A stretch of 64,000 nt of DNA. Origin: Ferroplasma acidiphilum (GTDB taxonomy: Archaea; Thermoplasmatota; Thermoplasmata; Thermoplasmatales; Thermoplasmataceae). Position 1 is the first letter of the stretch; each line of letters starts with the position of its first letter. Of the stretch, positions 1-64,000 are shown piece after piece. The notes under the pieces are model-generated. The model did no database searches and had not been told where the DNA came from. It was given only the letters and a program-made list of their open reading frames with translations. The stretch is taken from the NCBI RefSeq assembly GCF_002078355.1, contig NZ_CP015363.1, forward strand, positions 1,426,001 through 1,490,000. The letters are read 5' to 3'. Both the position numbers and the translations under genes were made by a program.

Positions 1-430
1 CTCTATTATGGGCACAGTTCACACAAAATTGCCTGACCTGGATATAGATGAACTTGTCAATATTAATAAGGATTTATCTGACTCAATGGACTATATTGAG
101 TCCATGCACGATATTTCCACAGGCGGATTGCTCATGGCAATTCTCGAAATGTCATTCGGAGGGCCATACGGGATTGATGCTGATATATCTGATATCCATG
201 GAAGGACAAATGAGAAACTGTTCTCAGAACTTGGGACCGGCATATTGATAGAAGTAAGAAAATCGGATGAAAAAGATTTCCTTGAAGCTTTCAGCAGGTC
301 TAATATCAGGAAAATTGGAACTGTTATAGATGGCGAGGTAAAAATCAGTGAAAATGGAAGGTATATATTATCCGCCAAAAGTGAAAAACTTCGTTCCATA
401 TGGGAAAAGGGGCTGGATAAATATATTTAA
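1..430 (+). CDS. purL: PurL C-terminal part (FGAM synthase large subunit), partial
   Basis: This is the last ~142 codons of phosphoribosylformylglycinamidine synthase subunit II, whose start lies left of the window. The enzyme makes FGAM from FGAR, ATP and glutamine-derived ammonia in purine synthesis. Visible family marks are the HDISTGG turn, the EMSFGGPYG segment and the LFSELGTGILIEV strand, which match the C-terminal ATP-binding half of PurL. The stop codon TAA (428-430) lies inside the target duplication of the adjacent insertion sequence, so the protein end is unchanged by the insertion. purB lies 6 kb downstream, but the two are separated by unrelated genes. The assignment is firm although only the C-terminus is seen. 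Confidence 0.9.
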   Translation, partial: SIMGTVHTKLPDLDIDELVNINKDLSDSMDYIESMHDISTGGLLMAILEMSFGGPYGIDADISDIHGRTNEKLFSELGTGILIEVRKSDEKDFLEAFSRSNIRKIGTVIDGEVKISENGRYILSAKSEKLRSIWEKGLDKYI

Positions 431-431
431 T
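426..431. repeat. Left target-site duplication of IS copy 1
   Basis: TTTAAT here is repeated at 1957-1962, directly outside the two inverted ends of the element. The repeat may be 7 bp (TTTAATC), because the next base is C on both sides. It includes the purL stop codon. Confidence 0.85.
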
Positions 432-1956
432 CCTTAACTCTTCATTTTTTACGTAATATGTCCAGGTCTATCCCTAATTTTGATATAAGCTCCTTTGCCT
501 TCTTAGGTATTTCACTTACCATCTCAGTTTTCCCTGTATTGTATATTTTTATCCTTGAAAGTATCAGGAGAACATCCTTTACACTGTATTTTCCATCTAT
601 CATGTTAAGTACCTGGAAATGCAGGTACAGTGATAGTAAATTAAGGAACATGTATGCTGAAAGCATGTGGTCGTCCCTTATATATGATCTATCTGCCTCA
701 AGATCGTTCTTGTACACATTAAAAGCGTATTCAACGTATTCACGATCTTTGTACAATCTGTATATCCTTTCTGGTTCATCATTGATATCGGAAAGGAGGT
801 AAAGCTTTCCAAAGTCACCAGAATGGTCATAGTATGATGATTTAGGCCTTATATTGTCATGAATCCTTATGAGATAGTCCCTCTCTTCCTCTGATTTTAG
901 AACAGGGTCCTCAAACATGTAAACACCATTCTCAGGCTTCCAGTACTTTACTGGTTTCCCATTGTACATGAATACACCAAGGAAATCATCAGTATCAGGT
1001 ACAAGGGAAGAATTCCTCCTCAATGGTATTATGTAGCTCAGGTGCCTCTTCTTTAGCTTTTTAATATTGTCTGCGGAGAAGAAACCCTTGTCAGCAACTA
1101 TAACGCATTTCTCAATACCTGCCATGTCTATTGTATTTGCCATAGCTGACACATCCCTTATTGACCCTGGAAGTACCCTTATAAATGTGGGTAGAGTCCT
1201 TGTTGATGAGAATAACATCATAACATTGATCTGTGGCAGGTGTATCTCCTTAGAATTATGGCCGGGTTCCAGGAATGATATATTATCCGATCTGGAGAAT
1301 ATGGCTGTTGAATCCATTAAAACATATTCTCCCTTCTCCGTGAGCTTCCCCATTGCATTTACCATGCCTTCCTGTGGCAGTGATGACAGCATTCCGGAAA
1401 TAGACCCGGGAGACATGGATTCCCTATACATTCTTGAAAGGTATGTTTTCTCATATAAATACCTTAAAGATTTCATTGGAAGTGGCTGTATATCCCTGAG
1501 GATAACATATATTATTATCCTGTCGTACATGTATGGAAATACCTGCTTCAGTACCGGGAGTACTGTCTTCCCTGCTATTCCATACAGTAATGCAATATTT
1601 CCATATTCATAGTCTCCCCTTATGCCCGAAACATCGCTCTTCTTTATTATCCCTGCAGGTGTTACAACACCAAGGTATTTGCCTGTAACTTTCCTTGCTC
1701 TTTTGAGATCCTTGTCATACCTGCTTGACGATTCATATGCATAATACCTGTCACCGAATCTCCTTATTTCTATCCCTTTGCCCTTATGTTCCAGTACCCA
1801 GTCTGGCATATTATTCATATAACGTATATATACGTAATATGTATATAAATATTTCTCTAATCTAATGTGGTAATAAACCCCGTAAAACACTAACTCACTA
1901 TTACATTGATAGAAAGAATAAAGATGATCTATAACGTAAAAAACTAATAGTTAAGG
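432..1956 (-). mobile_element. IS4/IS1634-like insertion sequence, copy 1 (~1.5 kb)
   Basis: The element is bounded by imperfect inverted repeats of about 28 bp that begin CCTTAACT. The left end carries TTTTTTACGT after the first 13 bases, and the same block is present in the reverse complement of the right end, with about 24 of 28 positions matching. It is flanked by TTTAAT direct repeats. It carries one transposase gene reading leftwards that fills almost the whole element. The same terminal octamer bounds the second element at 58778-60287, so the two belong to one family even though their transposases are clearly diverged. Confidence 0.92.
442..1818 (-). CDS. IS4/IS1634-like DDE transposase
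   Basis: A transposase of about 458 residues that catalyses cut-and-paste movement of its element. The start is set at the ATG giving MNNMPDWVLEHK; the upstream in-frame GTG would add 24 unusual residues. DDE-type marks are visible: a first Asp in LMDSTAIFSRSD, a second in IVADKGFFSADN, and a Glu/Lys segment in KDREYVEYAFNVYKND. The N-terminal part (YYAYESSSRYDKDLKRARK) is the strand-rich domain typical of IS1634-like enzymes. The reading frame is intact, so the copy could be active. The transposase at 58891-60285 shares the architecture and motifs but is only moderately similar. Confidence 0.92.
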   Translation of the reverse strand: MNNMPDWVLEHKGKGIEIRRFGDRYYAYESSSRYDKDLKRARKVTGKYLGVVTPAGIIKKSDVSGIRGDYEYGNIALLYGIAGKTVLPVLKQVFPYMYDRIIIYVILRDIQPLPMKSLRYLYEKTYLSRMYRESMSPGSISGMLSSLPQEGMVNAMGKLTEKGEYVLMDSTAIFSRSDNISFLEPGHNSKEIHLPQINVMMLFSSTRTLPTFIRVLPGSIRDVSAMANTIDMAGIEKCVIVADKGFFSADNIKKLKKRHLSYIIPLRRNSSLVPDTDDFLGVFMYNGKPVKYWKPENGVYMFEDPVLKSEEERDYLIRIHDNIRPKSSYYDHSGDFGKLYLLSDINDEPERIYRLYKDREYVEYAFNVYKNDLEADRSYIRDDHMLSAYMFLNLLSLYLHFQVLNMIDGKYSVKDVLLILSRIKIYNTGKTEMVSEIPKKAKELISKLGIDLDILRKK

Positions 1957-1962
1957 TTTAAT
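1957..1962. repeat. Right target-site duplication of IS copy 1
   Basis: TTTAAT, the partner of 426-431. Joining the two flanks restores a continuous purL 3' end followed by the spacer before the next gene. Confidence 0.85.
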
Positions 1963-1999
1963 CACAAAAATTTATAATAATAGGTCTTAATATGGAGTT

Positions 2000-2254
2000 A
2001 TGTCCGATTACATACATGAATTAAGATTTATGGAAGAGAAGAATTTAACCCTGGAAATCAGTTACAGGCTCAATTATGAAGATAAGGCATGCGGTTCCAT
2101 CAGGATCTTCGACGGCCAGATAGACCCGGAAAAGGATAATTATGAATTATATATGGAACTTTTAGAATGTGGGCTCACATCTGAACAGGTAGAGGAACGC
2201 GTAAAGAAAATGGAAGATGAAATCAACAGTGGAAAGCTAGACCTTACACTTTAA
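2000..2254 (+). CDS. Small acidic protein of unknown function
   Basis: An 84-residue protein rich in Glu, Asp and Lys, without membrane segments or cysteine pairs. I do not recognise a family. The C-terminal half is predicted helical (LLECGLTSEQVEERVKKMEDEI) and could mediate dimer contacts, but this is inference. A TATA-like TTTATAATAA at about 1970-1980 lies ~25 bp before the start, as expected for a leaderless archaeal mRNA. An ATG eight bases upstream is in another frame. With copy 1 of the IS removed, this gene would follow purL closely, so it may once have been read from the purL transcript. It is not PurS, which has a different sequence pattern. Confidence 0.65.
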   Translation: MSDYIHELRFMEEKNLTLEISYRLNYEDKACGSIRIFDGQIDPEKDNYELYMELLECGLTSEQVEERVKKMEDEINSGKLDLTL

Positions 2255-2289
2255 CAATAATTATATAATAATTTAAAATACAAAAGTAA

Positions 2290-2802
2290 ATGGTCAAGAA
2301 GAAAGTAATTGTTGGCATTGTGCTTATAGTAATAGGAATTTCACTTGTCATCGGTGGCGTTGCCACAATTACCGGTGAACCTTCTGACCATACAGTAAAA
2401 GAATACAGCAGCAATGTTTATACATCTACCCAGTTTAATTTTTCCACCAACAGGGTACTTTTAATGGTAACATCGGATAATTCCTCAGCAGGGCTGGTAA
2501 ATTGCAGCAATATACAGGAACATGCATCCAGTTTTAATTCATCCAATATACACAATTACACGGTTGCTCCAGCTAAATACGTTGACGGTGAGCCATATTA
2601 TGCTAACCTGAACGGGACTTATAAATATGTGGTCGTTACGGATAAGGCTCCAACAATGGATTATAATTTTGTTACATCCTCAGAACTTGCAAGGGTTACC
2701 GATGCAAGCTATGTAGCTGCTGCAGGTGCACTTCTAACCGGTTCAGGAATCATAATTGCAATGGTTACAATACTTTTCGGGAAAATAAATGCCCGTAAAT
2801 GA
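2290..2802 (+). CDS. Two-helix membrane protein with extracytoplasmic domain
   Basis: A 170-residue protein with a hydrophobic segment at residues ~5-27 (IVGIVLIVIGISLVIGGVA), an external domain of ~105 residues rich in Asn, Ser and Thr with several N-x-S/T sequons, and a second membrane segment at ~143-163 followed by a short basic tail. The topology places the middle domain outside the cell. I do not recognise a family. The sequon density is common in surface proteins of acidophilic archaea. TATA-like TTATATAAT about 25 bp upstream suggests its own leaderless transcript. It lies next to, but opposite in strand to, a cluster of three further secreted proteins. Confidence 0.65.
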   Translation: MVKKKVIVGIVLIVIGISLVIGGVATITGEPSDHTVKEYSSNVYTSTQFNFSTNRVLLMVTSDNSSAGLVNCSNIQEHASSFNSSNIHNYTVAPAKYVDGEPYYANLNGTYKYVVVTDKAPTMDYNFVTSSELARVTDASYVAAAGALLTGSGIIIAMVTILFGKINARK

Positions 2803-2894
2803 TACATGTTATTCCAGAACATTTATGCTTATTTAGAAACTTACACTTAAAGTTGATATTTATAGTGTTTTTTAATATCTGGCATAGCGTCGCC

Positions 2895-3734
2895 CTATAT
2901 CGAACTGCTTGGTATTTCAAAGTTGAAACTGTGGCCTGCAGTTAAATTTGAAGCGTCTATTGTGTATATATAGGTTAAATTGCTATTATATAGTTTGTAT
3001 TCTGTATCGGGTTTTAAAAAGCAATAAAAGTACCCATTTATTACGTGCATTGTTTTGTAATTGCTATTGTTGATATTTTCTATCAATAATGATGTGTTTA
3101 TTTTATCTATAGATAGTGAACTGGTATTTTGCACAGTCCCATATATTGCGGTTTCCTTTATACCGGAAATATCAAATGTATTGTAGAAATTATTATTCAG
3201 CGATATACTGACAGATATGTTATAGTAATTATTATGTATATATTTGTCAATATTCCTTATTGTTATTGAAGGAATGGATATGTTATTCCCATTTATTCTA
3301 TATTTAACATGGCATACGCCACTTATATAACTGGAATGTATCTCTGTTGCATTGTTTAAGGATGGATTGAATGTTGAAGGCTCTGCCTGGCTTATAATAT
3401 CTACATATATGTATTTATTATTAACATTCTTTAAATGTATGTTTATGCCAAAGCATATGCATCCATAACCGTATGGAAGTACTCTGGGTTGAATTATTGT
3501 TGAATTCATATATGATAGCTTATTATGATTTACATAATATGAAGATGCAGTATAGTTATTTGTGATATATGGGAATGTGTAGCCAACACTGAAGTATTTC
3601 ACATCAATAGGTTCCCCGTTGTTATTGTAAGTTACATTATTTCTTGTTATGTCATAGACTATGAATGATGAGATCAGTATTATTACGATTAATATTGCTA
3701 TGAATATTTTAAAGTGCTTTTTAATATCTGGCAT
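2895..3734 (-). CDS. Signal-anchored surface protein A (tandem family)
   Basis: About 280 residues: a short basic N-terminus, one strong hydrophobic segment (IFIAILIVIILISSFIVYDI) acting as signal anchor, then an Asn/Tyr/Ser-rich, sequon-rich outer region. Residues up to SGIKETAIYG are identical to protein B next door; the tail (~80 residues) is a small beta-rich domain with KPDTEYKLY, related to but distinct from the tails of B and C. The start chosen is the inner ATG (MPDIKKHF), because GGAAGTGA sits just upstream as a ribosome site; an ATG 15 bases earlier overlaps the stop of B. Function is unknown. Third gene of the A-B-C cluster in transcription order. Confidence 0.75.
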   Translation of the reverse strand: MPDIKKHFKIFIAILIVIILISSFIVYDITRNNVTYNNNGEPIDVKYFSVGYTFPYITNNYTASSYYVNHNKLSYMNSTIIQPRVLPYGYGCICFGINIHLKNVNNKYIYVDIISQAEPSTFNPSLNNATEIHSSYISGVCHVKYRINGNNISIPSITIRNIDKYIHNNYYNISVSISLNNNFYNTFDISGIKETAIYGTVQNTSSLSIDKINTSLLIENINNSNYKTMHVINGYFYCFLKPDTEYKLYNSNLTYIYTIDASNLTAGHSFNFEIPSSSI

Positions 3735-4892
3735 CAATCTCACTTCCATATATTTAAGGGAGTTGAATTACCTGCAGATGATGTTGTAATTGAGTTTAAT
3801 CCAGTTATTTTATTGTTGCTGATGTGATAAAATTCGTGTAATTTACCGTTATCCATATAATATAATTTATATGTTGTATCAGGCTGTGCAAAGAAATAAA
3901 AATACCCATCTCTGATAGATACTATATGAAAATTATGTGTATTATTATTTTCTATATATAATGATGAAGTAAGATTAGGGTCACGTACCTGTGATGTGTT
4001 ACTTTGACCTACACTCCCATATATTGCGGTTTCCTTTATACCGGAAATATCAAATGTATTGTAGAAATTATTATTCAGCGATATACTGACAGATATGTTA
4101 TAGTAATTATTATGTATATATTTGTCAATATTCCTTATTGTTATTGAAGGAATGGATATGTTATTCCCATTTATTCTATATTTAACATGGCATACGCCAC
4201 TTATATAACTGGAATGTATCTCTGTTGCATTGTTTAAGGATGGATTGAATGTTGAAGGCTCTGCCTGGCTTATAATATCTACATATATGTATTTATTATT
4301 AACATTCTTTAAATGTATGTTTATGCCAAAGCATATGCATCCATAACCGTATGGAAGTACTCTGGGTTGAATTATTGTTGAATTCATATATGATAGCTTA
4401 TTATGATTTACATAATATGAAGATGCAGTATAGTTATTTGTGATATATGGGAATGTGTAGCCAACACTGAAGTATTTCACATCAATAGGTTCCCCGTTGT
4501 TATTGTAAGTTACATTATTTCTTGTTATGTCATAGACTATGAATGATGAGATCAGTATTATTACGATTAATATTGCTATGAATATTTTAAAGTGCTTTTT
4601 AATATATGGCATGGTTATCACTTCCATATATTTAAGGGAGTTGAATTACCTGCAGATGATGTTGTAATTGAGTTTAATCCAGTTATTTTATTGTTGCTGA
4701 TGTGATAAAATTCGTGTAATTTACCGTTATCCATATAATATAATTTATATGTTGTATCAGGCTGTGCAAAGAATAGGAATGTACCGTTCTTTATAGTTGC
4801 ATTATAAAATGTATGAGTATTTGCATTTTCTATATACAGTGATGAAGTAAGATTAGGGTCACGTACCTGTGATGTGTTACTTTGACCTACAC
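3137..4892 (-). repeat. 878-bp tandem direct duplication creating gene B
   Basis: Sequence from ~3137 reappears 878 bp further right with only scattered differences, for example 3138 versus 4016, 3713 versus 4591, 3741 versus 4619 and 3963 versus 4841. The two units abut near 4014/4015, and each spans roughly one gene length. The unit joins the 5' part of an A-type gene to the 3' part of a C-type gene, so the extra gene B arises at the junction, where A-type and C-type DNA share TCCC. Confidence 0.9.
3740..4612 (-). CDS. Signal-anchored surface protein B, chimera of A and C
   Basis: About 290 residues. The N-terminal ~205 residues, including the anchor segment, are identical to protein A; the C-terminal ~80 residues, starting at the SVGQSNTSQVRDPN stretch, are nearly identical to the C-terminus of protein C. 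The gene therefore looks like a fusion product of the 878-bp tandem duplication described separately. Its upstream ATG overlaps the stop of C by 10 bases (ATGGAAGTGA), and the same bases form a GGAAGTGAT ribosome site for the inner ATG (MPYIKKHF), which suggests translational coupling. Function is unknown; probably displayed outside the membrane. Confidence 0.75.
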   Translation of the reverse strand: MPYIKKHFKIFIAILIVIILISSFIVYDITRNNVTYNNNGEPIDVKYFSVGYTFPYITNNYTASSYYVNHNKLSYMNSTIIQPRVLPYGYGCICFGINIHLKNVNNKYIYVDIISQAEPSTFNPSLNNATEIHSSYISGVCHVKYRINGNNISIPSITIRNIDKYIHNNYYNISVSISLNNNFYNTFDISGIKETAIYGSVGQSNTSQVRDPNLTSSLYIENNNTHNFHIVSIRDGYFYFFAQPDTTYKLYYMDNGKLHEFYHISNNKITGLNSITTSSAGNSTPLNIWK

Positions 4893-6210
4893 TCCCGCAT
4901 ATCGCCGAAGCAGGAACAGCATTGATTGTCTGAGTTGTTGTAGCCCTTGTATCGGTAATAAGGCGAGACCCGCACTCATACTCTGTTGCGTATTTTATAT
5001 CTATTTTGAAATTGCTGTTTAGCTGGCTGTTAGGCACTTTTATATTTGCTTCTATTCCCGATGCATAGACATTCTGGCCGTTCTTTACATAGGAATCTCC
5101 AGACATGCTGCCACCGGTGATGCAATATTTAATATCGGCAAGATTGTTGCCAGTAGCATAACCATTTATCGGCTTTGTGGTAACACAATGTATTAAATTA
5201 TATGCAGTGCCTGCTGCCTGAGCCCCTGTTACTGCATATCCGGCAACAGGTATAAGTGAAAAGCCATCTCCTATTAGTGAAACTTCATCCTGCATTTCTG
5301 TTGCACTTTTTGAATCCATATCTGTTACATTGTATCCTACTTCTTCATTATTACAGAACTGTACACTAACGTCAGAAGGAGCACCTGATGTTTGCAAATC
5401 TGTTACTAATTTATATGGTCTGGTGCATGTGGACAGCCCTGATTTAGCATCAAAACTACATGATTGGGCACCTGCACCCACATCGGTAAGATTTAATGAT
5501 ATATACAGATGCTTTCCGTTATCTGATTCAATATAGGCAGTTTTACCTACAATTATACTTTTATTTGCTTCATTGTCGCCATGGTAGATTCCACTGGAAT
5601 CTGTAATGTTAAAATTATGGTATATACTATAAAATAAACCTCCAGGTGCACCGCATATATTGGAAAGGTATATGCTGCCATTCCCATCATAGCCTGTTAC
5701 ATCTAAATATTTCTTTACGTGTATAGTGGAATCGCCAAATGTTGAATATGCATTCCTGAAGAATACCATTGGTTTAAAACCCAAACGTGCAGGGCAATCT
5801 TCCCATGCAGACTCTGAGAGGTATTCTGCATGGAAATTTATATTTCCATAGTTTAATCCAACATTCCAGTTATATGTGTATACTCCTGTACTGCTAACAT
5901 CAACAGTATGGACATTCTTATAATTGACATAAAAATACATTATTGTAGGGCCTGCACATTTTGATTCTGAAAAGGATGTAACATCAATCTTCAATGTTAC
6001 TGTATTTCCAATAGTTGCGGATGATGGTGCACATGTTTTGCCTGATACGGACCATTTATCGGCTGTTAAACCATAGGATAATGGTTTTATAACAGATGTG
6101 CTGATATCATTATTTTGAGAATTTTGCTGTGATGTTATTCCTGAAAATGCCATTATTATAAACATAATAACCACTATGAAAGATGTGAATACTATATATT
6201 CATGTTTCAT
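4618..6210 (-). CDS. Large secreted surface protein C
   Basis: A 530-residue protein with an N-terminal signal or anchor segment (YIVFTSFIVVIMFIIMAF), then a long extracytoplasmic region with about a dozen cysteines, unusual for a cytosolic archaeal protein and suggesting disulfides. Mid-protein it has a hydrophobic stretch, LIPVAGYAVTGAQAAGTAY. The last ~100 residues carry the PDTTYKLYYMDNG domain shared with protein B and more distantly with A. I do not recognise a catalytic family; a cell-surface or adhesion role is inference only. A TATA-like TTTATATATA about 25 bp upstream of the ATG makes this the first gene of the A-B-C transcript. Confidence 0.75.
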   Translation of the reverse strand: MKHEYIVFTSFIVVIMFIIMAFSGITSQQNSQNNDISTSVIKPLSYGLTADKWSVSGKTCAPSSATIGNTVTLKIDVTSFSESKCAGPTIMYFYVNYKNVHTVDVSSTGVYTYNWNVGLNYGNINFHAEYLSESAWEDCPARLGFKPMVFFRNAYSTFGDSTIHVKKYLDVTGYDGNGSIYLSNICGAPGGLFYSIYHNFNITDSSGIYHGDNEANKSIIVGKTAYIESDNGKHLYISLNLTDVGAGAQSCSFDAKSGLSTCTRPYKLVTDLQTSGAPSDVSVQFCNNEEVGYNVTDMDSKSATEMQDEVSLIGDGFSLIPVAGYAVTGAQAAGTAYNLIHCVTTKPINGYATGNNLADIKYCITGGSMSGDSYVKNGQNVYASGIEANIKVPNSQLNSNFKIDIKYATEYECGSRLITDTRATTTQTINAVPASAICGSVGQSNTSQVRDPNLTSSLYIENANTHTFYNATIKNGTFLFFAQPDTTYKLYYMDNGKLHEFYHISNNKITGLNSITTSSAGNSTPLNIWK

Positions 6211-6531
6211 TATAAATTAAACGTATGAATATATATAAATGTTTGTGTGATAGTGATATTATTACAGATAATTACTGAATTTTTATACTATATCGTTAGA
6301 CTCCATTTTTAGATTTTATGGGATTATATATTCATAGAATATGATATTATGGTAATTAACAATGGGATATATTTCTGTAACTCATAAATATTGCAAATCC
6401 AATCATACTGATTCCTGCGCATTAATTTACAATGTAATAAGCTTGCATAGCTCCTTATTTTTTTACCTTCGTTCCTGGAGATTGACATCAATGCAACACA
6501 AAAAACTTTAAACTAATTGTAATAGGCTTAT
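6211..6531. other. Intergenic region between surface-protein C and purB
   Basis: A+T-rich spacer between divergent genes. It holds the TATA-like box of gene C near 6225-6240 and a TTTAAAC-type box about 25-30 bp before the purB start. I see no open frame with coding character and no strong inverted repeat. Confidence 0.5.
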
Positions 6532-7899
6532 ATGATCGTTTCACCACTGGATTATCGATATGGCAGGGACAATGTAAAAAACATATTTTCAGAGGAAACA
6601 AGGTTAAATATTATGCTAAATGTTGAAGCTGCAATTGCCCAGGCCGAGTCATATTACGGCATCATACCTGAAGAGGCATATGCAGACATAAGAAAAGTTG
6701 TTGATAACAATGAAGTAAAAATAGGCAGGGTAAAGGAGATAGAGGCAATCATAAACCACGATGTAATGTCAATAGTGGAAGGTTTAACGGAAAAATGCAC
6801 TACTGGAAAAAATTATGTGCATTTCGGTGTTACTTCCAATGACATAAACGACTCTGCCTCTGCAGTGCAGATGAAAAGAGCCATAAGCATAATAATATCT
6901 GACCTTGAGGATCTGGGCAAAGCCCTTGTAAGCAGGATAAAAGAAAATGAAGAGACAATAATGGTTGGTAGGACCCACGGGCAACATGCATCCCCTATAA
7001 CACTGGGACTAAAGTTTGCTGTGTACCTTTCAGAGATCGGCAGGCATCTGGAGAGGATCCAGGAAGCAAGAAAACGGATTATTGCAGGCAAAATCCTTGG
7101 CCCGGTTGGAACAGGCGCTGCACTTGGAAAAAATGCCCTTAAGATTCAGGAAAAAACATGCGAAATACTGGGCATAACACACGAAACGGGATCAACCCAG
7201 ATAGTTGGTAGGGATAGGTATATTGAATATCTTTCAATAATAAACAATATATCGGTATCCATGGAAAAATTTGCAACCGAAATACGGAATCTTCAAAGGC
7301 CGGAAATTTATGAACTTTCAGAATATTTCGATAGTGATAAGCAGGTAGGGTCAAGCTCCATGCCATCAAAGAGAAACCCCATAGTTTCCGAGAATATAGT
7401 TAGCCTTGCAAGATTAACAAGGTCATTTATAATTCCTGAATATGAGGCGGGAGTCCAGTGGCATGAGAGAGACCTTACCAACAGTGCACTGGAGAGATTT
7501 ACCATACCATATGTATCCATACTCGCAGATGATATAATAACTAAAATGACCGGTGTATTTTCACATTTGTTTATAAACCGCGAAGAGATGAAAAAAAGGG
7601 CATATGGAGATGAGTTTATTATGTCTGAAAGTGTTACCACCACCTTAACGGAAAATGGCATGCCCAGGCAGGATGCCCATGAATTTGTCAGGGAGGCTTC
7701 AATGCATGCCTATAAACAGAAAAAAACGTTAAAGGAAACTCTGGTGGATATGGGTATTCTAAACCACATCTCTGAAAAAATACTTGATCGAGCTATGGAG
7801 CCTGAAAATTTCCTCGGTGTTTCAAAAGAAATATGCGAAGATGCAATAAAAAACTTTGATAACCTTCAAAAATACCTGGCAGGTGAGATATATGATTGA
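6532..7899 (+). CDS. purB: Adenylosuccinate lyase
   Basis: A 455-residue lyase of the fumarase/aspartase superfamily. It removes fumarate from SAICAR in purine synthesis and from adenylosuccinate in AMP synthesis, in the cytosol as a tetramer. The superfamily signature GSSSMPSKRNP is clear, with the usual THGQHASP block before it and HFGVTSNDINDSA near the N-terminus. Length fits the family. It starts at the ATG about 25-30 bp after a TTTAAAC box, so probably leaderless. The stop overlaps the start of the next gene by 8 bases, which indicates co-transcription with it. Confidence 0.97.
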   Translation: MIVSPLDYRYGRDNVKNIFSEETRLNIMLNVEAAIAQAESYYGIIPEEAYADIRKVVDNNEVKIGRVKEIEAIINHDVMSIVEGLTEKCTTGKNYVHFGVTSNDINDSASAVQMKRAISIIISDLEDLGKALVSRIKENEETIMVGRTHGQHASPITLGLKFAVYLSEIGRHLERIQEARKRIIAGKILGPVGTGAALGKNALKIQEKTCEILGITHETGSTQIVGRDRYIEYLSIINNISVSMEKFATEIRNLQRPEIYELSEYFDSDKQVGSSSMPSKRNPIVSENIVSLARLTRSFIIPEYEAGVQWHERDLTNSALERFTIPYVSILADDIITKMTGVFSHLFINREEMKKRAYGDEFIMSESVTTTLTENGMPRQDAHEFVREASMHAYKQKKTLKETLVDMGILNHISEKILDRAMEPENFLGVSKEICEDAIKNFDNLQKYLAGEIYD

Positions 7900-8476
7900 A
7901 AATTTCGAGGATACAAAGAGGTATAAATTAATATTAAACGAAATTAATGGAGAAGAAAAATCCATAACGGGAATACAAAAATCACTTGAAGAAAAAGGAA
8001 TAAATATGCACAGGCTTGTGCTTACAGGTTACCTGAATGCAATGGTTGAACTTGGCATATTGCGTGAAAGGGAAATAAAGCCAGCAAGGATATTTTCATT
8101 TGTAGGGCAGAATAAGCAGGACATATACAGTATAATTGGTTCAAACATGAAAAAATTTGATGAGAGCAATGCGGGATATAACTCACTGCTTGTACTCCAT
8201 TATTTATTTGAAAGGCCTATATTTACCAGGGAACTGGAAAAGTGCAATGTGGTAATCCCATCAAAATCCATTAAATACGTTGATTCCCGTTACAGGGCTG
8301 ATTATATTAAAAAGCTTGGGGAAGCGAATATAAAAATATCACCGTCCAGCACGCTTATAGAGCCTGTTGATGCTGATAAAATATCCATAACAAAACTTTT
8401 AAACTACATTATTTCTAATGAATATGACATAAAGAAATATACTGTGGTAAATACAAGCCAGAAAACACTTGATTAA
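7892..8476 (+). CDS. Unrecognised protein with winged-helix-like N-terminus
   Basis: A 194-residue soluble protein. The start is the ATG eight bases before the purB stop, because AGGTGAG lies 5 bases upstream as a ribosome site; a further in-frame start inside purB is unlikely. Residues ~8-55 read like a winged-helix fold (ITGIQKSLEEKGINMHRLVLTGYL, then MVELGILRERE), so a DNA-binding or wing-mediated regulatory role is possible. The rest has no motif I recognise. The overlap with purB implies one transcript. It may be a lineage-specific gene; no function is claimed. Confidence 0.7.
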   Translation: MIENFEDTKRYKLILNEINGEEKSITGIQKSLEEKGINMHRLVLTGYLNAMVELGILREREIKPARIFSFVGQNKQDIYSIIGSNMKKFDESNAGYNSLLVLHYLFERPIFTRELEKCNVVIPSKSIKYVDSRYRADYIKKLGEANIKISPSSTLIEPVDADKISITKLLNYIISNEYDIKKYTVVNTSQKTLD

Positions 8477-8517
8477 TAAAAGTTATATCCGTTAATTATA
8501 TTATTAACAGATAAACT

Positions 8518-9174
8518 ATGACAATATATATGTACGTCCTTGCTTATAAAATGAATGGCAAATTCTGGGCACTTACGGACAAAGAAAAAGAAAATGTAAA
8601 CAGCAACATTATACATTTCATTAATAATTACAGAAAAAACCTTATCAGTATAAAATACTACAAATCAATAAGGCATGACAATGATATCCTTATCTGGTCA
8701 GCCTCTGACACGCCGATTAACCTTGAAGGGCTAAAGGAAGGAATAAACTCTGCCATTGGAATCTATGGAAAAAGTGAATACAGCATGTTCTCACTCTACG
8801 AGCATTCTCCATATGTAAATGCAACAAACAGCCTGGAAGATACCTTGAAAACAGAACCCAAAAAATATTTTGTGGTATACCCTATGAGCAAGGATAGGGA
8901 ATGGTACCTGATCAATTATGAAGAGAGAAAAAAGATACTGGCGGGACACATAGGAACTGCCAGAAGCGACAAGGAAAGCCCGGGAATAATATCCTATACA
9001 ACATACTCATTCGGATTGGGAGACCAGGAATTTGTGGTTCTTTATGAACTGGATGACCTTGCTGCATGGTCACATGTAACAGAAAAATTGAGGGAGGTTA
9101 TGGCAAGAAAATGGATAATAAATGAAGCTCCGATATTTGTTGGAATATACAATGGGGATAAACTGGTGATTTAA
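8518..9174 (+). CDS. HemQ/chlorite dismutase-family heme protein
   Basis: A 218-residue member of the chlorite dismutase superfamily. In many bacteria and archaea this fold is HemQ, which decarboxylates coproheme or harderoheme to heme b. Family marks: KKYFVVYPMSKDREWYLI in the central strand, ILAGHIGTARSD with the His expected as proximal heme ligand, and TTYSFGLGDQEFVVLYE afterwards. The distal Arg that defines true chlorite dismutases is not evident at the expected place, so HemQ-like activity is more likely, but this is inference. The next gene, a rhodanese, starts one base after its stop, so the two are an operon. Confidence 0.88.
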   Translation: MTIYMYVLAYKMNGKFWALTDKEKENVNSNIIHFINNYRKNLISIKYYKSIRHDNDILIWSASDTPINLEGLKEGINSAIGIYGKSEYSMFSLYEHSPYVNATNSLEDTLKTEPKKYFVVYPMSKDREWYLINYEERKKILAGHIGTARSDKESPGIISYTTYSFGLGDQEFVVLYELDDLAAWSHVTEKLREVMARKWIINEAPIFVGIYNGDKLVI

Positions 9175-9175
9175 G

Positions 9176-9532
9176 ATGTCGATAAAAAATTATTTCAGGG
9201 GTTCTGATTATTTTAATCAGCCACAGGAACTGGAAAACCTTACGCCAGAGAAACTTACTGCCTTGAAGGAAAAATATCCTGTAATTGATGTACGCACTGG
9301 CTTTGAATACAGGCATGGGCATATAAAGGGTGCTATACCCTATAAACTTGGAAAAGAAGATGAAATAGAGAAAAAATTTCCAAAGGACGAACCTATTATT
9401 CTTATATGCAAAACCGGTCACCGTAGCCGTGCAGCGGCAAACAGGCTTGTTAGGAAAGGATATAAAAAGTTATACCACCTTGAAGGCGGTATGGATAAAT
9501 GGAGAAAGGAAAATTTTCCAGTAGAAAAATAA
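9176..9532 (+). CDS. Rhodanese-domain sulfurtransferase
   Basis: A 118-residue single-domain rhodanese. It probably moves sulfane sulfur to an acceptor via a persulfide on the active-site Cys in ICKTGHRSR. Other marks are VIDVRTGFEYRHGHIKGA (CH2A-type) and the final HLEGGMDKW. The N-terminal ~35 residues precede the domain and lack a signal peptide, so it is cytosolic. It is coupled to the HemQ-like gene with a one-base gap. Whether the pair serves heme or Fe-S supply is inference. Confidence 0.93.
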   Translation: MSIKNYFRGSDYFNQPQELENLTPEKLTALKEKYPVIDVRTGFEYRHGHIKGAIPYKLGKEDEIEKKFPKDEPIILICKTGHRSRAAANRLVRKGYKKLYHLEGGMDKWRKENFPVEK

Positions 9533-9533
9533 T

Positions 9534-9764
9534 TTATGCTAATCCAAGTTGTTCCAGTTCATTCTTTTCTTTGGATTTCTTTTTAAGTATATATCTTGTT
9601 ATATAACCTGCAATGGCATTTGCAGTTTTTTTCGTTACAGTTTTCTCTATAAAACTGTGTAAAATCTCCTTATTATGGTTAAAATCCTCATTGAAAAGAT
9701 CCTTGTTATTATCAACTAATTCTTCAGAAATTCTTTTTATGTTAGACGGCCTTATGCTTCCCAT
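9534..9764 (-). CDS. rps17e: 30S ribosomal protein S17e
   Basis: A 76-residue archaeal/eukaryotic-type ribosomal protein of the small subunit. The sequence follows the family closely: MGSIRPSNIKRISEELV, then DFNHNK and the conserved AGYITRYILKKK. The start is the ATG at 9762-9764; an in-frame GTG two codons upstream is less likely. A TATA-like TTTATATA on this strand lies ~25 bp before the ATG. It is convergent with the rhodanese gene, one base apart, with no room for a separate terminator. Confidence 0.95.
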   Translation of the reverse strand: MGSIRPSNIKRISEELVDNNKDLFNEDFNHNKEILHSFIEKTVTKKTANAIAGYITRYILKKKSKEKNELEQLGLA

Positions 9765-9847
9765 TAACACATTATTTTAAAACAATATATAAACAATTTC
9801 ATTTATGAATCTAGTTGAACTGGAAAAATGAAAATTTATAAAAATAA

Positions 9848-10285
9848 TTATTCCTTTGGGGGAACAACTGTAACTGGAATATTGGAGTGTGCTATAATTC
9901 CAGAACTTACAGACCCTAGTATGAGTTTACTGAAACCATGCAATTTCCTTGTGCCTGTGACTATTAAGTTAATTCCTTTCTCCTCTGCTGTTTTTAGAAT
10001 GATTTTCGGTATCTCCTCTCCATTAGAACTTATCTTTATAAGTTCGTATTTAGCTTCTTCTTTATCCAGAACTTTTTTTGCTTTTTCCAGGATCTGGTCG
10101 GCAGTTTTATCCTGCCCTTCATAAACAGATTGTGGTATATAGGAATCGAAGCTCGCACTGATTCCAACTATTGTGGGTATAACATAAACAATATAATATT
10201 CATCAACAGTGCATTTTAATTCAAGGGCATATTTAAGCGCCTCTCTAGCCCCCTCTGATCCATCATATGATACTAAAACTTTCAT
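9848..10285 (-). CDS. Universal stress protein (UspA family)
   Basis: A 145-residue single-domain Usp protein. It begins MKVLVSYDGSEGAREALKYAL and ends with the ATP-binding loop GTRKLHGFSKLILGSVS, which fits the G-2x-G-9x-G-S/T pattern with one position altered (TRK-L-H-G). ATP binding is therefore likely. The cellular role of archaeal Usp proteins is mostly unknown. TATA-like TTTAAATACTT about 25 bp before the start suggests a leaderless monocistronic mRNA. It is followed by the S17e gene on the same strand, with its own promoter. Confidence 0.93.
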   Translation of the reverse strand: MKVLVSYDGSEGAREALKYALELKCTVDEYYIVYVIPTIVGISASFDSYIPQSVYEGQDKTADQILEKAKKVLDKEEAKYELIKISSNGEEIPKIILKTAEEKGINLIVTGTRKLHGFSKLILGSVSSGIIAHSNIPVTVVPPKE

Positions 10286-10452
10286 TAGAAATAATCAGAC
10301 AGAAGTATTTAAATTTATTTAATAATTATGTTGCTTGCACCGGTACACCGGATACTTATGCCCTTTGCAGCCATAAATAATGGTTTAATAATAAAATAGG
10401 TATTTATATTAAAAAATAATACCAAATATACATTTATATTTGAGGTGACATA

Positions 10453-10560
10453 TTGAAACGAAGTTCAAGAGATTGGAAAAAGAAAGGAAACATGCGTTGG
10501 AAATGGAGAAAAAAGAAAATAAGAAGATTAAAGAGAGCCAGAAGAGCAAGCAAGCAATAA
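10453..10560 (+). CDS. rpl41e: 50S ribosomal protein eL41 (35 aa, TTG start)
   Basis: A very short, strongly basic protein, easily missed because of its size and TTG start. GAGGTGA at 10442-10448 sits four bases before the TTG. From there the product begins [18 protein letters not shown] and ends with the helix [16 protein letters not shown]. The WKKKG-MRWKW pattern and the Arg/Lys helix are those of eL41, a single-helix protein at the subunit bridge. The 22-residue form from the internal ATG at 10492 would match eukaryotic length, but the ribosome site supports the TTG. A perfect 7-bp hairpin follows the stop directly. Confidence 0.92.
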
Positions 10561-10561
10561 T

Positions 10562-10581
10562 GCCATAGGTTTTTCTATGGC
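10562..10581 (+). terminator. Hairpin after eL41
   Basis: GCCATAG (10562-10568), loop GTTTTT, then CTATGGC (10575-10581), a perfect 7-bp stem one base after the eL41 stop. There is no long T-run after it, so it may act as a 3'-end stabiliser or pause site rather than an intrinsic terminator. Confidence 0.6.
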
Positions 10582-10680
10582 TGCCTTCCATTATGTTAAT
10601 GCATATCATTTGTTCATTGTTAGTTAACAAATTCCTATTTTAAAAAGTTTTTATATAGAACAGTTATACTTGTATTAGAA

Positions 10681-11277
10681 ATGAAAACTAAGGCCACCAT
10701 AGGAAATTATACCGTGCTTTTAAAATCCAACCTGGCCCAGGCGATCAAGGTTCTTTATAATACAAGGAAAGTTATATATTATCCAGCAAACAGGGACTAT
10801 CCAAAATTAAGTGAAGCACTGGATATATTTAAATTAAATATAAACAGCATGGAAGACAAGGGGGCCAGGGTAGCTATTGCCTTTAATGGGAATTTTATAT
10901 ATAAAAAACTGGACACTGACAAAAAAAATAGCCTTATACATTTTCTGGACTTCCTGCTTCTGATCCCACCTCCAAAATTTTCAATAAGGAAAGGCAAAAA
11001 CACTGCAATAATTAATGAAATAACAGTCCCAAAACTATCTTCAATACTGGATTCGGTGCTTAACTTTAAATTTCCCAGATACTGGATAGATAAACAGAAA
11101 GAATATGAATCTATATCTATTGCCATAATGAGGATAATAAATGAAAGTGACAATAATCAGAGTTTGCCGGAACCACTATGGAAAATTGAGCAAAATTTAA
11201 AAGAAAAAGATGTTGAATCTATAAAGTTTTATACAGCTCAAATAAAAGAATGGATATCTATGGGATTAATTTTATGA
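10681..11277 (+). CDS. Unrecognised soluble protein
   Basis: A 198-residue protein rich in Lys, Ile and Asn with no membrane segment, cysteine motif or known signature that I can see. Two central segments (LIHFLDFLLLIPPPKFSIRKG and the ISIAIMRIINES helix) are hydrophobic enough to be a folded core. The start ATG lies after TTTTTATATAGAA, ~30 bp upstream, so the gene probably has its own promoter. Its last codons overlap by 6 bases the end of the convergent MFS gene. Probably lineage-specific; function unknown. Confidence 0.6.
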   Translation: MKTKATIGNYTVLLKSNLAQAIKVLYNTRKVIYYPANRDYPKLSEALDIFKLNINSMEDKGARVAIAFNGNFIYKKLDTDKKNSLIHFLDFLLLIPPPKFSIRKGKNTAIINEITVPKLSSILDSVLNFKFPRYWIDKQKEYESISIAIMRIINESDNNQSLPEPLWKIEQNLKEKDVESIKFYTAQIKEWISMGLIL

Positions 11278-12705
11278 CTGCTCTTTCTTTGCTTCTGGCA
11301 ATATGAGTTTAGGCACGCCATGGACATGCTTATAGGATGCTAAAGCAATTTCTTCCAGGGTTAACCCCTTTGTTTCTGGCGTAAAGAATATTGTAAATAC
11401 AAAGGCCAGAACCATTAAACCGAGAAGGATAAAGAAGAACGATGATTTGCCCAGTGATGCACTTATAAGCGGAAACATGAACGCAGCAAGGAAAGAAGCT
11501 ATCCTTGTTATGCCTGTAGCACCACCCATGGATGAAGACCTCAATTTTGTTGGAAGCAGTTCTATTGCGTATAATCCCATGGTATCACCGGGGCCAAGGT
11601 TGCCTATGCCATAGTCAATCACAAATGCTGCAATTCCGATAATTATCCCTATGCTTGCTATCGCACTGGATGCAATAAAGAACATAGCCATGGCTATTGC
11701 CATTCCACCGAATCCTAAAGCCTGCAAAGGCCTCCTGCCAAGCCTGTCATTAAGCATTACTGCACCGAATGCACCGAGGAATCCAACCGGCATGTTAAAT
11801 ATAAGGGAAAACAGTAGTGAAGAACTATGTGATATTCCCAGTGTAGTTAGTATAATTGGTGAATAAAGGCCTATACCATATCCAGCTATATCATAGAGTA
11901 TCCACTGGAACCATATAATAGCCGTACGTTTTCCATATTCCCCCTTAAATAGTGCTGTGAATGAACCGGCGGCGATATTTTCTTCCTTCTCCCTTTCAGC
12001 TATTATAGCTTTTATATCCTCTTTTGTAATCCCTACCCGTTCTGCTATTGAATCCAGGTCTTTTGCGGATAATTTTGATTTGCCCGGCTCCAGTATATCC
12101 CATCTCACAGATTCTGGCATCCGTGTTCTTAACACTACTGTAACTATTGCAGGTATTGCACCTATAGCCAGTGTATATCTCCATCCCACAAGAGGGTTTA
12201 TCATATAAAAAACGTATCCGATTGCAAATGCCGCTCCTGCACCGATGCTCCAGAATGTCCAGACCCAGCCATATCCTGCACCCCTCTTTTTGTCCGGGTA
12301 CATTTCTGTTGTGTATACCGGACTCAAAGCGTAATCTGCTCCAACTCCCCAGCCCACGAAGAACCTGAATATTATCATTTCATATATGTTCGTGGATAAC
12401 GCAGATAGTATAGCAAATACAGCGAAGAATATGAGATCGAATATATACAGATACCGCCTGCCAATATTATCGGCAAAATGCCCGAAAATAACGGCACCCA
12501 CAAAGGCACCCAGAAGTGCTGCGCCGGTAACAAAAGATTCCGTAAATGGATCATAATGGAATGGCTTAAATGTAACAAGCACAAGGGTAAATACGGATAT
12601 CACACTCAAATCGTAACCATCCAGAAAATACCCCATAGCGGAAAGTGTTGTAATCACTGACCTGCCGGGAATTTTAATTTGACTTCCAGTTTCGTTTTCT
12701 GTCAT
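11272..12705 (-). CDS. MFS transporter, sugar-porter/metabolite:H+ symporter type
   Basis: A 477-residue secondary transporter of the major facilitator superfamily with about 12 membrane segments. The loop 2-3 motif appears as GHFADNIGRR, and the end carries PETKGLTLEEI, the PETKG mark of the sugar-porter and metabolite:proton symporter groups. A long cytosolic loop at ~195-245 (KLSAKDLDSIAERVGITKED) separates the halves. The inward proton gradient of an acidophile would favour symport, but the substrate cannot be read from sequence. It stands alone on its strand; the 273-bp spacer upstream holds its promoter and the divergent gene's. Confidence 0.9.
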   Translation of the reverse strand: MTENETGSQIKIPGRSVITTLSAMGYFLDGYDLSVISVFTLVLVTFKPFHYDPFTESFVTGAALLGAFVGAVIFGHFADNIGRRYLYIFDLIFFAVFAILSALSTNIYEMIIFRFFVGWGVGADYALSPVYTTEMYPDKKRGAGYGWVWTFWSIGAGAAFAIGYVFYMINPLVGWRYTLAIGAIPAIVTVVLRTRMPESVRWDILEPGKSKLSAKDLDSIAERVGITKEDIKAIIAEREKEENIAAGSFTALFKGEYGKRTAIIWFQWILYDIAGYGIGLYSPIILTTLGISHSSSLLFSLIFNMPVGFLGAFGAVMLNDRLGRRPLQALGFGGMAIAMAMFFIASSAIASIGIIIGIAAFVIDYGIGNLGPGDTMGLYAIELLPTKLRSSSMGGATGITRIASFLAAFMFPLISASLGKSSFFFILLGLMVLAFVFTIFFTPETKGLTLEEIALASYKHVHGVPKLILPEAKKEQS

Positions 12706-12978
12706 TCAAAAAGTATAAACCAGATGTATATAAATAATTGCATAATACTTAATAATAGCAGCAATATCAAGATGATTATATTATTATTTGTGGCATATTT
12801 GCCTGTTTCAATGAATACTGCATGGCATCTATTTATTATATTTCATGAACCAGCATACTATGTTGTATTTCAATGTTTCCATGGTCGCATAACATCCCTG
12901 AACTATATTAATGCAGTTAACCAATATTATTTCAAAAGTGTAATAAAAAGTTTTATAAATCAATACAGATAAGGTATA

Positions 12979-13938
12979 ATGCTGGAACACGTGGACACTG
13001 GTACCCATCTCTATTTTCTCCATATGTTGCAGGATAACGGCATGGGAATCCAGTTCAAATGGAAGGAAATTAAAGATATTTCTGTTGCAATATTTGGAGA
13101 TAGCATATTTGATGACATTGTTAAGAATGAAATTGTGGATACATGCTCCGATAATGAAATACTTGAAGTAACCAATCTGAATAATATAGATTCGAACCTG
13201 CCACGATCTCAACGTGAATCCCTATACAGCGCAATTATAAAGTTTCTTTCCACGGACGAAAACGTGCCAGGAATAATGGAAATAATATATGCGTCCCGTA
13301 AAATAGGGAGGGCTATAATTGATTCTATTAACATGAATATTATAATAAATAAATTAGAGGATAGGTATATAAATTTAAGAATAGCTATGGCAATGGCGTC
13401 ATCCATGGACTTTTACTACTCTGTACCATTCAGGTCTTTCTGTAAAACAAGGCTGGATAAGGTTCAATTTTCTTTTGATAATTATGAAAAATATCTTGGC
13501 GACATGTGGTTTATAAAAATAGTGCTGGCTATGAAAGACAATACAGGTGAAGGCCTGGCATACGTAAAATTTCCGGAAAATTCGAGGTTAAATTATATTG
13601 AAACAATAAACGGCATGGCTGCCGGCGGGCTTCTGGCGTCATTGTTCTTGCACAGCGCAGAGTTCTTGAGTGATACCAGGGTAATTTCGGCTATAAACCG
13701 GTACGAATATAATGAAATAAAGAAGCAGAGAGCAGGCAAGTTTTATGGCTGGGTCGCTATAGGCAATGATGTGGCAATAGGCCTTGAGTTTCTAAGTGGC
13801 AGCATATTATTTTTAAGCCAGGCAGATTACTTCTATGGAGTATACCTTTTCATAGCCGCGAGCATACAGTTGCTTGTTAAGCCAGGTATTGAAATATTCC
13901 GGAGAGCAAGAGTTTCCACAATGAAGAAAAATAAATAA
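12979..13938 (+). CDS. Membrane protein with C-terminal YrhK-like two-helix domain
   Basis: A 319-residue protein. Residues 1-250 are mixed alpha/beta without a motif I recognise. Residues ~250-310 hold two membrane helices with the pattern GNDVAIGLEFLSGSILFLSQ and YFYGVYLFIAASIQLLVKPG, resembling the YrhK family, ending in a basic tail. The N-terminal part therefore probably faces the cytosol. A TTTTATAAATC box ~28 bp upstream suggests a leaderless mRNA. Glutamate decarboxylase follows 54 bp later with its own TATA-like box, so common transcription is uncertain. Confidence 0.65.
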   Translation: MLEHVDTGTHLYFLHMLQDNGMGIQFKWKEIKDISVAIFGDSIFDDIVKNEIVDTCSDNEILEVTNLNNIDSNLPRSQRESLYSAIIKFLSTDENVPGIMEIIYASRKIGRAIIDSINMNIIINKLEDRYINLRIAMAMASSMDFYYSVPFRSFCKTRLDKVQFSFDNYEKYLGDMWFIKIVLAMKDNTGEGLAYVKFPENSRLNYIETINGMAAGGLLASLFLHSAEFLSDTRVISAINRYEYNEIKKQRAGKFYGWVAIGNDVAIGLEFLSGSILFLSQADYFYGVYLFIAASIQLLVKPGIEIFRRARVSTMKKNK

Positions 13939-13991
13939 TGTCTATATGATACAACCGTATACCGTTTTATACTATCTGCCTATTCATTATT

Positions 13992-15371
13992 ATGGTATCT
14001 AGAAAGATGAATCCTGAAAGAAAGATTTATGGAACTTATAGCAACAGGGATTTTAATAATCCAGTGCCTGAATTTGAATTTCCGGAGGAGGGAATGGCGT
14101 CCAGGGCTGCATATGAAATGATACATGAGGAATTAAAGCTTGATGGAATTCCAGAATTAAATCTGGCAACTTTCGTTACAACATATATGGAACCGGAAGC
14201 AAAAAATCTGTATATGGAAAATGCACATAAAAATTTCATAGATAGTTTCGAATACCCCCAGATAAAAAAGGAAGAAACGAGAATTGTCAATATACTCTCG
14301 AGGCTCTACAATGCGCCGGAGGGAAAAGATTTTACCGGAACATCAACAATAGGTTCTTCTGAATCTATAATGCTGGCATTGCTGGCACACAAGTGGAACT
14401 GGAAGTCTAAAATGGAAGCCCTGAAAAAGGATACGTCAAAGCCCAACATTGTCTTTGGTGCCGATACACATGTGGTATGGGATAAATTTGCAAAATATTT
14501 TGATGTTGAAGCAAGGGTAGTCCCACTTGATGCAAACACAAAGGTGGTTGACCCCGAAAAGCTTATAGAAAATGTTGATGAGAATACAATAGCTGTTGGT
14601 GCAGTGCTTGGAACAACTTTTACAGGTGCTTTTGATGATGTTAAACGCATAAATTCACTTCTGGAAGAATTAAAATCTAAAAAAGGTTTAGATATTCCAA
14701 TACACGTGGATGCTGCAAGTGCAGGTTTCATAACACCTTTCATAGAACCGGAACTTGAATGGGATTTCAGGCTCAGCCACGTAAAATCCATAAACGTTTC
14801 AGGACATAAATTCGGGCTTGTGTATCCTGGCATAGGATGGCTTCTCTTCAAGGATAAAGCCGACCTGCCCGATGATCTGGTATTTTACGTTAATTACCTT
14901 GGAGATGATATGCCCACATATACGCTTAATTTCTCTAAAAGTGCTGCAAACATAGCACCACAGTACTATAACATAATAAGGCTTGGAAAATCAGGTTACC
15001 GCAATATAGCGGAAAATATAATGAAGAATGCGAAATATCTTGCAGATAAAATAGGGGAATTTCCGGAGCTGGAGGTTGTAAGCAGGGCAGAACATATACC
15101 TGTTGTAACGTTCAGGCAGAAGAAAGCTGGCAGTTACACCCTCTTCGACCTCTCCGCCGCAATCAGGAGCTATGGCTGGATTGTACCGGCATATTCCCTG
15201 CCGGATAATGCGAAGGATACGGTGCTTATGAGGGTTGTAGTCCGCGAAGGCTTTAGCAGGGACCTTGCCGATATATTCCTTGAAAATTTACAACAGTCTA
15301 TGGAAAGATTATCCGGAAAGGGAATAGAAAAATCAAAAATTTCAAGCCGCAGGGGGCATGCTGTCTCCTGA
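13992..15371 (+). CDS. gadB: Glutamate decarboxylase
   Basis: A 459-residue PLP enzyme of decarboxylase group II that turns glutamate into GABA and CO2, using up a proton. The cofactor site is clear: HVDAASAGFI for the Asp and Ala that contact pyridoxal, and NVSGHKFG with the Schiff-base Lys. Length and the C-terminal region fit GadA/GadB. In an acidophile this could add to cytosolic pH control, but no glutamate/GABA antiporter gene is next to it; the amino-acid permease at 40.7 kb is the only candidate in the window. A TTTTATACT box precedes the start. It converges with the his operon, 4 bp apart. Confidence 0.95.
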   Translation: MVSRKMNPERKIYGTYSNRDFNNPVPEFEFPEEGMASRAAYEMIHEELKLDGIPELNLATFVTTYMEPEAKNLYMENAHKNFIDSFEYPQIKKEETRIVNILSRLYNAPEGKDFTGTSTIGSSESIMLALLAHKWNWKSKMEALKKDTSKPNIVFGADTHVVWDKFAKYFDVEARVVPLDANTKVVDPEKLIENVDENTIAVGAVLGTTFTGAFDDVKRINSLLEELKSKKGLDIPIHVDAASAGFITPFIEPELEWDFRLSHVKSINVSGHKFGLVYPGIGWLLFKDKADLPDDLVFYVNYLGDDMPTYTLNFSKSAANIAPQYYNIIRLGKSGYRNIAENIMKNAKYLADKIGEFPELEVVSRAEHIPVVTFRQKKAGSYTLFDLSAAIRSYGWIVPAYSLPDNAKDTVLMRVVVREGFSRDLADIFLENLQQSMERLSGKGIEKSKISSRRGHAVS

Positions 15372-15375
15372 ACTT

Positions 15376-15987
15376 TTAATTTTTTCTCCTTTTTGATAGT
15401 TCATCCATTATATCGGATAGTTTTATATTTTCGTATGAGAGGAATACAAGAAGATGGTATAGCAGGTCTGCAGTTTCATATACAATCCTGTCCTTGCCCT
15501 GTGCCAGTATTGATTCAACTGCTTCTTCACCAACCTTTTTCTTTATGTTCTCCTCTCCGGATTCAAAAAGTTCCGTTGTGTATGAATTTTTCCTGGGTGT
15601 GTTTTTGGTTTTAGCTATTAATGATTCAAGTTCAAGGAGGACTTCCAGTGAATAATTTATATTTCCCACAACAACCGGAGTTCCAATTTCCCTGAAGCAG
15701 CTTTTGGTTCCCAGGTGGCAGGCAGCACCCTTCTGTTTTACCATGAATAAGAGGGAGTCATTATCACAGTCTATCATAACATCCTTTATTTCCTGTATAT
15801 TTCCACTGGCTTCCCCCTTCATCCTTACCCGCTGCTTAGATCTTGAATAATAATGCATGAGGCCTGTTTCCATGCTTTTCCGGTATGCCTCTTCATCCAT
15901 ATATGCAAGCGTTAGAACCTCTTTTGTCTCACTGTCCTGTACAACAACGGGCATGAGCCCTTCAAATTTTAAATCATAATCTGACAT
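15376..15987 (-). CDS. hisIE: HisIE: phosphoribosyl-AMP cyclohydrolase / phosphoribosyl-ATP pyrophosphatase
   Basis: A 203-residue bifunctional protein for the second and third steps of histidine synthesis. Residues ~1-105 are the cyclohydrolase with the metal site DCDNDSLLF and the Cys pair in GAACHLGTKSCF. Residues ~110-200 are the MazG-like pyrophosphatase with EEAVESILAQGKDR and the YETADLLYHLLVFL helix. It is the last gene of the operon and overlaps hisF by 14 bases. Confidence 0.96.
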   Translation of the reverse strand: MSDYDLKFEGLMPVVVQDSETKEVLTLAYMDEEAYRKSMETGLMHYYSRSKQRVRMKGEASGNIQEIKDVMIDCDNDSLLFMVKQKGAACHLGTKSCFREIGTPVVVGNINYSLEVLLELESLIAKTKNTPRKNSYTTELFESGEENIKKKVGEEAVESILAQGKDRIVYETADLLYHLLVFLSYENIKLSDIMDELSKRRKN

Positions 15988-16726
15988 TTACACCATTCTC
16001 CTTCAGGTATTTTTTGATCTCATTTGCAGTATACTTCCCTTCATGGAAGATGGAAGCTGCAAGTGCCCCATCCGCCCCGGCCTGGAATGCACCAAGGAAA
16101 TCTGCAGGTGATCCGGCACCACCGGAGGCAATAACAGGTATATTGACACTTCCGGTTATTTTTTCAATCAGTTCCGTATCAAATCCCTTCTTTGTGCCAT
16201 CTGTGTTTATAGAGGTAACCAGAAGCTCCCCTGCACCAAGGCTCTCTGCTTTCTGTGCCCATGAAATTGCATCAACTCCAGCATTCAAAGTTCCTCCATG
16301 GGTGTATACATAATAATTTCCATTATGCCTGCCTGAATCTATTGCTATAACTGTATTGGCTGAACCAATTCTATCCGATATTTCACCTATTATTTCAGGG
16401 TGTTCAACTGCGTATGTATTAATAAATATGCGGTCTGCCCCATTCCTTATTATTTTTACCATGGTTTCTATATCCGTTAACCCGCCTCCTACTGTAAATG
16501 GGATATATACCTCTGAGGCAACCCTTTCAACAAGCATATTCATAATGTTCCTTTTCTCACGGGTTGCCCGGATATCGAGGAATACAAGTTCATCAATTCC
16601 TTCCGATTCATAGCGTTTAGCAAGCTGGATAGGATCTCCGGAATCCCTTACATTCTCAAAGTTTACACCTTTTACTACCCTATCACCGGCAATGTCCAGT
16701 GCCCCTATTATTCGTTTTGCAAGCAT
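15974..16726 (-). CDS. hisF: Imidazole glycerol phosphate synthase, cyclase subunit
   Basis: A 250-residue TIM barrel that forms IGP and AICAR from PRFAR using ammonia delivered by HisH. The catalytic Asp residues are visible in GALDIAGDRVVKG (N-terminus) and in AIDSGRHNG (mid-barrel). The phosphate-binding loops GGGLTD and ASGGAG are both present. It overlaps hisA by 19 bases and hisIE by 14. The AICAR released links this pathway to purine synthesis, where purB also acts. Confidence 0.97.
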   Translation of the reverse strand: MLAKRIIGALDIAGDRVVKGVNFENVRDSGDPIQLAKRYESEGIDELVFLDIRATREKRNIMNMLVERVASEVYIPFTVGGGLTDIETMVKIIRNGADRIFINTYAVEHPEIIGEISDRIGSANTVIAIDSGRHNGNYYVYTHGGTLNAGVDAISWAQKAESLGAGELLVTSINTDGTKKGFDTELIEKITGSVNIPVIASGGAGSPADFLGAFQAGADGALAASIFHEGKYTANEIKKYLKENGVNVRL

Positions 16727-17397
16727 TTTAATTCCTCTATTTTTATATTCCCATTATAAAGGGCCTTACCAATTATGGCACCATTAAACCCCATACTTTC
16801 AAGTTTCTTCAGGTCATCAATCGAGTTTACGCCACCGGCATACATAAAATATCCTTCATCCCAGAATTTCTCTATCCTGCTTATATGCCCGGTACCATCG
16901 CTATTTATTGCCGTAAATATAAAACGGTTTGCCATGCCCTTTACCATGGAATAAAAATCACGGTAACTGATTCCCGCCCCATCTGCCCATCCGTTGTATT
17001 TGATATAGCCATTGTATGCATCTATGCTGATGGTTATATTTTTATATTTTTCTGAAACTTCCTCCAGAATTTTTTTATCAAGGGAAGCTGTGCCTATTAT
17101 AATGCTATCAATTCCAAGGCTATAGCCTGTTTCGATGGATTCCATTGTCCGGTAGCCACCTCCTGCCTGAATAAAAGATTTCACATTTTTCCTTATGCTT
17201 TTGATAAGATTGGTATTGGCAGGATTTCCTGTGAAGGCCCCATTAAGGTCAACGATATGCAATTTGCCCGAGATTGAAGAAAATTTCTGTGCAAATTTTA
17301 CCGGGTCTCCAAATGACTCAATTTTTTCTATCTTCCCGTTTTCAAGGGATACTGCTTCACCATTATAAATATCAATAGCAGGATATATATCTATCAT
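16708..17397 (-). CDS. hisA: ProFAR isomerase
   Basis: A 229-residue TIM barrel, the sister of HisF, that isomerises ProFAR to PRFAR. Visible marks: DIYPAIDIYNGEAVSLENG at the N-terminus, the first phosphate loop QAGGGYRTMES and the second YAGGVNSIDDL. The general-base Asp is in PAIDIYNG. The sequence is slightly short for the family but complete. It overlaps hisH by 4 bases (ATGA) and hisF by 19. A dual HisA/PriA function is possible in organisms lacking trpF but cannot be judged here. Confidence 0.95.
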   Translation of the reverse strand: MIDIYPAIDIYNGEAVSLENGKIEKIESFGDPVKFAQKFSSISGKLHIVDLNGAFTGNPANTNLIKSIRKNVKSFIQAGGGYRTMESIETGYSLGIDSIIIGTASLDKKILEEVSEKYKNITISIDAYNGYIKYNGWADGAGISYRDFYSMVKGMANRFIFTAINSDGTGHISRIEKFWDEGYFMYAGGVNSIDDLKKLESMGFNGAIIGKALYNGNIKIEELKCLQNE

Positions 17398-17963
17398 TTC
17401 AAACCTCCAAAATTTTTCAATACCCTTATGCCATCGTTTCCAGATTTTTCAGGGTGAAACTGCACCCCGTAGATATTTCCCATTTCGATTCCTGAAGCAA
17501 ATTTATTTCCGTATTCTGTCTCCATAACTGTATATTGATTTTCAGGGACATAATAGGAATGCATAAAATAAAAGAATGAGTCATTCCCTATGCCTTCCAT
17601 AATCTTTGAAGGGGATTTTACATTTACTGTATTCCATCCCATATGGGGAGTTTTTACACCATTAAACTTCTTTACAGTTCCATTGAATACTCCTAATCCG
17701 TTGCCGGGGCCTTCTTCGCTGTTTTCGAAGAGGATTTCCAGCCCGAGGCATATTCCAAGATATGGAATCCCGGACTTTATTCTCTCTACCAGCAGATCCT
17801 TAATAGGCTTAATAATTTGTGATACATACTGGAAAGACCCCACTCCCGGAAAAATTATTTTTTCAGATTTTTCTATTTCATATGGATCGCTGGTTACTTT
17901 TCCCCTGACTATTCTATTTATATTGGAAAGGTTTCCTGTATTAATATCGATAATTGCTATCAC
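17394..17963 (-). CDS. hisH: Imidazole glycerol phosphate synthase, glutamine amidotransferase subunit
   Basis: A 189-residue class I amidotransferase that frees ammonia from glutamine for HisF. The nucleophile Cys lies in GICLGLEILFE, and the catalytic His/Glu in QFHPEKSG. The N-terminal DINTGNLSNI and PGVGSF strands fit the family. It overlaps hisB and hisA by 4 bases each. Confidence 0.96.
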   Translation of the reverse strand: MIAIIDINTGNLSNINRIVRGKVTSDPYEIEKSEKIIFPGVGSFQYVSQIIKPIKDLLVERIKSGIPYLGICLGLEILFENSEEGPGNGLGVFNGTVKKFNGVKTPHMGWNTVNVKSPSKIMEGIGNDSFFYFMHSYYVPENQYTVMETEYGNKFASGIEMGNIYGVQFHPEKSGNDGIRVLKNFGGLK

Positions 17964-18490
17964 AGTATCCCCTTCGTGCTCCTTGTATATTCAGTTCCTT
18001 CCAGTGCATTTCCCAGGGCTACCCCTAAAGCCTTGAAGACATTTTCAGTTATGTGGTGTGAATTTGTGCCACTGAACTTAATCACATGCAGTGTCATGGG
18101 CATTGTCCTGGCAAGTGCCCACAGGAACTCATAGAGGAGGTTCAACTCGAAACCCTCTGCATCCCTGAAATCAACCTGGAAATTTATGTATGCCCTTGAA
18201 ATATCTAAAGAAACCATTATGAGTGATTCGTCCATAGGCATTGTTGCACTTCCAAACCTCTTTACCGGTTTTTCGCCCTTTAAGGCTGTGAGCTCCATGG
18301 CAATTGTAATACCCAGATCTTCCCACAGGTGGTGCCTGAGATCATAGGAACACTTAATTTTTGCATTCCTGCCCATGTAGAAGAACAATGTGCGCATCAT
18401 ATGGTCCAGTATCTTATCCCCTGTTTCTATTATTGTACTTTCTGAACCGATATCCACCTCTATCACAGTTTCCTTCGTCTCCCTTATCAT
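17960..18490 (-). CDS. hisB: Imidazoleglycerol-phosphate dehydratase
   Basis: A 176-residue monofunctional dehydratase that makes imidazole acetol phosphate. Two metal-binding His motifs are visible: HHLWED (usually HHTVED) and SHHITENVFKALG, plus MPMDESL. It is somewhat shorter and more diverged than typical enzymes (~190-200 residues), but the metal ligands are kept. There is no histidinol-phosphatase domain fused to it. It overlaps hisD and hisH by 4 bases each, the pattern of a tightly coupled operon. Confidence 0.93.
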   Translation of the reverse strand: MIRETKETVIEVDIGSESTIIETGDKILDHMMRTLFFYMGRNAKIKCSYDLRHHLWEDLGITIAMELTALKGEKPVKRFGSATMPMDESLIMVSLDISRAYINFQVDFRDAEGFELNLLYEFLWALARTMPMTLHVIKFSGTNSHHITENVFKALGVALGNALEGTEYTRSTKGIL

Positions 18491-19614
18491 AGCCTTGCCT
18501 CCATAGATTTATAGTGAAGTGGCATCCCTTCTATTTTTGCCAGTTCCAGACCCAGCTCACGATCAGCCATAAAGTCTTCCCTGGATACGCTGGCAAAGGA
18601 TGTTTTTTTCATAAAGTCGTCCACTGTAAGTGCTGAAGAAAATCTGGATGTCCCGCCGGTTGGCAACAGGTGGTTTACACCAAGGAAATAATCTCCAGCT
18701 GGCACAGGGGCATACTCACCTATGTATATTGCACCGGCATTTTTTATCCTGCTGAATATTCCCATTGGATCTTTTGCCTGTATTTCCATGTGCTCCGGAG
18801 CTATTTCATTTGCCTTTGATATGAGTTCGTCCATATTTTCGAAAACCATTACCTCTATTCTTTCATTTCCGGCAGTGGAAATGGCTTTGCCGGTGGTGAG
18901 CAGCCATGCCTTTGATGTTATGCCATGTTCCAGCTGTGAATTGAGGTCAGCCAGTATATATTCATCCTTTGCTGTTCCATCAGATATTACCATAACCTCC
19001 GATGGGCCGTATAAGCCATCTATCCCGGTAAATCCATAGACCTGCCTCTTTGCCTCGTTTACATATGAATTCCCGGGGCCGAATATTTTATCAACCTTTT
19101 TCATTCCAATGCCGTATGCCATTGACCCTATTGCCTGCACACCTCCGATACGGTATACCTCATGAATGCCCAGAAGGCCAGCTATATAAAGTGTGTATGG
19201 ATTTACCCTGCCATTGCTTTCCGGAGCAGACACAATTACAATATCCCTGACGCCTGCTATTTTTGCCGGAATCCCTATCATCATTACGGTAGATGGCAGA
19301 GGCTTTTTTCCAGGTATATACATTCCTATTCTTTCTATTGGCGTGTATCTTATTCCATATATAGATCCCCTGGAAAAACGCACCTTATCGTTGTTATACT
19401 GTATAGCATGGTTTTCATATATCCTCTTATAGGTTCTGTTTATTATGTCTTTCTGGTATACCGGTATTAATTCTTTCGCTTCGGCAAATTCGCTTTCAGG
19501 AACTTTAAATGGCATCCCGTAGCCGTCGAATTTTTTGGAATATTCCGAAACTGCATCAATGCCGCCCGATTTAATATCATTCAATATATTTTTTACATAC
19601 TCTTCTATTTCCAT
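18487..19614 (-). CDS. hisD: Histidinol dehydrogenase
   Basis: A 375-residue enzyme that oxidises histidinol to histidine in two NAD-dependent steps. Active-site Glu/His appear in EIAPEHMEI. Zinc ligands can be assigned to LNSQLEHG, PAGDYFLGVNH and EGMPLHYKS. GPSEVMVISD and FGPGNSYV are also typical. It is ~50 residues shorter than most bacterial HisD, mainly at the N-terminus. The first ATG overlaps hisG by 38 bases, and no later start gives a better ribosome site, so it was kept. Confidence 0.95.
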   Translation of the reverse strand: MEIEEYVKNILNDIKSGGIDAVSEYSKKFDGYGMPFKVPESEFAEAKELIPVYQKDIINRTYKRIYENHAIQYNNDKVRFSRGSIYGIRYTPIERIGMYIPGKKPLPSTVMMIGIPAKIAGVRDIVIVSAPESNGRVNPYTLYIAGLLGIHEVYRIGGVQAIGSMAYGIGMKKVDKIFGPGNSYVNEAKRQVYGFTGIDGLYGPSEVMVISDGTAKDEYILADLNSQLEHGITSKAWLLTTGKAISTAGNERIEVMVFENMDELISKANEIAPEHMEIQAKDPMGIFSRIKNAGAIYIGEYAPVPAGDYFLGVNHLLPTGGTSRFSSALTVDDFMKKTSFASVSREDFMADRELGLELAKIEGMPLHYKSMEARL

Positions 19615-20209
19615 TTAATCCACCTGCTTTTTCAATAAAATTATTTATTTCCTTATATTTTATTTTCTGTGATACCCTGTTAACCACCAGAATTGCAGAG
19701 ATATCCATTATTTTCTGTATTTCCACCAGATTATTCTTCTTCATGGTTTCTCCGGTCTGGACCACATCCACAATTGCATCGGCTATCCCTGTTTCCGGTG
19801 CAAGTTCAAGGGAACCGTTCAAAGGTATTATATTTGCATCTATGCCCATGGAAAAGAAATAATCCCGGGTAATATTGGGGTGTTTTGTGGCTATGTCAAG
19901 CCCTTCAAAATCTTTTATGCTGTATTTTTCCGGAGCAATTAAGCTGAGCCTGCATTTCCCGAAATTCAGGGTCAATGGCGTAAACAGCCTGCTCCTGCTC
20001 TCAGAAAGTGTGTCGGAACCGCATATGCCTATATCTCCTGCATATTCTGTATATACAGGTACATCCCTTGCCCTTGGCAATATAATTTCATTGCCATCCT
20101 GGTAGAACATGAGTTTTCTGTCATCATCGATATTTATTTTTATCCCTGCATTTTGAAGGAATGCCAGGGAATCATTCATCAACCTGCCTTTTGGTATTAC
20201 AAATTTCAT
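19577..20209 (-). CDS. hisG: ATP phosphoribosyltransferase, short form
   Basis: A 210-residue catalytic subunit of the first histidine step. It has the short-form length, without the C-terminal histidine-binding domain; such enzymes need HisZ, which is encoded next to it. Visible marks: FVIPKGRL at the start, DIGICGSD, and the PRPP-binding-type segment IADAIVDVVQTGETM. The last ~13 residues overlap hisD. Feedback inhibition by histidine would act on the HisG-HisZ complex. Confidence 0.95.
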   Translation of the reverse strand: MKFVIPKGRLMNDSLAFLQNAGIKINIDDDRKLMFYQDGNEIILPRARDVPVYTEYAGDIGICGSDTLSESRSRLFTPLTLNFGKCRLSLIAPEKYSIKDFEGLDIATKHPNITRDYFFSMGIDANIIPLNGSLELAPETGIADAIVDVVQTGETMKKNNLVEIQKIMDISAILVVNRVSQKIKYKEINNFIEKAGGLNGNRRVCKKYIE

Positions 20210-20958
20210 CTTTGCACATCTCCGTATAATTTTGATAATGCCTGCAAATCAAGCGAGAAGCCACATCCATTCATCTTTTTAATTACGTAATTTCCACCGC
20301 CTCCAAGAAATTCGTGCCTTCCATAGATCTCGAATATAAGGCCACGGTAATATTCAGGTTGCCTCACTGTCCCGAGGTCTATAATAACCCGTGGATCATT
20401 TATTTCTTCTAATATGCTGTCCAGTTCAGGTATGCCACTATTCCTTGTCCTGGTGTCCATTATCTGAAACAGTTTATCCATGCCATCAATATCCATATTC
20501 TGAAGCTGTGGATAGTTCCTGTTTTTCACTGCATTTAAAATTATGTCTCCATCTTTTTTCTTCCTATATGGGTCAAAAACATCTGTAATGCTGATATCAA
20601 TATTGTAATCCCTTATCCCCAGGTCATCCAGAATTTTTATGGCCATTTTCAATATTTCTATATTTGCCTCACCTGGAACTGCCCCTATAATTTCCAATCC
20701 AGCTTTGAGTGATTCACCGAGAAATTCGTCTGCCTGCCGTGAAATATAATAAACCCTGGAATTTCCAGGAAAACGGTTGTTCATTAACCTGAGGGTAATA
20801 TCGGGCTCAAGGACATACACATCATTCCTGAATATAAACCTGAATCCACCTATCCTATCAGATTTTACATATGCAGGAGGGAATATTTCCGAATATCCAG
20901 AATCATGGCATGATTTCCTGATGGAGTAGGCAATATCACTTAATTTCTGATCTTCCAT
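20206..20958 (-). CDS. hisZ: HisZ, regulatory subunit of ATP phosphoribosyltransferase
   Basis: About 250 residues, a histidyl-tRNA synthetase paralogue that lacks aminoacylation and binds histidine to regulate short HisG. Marks are the class II-type EIFPPAYVKSD, VLEPDITLRLMNN, VYYISRQADEFLGESLKAG and the C-terminal GGGGNYVIKK. The anticodon-binding domain of HisRS is absent. The start is the ATG at 20956-20958; an in-frame GTG five codons upstream is weaker. It is the first gene of the operon and overlaps hisG by 4 bases. Confidence 0.92.
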   Translation of the reverse strand: MEDQKLSDIAYSIRKSCHDSGYSEIFPPAYVKSDRIGGFRFIFRNDVYVLEPDITLRLMNNRFPGNSRVYYISRQADEFLGESLKAGLEIIGAVPGEANIEILKMAIKILDDLGIRDYNIDISITDVFDPYRKKKDGDIILNAVKNRNYPQLQNMDIDGMDKLFQIMDTRTRNSGIPELDSILEEINDPRVIIDLGTVRQPEYYRGLIFEIYGRHEFLGGGGNYVIKKMNGCGFSLDLQALSKLYGDVQR

Positions 20959-20965
20959 TTTCAAA

Positions 20966-21016
20966 ATAACCACTATAATTCAAAATACTATCTGGCAAAC
21001 TATAAACTGTGGTTAT
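20966..21016 (-). promoter_or_regulatory. Likely his operon promoter/operator
   Basis: ATAACCAC (20966-20973) and GTGGTTAT (21009-21016) form a perfect 8-bp inverted repeat spaced by 35 bp just before hisZ, with A+T-rich sequence including TTTATAG between the arms. This could be a regulator-binding pair around the promoter. No experimental support. Confidence 0.4.
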
Positions 21017-21169
21017 CTTGCTATGATGATGTATATGCGAAGCCATTTTTGAAAAAGCAGTATCGCTGGCTATATATTCCGTATACATCTCTGTTGCCAT
21101 GGGCTTTGATTATAATAGCATATATAAGAGTTATCAATAAAAATTATGCTTAAAATATCAATTTTAATA

Positions 21170-22210
21170 TTAATGTGCCCCCGGTGGAAAAACTATGTCA
21201 TCGAATTTTCTATATGTTTCTTCATCGAATCTCAATAAGTCAGGGTTTACATTCTGTTCCACCGCCATATAATATGCCAGATAATACAATGGAAGGACAT
21301 TTAAAAGTGCGTTTATGTACTCGTCCCCTAAGTCCGGCAAATCTATGGAATAATCACCATCTCCGTTAATTACCACGGTCTTTGTACCTACTACTTTACA
21401 TGCCCTTACTATATCATCTGTCCTTGAATTAACTGTATTGCTGTTAATTATGATCAAAAGCGACTTGTCATCTATGAGCGATGTACACCCATGAATAAAT
21501 TCTTCAAGTTCTATTCCCTCCGCGTGTATATGTGTAGCTTCCTTTATTTTCTGTGCAGCTTCCCTGGCTACAGGCTCTTCCGGACCTGCGCCCAGTACGA
21601 ATATCCTGTTGACGTATGAAAGGTTATGTGCGATTTTCTTTACAGTTGAATCCAGGGATGCTACAAGCCCCTTCAGTGTTTCTATGGTATTATCAATGTC
21701 CATGTCAATTCCTGCATATCTCGAAGCAATGTACATAGATGCAATGGCATTGTCAAAGAAGGATTTTGTATTGCAGAGTGATTTATCATCAGCATCGATA
21801 ACTATGCTTTTATTTGATATGAGTTCCATGGGTGTTCCATGGTAATGTGTTATTCCCACTATATACGAAAATTTTTTCTGGTATATGAGGGAGTCTATGG
21901 TTGATTTTGTTTTTCCACTGTTTGATATTCCAACGACGGTTCCATGAACCGGGACATAATAATTTAAAAGTTCATATGACTGGACAAATGCGTATTTTAA
22001 ATCCGTTTTATACAGGAATCCTGCGCCTATCTGGGCTGCGTGGTATGCCGTGCCATTTCCTGTAAACAGCAAAGGTTTGCTGGATAGAAATGAATAATCT
22101 GTATTTTCCATGGTTTTTCTTGTAATTTCAAGGGATTCTGGCGTTTCCCTGATCATATCATACATATAATACGGATGCCCATTGCGTTTTTCCGGAATTG
22201 TATCTGTCAT
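21170..22210 (-). CDS. SIS-domain sugar isomerase, GlmS-isomerase-like
   Basis: A 346-residue protein with two SIS domains (residues ~45-170 and ~195-320) like the isomerase half of glucosamine-6-phosphate synthase, but without the glutaminase domain. The sugar-phosphate loops are visible as TGNGTAYHAAQIG with GISNSGKTKST, and LGAGPEEPVAREAAQK with an ATHIHAEGIELEEFIHG segment. Likely roles are deamination or isomerisation of phosphosugars, like FrlB or AgaS, or ammonia-dependent glucosamine-6-P formation; sequence cannot decide. It is monocistronic. Confidence 0.85.
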   Translation of the reverse strand: MTDTIPEKRNGHPYYMYDMIRETPESLEITRKTMENTDYSFLSSKPLLFTGNGTAYHAAQIGAGFLYKTDLKYAFVQSYELLNYYVPVHGTVVGISNSGKTKSTIDSLIYQKKFSYIVGITHYHGTPMELISNKSIVIDADDKSLCNTKSFFDNAIASMYIASRYAGIDMDIDNTIETLKGLVASLDSTVKKIAHNLSYVNRIFVLGAGPEEPVAREAAQKIKEATHIHAEGIELEEFIHGCTSLIDDKSLLIIINSNTVNSRTDDIVRACKVVGTKTVVINGDGDYSIDLPDLGDEYINALLNVLPLYYLAYYMAVEQNVNPDLLRFDEETYRKFDDIVFPPGAH

Positions 22211-22339
22211 AGGGGTATAAAGCTAAAAAGCATATATTTATTTTGTTACAATATAAATCTAATTTTTACAGGCATATTCCAGGGCCAGTAATACTTCATA
22301 CAGGCTATAACAGAGAGAACTATAAATTGAAATACTGTT

Positions 22340-23266
22340 ATGAATTTAATGAATATGGTAGATCCGGATTTTAATTCGCTTATAGAATTGTCAAAAAGTG
22401 CGGGAGATATGACGAAAATAGAGCCTGCTATGCTTAGAAATTTCCTTGACGAATCCTCACTGAGCTCCAGGGGGGCGCCAGTGGAGATAAAAGAGATCAA
22501 AGATTATAAAATAAAACTGGATGGGCGCACACTGAATGCCAGAATGTATGATGATAATAATGCAAAATCAGCTATTTTATATTACCATGGTGGAGGCTTT
22601 CTTTTCGGCAATATTGAAACATATGATAATTATTGCCGCTTCCTTGCTAAGGAGTCAGGGGTTAAGATTATATCTATTGAATACCGACTGGCACCGGAAC
22701 ATAAATTTCCAGATGCTTTCAATGATGCTTATGATTCGTTCCATTATATAGCTAAAAAGAAGAAAGATTTTGGAATAGAAGGCAGAATAGGCGTAGCCGG
22801 TGATAGTGCCGGTGCAAATCTTGCAGCTGCATTATGCCTGAAATGCCGTGATGGGAAAACTGAAATGCCTGCTGTACAGGTATTGTTCTATCCAAGCCTT
22901 GCACCGGATAATTTCTCCAGATCTTTTATTGAGTATTCCGATAACTATGTCTTAACGGGAAAGATGATAAGATATTTCGGAAATATGTATTCAAAAAATA
23001 TGCAGGATCTGATAAATCCATATTTCTCGCCCCTTGTTGCCGATGATTTTTCAAATCTTCCACCAGCCATAATGGTAACTAATGAATACGACCCTTTGAG
23101 AGACCCTGAAGAAACATATGTTAAAAAACTCAGGGAAGCGGGAGTCAGGGCAGTTGGAATAAGGGGGATAGGAATGATTCATGGCTCGGCCACTGACTTT
23201 GAGGTTTCTGATGGTGCCAGAAACATTGTAAAAATGGTTGCCAGGATTATTCCTGACTATTTATAG
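22340..23266 (+). CDS. Alpha/beta-hydrolase esterase, HSL family
   Basis: A 308-residue esterase of the hormone-sensitive-lipase group. The oxyanion motif YHGGGF, the nucleophile elbow GDSAGAN, the acid in NEYDPLRDPEETY and the His in MIHGS are all in order. No signal peptide, so it is intracellular. Such enzymes hydrolyse short acyl esters; esterases from Ferroplasma have been studied as acid-active enzymes (recalled, not checked). TATA-like CTATAAATTG ~20 bp before the ATG suggests a leaderless mRNA. Confidence 0.94.
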   Translation: MNLMNMVDPDFNSLIELSKSAGDMTKIEPAMLRNFLDESSLSSRGAPVEIKEIKDYKIKLDGRTLNARMYDDNNAKSAILYYHGGGFLFGNIETYDNYCRFLAKESGVKIISIEYRLAPEHKFPDAFNDAYDSFHYIAKKKKDFGIEGRIGVAGDSAGANLAAALCLKCRDGKTEMPAVQVLFYPSLAPDNFSRSFIEYSDNYVLTGKMIRYFGNMYSKNMQDLINPYFSPLVADDFSNLPPAIMVTNEYDPLRDPEETYVKKLREAGVRAVGIRGIGMIHGSATDFEVSDGARNIVKMVARIIPDYL

Positions 23267-23305
23267 ATAGGAATGCAGGGTATTTTAACAACAGAATAGG
23301 CGAGA

Positions 23306-23773
23306 TCAGGCAATAACCTGGAAACCATCATCTGTTTTTTTCAGAAGGCGGGAATAAATTCCCCATTCAATAAGTATTACCTCCAGGTCATGAGTTCCGT
23401 CCGGGTTGTTGAATGTAGGCACATCATTTTCCTTAAGCTTATCTATTATATCTTCAAGCGTGAATTCACTCATAGAAATAGCAGTTTTAAATGGCTCTAT
23501 ATTTTTAAGCGAATCCCGTATAATTTGCTTTCTTGTATTCATTCCCGATTTTATATATTCTATTCCCTTCTGTGATATCGATATATCTCCGGATTCTGCA
23601 TTCACCAATCCAATATTTGATGCGGTGTATACTATTGGCATTAAATCGTCAAGGTCTACTTCCATTTCCTTTTCCATTTGATAAAGGTCAGTTTTTCCAT
23701 CGAATATGTTATTAAGTACATAAAGCAATCCCAGCAGGTCAGCTATCCTTGCATCGGGGTCAATTACATCCAT
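23306..23773 (-). CDS. Stand-alone AAA-associated domain protein of an ABC importer
   Basis: A 155-residue protein matching the AAA-associated C-terminal domain that in many archaea and bacteria is fused to NitT/TauT-type ABC ATPases: RIADLLGLLYVLNN at the start, a winged-helix-like DLDDLMPIVYTASNIGLV, ISQKGIEYIK, and the final LIEWGIYSRLLKKTDDGFQVIA. Here it is a separate gene, 320 bp after the fused permease and on the same strand. It probably regulates the ATPase encoded at 25726-26517, but this is inferred from domain association only. Confidence 0.85.
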   Translation of the reverse strand: MDVIDPDARIADLLGLLYVLNNIFDGKTDLYQMEKEMEVDLDDLMPIVYTASNIGLVNAESGDISISQKGIEYIKSGMNTRKQIIRDSLKNIEPFKTAISMSEFTLEDIIDKLKENDVPTFNNPDGTHDLEVILIEWGIYSRLLKKTDDGFQVIA

Positions 23774-24093
23774 AAAGTGTATATATAATCTGCGTTTATA
23801 ATATTAATGTTTTATAATGTGCTTATAATTGCATAATTTTAATATATACAATTATTGAATTGAGTTCTATATAATATATAATAACAGGCATTTTTATTAT
23901 CCTTAGCGTAGATTCCAATAATACGGTATATAGGCTCCACTTCAATATCATATGGCATTTTGGGGCTGCTGGTGAGCTTACGATCGTATGGAAAGAAGCT
24001 TCTTTTCTAAAACAGGAACAGATGGCCTTAAATCAGTAACCCGGCAAATTTGTGAGGGCAATACTTATACAAAGGCATAGTTTTTGAGGCGTA
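23774..24093. other. Spacer between AAA-associated gene and ABC permease
   Basis: Contains the promoter region of the AAA-associated gene. On the + strand a frame from about 23880 to 24033 stays open and reads like protein (ending KQEQMALNQ) but has no start codon. I cannot assign it; it may be chance or a decayed gene. Confidence 0.35.
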
Positions 24094-25716
24094 TCAAGCC
24101 GAGTAAACACCCTCTTCAGCAACATATTTCTTCTGTGCAAGATCCATCATTTTTCTTGTAAACAGTACAGAGTAAATAGCTACTATTATGCCGAATATTA
24201 AGGACCCCCAGGCCGCAAGGGTCAGGTCTCCGTTGGCAGTAGCAATATCTATAGTTTTCATAAGCCCGGTGTGTACAGAAAGGGAATGCGTGCCATATAT
24301 ATTTGGCCAGTATTCTCCTATCATTAACCCTCCCCATGCACTGTTTATTGTGGATGATATTCCACTGATGAGATATGGGAATGTAGAAGGAATTATTACC
24401 TTTCTCATTTTTTTGAAATACCCGAGTTTGAGATTTTTTGTAATTTCCCAATATTCAGATGGCATTGCCTTTACCCCCATCCAGAAGGAATAGAATACAT
24501 AATAAAAGGTACTGACAAACCCGAGCGATAACACGTAGAGTTCATTGGTAAATCCTCCAAATAAACTTAACATGAATGGTTCTGTCAAGATAAACAGAAA
24601 TGGGAAATAAATAGGAGCCGGATAAGCACTCAAAGATTGTATGATCGGTATCCAGTATTTTTCTGCCCTTTTATTCACAGCCAGATAATATCCAAGGAAT
24701 ATAGCTATTACCATGGATACCAGAAGTATTGATCCCACCCGGACATAGTCAAATCCCAGCCCTGTTAACAGAAATGGGGTTTTGTTGAATAATATACTCC
24801 ATTCTGATGGCTTGACTGAAATTATTAAAGAGACAACGCCGTATAATAAAGCAATCAATATGATTATGCCAATTGAAGCATAGATGTATTTATACCTCTT
24901 CTGCTTCTTTTCCTTCTTCTCATATGTTTGCTCATGTTTGTCGCCCTCTCTGTATTTATAGTATCTTGCCAGCCTTGTGAGTGGATTTTTTGAAAGTGCC
25001 GCAAAAACCCTTGCTGTTTCCCTTAGATTTAGCCTGCCACGTTTCATTACAGGGGCATCTGTATCCAGTGTATACCTGCCAACTGCGTATTTGCTGAATT
25101 CCCTTAATACAATAACAATTGCCACTATTACTATGCCCAGTATAAGAAGCGCCATTTCTATATTAAAGAGCTGTGCACCGGCTACAAATGTATCCAGTAC
25201 TGACCCTATGCCGAAGGTCTGGTATGTATGTACACCCACCTCAAAAACTTCGCTGACAGTTATATAAAAAAAACCGTTGGACACACTTGGAAAGAGGTTT
25301 GCAGTAATACGTGGCACAGAAAAAGGAATATAAAGGTACCGTAGCCTTGAGAATAGACCGAATCTGGAGTTTTCTACAACTTCAACCATTTCACGGGGAA
25401 CCGTTTTAAAAGCCTGGTACTCTCCCATCCAGATATTCCATACTACAGCGGTAAACACCAGAAAATCTGCGGCAAGTTCAACACCCAGTGTACCGCCAAC
25501 ATGTGTAATGAATATCACCAGAACAACTGGAAAGAATGTAATTACCGGAATTGATTCAAATACTTCAATAAGAATGATATATATATTCTCAAAGAATTTG
25601 GATTTAATTGAGGCATATGCCAGAAACCAGCCTGTAAGTATGGAAAGCAGTATGAGCCCGATTACACGTCCTGCTGTGGCAAGCACAGCCAGTATTATTA
25701 GTATTATCGCATCCAT
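24094..25716 (-). CDS. ABC transporter permease, two fused NitT/TauT-type domains
   Basis: A 540-residue inner-membrane protein with two binding-protein-dependent permease domains in tandem (residues ~1-210 and ~320-530), joined by a highly charged linker around 245-275 rich in Lys, Glu and Arg. Each half has about six membrane segments and an EAA-type loop (GEYQAFKTVPREMVEVVENSR; GVKAMPSEYWEITKNLK). It therefore acts as a one-chain pseudo-dimer. A GAGGTG ribosome site precedes the start, and the ATPase gene ends 9 bp upstream. The substrate is unknown and no solute-binding protein gene is in the window. Confidence 0.9.
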   Translation of the reverse strand: MDAIILIILAVLATAGRVIGLILLSILTGWFLAYASIKSKFFENIYIILIEVFESIPVITFFPVVLVIFITHVGGTLGVELAADFLVFTAVVWNIWMGEYQAFKTVPREMVEVVENSRFGLFSRLRYLYIPFSVPRITANLFPSVSNGFFYITVSEVFEVGVHTYQTFGIGSVLDTFVAGAQLFNIEMALLILGIVIVAIVIVLREFSKYAVGRYTLDTDAPVMKRGRLNLRETARVFAALSKNPLTRLARYYKYREGDKHEQTYEKKEKKQKRYKYIYASIGIIILIALLYGVVSLIISVKPSEWSILFNKTPFLLTGLGFDYVRVGSILLVSMVIAIFLGYYLAVNKRAEKYWIPIIQSLSAYPAPIYFPFLFILTEPFMLSLFGGFTNELYVLSLGFVSTFYYVFYSFWMGVKAMPSEYWEITKNLKLGYFKKMRKVIIPSTFPYLISGISSTINSAWGGLMIGEYWPNIYGTHSLSVHTGLMKTIDIATANGDLTLAAWGSLIFGIIVAIYSVLFTRKMMDLAQKKYVAEEGVYSA

Positions 25717-25725
25717 AATTACACC

Positions 25726-26517
25726 TCATTTCTTCTTCCTCGGCGGTGTCAGATAGCTATAAAGCATATCTAAATTTGCATTAAATTCATCACTTCTCGG
25801 GCTCCTTGGCCTTTGCATCGTAACCTGTACTTTGCTGATAACAGTTGCGGGTATATTATTCAATATATATATTTCATCTGCAAGTTCCAGAACTTCTGTA
25901 AGGTTATGTGAGACCATTATAACTGATTTTAGTGGAGTTTCTCCGCTGAAAAGTATGTTGTATATATCCTGCCTTAGACCTTCAGCGGTAAGTTCATCAA
26001 GATGCGCAAATGGCTCATCCATGAGAAAGACATATGGGTCTGCAGCAAAAGCCCTTGCTATTGCAACCCTCTGGCGCATTCCCCCGCTCATTTCCTTCGG
26101 ATATAAATCCTCAAAACCATCAAGCCCGACCCTTGACAATGACACTGTGGCTTTCTCTTCCATTTCATCCTTTGTCATATTCTTTGTCTTCATGGAAAGC
26201 ATGACGTTCTCTTTTGCATCCATCCATGGAAATGTTACTATAGACTGATGAATCAATGCAACCTCCGGAGTAGGTTCATACAATGGTTTTCCCATTAACC
26301 TGACAATGCCTTTATCCGGTTTTAAAAATCCGCCTAATATGCGCAAAAGTGTTGATTTCCCGATTCCCGATGGGCCTATAATAGCAATAAATTTTCCGGG
26401 TTCAGCTTCAATATTTATATTTTCAAATACATCATAACCATTGTCGTATGAAAAATATATTCCCTCTGCCTCCAGAATTGAATTCGTTACATTTTCATCC
26501 TTAATTCCCATTTCCAT
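25726..26517 (-). CDS. ABC transporter ATP-binding protein, NitT/TauT type
   Basis: A 263-residue ATPase. Walker A GPSGIGKSTLL, Q-loop LIHQSIVTFPW, signature SGGMRQRVAIA, Walker B VFLMDEPFAHLDE and the switch His in VMVSHNL are all intact. It is first of the pair with the fused permease. Unlike many relatives it lacks the AAA-associated C-terminal domain, which is encoded separately at 23306-23773. Importer direction is inferred from family. Confidence 0.93.
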   Translation of the reverse strand: MEMGIKDENVTNSILEAEGIYFSYDNGYDVFENINIEAEPGKFIAIIGPSGIGKSTLLRILGGFLKPDKGIVRLMGKPLYEPTPEVALIHQSIVTFPWMDAKENVMLSMKTKNMTKDEMEEKATVSLSRVGLDGFEDLYPKEMSGGMRQRVAIARAFAADPYVFLMDEPFAHLDELTAEGLRQDIYNILFSGETPLKSVIMVSHNLTEVLELADEIYILNNIPATVISKVQVTMQRPRSPRSDEFNANLDMLYSYLTPPRKKK

Positions 26518-26671
26518 TATGATTCACCCGCTGGTGAAAATACCCCCGATCATAATGGTTATTAATTGAATATTATTTTATTATTAACTCACGAGGCTAT
26601 CTCCAACTTGGTATTAAAATAATATATATAACATTATCCCGTATCAAACTCTGGAAATTATATAATAAAAA

Positions 26672-27172
26672 TCATTGTTTATTTTTAAAGAAATGCCACC
26701 ATCCGGATTGTTTTTTATCAACTTTATTCTTTTTGCCAGATTTAACTCCGTTTACAGGTTCCAGCATTACATCACCGCCAACAAAAATAAAACCAAGGGT
26801 GATATTATCTATATTTTTGTTAACCCAGTCGTTATCCCTGTATTCCCTGAACTTGTCGTTCGAGACTATAAGGCAATTTTTTTCCCGGGCATAATCAAGT
26901 ATAAATGTATCTGCTTTTATTCCTGATGGAGAGAGAATTAGCTTTTTGTTTGCAAGCATCCGGTTAAATTTATCTTTTTCGTCTATAATGTACCTGATAT
27001 TGGCATCACATATTGTTATAATTTCTGAGGCTTTTAATTCTTTCAATTTTCTTATAACTTCCAGTATATTGCCGAGCACGGCAGTTTTCTTATCAGAATC
27101 TTTATGCCCGTAAAGAGCAACATTGCTCCCATCTATAATTACCGTTGCTCCTGAAATTTTATTTTCAAACAT
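26672..27172 (-). CDS. NYN/PIN-like ribonuclease, Zc3h12a type
   Basis: A 166-residue protein with the PIN-like fold of the Zc3h12a (Regnase) RNase family. Acidic residues expected in the metal site are visible in VIIDGSNVALYG, ITICDAN, IKADTFILDYA and IVSNDKFREYRD. The C-terminal ~25 residues are Lys-rich and may bind RNA. The substrate is unknown; a role in RNA turnover is inferred from family. It is monocistronic, upstream of the divergent ABC operon promoter region. Confidence 0.85.
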   Translation of the reverse strand: MFENKISGATVIIDGSNVALYGHKDSDKKTAVLGNILEVIRKLKELKASEIITICDANIRYIIDEKDKFNRMLANKKLILSPSGIKADTFILDYAREKNCLIVSNDKFREYRDNDWVNKNIDNITLGFIFVGGDVMLEPVNGVKSGKKNKVDKKQSGWWHFFKNKQ

Positions 27173-27218
27173 AAGTCAACTTAAATGTAAAATAAAATAA
27201 ATAGGTTTTCTTAAATGT

Positions 27219-27503
27219 TTAATCTCCCAGTTCTTTTAATTCTTTTTTAGAGAATAATATTTCCTTTAATTCCCTGTCAAGTTCCGGGTCATTTCTCCTG
27301 AGGTATTCCAGCAGCAATGAGAAATGTTCTTTTTCATCGTCCCTGTTATGCTTTATTACTTCCTTCAATACAGGATCCTTTGATGCATCCAATCTCTCAT
27401 CATAGAACATTATTGCCTGCATTTCCTCTATTAGCGATTGCCTTGCTCTTGACATATCCTTTGTCTTTTCATCCAGATCCTTTCCTACTTCATATACCGG
27501 CAT
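27219..27503 (-). CDS. Encapsulated-ferritin-like (EncFtn) iron protein
   Basis: A 94-residue two-helix protein of the EncFtn group, which forms a ring of dimers with a di-iron ferroxidase centre at the dimer face. Metal ligands can be matched: Glu in SLIEEMQA, then E and H in DDEKEHFSLLL, together with the LLEYLRRNDPELDRELK block. The family Trp before the Tyr is Phe here (IMFYDE). Relatives are cargo of encapsulin nanocompartments, but no encapsulin gene is in the window and the tail (KELKELGD) does not look like a cargo-targeting peptide. A free or other iron-handling role in an iron-rich habitat is possible. Confidence 0.88.
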   Translation of the reverse strand: MPVYEVGKDLDEKTKDMSRARQSLIEEMQAIMFYDERLDASKDPVLKEVIKHNRDDEKEHFSLLLEYLRRNDPELDRELKEILFSKKELKELGD

Positions 27504-27840
27504 GAAATATACAATCCAATTTCCAATATAAATTTATTGTATATATAAAAAGAGCCATTCATTTTAATATAAATTTTATAACATAAAATGACTGGAAAAT
27601 ATTGATTATTATGTGCTTTAAGGTCATTGTTATGAAAATATCAATATATTTGTATCAGAGATTCTAACAGATATAGAATAATTTTTGACAATGGTGTAAT
27701 GATAAGCATTGATACAATCCATATCATACCAGAAATTTCACATATATAATACAGTAACTGCACAGGCAGCAAGGCCAGGGGATTACGGCCGTACAATGGG
27801 AGAATTATTATATTTATTAACCTAGAATCGATACCATGTT
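27504..27840. other. Spacer with divergent promoters
   Basis: A+T-rich. TATA-like boxes for the ferritin gene (~27530) and the thioesterase gene (~27810) are present. A + strand frame from ~27711 to ~27825 stays open and ends GRTMGELLYLLT, but I cannot assign it. Confidence 0.4.
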
Positions 27841-28296
27841 ATGGCAAACAGGATAGAACAGATTATGAAATTTTCGGATGACCTGGAAACACTGAATAAA
27901 ATGTTTGAACAGAACGAGAATTTATTTGCATACTTAGGCATAAAAATAACAAAAATTAGCAAGGGCTATTGCGAACTATCACTTCCATACAGTGAAAAAA
28001 TAACCCGTGCCGGGAATGTTCTACATGGTGGCATAATGATGACCGCTGTGGATTATGCAGGCGGAATAACCACGATGACGGTAAACGATGGAATGGACCA
28101 GGTAACACAGGAAGTAAAAGTTAATTTTCTAGCTCCCATGTCAGAGGGGCCGTTTAGAATAGAGGGGAAAGCGATAAAAGCTGGAAGAACGGCAGTCATA
28201 GTGGAAATAAAGCTATTTGACTCTGAGGGCAAGTTGGGAATAGTGGCTCTTGGAACATGGTATGTGATAAGGGACAGGATAATAAAAAAGAGCTAA
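27841..28296 (+). CDS. Hotdog-fold thioesterase, PaaI type
   Basis: A 151-residue acyl-CoA thioesterase. The family pattern HGGIMMTAVDYAGG gives the active-site Gly/Asp region, followed by TQEVKVNFLAP. It probably cleaves acyl- or aryl-CoA in the cytosol as a tetramer; the substrate is unknown. A TATTATATTTATTA box ~30 bp upstream suggests its own promoter. An ATG five bases earlier is out of frame. Confidence 0.9.
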   Translation: MANRIEQIMKFSDDLETLNKMFEQNENLFAYLGIKITKISKGYCELSLPYSEKITRAGNVLHGGIMMTAVDYAGGITTMTVNDGMDQVTQEVKVNFLAPMSEGPFRIEGKAIKAGRTAVIVEIKLFDSEGKLGIVALGTWYVIRDRIIKKS

Positions 28297-28347
28297 TGCT
28301 ATCAATGCCTAACGCAAAATAATTATAGGTATCCCATATATTAATTT

Positions 28348-28722
28348 ATGAAAGGTGTAGAAATAGCATTTCAGACTAACAAAGATGGTGAAAATGACAT
28401 AGTCACCGCACTGGGGAATCTAACAGGCAATTATTTCAAAAATGAGGAAAACATGGATATAACATGGAGGATTTTCCACGTAACACTTGATAAGGAAAAA
28501 TACTACAGGGTTTTATATAAAGGAGAAAAGATATCTGAACTGCACCCTGAAAACAGGAAAAAAATAAAGGAAAAATTTGATCAATTGAGCAGGACAGATT
28601 ATAATGCACTCATGGCTCAATATGAAAAAGAATCAAGAAAACAGGGCTTTGAAAAAATCGGAATAAAAGAGCTTACAGAGGAATACGATCTCTGGCAGGA
28701 CCCGCTCTGGAATTATATTTAA
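28348..28722 (+). CDS. Unrecognised small soluble protein
   Basis: A 124-residue protein rich in Lys, Glu, Tyr and Trp, ending in DLWQDPLWNYI. The N-terminal half looks beta-rich, the C-terminal half helical and charged. I know no family for it. It starts 52 bp after the thioesterase gene, so it could share its transcript, and it overlaps the end of the convergent bax1 gene by 4 bases. Confidence 0.6.
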   Translation: MKGVEIAFQTNKDGENDIVTALGNLTGNYFKNEENMDITWRIFHVTLDKEKYYRVLYKGEKISELHPENRKKIKEKFDQLSRTDYNALMAQYEKESRKQGFEKIGIKELTEEYDLWQDPLWNYI

Positions 28723-30008
28723 TCATTCTTTGTCACTATAATATCGAGGCCACGCCATTTTAATTTGTAGCCAAGGGCTGGAAGAACCCGTTCAGGTATA
28801 AGCCCCTGGCTCTCAACATAATCGAACATTTTTTCCGTCTGTGGATATAGCTTCTCCAGTTCTTTCTTGATTGAATCAACTGAATTGTCATCAAGCTCAC
28901 CATTTAACTTCTTTTTTGCCGAATATTTTTCCGATAGTATTAATTTCAATGCAGGAAAATCTATGTCTTCGTAGAATGCTATTTCATCCTTCATTTTTTT
29001 GTCCTTCTGCCTTAAAATGAATATATTTTCCCAGTTTACTTTACCCTTAAGATTCTCCTTTATCTCATTATCCTGTCTGGCGTATGTTTTTCCTGTAATA
29101 TTTATGTAAACAGTTTTATCCCCTATTTTCATTACGTAATCCGGAAAATAAACGGTTCCGTTTACTATCAAGGGTTGTGCCTTTTCAACAAAATCGTAAT
29201 TTATGCTGTCAGTTTTATTGGATTCAGGAAGGTAATAGGAAACTGTGTCACTGAGTTTAAGTTTGTATACCTTTACGGTTTTTTCGAATTTGTCTTTGAT
29301 TTTTATATCTGCCTCTATTGCCCAGTTTTCCAGCTGGCTTATTTTATGTATTAACATGGCAAATCTTGAACCGTAACGTTCAGGCGATTCAAACATTTCA
29401 AGCGGCCCGGTAATTTTAATGGATTTCAATTTACTTCCATCTATCTGCGCCGTAAACAATAACCCAAGCCGTTTAATTGATGTGATTGTATAGCTCCAGT
29501 CTGATGAAGTAGTAATATAGAGTGTACTGCACCTCATCATTATTGTCTCAACCTGTTCAAGGTTGTAAGCCCTTGCAATTTCAATGTTGCTTGCAGAATA
29601 CGCCTGATGGAGCACGAGTTCACTTTCTTTATCCGCATAAAGCCCGTTGATTATTTCATCCATGCTGAGGCCATATTTTTCTTCCACAGGCTTGAGAATA
29701 TTCCTTTTTTCATCCTGATTTACCGGCGGTATCCTGGCTATTTTAAAAACATCCTCACGCAATGCAGGGGCATCAACATCCACCGGCGGTTCAAAAATAG
29801 AATTTCTGAAAAATAGGAGGGAGAGAGCCCTTATAGTTTTCGTACTTGATGAATTTAGCTCTAATTCCTTAAGTGCCTTCAGTATTGTTTCCCTATTGTT
29901 CCCTGTATTTTCATTAAAAACAGTTTTCACACTATCTATATAGTCACTGTTTTCATCTGATAAAAATACAGGAAATACAAGCCCTGTTTTAAGTTTACGC
30001 ACTATCAT
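28719..30008 (-). CDS. Bax1 nuclease partner of XPB (DUF790)
   Basis: About 429 residues, the archaeal Bax1 that binds XPB and in studied species is a structure-specific nuclease in repair. The start is the ATG giving MIVRKLKTGLVFP, 14 bases inside the XPB gene. The PD-(D/E)XK-like region reads TVYFPDYVM then VYINITGKTYARQDNEIKENL: the Asp is kept, but the position of the usual Glu (EI/LVGFW in the family as I recall it) is Asn, and the GFWT motif is lost. Gene order and overlap with XPB leave little doubt about the partner. Activity may be changed. Confidence 0.85.
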   Translation of the reverse strand: MIVRKLKTGLVFPVFLSDENSDYIDSVKTVFNENTGNNRETILKALKELELNSSSTKTIRALSLLFFRNSIFEPPVDVDAPALREDVFKIARIPPVNQDEKRNILKPVEEKYGLSMDEIINGLYADKESELVLHQAYSASNIEIARAYNLEQVETIMMRCSTLYITTSSDWSYTITSIKRLGLLFTAQIDGSKLKSIKITGPLEMFESPERYGSRFAMLIHKISQLENWAIEADIKIKDKFEKTVKVYKLKLSDTVSYYLPESNKTDSINYDFVEKAQPLIVNGTVYFPDYVMKIGDKTVYINITGKTYARQDNEIKENLKGKVNWENIFILRQKDKKMKDEIAFYEDIDFPALKLILSEKYSAKKKLNGELDDNSVDSIKKELEKLYPQTEKMFDYVESQGLIPERVLPALGYKLKWRGLDIIVTKND

Positions 30009-31326
30009 TAAGTCCGACGGGAACACCTTTTCTCCTCCTCCTGGAAGTTCCATACTCCGTTGTGCCGGAGGATACCAGCTCGTATAAATAGCTGGCTTTT
30101 CCCTCGGAAGGCCGGAGTATTCTGCCCAATCTCTGCCTGAACTGCCTTGTGCTGCCAGAACCACTCATTATAATGGCTATAGATGCGTCAGGCACATCAA
30201 CGCCCTCGTCAAGAATCCTTGATGTGGCCAGTACTGTAATTTCACCTGATTTAAACATTTCCAGATATTTTTTACGTTCTTTTCCTGATGTCATGTATGT
30301 AAGCGCAGGGACAAGAAATTCTCTGGATATCAGATATGCAGTGGAGGTATCTTCTGAAAATATTATTATTTTTTCGCCCGCATGCTTGCTCAGCAAATAT
30401 TTGAGGTACTCCACCTTTCTCTCTGCGTTGAATGCGATTTCCCTTGATTTTCTCCATGCCATGAGCGCTTCTTTCCCTTCAGCACTCCATGATGACCGGA
30501 TCAAATCTTCAAAATTCATATTCCCGTTGATCTTTATGTCCCTTTTTCTAAGGTAGGATAAAAATATAGTATGGTTTTTCTCATATTCTATTTCGTCTTC
30601 ATCGGTGAGGTCTATGGGTATTCTTACAATTTTATAATTGGAAATAAAATCATTCAGCTCTTCATATCCCAGTTCAAAAACCTTGCCGCCCATATATTTT
30701 TCCAGCACCTCATGCAGTTTGTCATCCCTTTCATATGTTGCTGTAAGACCCAATCTATAGGGCGATGCATAATATTTTGCTATCTGTAAATAGCTTTCCG
30801 AAGCCATGTGGTGGACTTCGTCCGCTATTATAAACTTAAAACGGTTTCCGAGGCTTTCAGCCATTAAATAGGCAGAATCGTAGGTCGATACTGAAATGTC
30901 CCTGATTTCTTTTTCGCCGCCACCGATTTGCCCCACTTCCACATTTAGAAGATCCCTCAATTTCTCCCTCCACTGGATTATAAGCTCTATTGTCGGTGCC
31001 AGAATTATTGTGGGAACTTTAAGCATGGTAATTGCATATATACCCAGTATAGTCTTTCCCGCTGCGGTCGGGAGAACAATTGTCCCTGAGTAATTATTTC
31101 GCTGCCACATCTCAAGTGATTTTTTCTGGTATGGCCTGAGGTTTATTTCAGAACTAATTTCGAGTTTTTTATCCTTAAAAACATTGTCAATGATTCCCGG
31201 CTTCTTTATGATATCTACATAACGGTAAGCTAGAGCCCTGTATTTTTTAATTCGTTCATCGTATGAAAATATGCCAGAGTAATTCTCATCAGATATTATA
31301 CTTCCGGCTTTGAAATATATTTCCAT
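29995..31326 (-). CDS. XPB/Rad25-type DNA repair helicase
   Basis: A 443-residue superfamily 2 helicase. Motifs in order: Walker A PTAAGKTILG, DEVHHMA, GLTATYERDD, the late motifs SRILDEGVDVPDASIAIIMSG and QRLGRILRP. The N-terminal damage-recognition domain is short but present. It works with Bax1, encoded downstream with a 14-bp overlap. In archaea it probably opens damaged DNA; a link to nucleotide excision repair is suggested but not settled. XPD is encoded at the right end of this window. Confidence 0.94.
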   Translation of the reverse strand: MEIYFKAGSIISDENYSGIFSYDERIKKYRALAYRYVDIIKKPGIIDNVFKDKKLEISSEINLRPYQKKSLEMWQRNNYSGTIVLPTAAGKTILGIYAITMLKVPTIILAPTIELIIQWREKLRDLLNVEVGQIGGGEKEIRDISVSTYDSAYLMAESLGNRFKFIIADEVHHMASESYLQIAKYYASPYRLGLTATYERDDKLHEVLEKYMGGKVFELGYEELNDFISNYKIVRIPIDLTDEDEIEYEKNHTIFLSYLRKRDIKINGNMNFEDLIRSSWSAEGKEALMAWRKSREIAFNAERKVEYLKYLLSKHAGEKIIIFSEDTSTAYLISREFLVPALTYMTSGKERKKYLEMFKSGEITVLATSRILDEGVDVPDASIAIIMSGSGSTRQFRQRLGRILRPSEGKASYLYELVSSGTTEYGTSRRRRKGVPVGLNDSA

Positions 31327-31346
31327 GAATCTATATATGAAATCGT

Positions 31347-31652
31347 TTAATAAGTTTGTCCATTGGATTCCCCAAAAATCTTGTTTCTTGGAGCACCTTC
31401 AAGTATGGATTTTCCGTAATCTGTGGTATCCTTAAAGGCTTTCATCTCTACAAAATCTTTAAAAGCTTCACGTGATTTCCATTCTGTGTAAATCATATAT
31501 TCACGTGGCGAATCTACTTCCTGGTATAATTTGCCATCTACAAATCCAGTTTCCGGTTTGCTTTTAAGCAATTCTAAAACATTGTTGAAAGTTTTAACAA
31601 AATCATCGTTATGCCCTTCTTTAACTTTGTAATACAAACCTACATGGATCAT
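31347..31652 (-). CDS. Antibiotic-biosynthesis-monooxygenase (ABM) domain protein
   Basis: A 101-residue single-domain dimeric alpha/beta barrel. The pattern MIHVGLYYKVKEGH, then EYMIYTEWKSREAFKDFVEMKAF, fits ABM-type proteins, which include heme-degrading and quinol monooxygenases. No heme ligand can be assigned with confidence, so the reaction is unknown. It lies between XPB and the thermosome, each probably with its own promoter. Confidence 0.8.
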   Translation of the reverse strand: MIHVGLYYKVKEGHNDDFVKTFNNVLELLKSKPETGFVDGKLYQEVDSPREYMIYTEWKSREAFKDFVEMKAFKDTTDYGKSILEGAPRNKIFGESNGQTY

Positions 31653-31701
31653 AAAAAGATATGGTTTTACAACTAATAAATATTATGGAAAAATAAAAAA
31701 A

Positions 31702-33330
31702 TTAATAGTCTCCGCCTGGAGGCATTCCGCCTGCTCCGCCAGGTGAACCACCCTTTGATGACTTTGTTGCTATTACGTCATCAATTCTGAGTATCATCAC
31801 CGCAGCTTCTGTTGATGCTTCTACTGCCTGCTTCCCTATCCTGATCGGCTCTATGACTCCAGCTTTTTCCATGTCCTCGACATTTCCAGAAAAGACATTC
31901 ACTCCGAATGTTTTGTGCCCATTTGCATGTTCACTCCTTATTTTTATAAGTATGTCTATTGGGTCGAGTCCTGCATTTTCAGCCAGAGCCCTGGGTATTT
32001 CCTCAAGTGCGTCTGCGAACTTTTCTATTGCAAGCTGTTGTCTTCCACCAACTTTAGTAGCGTAGCTTCTAAGATTAAATGCTATTTCTTCAGCAGCGGA
32101 TCCACCGCCTGTTGTATATGCCCCATCTTCAACGGCTGCTGCTACTACGTGTAGAGAGTCTGTAATTGACCTTTCAATCTCATCTGCTACATGTTCTGTA
32201 CCAGCTCTGATTAACAGGCTTATTGCCTTTGGATTCTTGCTGCCTGTAACAAAGGTCATGTAGTCGTCGCCAATTTTTCTTTCTTCTACAGCGTCTGCGG
32301 CTCCAAGGTCGGATGCTACGATTTCTTCCAGTGATGAAACTATTGTAGCACCGGTAGCTTTTGCTATCTTGTCTACATCGCTTTTCTTAACTCTCCTTAC
32401 AGCATATATGCCGGCTTTTGAAAGGTAGTGCTGTGCCATATCATCTATGCCTTTCTGGGTAATTACTACATTTGCGCCTGTTGCTTTGATCTTATCAACC
32501 ATTTCCTTCAGGACATCCTCTTCCTGGCCCAGGAATTTCTGTATCATTGAAGGGTCATTTATCTGAAGATTTGTATCAAACTCTGGTTTCTTTATTTCAA
32601 GAGCAAGATCAAGCAGCGCTATTTTCGCATTCTTAACAAGCTTTGGCATGTTAGGGTGTACCTTTTCTTTGTCAAGGATTATACCATCTATAAGTTCAGT
32701 CTGATTGATTTCGCCACCGTTTTTCTTTACAACCTGGAGATTGTCAAAATCAACAAGATATTTGCCATCCCTCTCTTCTGCTATTGTTTTTATTGCATTG
32801 TATGAAATAGTTCCCAGAAGTTCTTTTTCCACAGATGCACTCTTGCTGTTAAGTGAAGTCTTTGCCATTTTTATAAGGATTTCCTTGTCTTTCAGTGTAA
32901 CTGGTCTGGATATTTCCTCCAGAACCCTGCTCGCCTGTGCTGCGGCTGTTTTGTACCCCTCTGTAATCACTGTAGGGTGGACATTTTGCTTTACAAGGCT
33001 CTGTGCCTGGTCAAGCAATGCACCTGCTATTATAACAGCAGTTGTTGTCCCATCGCCTACATAACTGTCCTGGGTCTTTGAGACCTCTACCATCATCTTT
33101 GCTGCTGGGTGCTCTACATCCATTTCTTTCAGAATGGTGACGCCGTCGTTTGTTATAACTATATCACCTAATGAGTCCACCAGCATTTTATCCATTCCCC
33201 TCGGGCCCAGTGTAGACCTGATGGATGTGGCAATTGCCTTTGCAGCATCAATATTCTCGAACATTGCATCTTTTCCGCTTTCTCTTTTAGTTCCTTCTTT
33301 AAGGATAAATATGGGTTGACCACCAATCAT
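31702..33330 (-). CDS. Thermosome subunit (group II chaperonin)
   Basis: A 542-residue chaperonin subunit that folds proteins in a double ring in the cytosol. The start is the ATG giving [13 protein letters not shown]; the upstream in-frame TTG is not used. ATP-site motifs are present: [22 protein letters not shown] and [12 protein letters not shown], with [10 protein letters not shown] later. The C-terminus has the Gly/Pro/Met-rich tail typical of the family. A second subunit gene is expected elsewhere. The A+T-rich upstream region (33340-33420) holds several TATA-like boxes, fitting a strong or heat-inducible promoter. Confidence 0.97.
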
Positions 33331-33570
33331 GATTATCAAGTAAGTAAAAATAAACTTCTATATATAGTTTACTATATTTAGGTTAATTATATTATATAAT
33401 TAAAATATATATAAGTATATATTTATATGCATAATGCCGGTAGAACTATACACTTGCTGTTTTGAAAATTGAAATTGCAATTTTTAATTTCTTCAAATGG
33501 AGTAAAAAGCAAGGCTGCAATACCTTATAACATAGGTATCAGTATATTGCTTAGTTATTTGATAAACAAA

Positions 33571-33618
33571 GTTTTTATATAGAGTTGTTATATAGAGTTG
33601 TTATATAACATATATAAC
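33571..33618 (+). promoter_or_regulatory. Promoter and palindromic operator of the GntR gene
   Basis: A TATA-like TTTTTATATAG (33572-33582) is followed by two copies of TTATATAGAGTTG and then the perfect palindrome GTTATATA-ACA-TATATAAC (33600-33618), ending 10 bp before the GntR start. The GT...AC ends fit GntR-family operators. The likely effect is autorepression. Confidence 0.65.
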
Positions 33619-33628
33619 AGGTAGCCAT

Positions 33629-33916
33629 ATGTTTAAAATAACTGTGAGATACAATAGCACAATTCCGGTCTGTGACCAGATATATTCCGGAATGATAGAT
33701 GAAATAAGATCCGGCAATTTATATTATAAAACTAAAATACCATCCACGGAGCAGGTAGCAGGCGTCCTGGGGCTAAATTTGAACGCTGTTGATAGAGCAT
33801 ACGGGCTATTGCTCAAGGACAGAGTTATCAGGCAATTTAAGAATAAAAAATATGTGATGGCACCTGGAGACACAGACATTAATCCAATGATTAAGAAAAG
33901 GAGCAGAAACAAATGA
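33629..33916 (+). CDS. GntR-family regulator, YtrA-like
   Basis: A 95-residue protein that is essentially a lone GntR winged helix: PVCDQIYSGMIDEIRSG, then STEQVAGVLGLNLNAVDRAYGLL and RVIRQFKNKKYVM. The short tail is the size of YtrA-type dimerisation regions. It probably represses its own gene and the membrane protein after it, through the palindrome at 33600-33618. A similar pair of GntR regulator and DUF1648/SdpI-like protein occurs in Firmicutes, so transfer is possible. Confidence 0.9.
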   Translation: MFKITVRYNSTIPVCDQIYSGMIDEIRSGNLYYKTKIPSTEQVAGVLGLNLNAVDRAYGLLLKDRVIRQFKNKKYVMAPGDTDINPMIKKRSRNK

Positions 33917-34000
33917 TTGTATTGAGGCTAGGAATATGAATAATCAGTTATATTTTATAGAATATATATTTGAATGCGGGCTCACAAAGGTGGATGAGAA

Positions 34001-35107
34001 ATGAATGTAGAAGCGTTCAGGATTATTGAGCCCGTATGGGTACTTATAATAGGAATTTTAATATCTATAATACCGTATCTGACAGAGAAGTCAATAATAT
34101 TTGGGGTACGGGTCCCTACAGATAAAATAAATTCAGATACAGTCAGAAAAATGAAGAAAATATACGTTTCCATAACTTTTATTTTAACCATTATTTTAAC
34201 AGTGCTGACATATCTATTGTCATCATACCTCCTCGTAATAACTTTCTTCATGCCCCTGTTTATGGTACTGGTTGAATTTATGGTGTATTTGCCGGAACAT
34301 TATAGCCTGGAAAGGATTAAAAGAGACGAACAATGGGAATTCAATGCTAGCAGTGTTACAGGAGTTTTCAATGTAGAGGATGGAAAAAAGTTTCCCTGGT
34401 TCTTCACACTTCCGGGTATTCTGGTACTTGTTTCTCTTTTCGTAACAGGCATTCTGGATTATAAAAGTATACCAGAAAGGTTTGCAACACATTATAATGC
34501 CAGTGGAATCGCAAATGCCTATTCAACAAAATCAATAGAAAGTGTATTTATTCTGGGCTTTATAAGCATAATAATAACAATTATGATGATTCTGATTGCA
34601 TATGTTATAGCAAGGACTCCACTAAAAACCGATAACGCATCCCCACATGGAACTGAAAGGGTTGTAATATATCAGGAGAGAATGGTGTACCTGACTCTTC
34701 TAACACCGGTATTTATAAATTCTAGCCTGCTTATTGGCAGTTTCGGTGAATGGGGCATAATTAAGGAAAATGTTTTTCTAATACTTATCCCGGTATTTTT
34801 ACTGATTATATTTGTTATTGCCATATCAGTGAAAACAGGGCAATTAGGCAGCAATATTAAAATTCCTGAAAGTAAAGGGCCGGAAAATACTATTCCGGAT
34901 AATTCAGTGTCGGATAACAGAAATGATGATTCATTATGGAAAGCTGGCGTAATATACTGGAATAAAAACGATCCGCGCATAATGGTGCCTAAAAGGTTCG
35001 GTGTGGGATATACAATTAACTTTGCCCATCCTGCTGGCAAAGTTATACTTGTGTTAATAATAGCTATTCCCGTAATAATTGTTATATCGGTACTCTTTCT
35101 ACATTGA
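34001..35107 (+). CDS. DUF1648/SdpI-like membrane protein with DUF5808 tail
   Basis: A 368-residue protein with about eight membrane segments. The DUF1648 mark is SIPERFATHYNASGIANAYSTKS after the first helices; the tail carries WKAGVIYWNKNDPRIMVPKR and GVGYTINFAHP, a DUF5808-type region before the last helix. SdpI-type proteins are linked to immunity against membrane toxins in Bacillus, but most members are uncharacterised. It follows the GntR gene by 84 bp on the same strand, so joint control is likely. Confidence 0.82.
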   Translation: MNVEAFRIIEPVWVLIIGILISIIPYLTEKSIIFGVRVPTDKINSDTVRKMKKIYVSITFILTIILTVLTYLLSSYLLVITFFMPLFMVLVEFMVYLPEHYSLERIKRDEQWEFNASSVTGVFNVEDGKKFPWFFTLPGILVLVSLFVTGILDYKSIPERFATHYNASGIANAYSTKSIESVFILGFISIIITIMMILIAYVIARTPLKTDNASPHGTERVVIYQERMVYLTLLTPVFINSSLLIGSFGEWGIIKENVFLILIPVFLLIIFVIAISVKTGQLGSNIKIPESKGPENTIPDNSVSDNRNDDSLWKAGVIYWNKNDPRIMVPKRFGVGYTINFAHPAGKVILVLIIAIPVIIVISVLFLH

Positions 35108-35474
35108 ATTTGATATAATTTTTTTAACATTCCAGTAAAAATGGATAGTGCACATGAAATGATGCAGTGTTGAAAATATTCTGTACAGCTTCCATATTAC
35201 TGTATTTTTCCGGCCGTTTTTCTGAATTCAAGATTCAGTTTCCGGTTACGTTTACTGTATTCATCATTCTCCAGGATTCTTCATAGAATGCTATGTAGTT
35301 AAGTAAGTACTCTTTGCTGTGGCCTTCACGGTGAGTGTACAAATCTCTTTTCCACCGGTGGTAAATAAATACGGTACATTAGAAACCATGCTGGAAAATA
35401 AATTTACAATAATTAAACATTGATGATAATCATAAAAATACCAATATTTATATAATTATCCAGGATTAATTTAT
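35108..35474. other. Spacer with a possible decayed gene
   Basis: On the minus strand a frame open from 35378 to a TGA at 35235 reads like coding sequence (contains HRWKRDLYTHREGHSKEYLL) but has no start codon. It may be a gene remnant, possibly of a transposase; I cannot name it. A + strand hairpin CTGAAT...ATTCAG lies near 35222-35238. The promoter of the formate dehydrogenase gene is at the right end. Confidence 0.4.
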
Positions 35475-37427
35475 ATGAAATCAATATGCCCTTTTTGCGG
35501 TGTTGGCTGTGGACTTGAATTAATGGCTGTAAATAATATTGTTGTTGGCGTAAAACCTGTTCCAGAACATGTAGTAAGCAGGGGGCATTTATGTGGCAAA
35601 GGAAGTGTTGCACATGAGGCTTTGACAGCATGGGATCGTTTATACTATCCATTAAAGAAAGTAAAGGGGGAACTTGAAAGGACGTCATGGGAAGATTCAA
35701 TAAAATATACTATAGAATCTATAAAAAACATACAGAAAAAATATGGCAAAGACTCTGTGGCTTTTTACGGAGGATGCCAGAACTCCCTTGAAGAGGTTTA
35801 TCTTTTGCAGAAGCTTGCAAGAGCCCTTGGAACCAATAACGTAGATTCATGTGCAAGGGTTTGTCATGACCCATCAGCGAAGGCGCTTAAGGAAATTGTA
35901 GGAGTTGGTGCCGGATCTAATTCCGCTACAGAAATCCCGAAGGCAAAAGTTGTTGTGGTAGCAGGAGAATCTGTAACAGATAGCCATCCTGTATTGATAC
36001 AGTATTTTCTGGAAGCAAAGGAAAAAGGAACAAAAATAATATTAATAGATCCAAGGAATACAAGGTTTGCAAGCTTTGCAGACCTCCATTTAAAGATAAA
36101 GCCCAGAAGTGATATATTTTTATTCAATGCGGTTGCCAATTACCTTATCCAGAATAATATGATTAAACCGGATTTTATTGCTGCAAGGACTGAAGGGTAT
36201 GAAAAATATAAGGAAAATGTTTCAAAATATACACTTGAACTCGCAGTAGAACAAACAGGGTTAGCTGAAAAAGATATTATAGAATTTGCAAAATACATAT
36301 CTGAGGATAAGGTTATTTTTTCATGGGGGCTGGGGCTTACTGAATCTACTGGCACCAAGGGAATTAAATCTTATTTATCTCTCCCATTGTTAACTGGAAA
36401 TATGGGGAAAGAAGGCGCAGGGGTAATTGTTTACAGAGGACAAACAAATGTGCAGGGGTCCGGAGACCTCATAAAACCGGATGTGTTTCCTAATGGTGAA
36501 ATGAATGAGGCAAATAGTGAAGCATTATCCCGCATATGGGGATTTAAGCCACCAGTAAACAAGGGTTCTTCCATTATAGATACTTTTTATGGTTCCAAAA
36601 ATATAAAGGCACTGTTTATTATGGGATACAACCCGGTAAGGAGCTTGCCGAACAGAAAAAAAGTAAAAGAATTTCTCGGGTCCCTTGAACTTCTTGTGGT
36701 GCAGGACATATTTATGACTGATACAGCCCGTTACGCCGATATTGTGCTACCTGCAGCGGCATGGGCTGAGAAGGAAGGTTCTGTAGCCAGCCTTGACAGG
36801 CTTGTGAAGTGGAGATTTAAAGCAGTTGATCCGCCAGGAATGGCAAGGCCAGATTATGAAATACTTTCTGACCTGGCAAAGGCTGCCGGGTATAACTTTA
36901 ATTCAAACCCGAAAGAACTGTTTGAAGAGCTTAAAACAGCGGCTCCCCTGTATTCCCATCTTAATATAGATGATGTGATGGATTATTCAAAAGATTCAAG
37001 ATACCCTAACGGTGAATTGCACCTTTATGGGGAGAAATTTTCAACAAAATCCGGAAAAGCGCAATTTATTCCTGTGGATTCCGAAAAACATAATGATGGG
37101 CTGATACTGGTTACAGGGAGAACCGTAACAAGATACAACAGTGATGAGGTTATAAATAGGGTACCCGGTATGCAGGAATACAATCCCACATTATGGGTCA
37201 ATCCTTCAGATGCAAAAAATCTCGGAATAGAAAACGAGGATATGGTAAAACTTGCATCAAAGAGCGGTGAACTGGACATAATAGCAAAGATTACAGATGA
37301 TGTTATACCAGGAGTTGTATTTACCTATATGCACAATCCCAAAATAAATGATATCGTATCTCCAGAATTTGATGACGAAACTAAAACACCCAAATATAAG
37401 TATACGCCCGTAACAGTTACTAAATAA
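35475..37427 (+). CDS. Molybdopterin formate dehydrogenase catalytic subunit
   Basis: A 650-residue member of the bis-MGD oxidoreductases. Four Cys for a [4Fe-4S] cluster are in SICPFCGVGCGLE and RGHLCGKG. The metal ligand is Cys in DSCARVCHDPSA, at the place of Sec in E. coli FdhF, with the catalytic His next to it; this motif marks formate dehydrogenases. No Tat signal, so it is cytosolic. There is no gene for an electron-transfer subunit nearby, so the acceptor is unknown. The length is short for fused forms and fits FdhF-like enzymes. Confidence 0.9.
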   Translation: MKSICPFCGVGCGLELMAVNNIVVGVKPVPEHVVSRGHLCGKGSVAHEALTAWDRLYYPLKKVKGELERTSWEDSIKYTIESIKNIQKKYGKDSVAFYGGCQNSLEEVYLLQKLARALGTNNVDSCARVCHDPSAKALKEIVGVGAGSNSATEIPKAKVVVVAGESVTDSHPVLIQYFLEAKEKGTKIILIDPRNTRFASFADLHLKIKPRSDIFLFNAVANYLIQNNMIKPDFIAARTEGYEKYKENVSKYTLELAVEQTGLAEKDIIEFAKYISEDKVIFSWGLGLTESTGTKGIKSYLSLPLLTGNMGKEGAGVIVYRGQTNVQGSGDLIKPDVFPNGEMNEANSEALSRIWGFKPPVNKGSSIIDTFYGSKNIKALFIMGYNPVRSLPNRKKVKEFLGSLELLVVQDIFMTDTARYADIVLPAAAWAEKEGSVASLDRLVKWRFKAVDPPGMARPDYEILSDLAKAAGYNFNSNPKELFEELKTAAPLYSHLNIDDVMDYSKDSRYPNGELHLYGEKFSTKSGKAQFIPVDSEKHNDGLILVTGRTVTRYNSDEVINRVPGMQEYNPTLWVNPSDAKNLGIENEDMVKLASKSGELDIIAKITDDVIPGVVFTYMHNPKINDIVSPEFDDETKTPKYKYTPVTVTK

Positions 37428-37956
37428 AAAAATTCCTGATATATTTTTATATATACCAATTATTATTTCTTCTTTCCCTATTATGATATTTGTTATACAC
37501 CGTATTTCATATTATATTCCACTATTCTTTATTATTGAACGGTATACTCCAGGCTTATGCCCTTATTTAAAAGCCCGGCAATATATTGCAGCATACCAAC
37601 ATAATTCAATACCATTCTCTGGATGCAAATACTTTCCAGTATATCCTGAATACTTCTGCACAACATTTCCATTTACACGCTTTTCATCAACCATGTTTTA
37701 ATACTCCTTTCCGTTCTTCGCCATTGTTTTCACAGGTATTATTGCCCTTATGTATATTAACTGCTGCATACAATATAAATGCTTTAACATCCAGTATTTT
37801 CAGTAATAAATACAGTAAAAATAATTATTCTTCCAACGGAATATATTGCTAAAGAATAAACCATAAAATATTTAAACCTAAGGTTAATTAAGTGCTGTAG
37901 AAAATTTAAATATATTATTTGTTATTAAGAAAATAATAATTGTTTAGAGGGATTAT
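37428..37956. other. Long spacer with a transposase remnant
   Basis: No intact gene. It holds the decayed transposase start described at 37563-37724 (minus strand). The right end has the promoter region of the proteasome gene, with A+T-rich boxes and TTAGAGGGA just before the start. Confidence 0.5.
37563..37724 (-). pseudogene. Decayed N-terminus of an IS transposase
   Basis: Reading from the ATG at 37724, the frame gives MAKNGKEY, a stop, then NMVDEKRVNGNVVQKYSGYTGK and on to CRAFK and a stop at 37563. VNG-x-VVQKY-x-GY-x-GK is the N-terminal strand pattern of many IS4/IS1634-type transposases. The first stop (TAA after TAT) and the early end show decay. It is not a copy of either full element in this window. 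Confidence 0.6.
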
Positions 37957-38589
37957 ATGGAAGTATTAAAAACTGGAACAACAACACTCGGTATCACAGC
38001 AGGCGATTACGTTATTATGGGAACTGATAGCAGGGCTACCATGGGCAATTTCATTTCAAATAAAAATGCACAGAAATTGTACAAAATAGATACTTATGCA
38101 GGCATGACTATTGCTGGCCTGGTAGGAGATGCACAGGTCCTGGTAAGATACATGAGGGCTGAAATGGAACTTTACAGGGTCCAGAGAAAGATAAATATGC
38201 CCATAGAAGCAGCGGCAACATTGCTTTCAAACATGCTTAACCAGTCCAAATATTATCCATACATGGTGCAGTTGCTGGTTGGGGGATTTGACAAAAAACC
38301 GCATATATTCTCTATAGATGCTGCGGGAGGATCTGTAGAAGATGAGTACGCAAGTACAGGATCCGGCTCCCCATTCGTTTACGGAGTTCTGGAAGCTGAA
38401 TACCAGCCTAACATGAAACTTGACGATGCTATAAACCTTGCAATAAAGGCAATTAGCGTTGCAAAACAGAGGGATTCTGCATCCGGAAATATGCTGCAAA
38501 TAGGAGTTATAGACCCGGAGAAGGGATTCAACTATCTTTCAGAGGACGACATACTGTCCAGAATGAAAAAATTAAAACTAACTTTATAA
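37957..38589 (+). CDS. psmB: Proteasome beta subunit
   Basis: A 210-residue proteolytic subunit of the 20S proteasome. A short propeptide (MEVLKTG) is followed by the active Thr in [21 protein letters not shown]. Other active-site residues are in TDSRA (Asp) and KNAQKLYKI (Lys), and GSGSPF is near the end. Cleavage after the Gly exposes the Thr nucleophile. It lies 31 bp before the aCPSF1 gene on the same strand, so the two may be co-transcribed, a common neighbourhood in archaea. Confidence 0.97.
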
Positions 38590-38620
38590 ATTATTTTTTT
38601 TACATTAAAGGTGTTAAAAC

Positions 38621-40534
38621 ATGTCTTTTCGAGATTATCTTAGCGAGGGCAGGTCTATTTTTGATAGGCTTTATCCAGACAACAAGATTACGGAGATTGA
38701 TTACGAAGGTTCAACAATAGTTGTATATACGAAGGATCAGAATTTATTTTCACAGCGTGATGACCTTGCAAGGCAGATTGCCCAGGAATTGCGGAGGAGA
38801 ATAGCTATAAGGCCTGATCCCAGTATTATGTCTGATGAAAAGGAGGCGGATGCAAAAATTCGTGGAATCATACCATCCGATGCCGGTTTGCAGGACATAT
38901 ATTTTGAGCCCGACACGGGTGAAGCTGTTATAGAAGTGGATGAGCCCACAATAGCAAATCCGGAAATAATAAAATCCATTAAAGCCGAAACTAACTGGTC
39001 ACCCAGAATAGTCCGGGCTCCGCCAATGTATTCAAGGACTGTAAAAGAAGTCAGGGAATATTTGAGGGATGTTAAAAAGGAAAGAAAGGAATTTCTCCAT
39101 AACCTTGGAATAAAACTTACAACGCCCCTGATGCCAGGAGAGACATGGATAAGGATAACGGCACTGGGAGGCCATAGGGAAGTAGGGAGGAGCGCCACAC
39201 TTATATCAACGAATAATTCAAAGGTTCTTGTTGACTGTGGCATGATAAACATAAATGACCCTGAACACCCATGGGAAGAAGCACCATATCTTTACGCACC
39301 TGAAATTCAACCATTCACATCGCTGGACGCGGTGGTATTGACACATGCACATCTGGACCACTCTGGATTATTGCCACTATTATTCAAGTATGGGTATACT
39401 GGCCCCGTCTATTCCACAGCACCCACAAGGGATCTTGCAGCACTGCTGCAGAACGATTATCTGAAAGTATCACACAGCGAAAACCATAAACTGTCATATG
39501 AATCAAAACATGTAAGGGAAGAGCTTAAACATACTATATCGCTTAAATACAACGAAACAGCAGATATAACGCCCGATATAAGGCTGACATTCTACAATGC
39601 AGGGCATATACTGGGTTCTGCTGCCGTGCATCTCCATATAGGGGAAGGCCTGTATAATGTGGTGCTCAGCGGTGACCAGAAATACGAGAAAACATGGCTT
39701 TTTAATCCTGCAGTTAACCGTTTTCCACGTGTTGAGACACTTATGCTTGAATCAACGTATGCGGGAAGAGATGATTATTCCTATACAAGAAATGAAGCCA
39801 CAAATACATTAATTGATGTTGTAAACAGGACATTTGACCGTGGTGGTTCTGTCCTTGTCCCGGTTTTCGCTGTAGGGAGAAGCCAGGAGGTAATGCTTGT
39901 GCTTGAGGATGCATACAGGAATAAAATGATACCCGAGAATACAAAAGTATACCTGGATGGGATGATAATGGAAGCAACAGCTATACATGCAGCTTATCCA
40001 GAATTCCTTAACAGGGACCTGAGAGATGAAATCATGATCAAACGTGAAAATCCATTTCTCAGCCCTATATTCACCAGTGTGGAAACAAGAAAACAGAGGA
40101 TTGATGTATGTGACTCACCTGAAAGCAAAGTAATACTTGCAACTGCAGGGATGATGAATGGTGGCCCTGTACTGGAATATTTCAAGACATTGTCAGCAGA
40201 TTCCAGAAATACACTTGCGTTTGTAGGTTACCAGGCTGATGGAACACTGGGCAGAAGAATTCAATCAGGTGCATCCAGCATCACACTTTCTGATGGCGGA
40301 AAATCCACTAAATTTGACATAAATATGGCAGTTGAAAACGCAGAGGGTTTCTCAGGGCATTCTACCAAGAGGGAGCTGCTTAATTTCATAGGTGGAATGC
40401 AGCCCAGGCCAAACAGGATTCTTGTCAATCATGGAGATGGAAACAAATGCTATGATTTTGCAAGGTTAATCCATACAAAATTTGGCGTAGAGGCAATATC
40501 CATGAAAAATCTTGAAACAACAAGGCTATTTTAA
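38621..40534 (+). CDS. aCPSF1/FttA, KH-domain beta-CASP ribonuclease
   Basis: A 637-residue archaeal protein related to the eukaryotic cleavage factor CPSF73. Two N-terminal KH domains (to ~residue 140) precede a metallo-beta-lactamase with THAHLDHSG and GHILGSAAVHLH, and a beta-CASP insert; the final zinc His is in VNHGDG. In other archaea the family trims 3' ends and acts in transcription termination, which is the likely job here. It follows psmB by 31 bp. Confidence 0.96.
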   Translation: MSFRDYLSEGRSIFDRLYPDNKITEIDYEGSTIVVYTKDQNLFSQRDDLARQIAQELRRRIAIRPDPSIMSDEKEADAKIRGIIPSDAGLQDIYFEPDTGEAVIEVDEPTIANPEIIKSIKAETNWSPRIVRAPPMYSRTVKEVREYLRDVKKERKEFLHNLGIKLTTPLMPGETWIRITALGGHREVGRSATLISTNNSKVLVDCGMININDPEHPWEEAPYLYAPEIQPFTSLDAVVLTHAHLDHSGLLPLLFKYGYTGPVYSTAPTRDLAALLQNDYLKVSHSENHKLSYESKHVREELKHTISLKYNETADITPDIRLTFYNAGHILGSAAVHLHIGEGLYNVVLSGDQKYEKTWLFNPAVNRFPRVETLMLESTYAGRDDYSYTRNEATNTLIDVVNRTFDRGGSVLVPVFAVGRSQEVMLVLEDAYRNKMIPENTKVYLDGMIMEATAIHAAYPEFLNRDLRDEIMIKRENPFLSPIFTSVETRKQRIDVCDSPESKVILATAGMMNGGPVLEYFKTLSADSRNTLAFVGYQADGTLGRRIQSGASSITLSDGGKSTKFDINMAVENAEGFSGHSTKRELLNFIGGMQPRPNRILVNHGDGNKCYDFARLIHTKFGVEAISMKNLETTRLF

Positions 40535-40719
40535 TTATTTAATTGAAAACACTGCATTATCAATGTTGCAGTTGAAAATTTTTAAAATTATATATTATTT
40601 TCAACATAATTTATATATTTATAGATATATATGATATATTATTTAATATAGGTTTATATTCATTGGCAAATATTCAATTTAAATACACAAATCTAAATAT
40701 TTGATTTCCATTGCTATTT

Positions 40720-42099
40720 ATGAAAAGCAGTCTGAAAAAAGATTCCCTTTCTTTGTCCAATGTTATTTTTCAGGGCGTAGCAGGATCTGCCCCTGCAGGA
40801 GCTGCTGTTGCAACTTTAACCGGATCCGCAGCATTTGCACTTGGTTCCCTTCCATTGTCAGCAGTAGTAGCATTCATTATAGTATTGATAAATGCGGTAA
40901 TCATCAATAGGATTTCAAGGCACGTTGCAGGTGCTGGCGGCTATTACGCTTACAGCAGGGAAGGAATTGGAAACTTTGCTGGAATATTTACAGGCTGGAT
41001 GTATATTATGTACCAGATCATGTCACTGGCCTTTATCGGGCTGAGTGTAGCCATATTCCTTCCAGCCCTCCTTGGAACCGTATTCGGAATTGATATCCCA
41101 TTCTATTCATGGGTATTGCTTCTGATTCTCATAATGGGATTCGGGTATTTTGTATCATTCTCTGGAGTGCGGAATTCTGTAAGATACGCTATGGTAATGG
41201 CTACAATTGAAGTTGTCGTAGTAGCAGCTGTAAGCATTATAATAATAACTGCAAAGCCTTCAATAAACACGGTCTCAGTTTTTACACCGGTATACGCTGT
41301 ACACGGATTTACCGGAGTAATGCTCGGCGTATTATTCATGTACACTGCATTTTCAGGATTTGGCACTGCAACGCCATTAGGCGAAGAGGCTAAAAACGCA
41401 AACGCCGTGATTGGCAAGGGCGTACTTATATCTGCAATAGTGCTTGGCTTATTTTTCACCCTGGTTTCCTATGCATTCACAGTAGGATGGGGGCCAACAC
41501 GCATGCTTACCTACTCTACTGAACTGGTTCCAGGCATTATACTAGCAAAAAACTATCTGGGGCTTGCCGGAGCAATAGTTATAACTGTTTTATTTGTTAA
41601 TAGCTTATTTACAGATTCTGTGGTGTTTACAAATTCACTTTCCAGGGTTGTTTTTTCAATGAGCCGGGACAATGTACTTCCTGGAATATTGTCCAGTGTC
41701 CATTCCCACAGGCAAACTCCACATGTTGCTGCAGGAGTTATGGTCATTATTTCATTTATAATAGGCGTTATCTCTGTAATAACACTAGGAGGGTTCAATG
41801 CTTTCCTGTTCGCTGGAATCGCCGCCACATTAAGTGCCCTGCTGGTCCATATGATTGCCAATGCATCACTGGCGGGAATTTTGCATAAAATGAAGCTGAA
41901 AATGAACATTGCAATGGATGTTGTGCTGCCTGCTGTTTCGATAGTAATACTGGCGTTTGTATTTTATGGAAGTTTTATAAGCATTGACAACGTTGTAATA
42001 ATAGCATCTGTGAGTTTTATAGTATGGGCTATTGCGGGCCTTATATACTCCGCAATATCCAGAAAATATCTAATGCACGTGCAAATAAGCCAGAATTAA
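40720..42099 (+). CDS. APC-superfamily amino-acid permease
   Basis: About 459 residues with ~12 membrane segments. The start is the ATG giving MKSSLKKDSLSLSNVIFQGVAG. The unwound first helix shows GVAGSAPAGAAV, and HVAGAGGYYAYSREGIG is typical for the superfamily (GG.Y.Y). The substrate is not evident; glutamate/GABA exchange to serve GadB is conceivable but unsupported by position, being 25 kb away. It is monocistronic. Confidence 0.9.
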   Translation: MKSSLKKDSLSLSNVIFQGVAGSAPAGAAVATLTGSAAFALGSLPLSAVVAFIIVLINAVIINRISRHVAGAGGYYAYSREGIGNFAGIFTGWMYIMYQIMSLAFIGLSVAIFLPALLGTVFGIDIPFYSWVLLLILIMGFGYFVSFSGVRNSVRYAMVMATIEVVVVAAVSIIIITAKPSINTVSVFTPVYAVHGFTGVMLGVLFMYTAFSGFGTATPLGEEAKNANAVIGKGVLISAIVLGLFFTLVSYAFTVGWGPTRMLTYSTELVPGIILAKNYLGLAGAIVITVLFVNSLFTDSVVFTNSLSRVVFSMSRDNVLPGILSSVHSHRQTPHVAAGVMVIISFIIGVISVITLGGFNAFLFAGIAATLSALLVHMIANASLAGILHKMKLKMNIAMDVVLPAVSIVILAFVFYGSFISIDNVVIIASVSFIVWAIAGLIYSAISRKYLMHVQISQN

Positions 42100-42138
42100 T
42101 TATAAAAATTATTTTATAATATTAAATATTTATAAAAA

Positions 42139-42810
42139 TTATAGGGGCAATGACCCATCAGGCGAAACTTTTTTCCAGTCATCCAGAAATCTGTTTAACC
42201 CTTCATCTGTTTTCGGGTGCATGGCTAGTTTCTTTATCACATCATATGGAATTGTTACGGCATCTGCACCCATAAGGGCAGCCCTTAGTACGTGCACTGG
42301 ATTTCTAATTGATGCAACAAGCACCTCTGTTTTGTATCCATAATTTGTGTATTCAGTTTTAATCTGGTCTATAATAGCCATGCCATCTTCCCCAATGTCA
42401 TCCAGCCTTCCAACAAATGGAGAAACAAATGCAGCCCCATTTTTTGCAGCAAGCAAAGCCTGTATTGCATTGAATATCAGTGTTGTATTGACCTTTATTT
42501 CTTTTTCTTTAAGAATCTTCATAGCTTTCAATCCCTGCAGTGTCATGGGTATTTTTATGACTGCATTGCTTCCCAGCGCATGGAGCTTGAGTGCCTGTTC
42601 CACCATATCTTCAGCTTTTTCTGCAACTACTTCCAGGCTAACAGGGCCGTTAACCTCCCTCAATATTTCTGTTGCTATTGCCTTAAAGCTTTTTCCGCCC
42701 TTTGAGGCTTTCATGATCAAAGATGGATTTGTTGTAACACCATCAATCAATCCAAATTCATTTGCTTCCTTTATTTCTTCAATGTTTGCTGTATCTATAA
42801 ATATTTTCAT
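42139..42810 (-). CDS. tal: Transaldolase, small (TalC/FSA-like) type
   Basis: A 223-residue class I aldolase barrel. The Schiff-base Lys is in [21 protein letters not shown] and [10 protein letters not shown] are family marks. The short type includes both transaldolases and fructose-6-phosphate aldolases. Its place after the split transketolase genes, with a 4-bp overlap, favours transaldolase in the non-oxidative pentose phosphate pathway, which supplies ribose phosphate for the purine and histidine routes in this window. Confidence 0.92.
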
Positions 42811-43763
42811 TTAAAATCACCTTTAAAGAATCTGTCTGTCTTTTCTACTATATCGTTTACCCCTATATGAAAATAATCGAACAGTTCCATTCCCTTGCCA
42901 CTCTTTCCAAAAATATCCGGCATCCCGATCCTCATAACCGGAACCGGGTACTCTTCAGATGTTACCTCTGCTACACGTGAGCCAAGTCCGTTGTATATGG
43001 AATGCTCCTCAGCGGTAACTATTTTCCCTGTTTCCCGTGCGGCCTTAATTATTGCGGGGCGGTCCAGAGGCTTTATGGATGACATATTGATTACCCTTGC
43101 GTCTATTCCCCTGTTTTTTAGCTGTTCTGCAGCTTTAAGGGCAAATGAAACCATTATGCCATATCCCATAATTGTCACATCAGAGCCATCCCTGAAAGTA
43201 ACAGATTTCCCTTCTTTGAATTCATAATTCTCATCGTTGAGTACGGGGAATTTTTCCCTGGTAAGCCTGACATAATATGGTGATGTTTTCCTGGCTGCGA
43301 GGTAATCTATCACACTGACAGTTTCAATTGAATCTACAGGAACAATAACCTTCATATTTGGCAGCCCGGACATAATGCCAACATCCTCCAGTATCTGGTG
43401 TGTTGGGCCATCCTCACCAAGGGAAATGCCTGAATGTGTTACCACAAAATTAACCGGAGCTTCGTTATAGCATATTGACTGGCGTATCACATTGTATGTA
43501 TTGCTTAGAAATACTGCAAAGGTTGAGGCAAATACAGTTTTTCCAGCAAGCGAAAGGCCTGCTGCTGCAGAAACCATGGACTGCTCCGATATACCCATGT
43601 TGAAGAACCTTTCAGGAAACTTTTTCCCGAATACCCCTGTTTTTGTTGACGATGAAAGGTCTGCGTCAAGTACCACAATATCCTTATTTTTTTCACCAAG
43701 TGAAGCCAGTTCCTTTCCATAGGCATCCCTCAAGCTTTCCATCCTATCCATCTTTTCCATCAT
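42807..43763 (-). CDS. Transketolase, C-terminal subunit
   Basis: A 318-residue half-transketolase with the pyrimidine-binding and C-terminal domains. The Glu that activates thiamine diphosphate is in [31 protein letters not shown] is typical. With the next upstream gene it makes the full enzyme, a split seen across archaea. It overlaps both neighbours by 4 bases. Confidence 0.95.
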
Positions 43764-44587
43764 TGTGACCCCTCAATTTCCTTTAATGCCTGTACATATT
43801 CTTCCTCATTGGCCGGAGGTGAGCCATGGTATTTCGGGTTATTCTCCATATAACTTACACCTTTGCCTTTAATTGTGTTTGCAACAATAAATAATGGCCT
43901 ATCCCTTGGTTTCTTTGCATATTCAAGCGCATTGACAACTTCATCCATATTATTTCCGTTTATTGTTATAACTTCCCATCCAAATGGGGCCACCTTTTCA
44001 GCAACATTGCCCAGTGGCATTATATCCTCTGTAAATCCGTCGAGCTGTATCATGTTCCGGTCAAGAATAGCGGTAAGGTTGCCCAGATGGTATTTGGAAG
44101 CTGCCATCAAAGATTCCCATATATTTCCCTCTTCCATTTCACCATCGCCAAGTATGGCATAAATTTTATTTGGCTTTGAATCAAGCTTGGATGAAAGTGC
44201 AAATCCTATCGCAACACCGAGCCCCTGGCCAAGTGAACCTGTTGAGGATTCTACACCAGGTATTCCCCTGTGTACATGCCCTTCGAGCTTTGAATTTACT
44301 TTTCTGAAGCCTTCCAGCAATTCCACGGGGAAATAGCCACGGAGAGCGAGGGCAGCATACTCGGCAGGGGATGCATGCCCTTTGCTCATTATAAGAATAT
44401 CCCTATCCGGCTTGTCTGGTTTTTCAGGGTCTATATTCATTTCCTTAAAATAAAGTGCAGTAATAACATCTGCAATGCTCAAAGAACCCCCTGGATGCCC
44501 GCTCTTTGCACTGTAAACCATTTTTATAATTTCCTTTCTGATTTCCCTTGCAGTTGCGTTAAGGTCATTGATGGTATAGCTTTCCAT
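43760..44587 (-). CDS. Transketolase, N-terminal subunit
   Basis: A 275-residue half-transketolase with the diphosphate-binding domain. SAKSGHPGGSLSIADV is at the N-terminus, and the GDG-N motif for Mg-ThDP is GDGEMEEGNIWESL, ending in LDRN. It is first in the tkt-tkt-tal operon; the promoter lies in the 113-bp spacer shared with the divergent carbonic-anhydrase-like gene. Confidence 0.95.
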   Translation of the reverse strand: MESYTINDLNATAREIRKEIIKMVYSAKSGHPGGSLSIADVITALYFKEMNIDPEKPDKPDRDILIMSKGHASPAEYAALALRGYFPVELLEGFRKVNSKLEGHVHRGIPGVESSTGSLGQGLGVAIGFALSSKLDSKPNKIYAILGDGEMEEGNIWESLMAASKYHLGNLTAILDRNMIQLDGFTEDIMPLGNVAEKVAPFGWEVITINGNNMDEVVNALEYAKKPRDRPLFIVANTIKGKGVSYMENNPKYHGSPPANEEEYVQALKEIEGSQ

Positions 44588-44700
44588 TGATTATCATTAT
44601 TGTATTAACTATAGGCTTAAAAATCTTTTTAAATATATAAAGCAACAAATTTTTAGAGGTCAATTCATAAAGTCTATTTATATCAGGGATATTACAAATT

Positions 44701-45213
44701 ATGATAAAAGTTGGCAAAGGGTTATATGTTGCAGATACGGCCGTAATAATAGGGAATGTAACAGTAGGTGATAATGTTACAATAATGGATTCCGCAGTTA
44801 TACGGGCAGACCAGAATTCAATAAAAATTGGCGATAACAGCAACATTCAGGACAATGCAACGATACATGTTGACCTTGATTGCGAGACAGTAATAGGAAA
44901 AAACGTTTCAGTAGGGCATAACGCTATTGTGCATGGTGCTATTGTAGATGACGATGTCCTGGTAGGTATGGGAGCAATAGTGTTGAATAAGGCGCACCTG
45001 AGGCCCGGAACAGTGGTTGCTGCCGGCACTGTGATACCTGAGAACTTTGAGTCCGATGGGAATTGCATGATAGCAGGAGTGCCTGGAAAGGTTAAAAGGA
45101 CAGGTGAACAGTATTTTACAATGGCTCATCTTAATTCTCTTGAATATTTGAAGCTAAACAAAGATTTCAGGGAAGGAAAATACGAAATTATGAAAGGAAA
45201 TAGGCATGAATAA
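44701..45213 (+). CDS. Gamma-carbonic anhydrase-like hexapeptide protein
   Basis: A 170-residue left-handed beta-helix protein. The zinc-type His residues are in NIQDNATIHVD and VSVGHNAIVHGAIV, at the positions used by gamma carbonic anhydrases, and the C-terminal helix packs as expected. Many members have weak or no anhydrase activity, so the reaction is open. It overlaps cobS by 8 bases and is divergent from the transketolase operon. Confidence 0.88.
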   Translation: MIKVGKGLYVADTAVIIGNVTVGDNVTIMDSAVIRADQNSIKIGDNSNIQDNATIHVDLDCETVIGKNVSVGHNAIVHGAIVDDDVLVGMGAIVLNKAHLRPGTVVAAGTVIPENFESDGNCMIAGVPGKVKRTGEQYFTMAHLNSLEYLKLNKDFREGKYEIMKGNRHE

Positions 45214-45952
45214 ATACGTGGAAGGGCTAATATCAGCAATTTCTTTTTTCACAATAATACCATTAGGGGGAAACTATAAAATAACCGGCTATACCATGTA
45301 TTTTTTCACCTTCACGGGGCTTATTGTTGGATTGATAGCAGGCATTCCATACCTGGTTCTAAGGCCGTATAATTCCCTTATAGCGTCCACGGTTTCAGTT
45401 GCTATTATTATCCTCTTATACGGATTCAACCATCTTGATTCCATAATGGACTTTGGTGATTCCATCATGGTAAGGGGCAAAGAGGAAAAACAACGTGTTA
45501 TAAAGGATAGATATACGGGCTCCGGCGGCATTGGCATGTTATTTATTATATATATTCCTGCCATCGCATTTCTCACTTATTTTAAGCCGGTTACAGGTTT
45601 TTTCATAATTATTGCGGGGGAAATGGCATCGAAATACGCCACATTATTTTCCATGTACAGGGCCAAAGCATTCGGTGAAGGACTCGGGAAAATGTTCATT
45701 GATAAGGTAAGCGCAAATGCAATAGTTTTGAATGTAATCCCTTTGCTGCTTGCATTCGCATTTAATCTCTATAATATAGCAATAATTGCCGCTCTGATAT
45801 TTTTATCATATTTCATGAGGTCTGCAATGGAAAAACATTACGGGGGGTTAAATGGTGATCTGGCCGGCAGCATTGGGGAAATATCCCGCCTGCTTTTCTA
45901 TGCCATAACCTTTGTATTTATAGCCTTAAAATTAAACCTATTTCTTCTTTAG
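45206..45952 (+). CDS. cobS: Adenosylcobinamide-GDP ribazoletransferase (cobalamin synthase)
   Basis: A 248-residue integral membrane enzyme that attaches the lower ligand in adenosylcobalamin synthesis. Visible marks: FNHLDSIMDFGDSIMVRG (the metal-binding HLD-x-x-D region), VIKDRYTGSGGIG, and the late GGLNGDLAGSIGEISR. About six to seven membrane segments. No other cobalamin gene is near, so it may serve salvage. It is coupled to the gene before it by overlap. Confidence 0.92.
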   Translation: MNKYVEGLISAISFFTIIPLGGNYKITGYTMYFFTFTGLIVGLIAGIPYLVLRPYNSLIASTVSVAIIILLYGFNHLDSIMDFGDSIMVRGKEEKQRVIKDRYTGSGGIGMLFIIYIPAIAFLTYFKPVTGFFIIIAGEMASKYATLFSMYRAKAFGEGLGKMFIDKVSANAIVLNVIPLLLAFAFNLYNIAIIAALIFLSYFMRSAMEKHYGGLNGDLAGSIGEISRLLFYAITFVFIALKLNLFLL

Positions 45953-46321
45953 CTTTATGGAAAGCATCTGGTCATATTTCAGGGTATATTTGATTTTTTT
46001 ATTCCTTATCTCATGTGCAACTTTTTCTGTAAGCTCCTCTATTTCCTCTGAAATAATGTTCCTGTAGATTGTCAATTCTTTTCTATCCTGTGGGAATATC
46101 ATTTTAAACCTTGTATTTTCCCTTCTGTACCCGAAAGGTTTTTTATTTTTCCTTATCTCTTCCATATTCAATTCCAGCAGGATATCATCAAATTGCTTCT
46201 CCTCCTGGTTTAATTTTGATTCACTTTCAACGATTTCCCACATATCAGGAAAGTATTTTTCCAGATCCTTCCACTGGAAATTTTCATCAAATATAATATG
46301 GCCACTATAATTTTTCACCAT
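45938..46321 (-). CDS. Unrecognised soluble protein
   Basis: About 127 residues, charged and helix-rich, beginning MVKNYSGHIIFDENFQW and ending in a Lys-rich tail. The start is the ATG at 46319-46321; an in-frame TTG two codons upstream is weaker. A central SESKLNQEEKQFDDILLE segment could be coiled. I do not recognise it. It overlaps the end of cobS by 15 bases in convergent orientation. Confidence 0.6.
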   Translation of the reverse strand: MVKNYSGHIIFDENFQWKDLEKYFPDMWEIVESESKLNQEEKQFDDILLELNMEEIRKNKKPFGYRRENTRFKMIFPQDRKELTIYRNIISEEIEELTEKVAHEIRNKKIKYTLKYDQMLSIKLKKK

Positions 46322-46399
46322 TGCCAATATATAGATAATACATTAAGTTTTTCTTTGAACTTAGAAATGATTATATTTTATTGTGCTATAGTGTATAGA

Positions 46400-47946
<1,547 letters not shown>

Positions 47947-48579
47947 TTATTCCTCGTCCTTACTTTTGCTGGATATAAGAAATCTGCATGCGCTGTATCC
48001 ATTTACCTGCCTGTGCGTAGATTTTACATTTGCATCTAAAACCTGTGAAAACATTTTTGTTTCCATGGAACATGCAATACCAAAGTTTTTTGAAATAGAA
48101 AGTATAGGGCAGTTATACTCTATTAACTCAAAATTTCCCTGGGCTCTTTTAACCTCCGGATAATAATCCGCATTTCTCCTGAGTATAGCAAGCTCATTTA
48201 CCTTTTCATCAAGATTTTTCCCCCTCATGGCACCGGTATATTCAGATCTAACTTTTGAATACCTGTCCTTTAGAAATTCTTCGAGAAGTTTTTCATTGCC
48301 GGTAGTTTTTATAAAATCCATGAAATCATTTAGCATTGAATCAGAACTGTTTCCCAGCTTATTGTTTGATACTGGCAAAGCATAAAATATAAAAGAAGGC
48401 CTTCCTACCTTTTTCTTTACTATTTTCCTGGCCACGGCTCCCTGCTGTTCAAGAGCAGAAATATGATTAAGGACTGCCATTTTTGATATGCTCATTTTTT
48501 CGGCCAGCTCATCAAGGGTCAGGCCCGGAAATTCTTTCAATAAAAGTATTATTTTTACCGGTGTTGGATATTCTTCCAT
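47947..48579 (-). CDS. SufR-like winged-helix regulator with C-terminal cysteines
   Basis: A 210-residue regulator. An N-terminal winged helix (LTLDELAEKMSISKMAVLNHISALEQQGAV then GRPSFIFYAL) is followed by a helical linker and a C-terminal domain with Cys in YNCPILS, GIACSMET and YSACRFLI. This spacing resembles SufR-type sensors that hold an Fe-S cluster, though one of the usual Cys is not seen. It may respond to iron or Fe-S status. It is convergent with trm56, with its stop directly adjacent. Confidence 0.82.
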   Translation of the reverse strand: MEEYPTPVKIILLLKEFPGLTLDELAEKMSISKMAVLNHISALEQQGAVARKIVKKKVGRPSFIFYALPVSNNKLGNSSDSMLNDFMDFIKTTGNEKLLEEFLKDRYSKVRSEYTGAMRGKNLDEKVNELAILRRNADYYPEVKRAQGNFELIEYNCPILSISKNFGIACSMETKMFSQVLDANVKSTHRQVNGYSACRFLISSKSKDEE

Positions 48580-48676
48580 GGAAATGAATCCAGTTATAAT
48601 ATAAATATATATCTATTTTACTTTATAAAGTTTATAAATTATTATCTATATATAATATGCTTGCGTATCTAATATT

Positions 48677-48880
48677 ATGGCACCATTAGATCCACGTGAT
48701 ATTGGAATTTATAATGATAGAAAGAAGTCCGAAATAGATGTGTATATCGATAGGGAATGGAATGGAGACAGATCCTGGCTTTATAAGAAGCATAATTATG
48801 AACAGAAACGCCATAGGACACACCGTTACTGTATCCGGAAAATATTAGTATCCATAAAATCCATATTCGGGAAAGCCTGA
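48677..48880 (+). CDS. Possible small basic protein
   Basis: A 67-codon frame with a basic, Arg/Lys/His-rich product (HNYEQKRHRTHRYCIRK). TATA-like CTATATATAAT lies ~25 bp before the ATG, which supports expression, and the region is divergent from the SufR-like gene. No family is recognised. The alternative is a chance frame; the other strand is also open over part of it. Confidence 0.4.
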   Translation: MAPLDPRDIGIYNDRKKSEIDVYIDREWNGDRSWLYKKHNYEQKRHRTHRYCIRKILVSIKSIFGKA

Positions 48881-49016
48881 CTGGGGACATGGAACGTTTC
48901 ATGCACAATTTATTAGACAGAATTTAAATGGGTGTGCTAAATTATGTGGTTTACATTCGACTTATTGAAATTATGTGATATGGGCTACAACATAACTGGA
49001 GGCAAAATAAAATATA

Positions 49017-50246
49017 TTATTGCCCGGAGGTTTTTTTATAAGATGAAATCTTCTTTTTAATGCTTAAATTCATACGCTTTAAGAATGCATTGTTAATTGC
49101 TAAATATAATACAGAAACTACGAGGCTACTCATGGCAATTAAAAGCCAGAATGTAGCCGTTGCACTTTCGTAATATGATAGCATATACAATCCGACTATT
49201 GAACCTGAAAATGAACCAAAGCTTATGAATAAATTATATATCCCTATGTAAGTTCCCTTCATGTTGTTTGGGGCAATGGAAGTTATTATTGTCTGTGTTG
49301 TAGGTGCAACAAAATCTTCACCGACAGTCATAATCCCCATGGATAAAAGGAAATAGTCTATGTTTTTTGAAAACATAAGAACTATAAAACCCAGAAAATA
49401 GAATAGCATGCCCACTGACCGGAACAATACGGGCCTTGTTTCCCTGTTCATTAGTTTGAAAATGGGATACTGCAATAAAACTACGAGAATGCCGTTCAGT
49501 GAGTAAATATAAGCCAAATAAAGTATTGGCAACCCCTCAAAGTCAAATGCATACAGTGTTAATGATGCCCCTCTTTGCCTTAAAACAAAGGCCATGATAA
49601 TGCCTATAATTATAAATAAAATAAAAAACCTGTCCTTATATGCCAGTTTGATGTCATTCTTTGTTAAGTATTCTATTTTAGACGGGAAATAGGTTTCTTT
49701 AACGTTGAAATATAATATTATTATTTCTATGAACGTTGCTATACCTGCCATTAGGAATATGTATTGAAAGCCGTAAACAGATAAAATAGCACCGAGTATA
49801 GGCCCTATAGCCGCACCGGCATTTGCCATGACCCTTATTTCAGTATAGCCCGATAATCTCTGCTTCAGGGATGTGACATCAGCTATTGAAGCCTGTATAG
49901 CGGGATATTGCAATGCATTTATGGCAATTGTTGAATAGAACAGCCCTATCAATAACATGACAGGAAGCCTGTAAAGTACGGTAAAATACATAGATATATA
50001 CAACAATCCTGCGGGGATAGGGATTAATATTAAAAATACTCTACGCCCAATTCTATCGGTCAATATTCCGGAATAATACTGTATTGCAGACATCAATAAA
50101 ATTGCAACGCCCAAAACTATTCCAGTTTCTATAAATGATATGTGGTATATAAAAACAAATATTAAAGGCAGGAATATGAAGGAAGATACCCTGCCCGATG
50201 CACGTATTAGCCTTGTGAGGCCCAGATAGAACACCCTTCTATCCAA
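49017..50246 (-). CDS. MFS transporter
   Basis: A 409-residue permease with ~12 membrane segments. The loop motif is GILTDRIGRRVFL, and the second half repeats the fold from ~residue 205. It resembles drug or metabolite exporters more than sugar porters, as the PETKG tail is missing. The substrate is unknown. It stands alone. Confidence 0.88.
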   Translation of the reverse strand: MDRRVFYLGLTRLIRASGRVSSFIFLPLIFVFIYHISFIETGIVLGVAILLMSAIQYYSGILTDRIGRRVFLILIPIPAGLLYISMYFTVLYRLPVMLLIGLFYSTIAINALQYPAIQASIADVTSLKQRLSGYTEIRVMANAGAAIGPILGAILSVYGFQYIFLMAGIATFIEIIILYFNVKETYFPSKIEYLTKNDIKLAYKDRFFILFIIIGIIMAFVLRQRGASLTLYAFDFEGLPILYLAYIYSLNGILVVLLQYPIFKLMNRETRPVLFRSVGMLFYFLGFIVLMFSKNIDYFLLSMGIMTVGEDFVAPTTQTIITSIAPNNMKGTYIGIYNLFISFGSFSGSIVGLYMLSYYESATATFWLLIAMSSLVVSVLYLAINNAFLKRMNLSIKKKISSYKKTSGQ

Positions 50247-50650
50247 TTATTACACCCCGGATTGAATTACATAGTAAATCCTGATGAAATTGCGGGCTAC
50301 GGGAGAAGTAGAAAGAAACATATTATGCTTTATAATTTACCAGTATATTATTTTTTACTTGATTTTTAATATGTGTAAAGGATTGTTTTTCCAGAGGATG
50401 GCTAACATATAATTTTTAGTGGACATGCCTGCATAAAATCAATAGAAATGGTATATGCCAGAATGTAAGTAATTCCAATCTAAACAAACAGGAAAATTAT
50501 ATGATAGTGTTGAATGGAAGTACTTTAATATTAAACTAAAAAACTGTTAGAAATTAAGTGTGACATAGCTTCCGCTCTCCAATTATCAACAAAGATGTGC
50601 CAATGTGTTAATTCAATAAAATTTATATTTTACCCCTGCATGTTTGTCAT
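50247..50650. other. Spacer, no gene seen
   Basis: A+T-rich with no open frame of coding character. The promoter of the MFS gene lies at the left end; TTTATATTTT about 25 bp before the DsrE-like gene lies at the right end. Confidence 0.5.
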
Positions 50651-50995
50651 ATGTCTGGAAAATACCTTATAATAATATCTTCTGGTCTTGACCAGAAAGG
50701 GAAGATGATTGTTGGGCTAAATTTTGCAAAGAACATTTACAGGAAAAAACTGGCAGAAGATGTTAAAGTCGTATTCTTTGGGCCAAGCGAAGAGTCTCTG
50801 GCAAAGCATGATCCTGATGTTGACACCCTCTTAAAAATACTGAGAGATATGAACGTTATACAGATTGCCTGCAGTGGATATGCTGTTGCCAAGAATGTAA
50901 GTGAAGATATATCAAAAATAGGAATGAAGCTGGAAGACGTTTCTGATACTATTACTAATTTTGCGGATCAGGGTTATAGAATAATAACATTCTGA
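50651..50995 (+). CDS. DsrE-family protein
   Basis: A 114-residue alpha/beta protein beginning KYLIIISSGLDQKGKMIVGLNFAKN with VKVVFFGPSEE, the DsrE/DsrF-like fold. A Cys in IQIACSGYAVAKN stands where sulfur-carrying members have theirs, so a persulfide role is possible. Its partner genes are absent. It is the last ordinary gene before the accessory zone. Confidence 0.82.
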   Translation: MSGKYLIIISSGLDQKGKMIVGLNFAKNIYRKKLAEDVKVVFFGPSEESLAKHDPDVDTLLKILRDMNVIQIACSGYAVAKNVSEDISKIGMKLEDVSDTITNFADQGYRIITF

Positions 50996-51349
50996 TCTTC
51001 AGAGGGCGCAACTTCAGTGGTGCGGTATCGCTTCCCGTTAAGGAAAATTTTATTTTACGATCCAATCCGCAGGGAAGCCCATGATTTTTGCAGTAAATCA
51101 AACCGGGAATGCTAAACAAGGCCTTTGAAGAAATTCGTGGATAAGCATAACTTAAAAAATAGTAAACTTTTATGAATGGGCTCTTAATTCCAGGGAATAT
51201 ACACTCTAAAATTTTTTTTTTAATAACCTGTACACAAATTTCTGATTCGTTGAATTTGCGTGATGGAGTTAAATGGTACGATATGCGGAGAGAATGCTTT
51301 TATAAGAAACTTTTTATTATTGTTTATTATTGTTTATTATCTTTAAATG
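50996..51349. other. Spacer at the left edge of the accessory zone
   Basis: No intact gene. A frame from the left end to about 51082 (ending SNPQGSP) looks coding but is short and unassigned. Near 51316-51340 the unit ATTGTTTATT is repeated. TTATCTTTAAATG leads into the DUF2283 pseudogene. Confidence 0.4.
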
Positions 51350-51600
51350 ATGAAAATTCAATATGATATCGTAGCCGACACTTTATATATATACCTAACT
51401 AATTTAAAAATTGTTGACACCATTCCTGATAATAAAAATGAGAATATTTTTTTGATGTATCAAAATATGGAAAAATAGTAGGCATAGAAATTTTAAATGC
51501 GAGTCTTACGGATCTTAAATCGGTTAAAAATCGATTAAAACATTATAAAATAAATATACCGGAACTCAGAATTTTTGGCACAATAAAAACATTGGATTAA
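51350..51600 (+). pseudogene. DUF2283 protein gene with a frameshift
   Basis: The frame from ATG 51350 reads MKIQYDIVADTLYIYLTN and on to NENIF; after the T7 run (51447-51453) it must shift by one base to continue as DVSKYGKIVGIEILNASL and end IKTLD at 51600. Both parts together match the small DUF2283 family (YD-x-x-ADTLYI and GIEILNAS). One lost T explains the break. These proteins are often paired with DUF4258 proteins, as here. Confidence 0.75.
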
Positions 51601-51605
51601 ATAGG

Positions 51606-51737
51606 ATAATATTATCATCGCACGCATCGGACAGAATTAAAGAAAGGTCAATAAAAACGAGTGAAATTGAAACAACCATTATTGCTCCGAACAAATCAAT
51701 AAAGGAAGATTTTGAATTGAACACATGCCTTAATTAA
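51606..51737 (+). pseudogene. DUF4258-like gene without start codon
   Basis: The frame reads IILSSHASDRIKERSIKTSEIE and ends at TAA 51735-51737. H-A-x-x-R-x-x-ER-x-I is the DUF4258 pattern. The place of the ATG is AGG here, while the second copy at ~53710 keeps ATG. It overlaps the convergent vapC end by 4 bases. Confidence 0.65.
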
Positions 51738-52117
51738 AGGTCTCTACTCATCCTTACAGTTATCCTGGAACTTGCAACTCTAAATAGTTTTATATCGTCA
51801 GTTATTAGGCCATAGCCTTTTTCTATTGCAGATACAAGAAATGACGAATCATAGAATGTTAGGCCCTCCTTCAAGGCAAGGGACAATACAGAAGACCATG
51901 TCGGAATAACCTGTTCTATAGAATTAATCAACTCAAATAAAACTGAACCAATATCTTTTGCTTCTTCCTGTGTTATTGTATTCTTAATATTACTGTTTTT
52001 CCATATAACGTTTCCAACTTCATAAACTGCAAGAGGTATAGTTGCATTATCCATGATTTCCGTATACTTGCCCCGCTGGAACAGGTTAAATATTGAAGAG
52101 GTATCTAATATATTCAT
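51734..52117 (-). CDS. vapC: PIN-domain toxin VapC, copy 1
   Basis: A 127-residue PIN RNase. Acidic residues of the metal site are visible in NILDTSSIF, AVYEVGN, TFYDSSFL and ITDDIKLF. It probably cleaves RNA when free of its antitoxin. It overlaps the antitoxin gene by 4 bases. Confidence 0.9.
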   Translation of the reverse strand: MNILDTSSIFNLFQRGKYTEIMDNATIPLAVYEVGNVIWKNSNIKNTITQEEAKDIGSVLFELINSIEQVIPTWSSVLSLALKEGLTFYDSSFLVSAIEKGYGLITDDIKLFRVASSRITVRMSRDL

Positions 52118-52341
52118 CTGTCCCTATCCTCTCTGATATCTTTTACTAATTCATCCATTTTTAATTTCGATAAAGTGGGTGCTATTTTTTTCATTTTTTC
52201 CATAAGTTCGTTATTCCTGTACTTTTTAATTTCATAGTGTATGGCTTTTCTAATAAGCTCAGTCGGGTTTATACCAAGTTTTCTTAATTCTTCCCTATCT
52301 TCTTCGGTAATTTTCGCGGATAGTGTTGTATACTTAGACAT
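52114..52341 (-). CDS. vapB: VapB-type antitoxin, copy 1
   Basis: About 75 residues. The start is the ATG giving MSKYTTLSAKITEEDREELR, followed by LGINPTELIRKAIHYEI, a ribbon-helix-helix-like DNA-binding part, and a charged C-terminal tail that would block the toxin. It overlaps vapC by 4 bases (ATGA). The usual model is that the pair represses its own promoter. Confidence 0.85.
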   Translation of the reverse strand: MSKYTTLSAKITEEDREELRKLGINPTELIRKAIHYEIKKYRNNELMEKMKKIAPTLSKLKMDELVKDIREDRDR

Positions 52342-52720
52342 ACGGCAATATATACTACACATATTTATAAATTATTGTAATACGTATATAACTACAACAT
52401 TTCATCGGATAAAAATAGTCCAGAATAACCATGCGGCCAAAGCCTGTGTATCATGCATATGACCATATAAAATTGAAGTTGTTTTCTGTTTTGAAGTCTT
52501 CTCTGAATGATTGCGATTTTTGTTTTTATCATAAACAGGTAACTCTGTTTAATCGTATGTTAACTTCAGCAAAAAATTGTAATATTCCCTTCCATTAATG
52601 GCCATAAAAACTTAAGCGACCCATTTTCCATTGTAATAATCTAAAGTAATAGCAAGATTATAGATATATGCCAACCATAAAAACATTCAATGCTTTGAAG
52701 TTATACCCCGATAGTACTTA
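52342..52720. other. Spacer upstream of vapBC copy 1 and integrase remnant
   Basis: Holds the vapBC promoter region (A+T-rich, near 52345-52390). From 52668 a frame reads MPTIKTFNALKLYPDST and stops; it may be a scrap of the integrase N-terminus. Otherwise nothing seen. Confidence 0.4.
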
Positions 52721-52920
52721 ATGAGAAACCAATATAAAAGGAAGATTTGCGTTCAAATCCTGGTAGGCCATACCCGCATTGAGACCACAACCAGGTATAC
52801 TCACTTAACACAAAAAGAGGTTGGGGAAGCCGTAAAAGAAAGTGTTGAGGCCTTATTTCGCCTCAATCGGCAAATGACGGATTTTGAGTGGGAGCAGTTG
52901 GGGGCTGACCCTAATGTAGT
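52721..52920 (+). pseudogene. Tyrosine recombinase (integrase) C-terminal remnant
   Basis: The stretch QILVGHTRIETTTRYTHLTQKEV matches the end of tyrosine recombinases: GH with the second catalytic His, and the nucleophile Tyr in TRYTHL. The rest of the enzyme, including the Arg motifs, is missing. The frame runs into the 3' end of tRNA-Trp, which is the usual attachment site position for archaeal integrative elements. Residues after the tRNA boundary (GFEPRS) are an artefact of reading through the tRNA. Confidence 0.75.
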
Positions 52921-53061
52921 GGAAGCACTGGGATTTGAACCCAGATCTAAGGGTCTCTTCCATGTTTCATCGTTCCAGTCATTCATCATAAATTCAGACG
53001 ACCTTTAGCTAATCACAAACTGACTGGAGCCCTCTAGGATACCTGACTACCCCATGCTTCC
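52920..53061 (-). tRNA. tRNA-Trp (CCA) with intron
   Basis: Exon 1 is 53061-53024 and exon 2 is 52954-52920. Acceptor GGAAGCA pairs with TGCTTCC, discriminator A; T-arm CTGGG-TTCAAAT-CCCAG; anticodon stem GAGGG/CCCTT (with one G-T pair), loop CT-CCA-G-A. The 69-nt intron sits after position 37, the normal archaeal place; exact splice sites could shift by a base or two. CCA is not encoded. A TTTATATT box ~25-30 bp upstream serves as promoter. Confidence 0.93.
52955..53023 (-). ncRNA. Box C/D guide RNA inside the tRNA-Trp intron
   Basis: Box C-like GTGATTA (53016-53010), D' CTGA (52997-52994), C' ATGATGA (52989-52983) and D-like ATGA (52970-52967). By the N+5 rule, the guide before D' places C39 and the guide before D places C34 for 2'-O-methylation. 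Both guide duplexes extend over the exon-intron joints. This matches the known tRNA-Trp intron guides of other Euryarchaeota. Confidence 0.85.
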
Positions 53062-53183
53062 TGATACGTATATTTATTTTTAATATAAATATCTATAGGA
53101 TAGCTCGTGTATGGGCCATTATTTCTGGTGCAGTATTATTACTGAATAAGCCAGTATACCTGAAAATCCCTTCTGCAATTCAC

Positions 53184-53348
53184 ATGAAGGGGGTGCTAGC
53201 TTTAAAGCATTATCGGAATACTAATGTTGTATTATTTGTAATTGTTGGCAAGCTTCTCACAGAGGCTATGTACTATAAAGTCGCTCTAATCCCTATTTTA
53301 ATTAGCTCTCATGTTGAAGAATTTTTCTCCAGCATAGATGGCAAATAA
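53184..53348 (+). CDS. Doubtful 54-codon frame
   Basis: From ATG 53184 the product is hydrophobic (VVLFVIVGKLLTEAMYY) and ends SSIDGK. The same frame is open upstream to about 53060 without a start. It could be a remnant of a larger gene. No family recognised and no ribosome site. Confidence 0.25.
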   Translation: MKGVLALKHYRNTNVVLFVIVGKLLTEAMYYKVALIPILISSHVEEFFSSIDGK

Positions 53349-53384
53349 TTACAATACCGGTATTGCTAAGGTATAATGATAATA

Positions 53385-53435
53385 TGTTTCCTTTAGGAAA
53401 CAAAAACATATTTTTTATGTTTCTATGTAGAAACA
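53385..53435 (+). promoter_or_regulatory. Two matched palindromic operators
   Basis: TGTTTC-CTTTAG-GAAACA (53385-53402) and TGTTTC-TATGTA-GAAACA (53418-53435) share identical arms and a 6-bp centre, 33 bp apart, about three helical turns. The second ends just before the ATG of the decayed ATPase gene at 53437. Likely binding sites for a dimeric regulator. Confidence 0.6.
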
Positions 53436-53436
53436 T

Positions 53437-53599
53437 ATGTTGGATAAAGAATCTGTTAAAAGAACGATAACAGAATTAATGAATATCCAGCACCCCGATT
53501 TAGTAAAAAGGGAGATTGATATAGGTATATATAAATAAAATTGTAGTTATAGCAGAGGTGCGCCGCGCAGGAAAAACATATCAGATGTTTAATGGGTAA
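53437..53599 (+). pseudogene. Decayed archaeal AAA ATPase gene (DUF4143-type), N-terminus
   Basis: ATG 53437 reads MLDKESVKRTITELMN then HPDLVKREIDIGIYK and a stop; after a one- or two-base shift the frame continues IVVIAEVRRAGKTYQMF, a Walker A with the VRR-x-GKT form typical of DUF4143-type archaeal ATPases, then stops at 53599. The rest of the gene is lost. Confidence 0.65.
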
Positions 53600-53641
53600 A
53601 ATCTTTAATAACATCTGAAGTACCATGGAAAATATAAATCA

Positions 53642-53750
53642 ATTAAAATATTATAAAATAAATTTACCGGAGCTCAGAATTTTTGGCACAATAAAAACAT
53701 TGGATTAAACATGATAATCTTATCATCACACGCATCAGGGAGTATCAAAA
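53642..53750 (+). pseudogene. Second, more decayed DUF2283/DUF4258 copy
   Basis: About 95 bp match 51534-51628 at an offset of 2108 bp with about ten differences. It holds the end of DUF2283 (INLPELRIFGTIKTLD) and the start of DUF4258 (ATG 53710, MIILSSHAS), which then breaks off. The upstream part of DUF2283 is missing. Confidence 0.75.
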
Positions 53751-54365
53751 TATTTAATACCAAATAGACCTGCAACTTCGCTCTGGAGAGAGCCTAACAT
53801 AGAAACACAGTTCAGCATTGCAAATTATTTTTATTAGAAAATTGACCTTAGGGGCAAAAAGAACAATCTTTATCAAGAATTTCTTTCATTGAAATCTATG
53901 TCATGAAACTTTCGGATAAAGAAATTACAGGGTTTGCAATATTGGTTCTTATTGCATAGAATGTAACTGGGATAAATACGTTGTTTGAAGATACATACAA
54001 TAAATTAACAGACAATAATGATCATAAAATATGAATAGGAGAAAGACAAACTATAAGCTATAATAAATCCGGGTAACTCAAACGGCTGAACTCTTACACC
54101 TATCCCGTATCTTTTTATCTGTATTTCTCATATTTTATTACCTCTCTGCTCAAAAGATGTATATCTTCAGATTATTTTATGGTAAAATTCATTGATAACA
54201 GGATGGTTTATATTTACGCATAATTTCACACACAACCGTTTAACTGGATATTTTATCTTGCCGGTACTAACACTAAAATATAAATATTATTTGTTTTATT
54301 GTATACAATTGATATAATTATTATAGAAAAAAATTATATAACGTTATAGACTACATAACACAAAT
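53751..54365. other. Spacer without intact genes
   Basis: Only frames under 20 codons. A 20-bp motif GTTTATATTTACGCATAATT at 54206-54225 recurs with one change at 55499-55518. The promoter of the zinc-ribbon gene (TTATATAACGTTATA) lies at ~54333-54347. Confidence 0.45.
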
Positions 54366-54542
54366 ATGAAATCTAAAATTGTTTGCCCGAAATGCAACGA
54401 AGAATTCGATGCGCCTAGATGGGACAAAAAAAGATTCGGGTTTGGTGCGGTACCCCCTGGAGTTGGTTTTATTAAATGTCCATATTGTAAATACAAAGCC
54501 CATAGAAGCGAATTTTCTGTAGCTGAGGATACCGAGGAATAG
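54366..54542 (+). CDS. Zinc-ribbon microprotein
   Basis: 58 residues. Two Cys pairs, VCPKCNEEF and KCPYCKYKAH, separated by about 28 residues with the basic, Gly-rich segment DKKRFGFGAVPPG, form a zinc-ribbon-like knuckle pair; an acidic tail follows. A TATA-like TTATATAACGTTATA lies ~25-30 bp upstream. The compact coding sequence with no frame breaks stands out among decayed neighbours. Function unknown; nucleic-acid or protein binding is possible. Confidence 0.65.
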   Translation: MKSKIVCPKCNEEFDAPRWDKKRFGFGAVPPGVGFIKCPYCKYKAHRSEFSVAEDTEE

Positions 54543-54743
54543 ATCTGTGAGCGTTTCGTTTTCCAGGGTAAATATACGTACCAACTACCCACAGCTAAAG
54601 TAGTGAGCTGGCATCGGGTTTCCACAATGGACGAAAAATAACCTGCTACAATAGGCTGGTTGGCAACAGCCATGTTTCTGATATTTAATGAATCAATAAA
54701 ATATACCTTCTCTGCTAATCCACAGAAAATGCCTTTAAATATA

Positions 54744-55157
54744 TCACAATGGGTATATTATTTCTATTCCAAATTCTTTAATAGTTCTTTCCTTATTTTT
54801 AAAATCTTTATCAAAGGTGATAAATTTATCCGCATGTATTATAATAGCATTGGCAATATGCAGGCAATCCAGTGTTTTTAATTTTATAGAATTTATTATA
54901 TCTATTCCGGTATTTATGCTTCTGTTAAAATCAATATCAACTATTTTTATATCATTTTTTATTAATAGATACTCATCTAATGCCTCTATTTCCTCTTCAA
55001 TTACACCGGATCTGGACAAAACACTTTTTATTTCAAGTAGATTTAATTCAGTAATAATTTTATTATCGTAATTTTTCATTAATTTATTGGCTAGATTGTA
55101 TTTACTGTCATTTTTATCAATAAGGGAAATTAAAATATTCGTATCTATGTATTCCAT
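54744..55157 (-). CDS. vapC: PIN-domain toxin VapC, copy 2
   Basis: A 137-residue PIN RNase with the acidic site in YIDTNILISL, LNLLEIKSVL, LKTLDCLHIANA and ITFDKDFK. Not close in sequence to copy 1. The start ATG shares one base with the stop of the antitoxin gene (TAATG). Confidence 0.9.
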   Translation of the reverse strand: MEYIDTNILISLIDKNDSKYNLANKLMKNYDNKIITELNLLEIKSVLSRSGVIEEEIEALDEYLLIKNDIKIVDIDFNRSINTGIDIINSIKLKTLDCLHIANAIIIHADKFITFDKDFKNKERTIKEFGIEIIYPL

Positions 55158-55405
55158 TATTCTCTCTCTAAAATTGATTTTTCAGACAACCCTGCTGGCA
55201 ATTCAGGCAAGCCTTCCTTTAAATATTTTTCAAGCAATTCCTGTGTTTTTTCCTTTTTTTTAATTACATTATTAACATTATTAATTCCGTGTTCCATTAT
55301 ATAATTTATAGCATCTGTCCTGCTGTTTACTATTTTAAATGATATTAGTTTATTTGTAGTATTTAGCATATCGTCTGATAATCTAATACTTACAACTTTA
55401 TTCAT
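55157..55405 (-). CDS. vapB: Ribbon-helix-helix antitoxin VapB, copy 2
   Basis: 82 residues. KVVSIRLSDDMLNTTNKL, then NSRTDAINYIMEHGI, is a CopG-type ribbon-helix-helix. The Lys/Glu-rich middle and LPAGLSEKSIL tail would hold the toxin. It is first in the pair, with TATA-like TATATATCT about 20-25 bp upstream on this strand. Confidence 0.88.
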   Translation of the reverse strand: MNKVVSIRLSDDMLNTTNKLISFKIVNSRTDAINYIMEHGINNVNNVIKKKEKTQELLEKYLKEGLPELPAGLSEKSILERE

Positions 55406-55995
55406 ATGATTACATAACCATAAATTGTATATATATCTTTGTAATTAATTACATATTCATTTTAGTATTACAACATAAAAAGCACTGTAATGAGTGGAGT
55501 TTATATTTACACATAATTATGTAAACTATCCTGTAAAAATTACTTTGCCCCCCATACTACTTTGCACTACAAAGTAGTAGTGTTATTGCTTGAAGAATTA
55601 ACAGTAATTGAAACTTTCTGGATTATATTAAAAAACCATTATAAACACCTGAATTCTAATAGGATAAACTTTGTGGTGGACGCACTGGCACTCAAGGCAG
55701 GAATGTGCAGAAAAAGAAACAGATAGGAGGTATATAATTCCTTCCTGTGTTGGAAGAAAAAAGATCGGGCAGTATTAGGCTCCCATATCTGGGTATGAAA
55801 TGAAGTGCGTGATATTATACATAGTTGCAACAAACATGTGTATTTCACCCGATAAATTGATTAAACTGTAGAGAAAAATGAGATTATATGGAAATAATAC
55901 AGGATAAGCAGGAAATTCCATGCAAAAATTATAAAGCCCGAAAACTCACATGGTTTAATGCGGCTTTAATCTTAAAGCCAGTAATGCCCATACGT
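55406..55995. other. Spacer at the right edge of the accessory zone
   Basis: No convincing gene. It contains the 55499-55518 copy of the GTTTATATTTAC-CATAATT motif and the hairpin at 55556-55578. Short frames around 55660-55850 have no recognisable product. Confidence 0.45.
55556..55578. repeat. Perfect 9-bp inverted repeat
   Basis: ACTACTTTG, loop CACTA, CAAAGTAGT. TACTTTG also occurs just upstream at ~55540. It could be a transcript 3' end structure, an operator, or an IS605-type end; no neighbour decides. Confidence 0.6.
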
Positions 55996-57600
55996 TTATT
56001 GCTTATCACTGTCCAGGATACCTGCTACGTGCTTCAATATTTCCCTCTCCAGTATAGTTCCTATAAATTTTCCCGATTTGTCAACTACCGCAACTATAGG
56101 CGGGTCATATTCCTTGAATATTTTAATCAGGTCGGTTGCAGGAGAATCGCAAAGTACCTTTGCTGCCGGAACTATCTTTCCCTGGTATACTGATAGTGTC
56201 CTTAACTGGTTATGCCCCATGGTAACCATATCACTTAGCGTAAGCTGCCCGAGAACCTTCAATTTTGAATTTATTACTATAACAGCCCTTGCATTTAAGT
56301 CTGTACACATTTTAAATGCCAGGCTTATAGGATTTTTACTATTTACCGACACAGACTGGAAGGAACTTGCTATATCACATGCCTTCAAATTTTTGAATTC
56401 AGCGTTTACCATTTCCCAGACATAATTTGACTTTTTAGTTTTGACCACCGGTGCCTTAACATTAAACAATGCCGGTATTACCACAGTCAATAACGTTATT
56501 GCTATCATGACTGCAGAATAATCATACCTGCCAATGAGGGATAATCCAAGAGCAACAACAAGCAAAGCTGCGTCCACGCCCCCGTGCACCGATGTTCCGA
56601 AGGCGTTTTTCCATGTATCCACATGCATGAACCTTGAGGTTATGGTGCCTGCTATTGGCTTTAATATAATGGCTATTGCAAAAATCAAAAGTCCAAGGGT
56701 GATAAGTGGCAGTGTAATCTTAACAAAATAGAGGCCAAGGCCAATAAAAAACAGGGGTTCAAAAAATCCATATGTAAATGTTGATACTTTTTCGGCAACA
56801 AGTGGCCTCTCGTTAATAAACTCTCTCAGGGAGATTCCTATAAAAAGGGCAATAATAGCTGAGTTAAATCCATATAGCTGCCCGACAAATCCAAGTACAA
56901 GGACAAACCCGATTATAACTGCTATTACAGTTTCATTGGCTCTGGCACTGAAATCTATCTTCACCAGTAGCCTTGTCAGTACATATCTTGAAAATAATAG
57001 TATAAAAACAAGTGATACAACGAGCTCCATTGCTATTTTGAGAACCAGGTATATGGTAACTACTTTTCCGTAGAGGTCAGCAAGGAATGAAAATAGTATA
57101 ACTCCGGATATTTCCATTGTTACAACCTGCTGGAAAATGCTATTTCCCTCTTCAGTATGATTCAGCCCTGTGTCTGTCAGTAGCCTTGTTAAAGGGCCGG
57201 CACTGCTCATTCCTGTTACCAGGCCCACAATCAGGGCTATGAGGACACTGTGAAATATGTAGTATACAACAAATGATATTAAACCAAATGGAAGTATGAA
57301 CTCAATTACGCCGGTCAATATGTTTGAAGGATTCAGAAGCTTTTTTGTTTCCAGTTCCTTGAATTCCAGGGCACCTCCCGTAAAAAGCAGAAAATTAATT
57401 CCAAGGGATATAAATAGGGAAATGTTTGGAAGTATTGTTATCAGCCCCAGTACTCCCGGGCCTATAATTATTCCAATTATTATTGCCGCAACATATGAAA
57501 CGATCCTGAATTTTTCGAATAACCCCTCTCCAAGTTTGGCGAGTAGCAACAATGCACCGATAAATAAAAGTGCAAGAAGTGAGTCGGATAGTCCGTACAT
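55996..57600 (-). CDS. Cation/proton antiporter (CPA2/Kef type) with CBS domains
   Basis: A 534-residue membrane protein. Residues ~1-385 have about 12 membrane segments with the CPA2 pattern (GIIIGPGVLGLI near the N-terminus, GPLTRLLTDTGL, HGGVDAALLVVALGL). Residues ~405-530 are a pair of CBS domains (ARAVIVINSKLKVLGQLTLSDM; IVAVVDKSGKFIGTILEREIL) that could sense adenine nucleotides. It probably exchanges Na+ or K+ for H+, relevant in acid. Promoter and tRNA-Tyr lie upstream. Confidence 0.92.
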   Translation of the reverse strand: MYGLSDSLLALLFIGALLLLAKLGEGLFEKFRIVSYVAAIIIGIIIGPGVLGLITILPNISLFISLGINFLLFTGGALEFKELETKKLLNPSNILTGVIEFILPFGLISFVVYYIFHSVLIALIVGLVTGMSSAGPLTRLLTDTGLNHTEEGNSIFQQVVTMEISGVILFSFLADLYGKVVTIYLVLKIAMELVVSLVFILLFSRYVLTRLLVKIDFSARANETVIAVIIGFVLVLGFVGQLYGFNSAIIALFIGISLREFINERPLVAEKVSTFTYGFFEPLFFIGLGLYFVKITLPLITLGLLIFAIAIILKPIAGTITSRFMHVDTWKNAFGTSVHGGVDAALLVVALGLSLIGRYDYSAVMIAITLLTVVIPALFNVKAPVVKTKKSNYVWEMVNAEFKNLKACDIASSFQSVSVNSKNPISLAFKMCTDLNARAVIVINSKLKVLGQLTLSDMVTMGHNQLRTLSVYQGKIVPAAKVLCDSPATDLIKIFKEYDPPIVAVVDKSGKFIGTILEREILKHVAGILDSDKQ

Positions 57601-57715
57601 TACGGTAAGATGTAGGTGGATTATTTAATATTTTTGCTAAAATTTGCCTATTTTCTGCTATTTATTTAAAATAATCAAAGAATTTGCTTAAATCATAAAA
57701 ATAAACCTGAATAAA

Positions 57716-57815
57716 TCCCGGCTTCCGGATTCGAACCAGAGACCTATGGATGACTGCGTTTTCTGGCAGTATATCACTCTACAGTCCATCGCTCTACCAA
57801 CTGAGCTAAGCCGGG
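57716..57815 (-). tRNA. tRNA-Tyr (GTA) with intron
   Basis: Exon 1 57815-57779, intron 57778-57752 (27 nt), exon 2 57751-57716. Acceptor CCCGGCT/AGCCGGG, discriminator A; D-arm TAGCTCAGTTGGTAGAGC; anticodon stem ATGGA/TCCAT with loop CT-GTA-GA; T-loop TTCGAAT. The intron sits after position 37 and folds as ACTGC...GCAGT. CCA is not encoded. TTTATATCC ~25-30 bp upstream is the likely promoter. Confidence 0.95.
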
Positions 57816-58030
57816 TAGCAGATAATCATTACAACGGATATAAATTTTAACATTTATGCCGGTTATTATATTCTACTTGAATAACTAATGGTGGTATCAT
57901 TCCACAGTTAAAGCGATGGAATTTTTCTTCTGTTGAATTAAATATTTTATTTGCTCCGCAACAGCAAAATTTCATTAGATACCTGCTGTTAAGCTATAAA
58001 TTAATTAACATAATCTATTTATTGGATATT

Positions 58031-58783
58031 ATGAAAGTAATAGATGGATTTAAAAATGAAAACTTGCATTTCAGATGGTCTCCGGCAAATATTCCTGTGG
58101 AACATGTGTCCCCTGGAGAAACGCTAACCATTAAAATTCCGGATTCATCAACAAAGCAGATCCAGAAAGATTTTAATAGTGAGGACCTTAAGAAAATAGA
58201 CGACTCTAAGGTAGATGCAGCTGTGGGGCCGGTGTATGTAGATGGGGCTGAAAAAGGAGATACTTTGAAAATAGAAATAAAAAGCATAGAAGTAGGAACA
58301 TGGGGATGGAGCGCAATAATGAAAGACTTTGGTGCCCTGAGCCCGGAGTTTGATGATAGGCTCGTAATATGGGATATAAATAAAACAGAAGCCAGATGCA
58401 TGAATAAAGGCTTTCTTGACAATGTAAAGATACCGGTAAACCCTTTCCTTGGCATCATCGGAACTGCTCCTGGAAATGGAGAATTTGGGATGATACCACC
58501 GAGGAATTTTGGCGGGAATATGGACAATAAATTTTTAAGTGCCGGTTCTGTACTTTACCTGCCGGTCAATGTAAATGGTGCACTGCTTTCATTTGCCGAT
58601 CCCCACGCATCCCAGGGCGATGGCGAGGTTTGCGGGACTGCCATAGAGACATCCTGCACAGCTGTGGTGAAAGTAGATTTGATAAAAGGGAAGGCAATAA
58701 AATATCCCAGGATAGAGTCCAGAGGAAATGCCGGAACTGATTGCATAATCTCTATGGGCATAGAAGATAGTTTAGAACCTTAA
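58031..58783 (+). pseudogene. Formamidase/acetamidase gene, 5' part, split by IS copy 2
   Basis: The first ~250 codons of an FmdA/AmdA-family amidase that frees ammonia from formamide or acetamide. The start is the ATG giving MKVIDGFKNENLHFRWSP. Family marks: GPVYVDGAEKGDTLKIEI, FGGNMDNKFL, GSVLYLPVNVNGALLSFADPHASQGDGE. The frame is intact until the IS enters after the codons for SLE, adding Pro and a stop from the element. A product lacking ~60 C-terminal residues would be made. The gene's remainder is at 60288-60486. Confidence 0.93.
58771..58777. repeat. Left target-site duplication of IS copy 2
   Basis: TTTAGAA, repeated exactly at 60288-60294 outside the right end of the element. Confidence 0.93.
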
Positions 58784-60287
58784 CTCCACAAATTTATAGG
58801 GAATACATCCATTATTATTTTTAGTCATTATGTTTTTACAGTTATATAGCAATGCAAACATTAATATTATATATTCCCTATATAGGGTATATGGAAGAAT
58901 GGGTAAAGGATGTACTGCAAGAAGAAAAAAGGAAAAGGAAGATTCCACTTGAGGTGAAGAGGCTAAACGGCAATTATTATTTATACCATTCAACAACTAA
59001 ATATGATAAGGAAAAGCATGGTGCAAGGAAAGTATCTGATTACATTGGAAGAATTACAGAGAATGGCATAGTAAGCAATGACAATTCCAGGTCTGTGTAT
59101 GAATATGGAAATTCAGAATTAATATACTCTGTATCAAAGGATATAATAAAACTATTGAAGAAATACTTCCCGGATACATGGGAATCAATATATGCAATGT
59201 CAGTGGTAAGGCTAATAAGCTATACACCGATGAAAAGCATTAAGGAAAGATGGGATAAACTGTACATGTCCAGATATATCAATGCGCATGTATCGCCCAA
59301 TACATTGACAGACCTTCTTATTGAAACAGGTTCAGATATCAGCAGCCAGTATGATCTATTCAATGATTTAATGCACGATTCCATGAAGCTTGCATTTGAT
59401 CTATCATCAATATTCTCAAGGTCAGAGAATATAAATATGGCAGAGAAGGGGCATAACCATGAGCATGAGTATATACCACAGATAAATATTGCAATGGTAT
59501 TTGACTTAGATTACTATAAGCCTGTTTTCCTTAAATCATTGGATGGTTCTGTAAGGGATATAAAATCTTTAAGGAAGGTACTGGAAGAGATTAATTTTAA
59601 TGGAGTATTAGTAATGGACAGGGGGTTTGCATCATATTCCTTAGCGGATGAAATAAATAATAAATTCATAATGCCATTGAGGAGGAATAATAAGATTATT
59701 GATTATAATGCTATATTCAAGTCAAGCTTCATGTACAGGGACAGGGGAATACTTTGTACATCATATAAATATGGAAAATATTATGTATACATATTTCAGG
59801 ACCAGCTGTTGATGTCAGAGGAGGCAAATACATTCATATCATTGATAGCTGACAATAAGAAGAGCCAGGATGATTATAATAGTGCATCTAAAGTATTCGG
59901 CAAGATTGCAATATTGTCAAATATAGATGACAAACCTGAAAATATATACCTAATGTATAAGCAGAGGGAAGAGATAGAACAGTCATTTGATGCTATGAAG
60001 AATGAATTGGAAAATGACAAGTCATACTTGAGCAATGATGATTCCATAAGGGGATATTTCTTTATTTCATTTGTATCATTATACATATATTACTCAATAT
60101 TTGTGTTAATAAGGGCCGCAGGATTGACTGATAAATTATCTGTAAAGGATGCATTATTAAAATATTCAAGGGTTTACAGGATTGTACACAACAGTAAGGA
60201 AATTATTTCAGAGGTTCCTGCATCATCCGAAAGGATAGATGAACAATTAGGTACAAATATATTCCCTAAAAAGTTGGGGAGTTAAGG
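58778..60287 (+). mobile_element. IS4/IS1634-like insertion sequence, copy 2 (1510 bp)
   Basis: Ends are inverted repeats of ~31 bp starting CCTTAACTCC with 27 matching positions and a shared TAGGGAATA block. TTTAGAA duplications flank it. The right repeat overlaps the last transposase codons. It shares the CCTTAACT tip and target-duplication size with copy 1. Confidence 0.95.
58891..60285 (+). CDS. IS4/IS1634-like DDE transposase, copy 2
   Basis: About 464 residues from MEEWVKDVLQEEKRK; an earlier in-frame ATG (58852) would add 13 hydrophobic residues. TTATATATT lies ~25 bp upstream, and the palindrome CCCTATATAGGG sits between it and the ATG. DDE marks: LAFDLSSIFSRSEN, VLVMDRGFASYS and KQREEIEQSFDAMKNEL. 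The frame is intact. It is a relative, not a copy, of the transposase at 442-1818. Confidence 0.92.
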   Translation: MEEWVKDVLQEEKRKRKIPLEVKRLNGNYYLYHSTTKYDKEKHGARKVSDYIGRITENGIVSNDNSRSVYEYGNSELIYSVSKDIIKLLKKYFPDTWESIYAMSVVRLISYTPMKSIKERWDKLYMSRYINAHVSPNTLTDLLIETGSDISSQYDLFNDLMHDSMKLAFDLSSIFSRSENINMAEKGHNHEHEYIPQINIAMVFDLDYYKPVFLKSLDGSVRDIKSLRKVLEEINFNGVLVMDRGFASYSLADEINNKFIMPLRRNNKIIDYNAIFKSSFMYRDRGILCTSYKYGKYYVYIFQDQLLMSEEANTFISLIADNKKSQDDYNSASKVFGKIAILSNIDDKPENIYLMYKQREEIEQSFDAMKNELENDKSYLSNDDSIRGYFFISFVSLYIYYSIFVLIRAAGLTDKLSVKDALLKYSRVYRIVHNSKEIISEVPASSERIDEQLGTNIFPKKLGS

Positions 60288-60486
60288 TTTAGAAAAATCA
60301 GCTAAAGCGGCCATATGGGAAATGATCGGTATACTTTCTGAATATGGTTTCTCCAGAGAAGAAGCATATATCCTCTGCAGCGTGGCAGGGAACCTTAAAA
60401 TTTCTGAAATGGTGGATATGCCAGACTATGTTGTTTCCATGGAACTGGACAAAAATACGGTTAGCAGCAGAAATGCCAGCCAATGA
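60288..60486 (+). pseudogene. Formamidase gene, 3' part after the IS
   Basis: After the TTTAGAA repeat the frame continues KSAKAAIWEMIGILSEYG, then FSREEAYILCSVAGNLKISE, MVDMPDYVVSMEL, ending at TGA 60484-60486. SREEAY-x-LCS-x-AG-x-L-x-ISE-x-VDMP is the known C-terminus of the amidase family. Joined to 58031-58777 it gives a normal-length enzyme. The TGA overlaps the ATG of the DNA ligase gene. Confidence 0.93.
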
Positions 60487-62270
60487 CAAAATCTTATAAT
60501 ATACTATATGATTATTATTTAATGTTATTTTCAGAAGCCAGCAAAAAATTCATGGAGATGGAATCGACAACGAAGAGGCTTGAACTCACATCAATACTGG
60601 GTTCATTGCTTGAAAATGCAGGGGATGACCTGAAGGAACTGGTATATTTAATACAGGGCAAGCTGGCACCGGATTATGAGGGTATAGAATTTGGAGTTTC
60701 GGGGAAGCTTATAGTGAAATCCCTTGCAGCCATATCCGGAATGGATGAGGAAGAAGTCAACAAATTGTTTTACAAGAATGGCGACCTTGGTATAACTGCC
60801 TCTGAAATCAGGGAAAAAATGGAACAGAAGCCACTTTTCAGGGAAGACCTTACCGTACACTATGTGTATACAAGGCTTATGGAACTTGCAAAATCAGCAG
60901 GGCATGGAAGTGTAAAGGGGAAAACAGATATTTATGCGGACCTCATGGTAAATTCATATCCTGAAGATATAAAGTATATTACGAGGATAATCATGGGGAA
61001 ACTCAGGTTAGGCGTTGCAGATTCCACAATACTTGATTCCCTGGTGCATGCATTTTTCTCTAAAGATAATGCGGATATGGTAGAAACAGCTTACAATTTT
61101 CATCCAGACATAGGGCTTATAGCAACGCTCCTGCAGAAAGGCGATATAAAGGCCATAAGCAACATAGGCCCTGAGCCATTGATTCCATTCAAGGTAATGC
61201 TTGCAGAAAGGCTGAGGTCCATCGATGATATAAGGGAAAAAATGAACCACCACGTATCATTTGAGTATAAATATGATGGGCTCAGGACAGAGTTGCACAA
61301 AAAAGGGGATAAAATTAAGATTTTTTCAAGAGGGCTTGAGGAAACAACTGAAAATTTCCCGGATATTATAGAAAATTTCAAAAAGAGCTATTCATTTGAA
61401 TCCATAATAATTGATGGAGAATCGGTTCCGTTTAATCCCGATACAGGGGAATTGTTCCCATTCCAGATGGTTTCCAAAAGGAGGGGAAGAAAATATCAGA
61501 TTACAGAAAAATCCACTGAAATACCCCTTGTTATGTTTATTTTTGATATACTTGAGCTCAATGGAAGGATACTTGTTAACCTCCCATACGAAGAAAGGCG
61601 TAAAATTCTTGAAGAAAATTTTGTAGATAATGAGCACTTTAGGCTGGCAACAAGATTGTCCTCGGATGATTCTGAAGAGATTAACAAATTCTTTGAACAG
61701 AGCATAGAGGATGGGTGTGAAGGCATTGTTGCGAAGGATACATCTGATGAATCTGTTTACCGTGCAGGGGCTCGTGGGTGGCTTTGGATAAAATTTAAAA
61801 GGGATTATCAGAAAGAACTTGCGGATTCCATGGACCTGGTAATTATCGGTGCATTTAATGGCCGTGGAAGGAGGGCAGGGGCATACGGTGCACTCCTCAT
61901 GGCATCATATAACGAAGAAACACATGCATTCGAGTCAGTCACAAAACTGGGAACAGGATTCAGTGATGAGGTATTATTTTCATTGCCAAAAATGCTCTCT
62001 GATCTTGTAAGAGACCACAAACCTGCTATGGTTGAATCAAAAATGGTTCCTGACATCTGGATATATCCACAGATAGTTATGGAAATCCAGGGAGCAGAAA
62101 TTACTGTAAGCCCTATACATACATGTGCTTTTGGAAAAATAGAGAAAGATTCCGGCCTTGCGTTAAGATTTCCCAGATTAATTAAAATACGTGACGATAA
62201 AAACGCTGAAGACGCTACAACTACCAATGAAATTATAGAACTTTATAAAATGCAGAAAAAAACAAAATAA
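60483..62270 (+). CDS. lig: ATP-dependent DNA ligase
   Basis: A 595-residue archaeal ligase that seals nicks in replication and repair. The nucleotidyl-transferase motif FEYKYDGLR holds the Lys that takes AMP; other motifs are [23 protein letters not shown] and [10 protein letters not shown]. The N-terminal DNA-binding domain is complete. The first ATG overlaps the amidase stop (ATGA); a second at 60522 (MLFSEASKK) lies ~25 bp after TTATAATATA and would fit relatives better. A Ferroplasma ligase has been reported as an iron-containing purple enzyme (recalled). Confidence 0.96.
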
Positions 62271-62284
62271 ATAAAGAAGAGTGT

Positions 62285-62761
62285 TTACTCTTCGTTGTCG
62301 TCGTTTCTGTTATAATTACTTCTTCTGTTGTTGTTTCCGAATCCACCACGGCCTCCGTTTCCACGGTTGCCCTGATTTCCGTATCTGTTGTTGTAATTAT
62401 TGTACTGGTATTCGTATTCCTTCTCACTCATATCAAGTTCTTCGTTCGGCTCTATTTCCTCTTCTGATTCTGCCATGGCTCTGTATTTCCCTACGTTTAA
62501 TCTCATGTGGCCTCTCAACAGGGAAATGTATCCGTTATCGATTTTAAGAACTTCTCCATCCCTTATATCTTTGGTCTGGTCATCCCACAGTGTGAGTGTT
62601 ATTTTTCCTGTATCATCAGCAACTATAACCTCACTTACTGATTTGTCTTCTCCAAATCTGGTTTTGATCTCTTTTGGCTCTCCTAGTACTACAACCTTCC
62701 CAACAACATTAACACGCCTTGATGAAGGTGTTAAATCCTTAATTTTGGTTATTTCATCCAT
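62285..62761 (-). CDS. Single-stranded DNA-binding protein, one OB fold
   Basis: About 158 residues from the ATG giving MDEITKIKDLTPSSRRV. Residues ~10-95 form an OB fold (VNVVGKVVVLGEPKEIKTRFGEDKS, then LTLWDDQTKDIRDGEVLKI). A Gly/Asn/Arg-rich flexible part follows, and the end is acidic (NDDNEE), like bacterial and crenarchaeal SSB tails that recruit partners. AAAGGA lies before the start. It is convergent with the ligase gene; GAAGAG-TGTTTA-CTCTTC (62276-62293) between them could end both transcripts. Confidence 0.9.
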   Translation of the reverse strand: MDEITKIKDLTPSSRRVNVVGKVVVLGEPKEIKTRFGEDKSVSEVIVADDTGKITLTLWDDQTKDIRDGEVLKIDNGYISLLRGHMRLNVGKYRAMAESEEEIEPNEELDMSEKEYEYQYNNYNNRYGNQGNRGNGGRGGFGNNNRRSNYNRNDDNEE

Positions 62762-62991
62762 ATTATTACTTCCTTTAATCCTTTCGGACGTACAATAATA
62801 TTTAATGAATATATAAACATGCCTATTTTGAAAACATTTACCATTAATAATAAAGAACTTGCAAATATTGACTTGCATGTTGGTTCACATTTTCCTTAAT
62901 CCCGGATGTATTTTTATTTTCAAAATATAGAGAGAATTGCTAAAGTCATATTCACAGAAAATTAAATGGTGCAATATAAAAATATGTTCAG

Positions 62992-63065
62992 TGGGGCTGG
63001 CCGGGTTTGAACCGACGACCACCTGGTTATGAGCCAGGCGCTCTACCTAGCTGAGCTACAACCCC
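62992..63065 (-). tRNA. tRNA-Met (CAT)
   Basis: 74 nt, no intron. Acceptor GGGGTTG/CAGCCCC with one T-G pair, discriminator A; anticodon stem CCTGG/CCAGG with loop CTCATAA; T-loop TTCAAAC. The start GGGG and T-arm fit an elongator or CAT-type Ile tRNA rather than the initiator; sequence alone does not separate them fully. Follows tRNA-Asn by three bases. Confidence 0.92.
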
Positions 63066-63068
63066 AAA

Positions 63069-63141
63069 CGCCGTCAGTCGGGCTTGAACCGACGACCGCT
63101 CGGTTAACAGCCGAGTGCTCTACCAACTGAGCTATGGCGGC
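63069..63141 (-). tRNA. tRNA-Asn (GTT)
   Basis: 73 nt, no intron. Anticodon stem CTCGG/CCGAG with loop CTGTTAA; T-arm GTCGG-TTCAAGC-CCGAC; discriminator G. The acceptor GCCGCCA/TGACGGC has a C5-A68 mismatch. It is first in a two-tRNA unit with tRNA-Met. Confidence 0.93.
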
Positions 63142-63263
63142 TTACTACGGTTATTGCATTTTTGCTTTTAATATTTTGCTTTCAAATATTGAGGCAGTAA
63201 CAATAAGTGTATATGACGGAATACAAAATCGGATAAATATTTTATCATTTTAAAAGCAATATT

Positions 63264-63656
63264 TCACTGTATTATTTCTATATCATCCTTTATTTCATTT
63301 TCGCCGATACTGAATATTTCCAGCCTGATTGTGTATTTTTCAGGAATAATGGAATGGGCATCAAGGGTTTTATAAGCATTTCTTGAGAAGAATATTCCGT
63401 CATTGGGGCCACAACCTCCCGGGTTTAGATATAACCTGACAGGAGTGCCCTCCAGATCCGCCAGGTCATCCGTGTTGAGGTACTTTTCCTTGCCAGTGAC
63501 CTTCAGTATGCGCCCTTCCATATCGATTTCATTTTCAATTCCTAATTTCGAAGAAAATTTTAGTGAACGTGCAGGGATATACAAATTGGACGCATCGGGA
63601 TTGATAGGTTTTACCAGCTTTTCAGTTTTTAATGTGGATTCTATAATTGCAGCCAT
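63264..63656 (-). CDS. Unrecognised soluble protein
   Basis: 130 residues, beta-rich, with the notable segment YLNPGGCGPNDGIFFSRNAY near residue 75-95 holding the only Cys. No family recognised. It starts 30 bp after the XPD gene on the same strand, so it may be co-transcribed with it. A TATA-like box is not clear, which supports the operon view. Confidence 0.6.
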   Translation of the reverse strand: MAAIIESTLKTEKLVKPINPDASNLYIPARSLKFSSKLGIENEIDMEGRILKVTGKEKYLNTDDLADLEGTPVRLYLNPGGCGPNDGIFFSRNAYKTLDAHSIIPEKYTIRLEIFSIGENEIKDDIEIIQ

Positions 63657-63686
63657 GGGGTTAAATATGAATATAGTTTATAAGAC

Positions 63687-64000
63687 TTATTTCGTGTTAG
63701 GAAGCAAATTGGATTGCCAGAAAGGTTCATCAAACCTGTCATCACATAGCCATATGCTGGAAGTATCCTCTGGGGATCTTGTAGACCTGCCTGCTGCCTG
63801 CTTTACTTTAATAAGTGCAAATTCGTAATAGAGCAGGTTGTATGCATTTTTTTTCAGCACTTTTTCAAGATATTTTATTTTATCCTTTCTGTAATCATCA
63901 AGGGGTATCAGAGGAAGCCCTGCAATGATTACATCGCTGATCAGGCTTTTTCCACGGTTAACCAGCTGTATGCCCTCAAGAAGTTTGCCACCGTGCACAG
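63687..64000 (-). CDS. XPD/Rad3-type helicase C-terminus, partial
   Basis: The last ~104 codons of an Fe-S superfamily 2 helicase whose start lies right of the window. GKLLEGIQLVN, VIIAGLPLIPLDD and KVKQAAGRSTRSPEDTSSIWLCDDRF match helicase motifs V and VI of XPD. It opens DNA 5' to 3' in repair. The window thus has both XPD and XPB-Bax1, though 32 kb apart. Confidence 0.9.
   Translation of the reverse strand, partial: VHGGKLLEGIQLVNRGKSLISDVIIAGLPLIPLDDYRKDKIKYLEKVLKKNAYNLLYYEFALIKVKQAAGRSTRSPEDTSSIWLCDDRFDEPFWQSNLLPNTK

Follow-up and report, generated by a model that had tools for sequence, protein, structure and literature searches.

A putative mobile, modular surface-protein operon of Ferroplasma with a middle gene probably overwritten by gene conversion

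Three adjoining genes of Ferroplasma acidiphilum Y raise the question of how the middle one came to share its head with one neighbour and its tail with the other. They lie in the 64,000-nucleotide stretch analysed here (the window), part of a genome assembled as a single contig of 1,826,943 bases, and overlap by ten bases at both the C/B and the B/A boundary.

4618..6210, minus strand: gene 1 (C), 530 aa
3740..4627, minus strand: gene 2 (B), 295 aa
2895..3749, minus strand: gene 3 (A), 284 aa
2859..2885, minus strand: truncated head-gene start (MPDIKKHYK), 27 nt, directly after A
2799..6473, no strand given: whole cassette, as used for site comparison with relatives

Protein C comprises an N-terminal hydrophobic signal or anchor, an Ig-like region (a weak Big_3_5 match), a variable middle and a C-terminal β domain. 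In B an N-terminal transmembrane helix is followed by a variable head and a C-terminal β domain, and A combines a head identical to that of B with a gene-3-like tail. The true start of B is likely to be at 4612 (MPYIKK) and that of A at 3734 (MPDIKK).

A sequence-only reading of this locus had described a tandem repeat and a chimeric B, and both are confirmed. The offset is constant at 878 bp from 3137/4015 through 4018/4896, and B is made up of the head of A and the tail of C. Over their first 204 residues A and B differ only at residues 4, 5 and 8, while from residue 204 onward B equals C except at residues 228–244. The same reading had spoken of near identity over long parts; long identical runs are indeed present, but the identity is a mosaic, with the mismatches held in two pockets.

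4015..4018, minus strand: TCCC, joint of A head and C tail, in the codons of the AIYG motif at the start of the C-terminal β domain
3137..3727, minus strand: A head tract, 591 bp identical to the B head at 4015–4605
4015..4605, minus strand: B head tract, identical to the A head
3728..3739, minus strand: junction pocket, 5 mismatches in 12 bp against 4606–4617; start context of A versus B
3740..3895, minus strand: B tail tract, 156 bp identical to C (4618–4773), gene-1-type
3896..3961, minus strand: B pocket, 26 mismatches in 66 bp against C (4774–4839)
3962..4018, minus strand: B loop tract, 57 bp identical to C (4840–4896); strand and loop after the AIYG motif

The 882-bp unit contains 31 mismatches, all of them in the two pockets (5 at 3728–3739 and 26 at 3896–3961), leaving mismatch-free runs of 591, 156 and 57 bp. 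When the mismatches were shuffled the longest run obtained was 306 bp, and none of 20,000 trials reached the observed 591 bp. A simple duplication should leave a constant offset with one joint, as seen in the 878 bp and the TCCC, and also copies that are alike apart from scattered mutations. Here the 31 mismatches are packed into two pockets, a pattern that plain duplication followed by later mutation cannot explain. Gene conversion leaves identical tracts that give way abruptly to divergent sequence, as seen among A, B and C, and here the tracts end at two conserved places, namely the start regions of the short genes and the AIYG codons, where the C-terminal β domain begins.

We therefore favour, as the probable history, a mobile, modular Ferroplasma surface-protein operon in which B is an old gene 2 overwritten by gene conversion. 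The operon of genes 1, 2 and 3 would diversify by homologous recombination among its own modules and with the cassettes of other cells. B would then be a pre-existing gene and not a newly made one; gene conversion would have erased the differences between its head and that of A, and sequence of gene 1 (C) would have replaced most of its C-terminal domain. The two divergent pockets may be what survives of the original, a gene-2 hairpin and a start context. The copying direction, from C to B, is suggested by the gene-1-like wording of the common tail (FFAQPDTTYK, AGNS).

The sequence-only reading was also right in calling the event recent. With the laboratory mutation rate of this strain, 1.3e-8 per site per generation (PMC5473848), zero differences over 804 bp place the exchange within at most about 1.4e5 generations if the sites are neutral, a rough figure that takes all tracts as one event.

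The main competing explanation, which we regard as unlikely, returns to the origin of B as first read, a single 878-bp tandem duplication. With C and A then adjacent, an unequal crossover at the short AIYG/TCCC homology would have duplicated 878 bp and created B; short recombination with another cassette would afterwards have replaced both pockets. The head and tail tracts abut exactly at the TCCC under one constant offset, so that conversion must reuse the same boundaries where duplication yields them for free, and cassettes of two genes do exist (G006b, and F. acidarmanus Fer1, which lacks a full third gene). Duplication, however, requires two extra replacements that by chance bring back a hairpin of gene-2 type and a start context that differs, in a region whose flanks would be poor matches for a foreign gene 2. 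Other cassettes moreover have a middle gene. The chimeric make-up of B thus stands, but a single duplication is not the best fit, given that middle gene together with the gene-2-type pocket of B, the own start context of B with the gene-3-like tail of A, and an identical gene 1/gene 2 tract at the same motif in Fer1 that occurs without a head duplication.

The identity of the pocket was assessed with profiles for typing pieces of the tails, built without the F. acidiphilum Y genome. The pocket at 3896..3961 of B encodes the gene-2-type hairpin NNTHNFHIVSIRDGYFYF. The pocket profile separates all eight gene-1 proteins (scores above 0) from all 13 gene-2/3 proteins (below 0); C scores +8.8 and B −18.5, whereas the tail of B flanking the pocket on both sides scores C-like (+6.2). 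At the DNA level the B pocket is about 0.6 identical to gene 2 and to gene 1 alike, so the gene-2 assignment rests on 18 residues. The whole A tail leans towards gene 3 (+12.7, a weak score, against −63 for B), while the A pocket by itself leans towards gene 2. The three genes thus appear to keep three separate identities.

B-like genes are found in Ferroplasma genomes and hardly outside them. At least six Ferroplasma genomes have the same cassette plan, with one or two short genes behind a long gene 1. Three cassettes have the three-gene version in the order gene 1, gene 2, gene 3 (one in G004 and two in G005), G006 has two cassettes of the two-gene version, and the Fer1 cassette has genes 1 and 2 plus a third gene that is truncated. 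In each short gene the transmembrane start is similar to the others of its genome, the middle varies, and the C-terminal domain begins with AIYG. No further copies of the cassette genes were found in the F. acidiphilum Y genome, searched with B and then with a short-gene profile.

Shared tracts recur in these other genomes, as repeated gene conversion would leave them. Genes 1 and 2 of Fer1 are identical over 57 bp, from the AIYG motif to just before the pocket, and have no head duplication. At the same place genes 1 and 2 share 77 bp at 92% in G004 and 67 bp at 92.5% in one G005 cassette (G005a), and genes 2 and 3 of G004 have 111 bp in common at 97%, just before and across the AIYG motif. 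Within single cassettes the loop after AIYG matches between gene 1 and gene 2 at 0.745, against 0.422 when permuted (p=0.0004; p=0.0028 without F. acidiphilum Y); the pockets are not matched in this way (p=0.06). These values come from few cassettes, some of which share one genome. Conversion, selection for matching partners, or the two together may have left this agreement of the loops. The two gene 1 copies of G005 are 98.9% identical over 533 bp and then diverge. Between these cassettes (L031:4219-5276 and L032:3675-4732), 507 bp upstream plus the gene 1 start agree at 98.3%, as a copying event inside the genome would leave them.

The recurrence bears also on the assembly, in which one unit could have been falsely duplicated or two units merged. 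The repeat is longer than single reads of the 454 and short Illumina data used (PMC5473848), but an artefact is very improbable: the units differ in two separate pockets, both flanked by unique sequence, tracts of the same type occur in independent assemblies, and repeat correction and fosmid end reads were reported by the authors (PMC5473848). A diversity-generating retroelement or other targeted mutagenesis, which might be suspected from the confinement of the differences to a short stretch, is hardly conceivable as the source of the divergent pocket. No reverse transcriptase was found in the genome by a search that was positive in three named control genomes, and all four bases of the C copy are affected by the mismatches (A 10, C 8, T 5 and G 3). 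With neither a reverse transcriptase nor adenine-directed changes, a diversity-generating retroelement was rejected.

The locus varies between close relatives. The cassette (2799..6473) is missing at this site in Fer1, G005 and G006, where the flanks are conserved; in Fer1 these are 97.9% (1957–2798) and 99.5% (6474–13533) identical. Fer1 has its own cassette elsewhere in the genome, with proteins 34–37% identical to those of F. acidiphilum Y. This absence from three relatives lends something to the idea that the F. acidiphilum Y cassette was imported whole as a hybrid of two cells' cassettes, its head and tail identities being by-products with no exchange within one chromosome. An identical tract across species does exist: G002 and G006, which are different species, share 126 bp at 100% in genes at different cassette positions. 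Ferroplasma populations are also reported to be mosaic through recombination (PMC2704941). Since the A–B and B–C identities join neighbours within one genome, import alone is insufficient, and we consider it quite improbable as the explanation.

Gene conversion within an old cassette leaves the question of what the proteins do. Sequence-only searches of Pfam and PDB returned no family for genes 2 and 3, and for gene 1 just the sub-threshold Big_3_5 Ig-like match; PDB matches near E=0.9 were taken as noise. Structure models, computed from only three sequences, all from the window, were poor (mean pLDDT 39 and 36), and the usable part is the tail domain of B (approximately residues 200–292), predicted to be a β-sandwich. 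Foldseek gave no match below E=0.001. An excess of glycosylation sequons is suggestive in some short genes and not significant for B. The N-terminal hydrophobic segments and the β-rich C-terminal domains would suit outward-facing, membrane-anchored proteins, which would place C, B and A outside the cell. Variation in such proteins may serve escape from viruses or change cell–cell contacts, a role resembling antigenic variation. A viral origin of the genes themselves was rejected, as viral contigs contained no relatives of B or of the head-gene family.

Shuffling of the antigenic-variation kind is well described in pathogens, where it is driven by immunity; Borrelia vlsE and Neisseria pilE vary antigenically by gene conversion. 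The Ferroplasma genes resemble these in having conserved ends, variable middles and segmental tracts bounded by conserved motifs. They differ in that genes 1–3 are all open frames, with only short, 3′-truncated head starts beside the cassette. Where vlsE and pilE pair an expressed gene with a library of silent donors, the search of the F. acidiphilum Y genome gave only the three genes, besides the 27-nt relic. Nor has switching been observed for the Ferroplasma cassette.

Among archaea, the closest parallels are the hypervariable islands of haloarchaeal cell-wall and surface-protein genes, such as GI1 of Haloquadratum walsbyi (PMC4535781). As there, surface-protein genes differ between close relatives, and homologous recombination and mobile elements feed the variation (PMC4535781). 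The present locus likewise differs in content between conserved flanks, and each of its three proteins has one N-terminal hydrophobic segment, as expected of membrane or secreted proteins. Unlike GI1, a large syntenic island of many genes (PMC4535781), the Ferroplasma operon is 3.7 kb with three related genes, sits at different places, and exchanges sequence between neighbours inside the operon. Recombination in Ferroplasma populations is known from the work of Tyson, Allen and Eppley, reviewed in PMC2704941, which describes this genus as having genomes of mosaic structure that vary through recombination and transposons. That work concerns genome-wide allelic recombination, and the available text of the review mentions neither the cassette nor exchange between paralogues.

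The similar pattern seen here belongs to an archaeon reported to have no cell wall, living in acid and without an animal host, so the selective force would have to be viruses or cell–cell contacts. The cell surface of Ferroplasma appears to undergo rapid reshuffling rather than to have arisen by a single simple duplication. From their matched loops, genes 1 and 2 are predicted to encode physical partners, a prediction open to direct testing, and the cassette is a compact, well-delimited locus at which recombination rates of a wild archaeon could be measured. A tentative extension would make it a dedicated archaeal surface-variation cassette, in which genes 1 and 2 are matched in one C-terminal strand and loop like interlocking partners, heads are swapped at two conserved motifs, and the truncated start at the end is a landing site where recombination exchanges or adds genes.

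A truncated head-gene start directly follows the last gene in 8 of the 9 cassettes with a readable 3′ end, and the cut point is different in each. An isolated, decayed head-gene start is also present among conserved genes of G005 and G006 (L093:4900-5045, L094:5800-5950), and may be the footprint of a lost cassette; the surrounding genes match 20206–22210 of the window, where there is no such relic. In place of the cassette, Fer1 has 193 bp of unrelated sequence (L100:10751-10943) with a short open frame (MPEIFSEKKQGW...), possibly a remnant of another insertion. The neighbourhood of the Fer1 cassette itself (L091:10600-18001) is a patchwork relative to F. acidiphilum Y, with 100% identity at one end and pieces of 78% and 67% matching two other places.

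In fragmented genomes, eight cassettes lie on contig ends where 2.9 are expected (Poisson 0.01), an excess that homology-based finding may bias and that is therefore only supportive. By eye, no target-site duplication was recognised at the cassette ends. Transposase-like genes, judged by the appearance of their sequences, occur near several cassettes. Close to the present one, a transposase-type gene at 442–1890 (within 433–1956 of the window) is missing in Fer1, where the sequence continues without a break, and TTTAATC stands at both ends, as expected of a target-site duplication.
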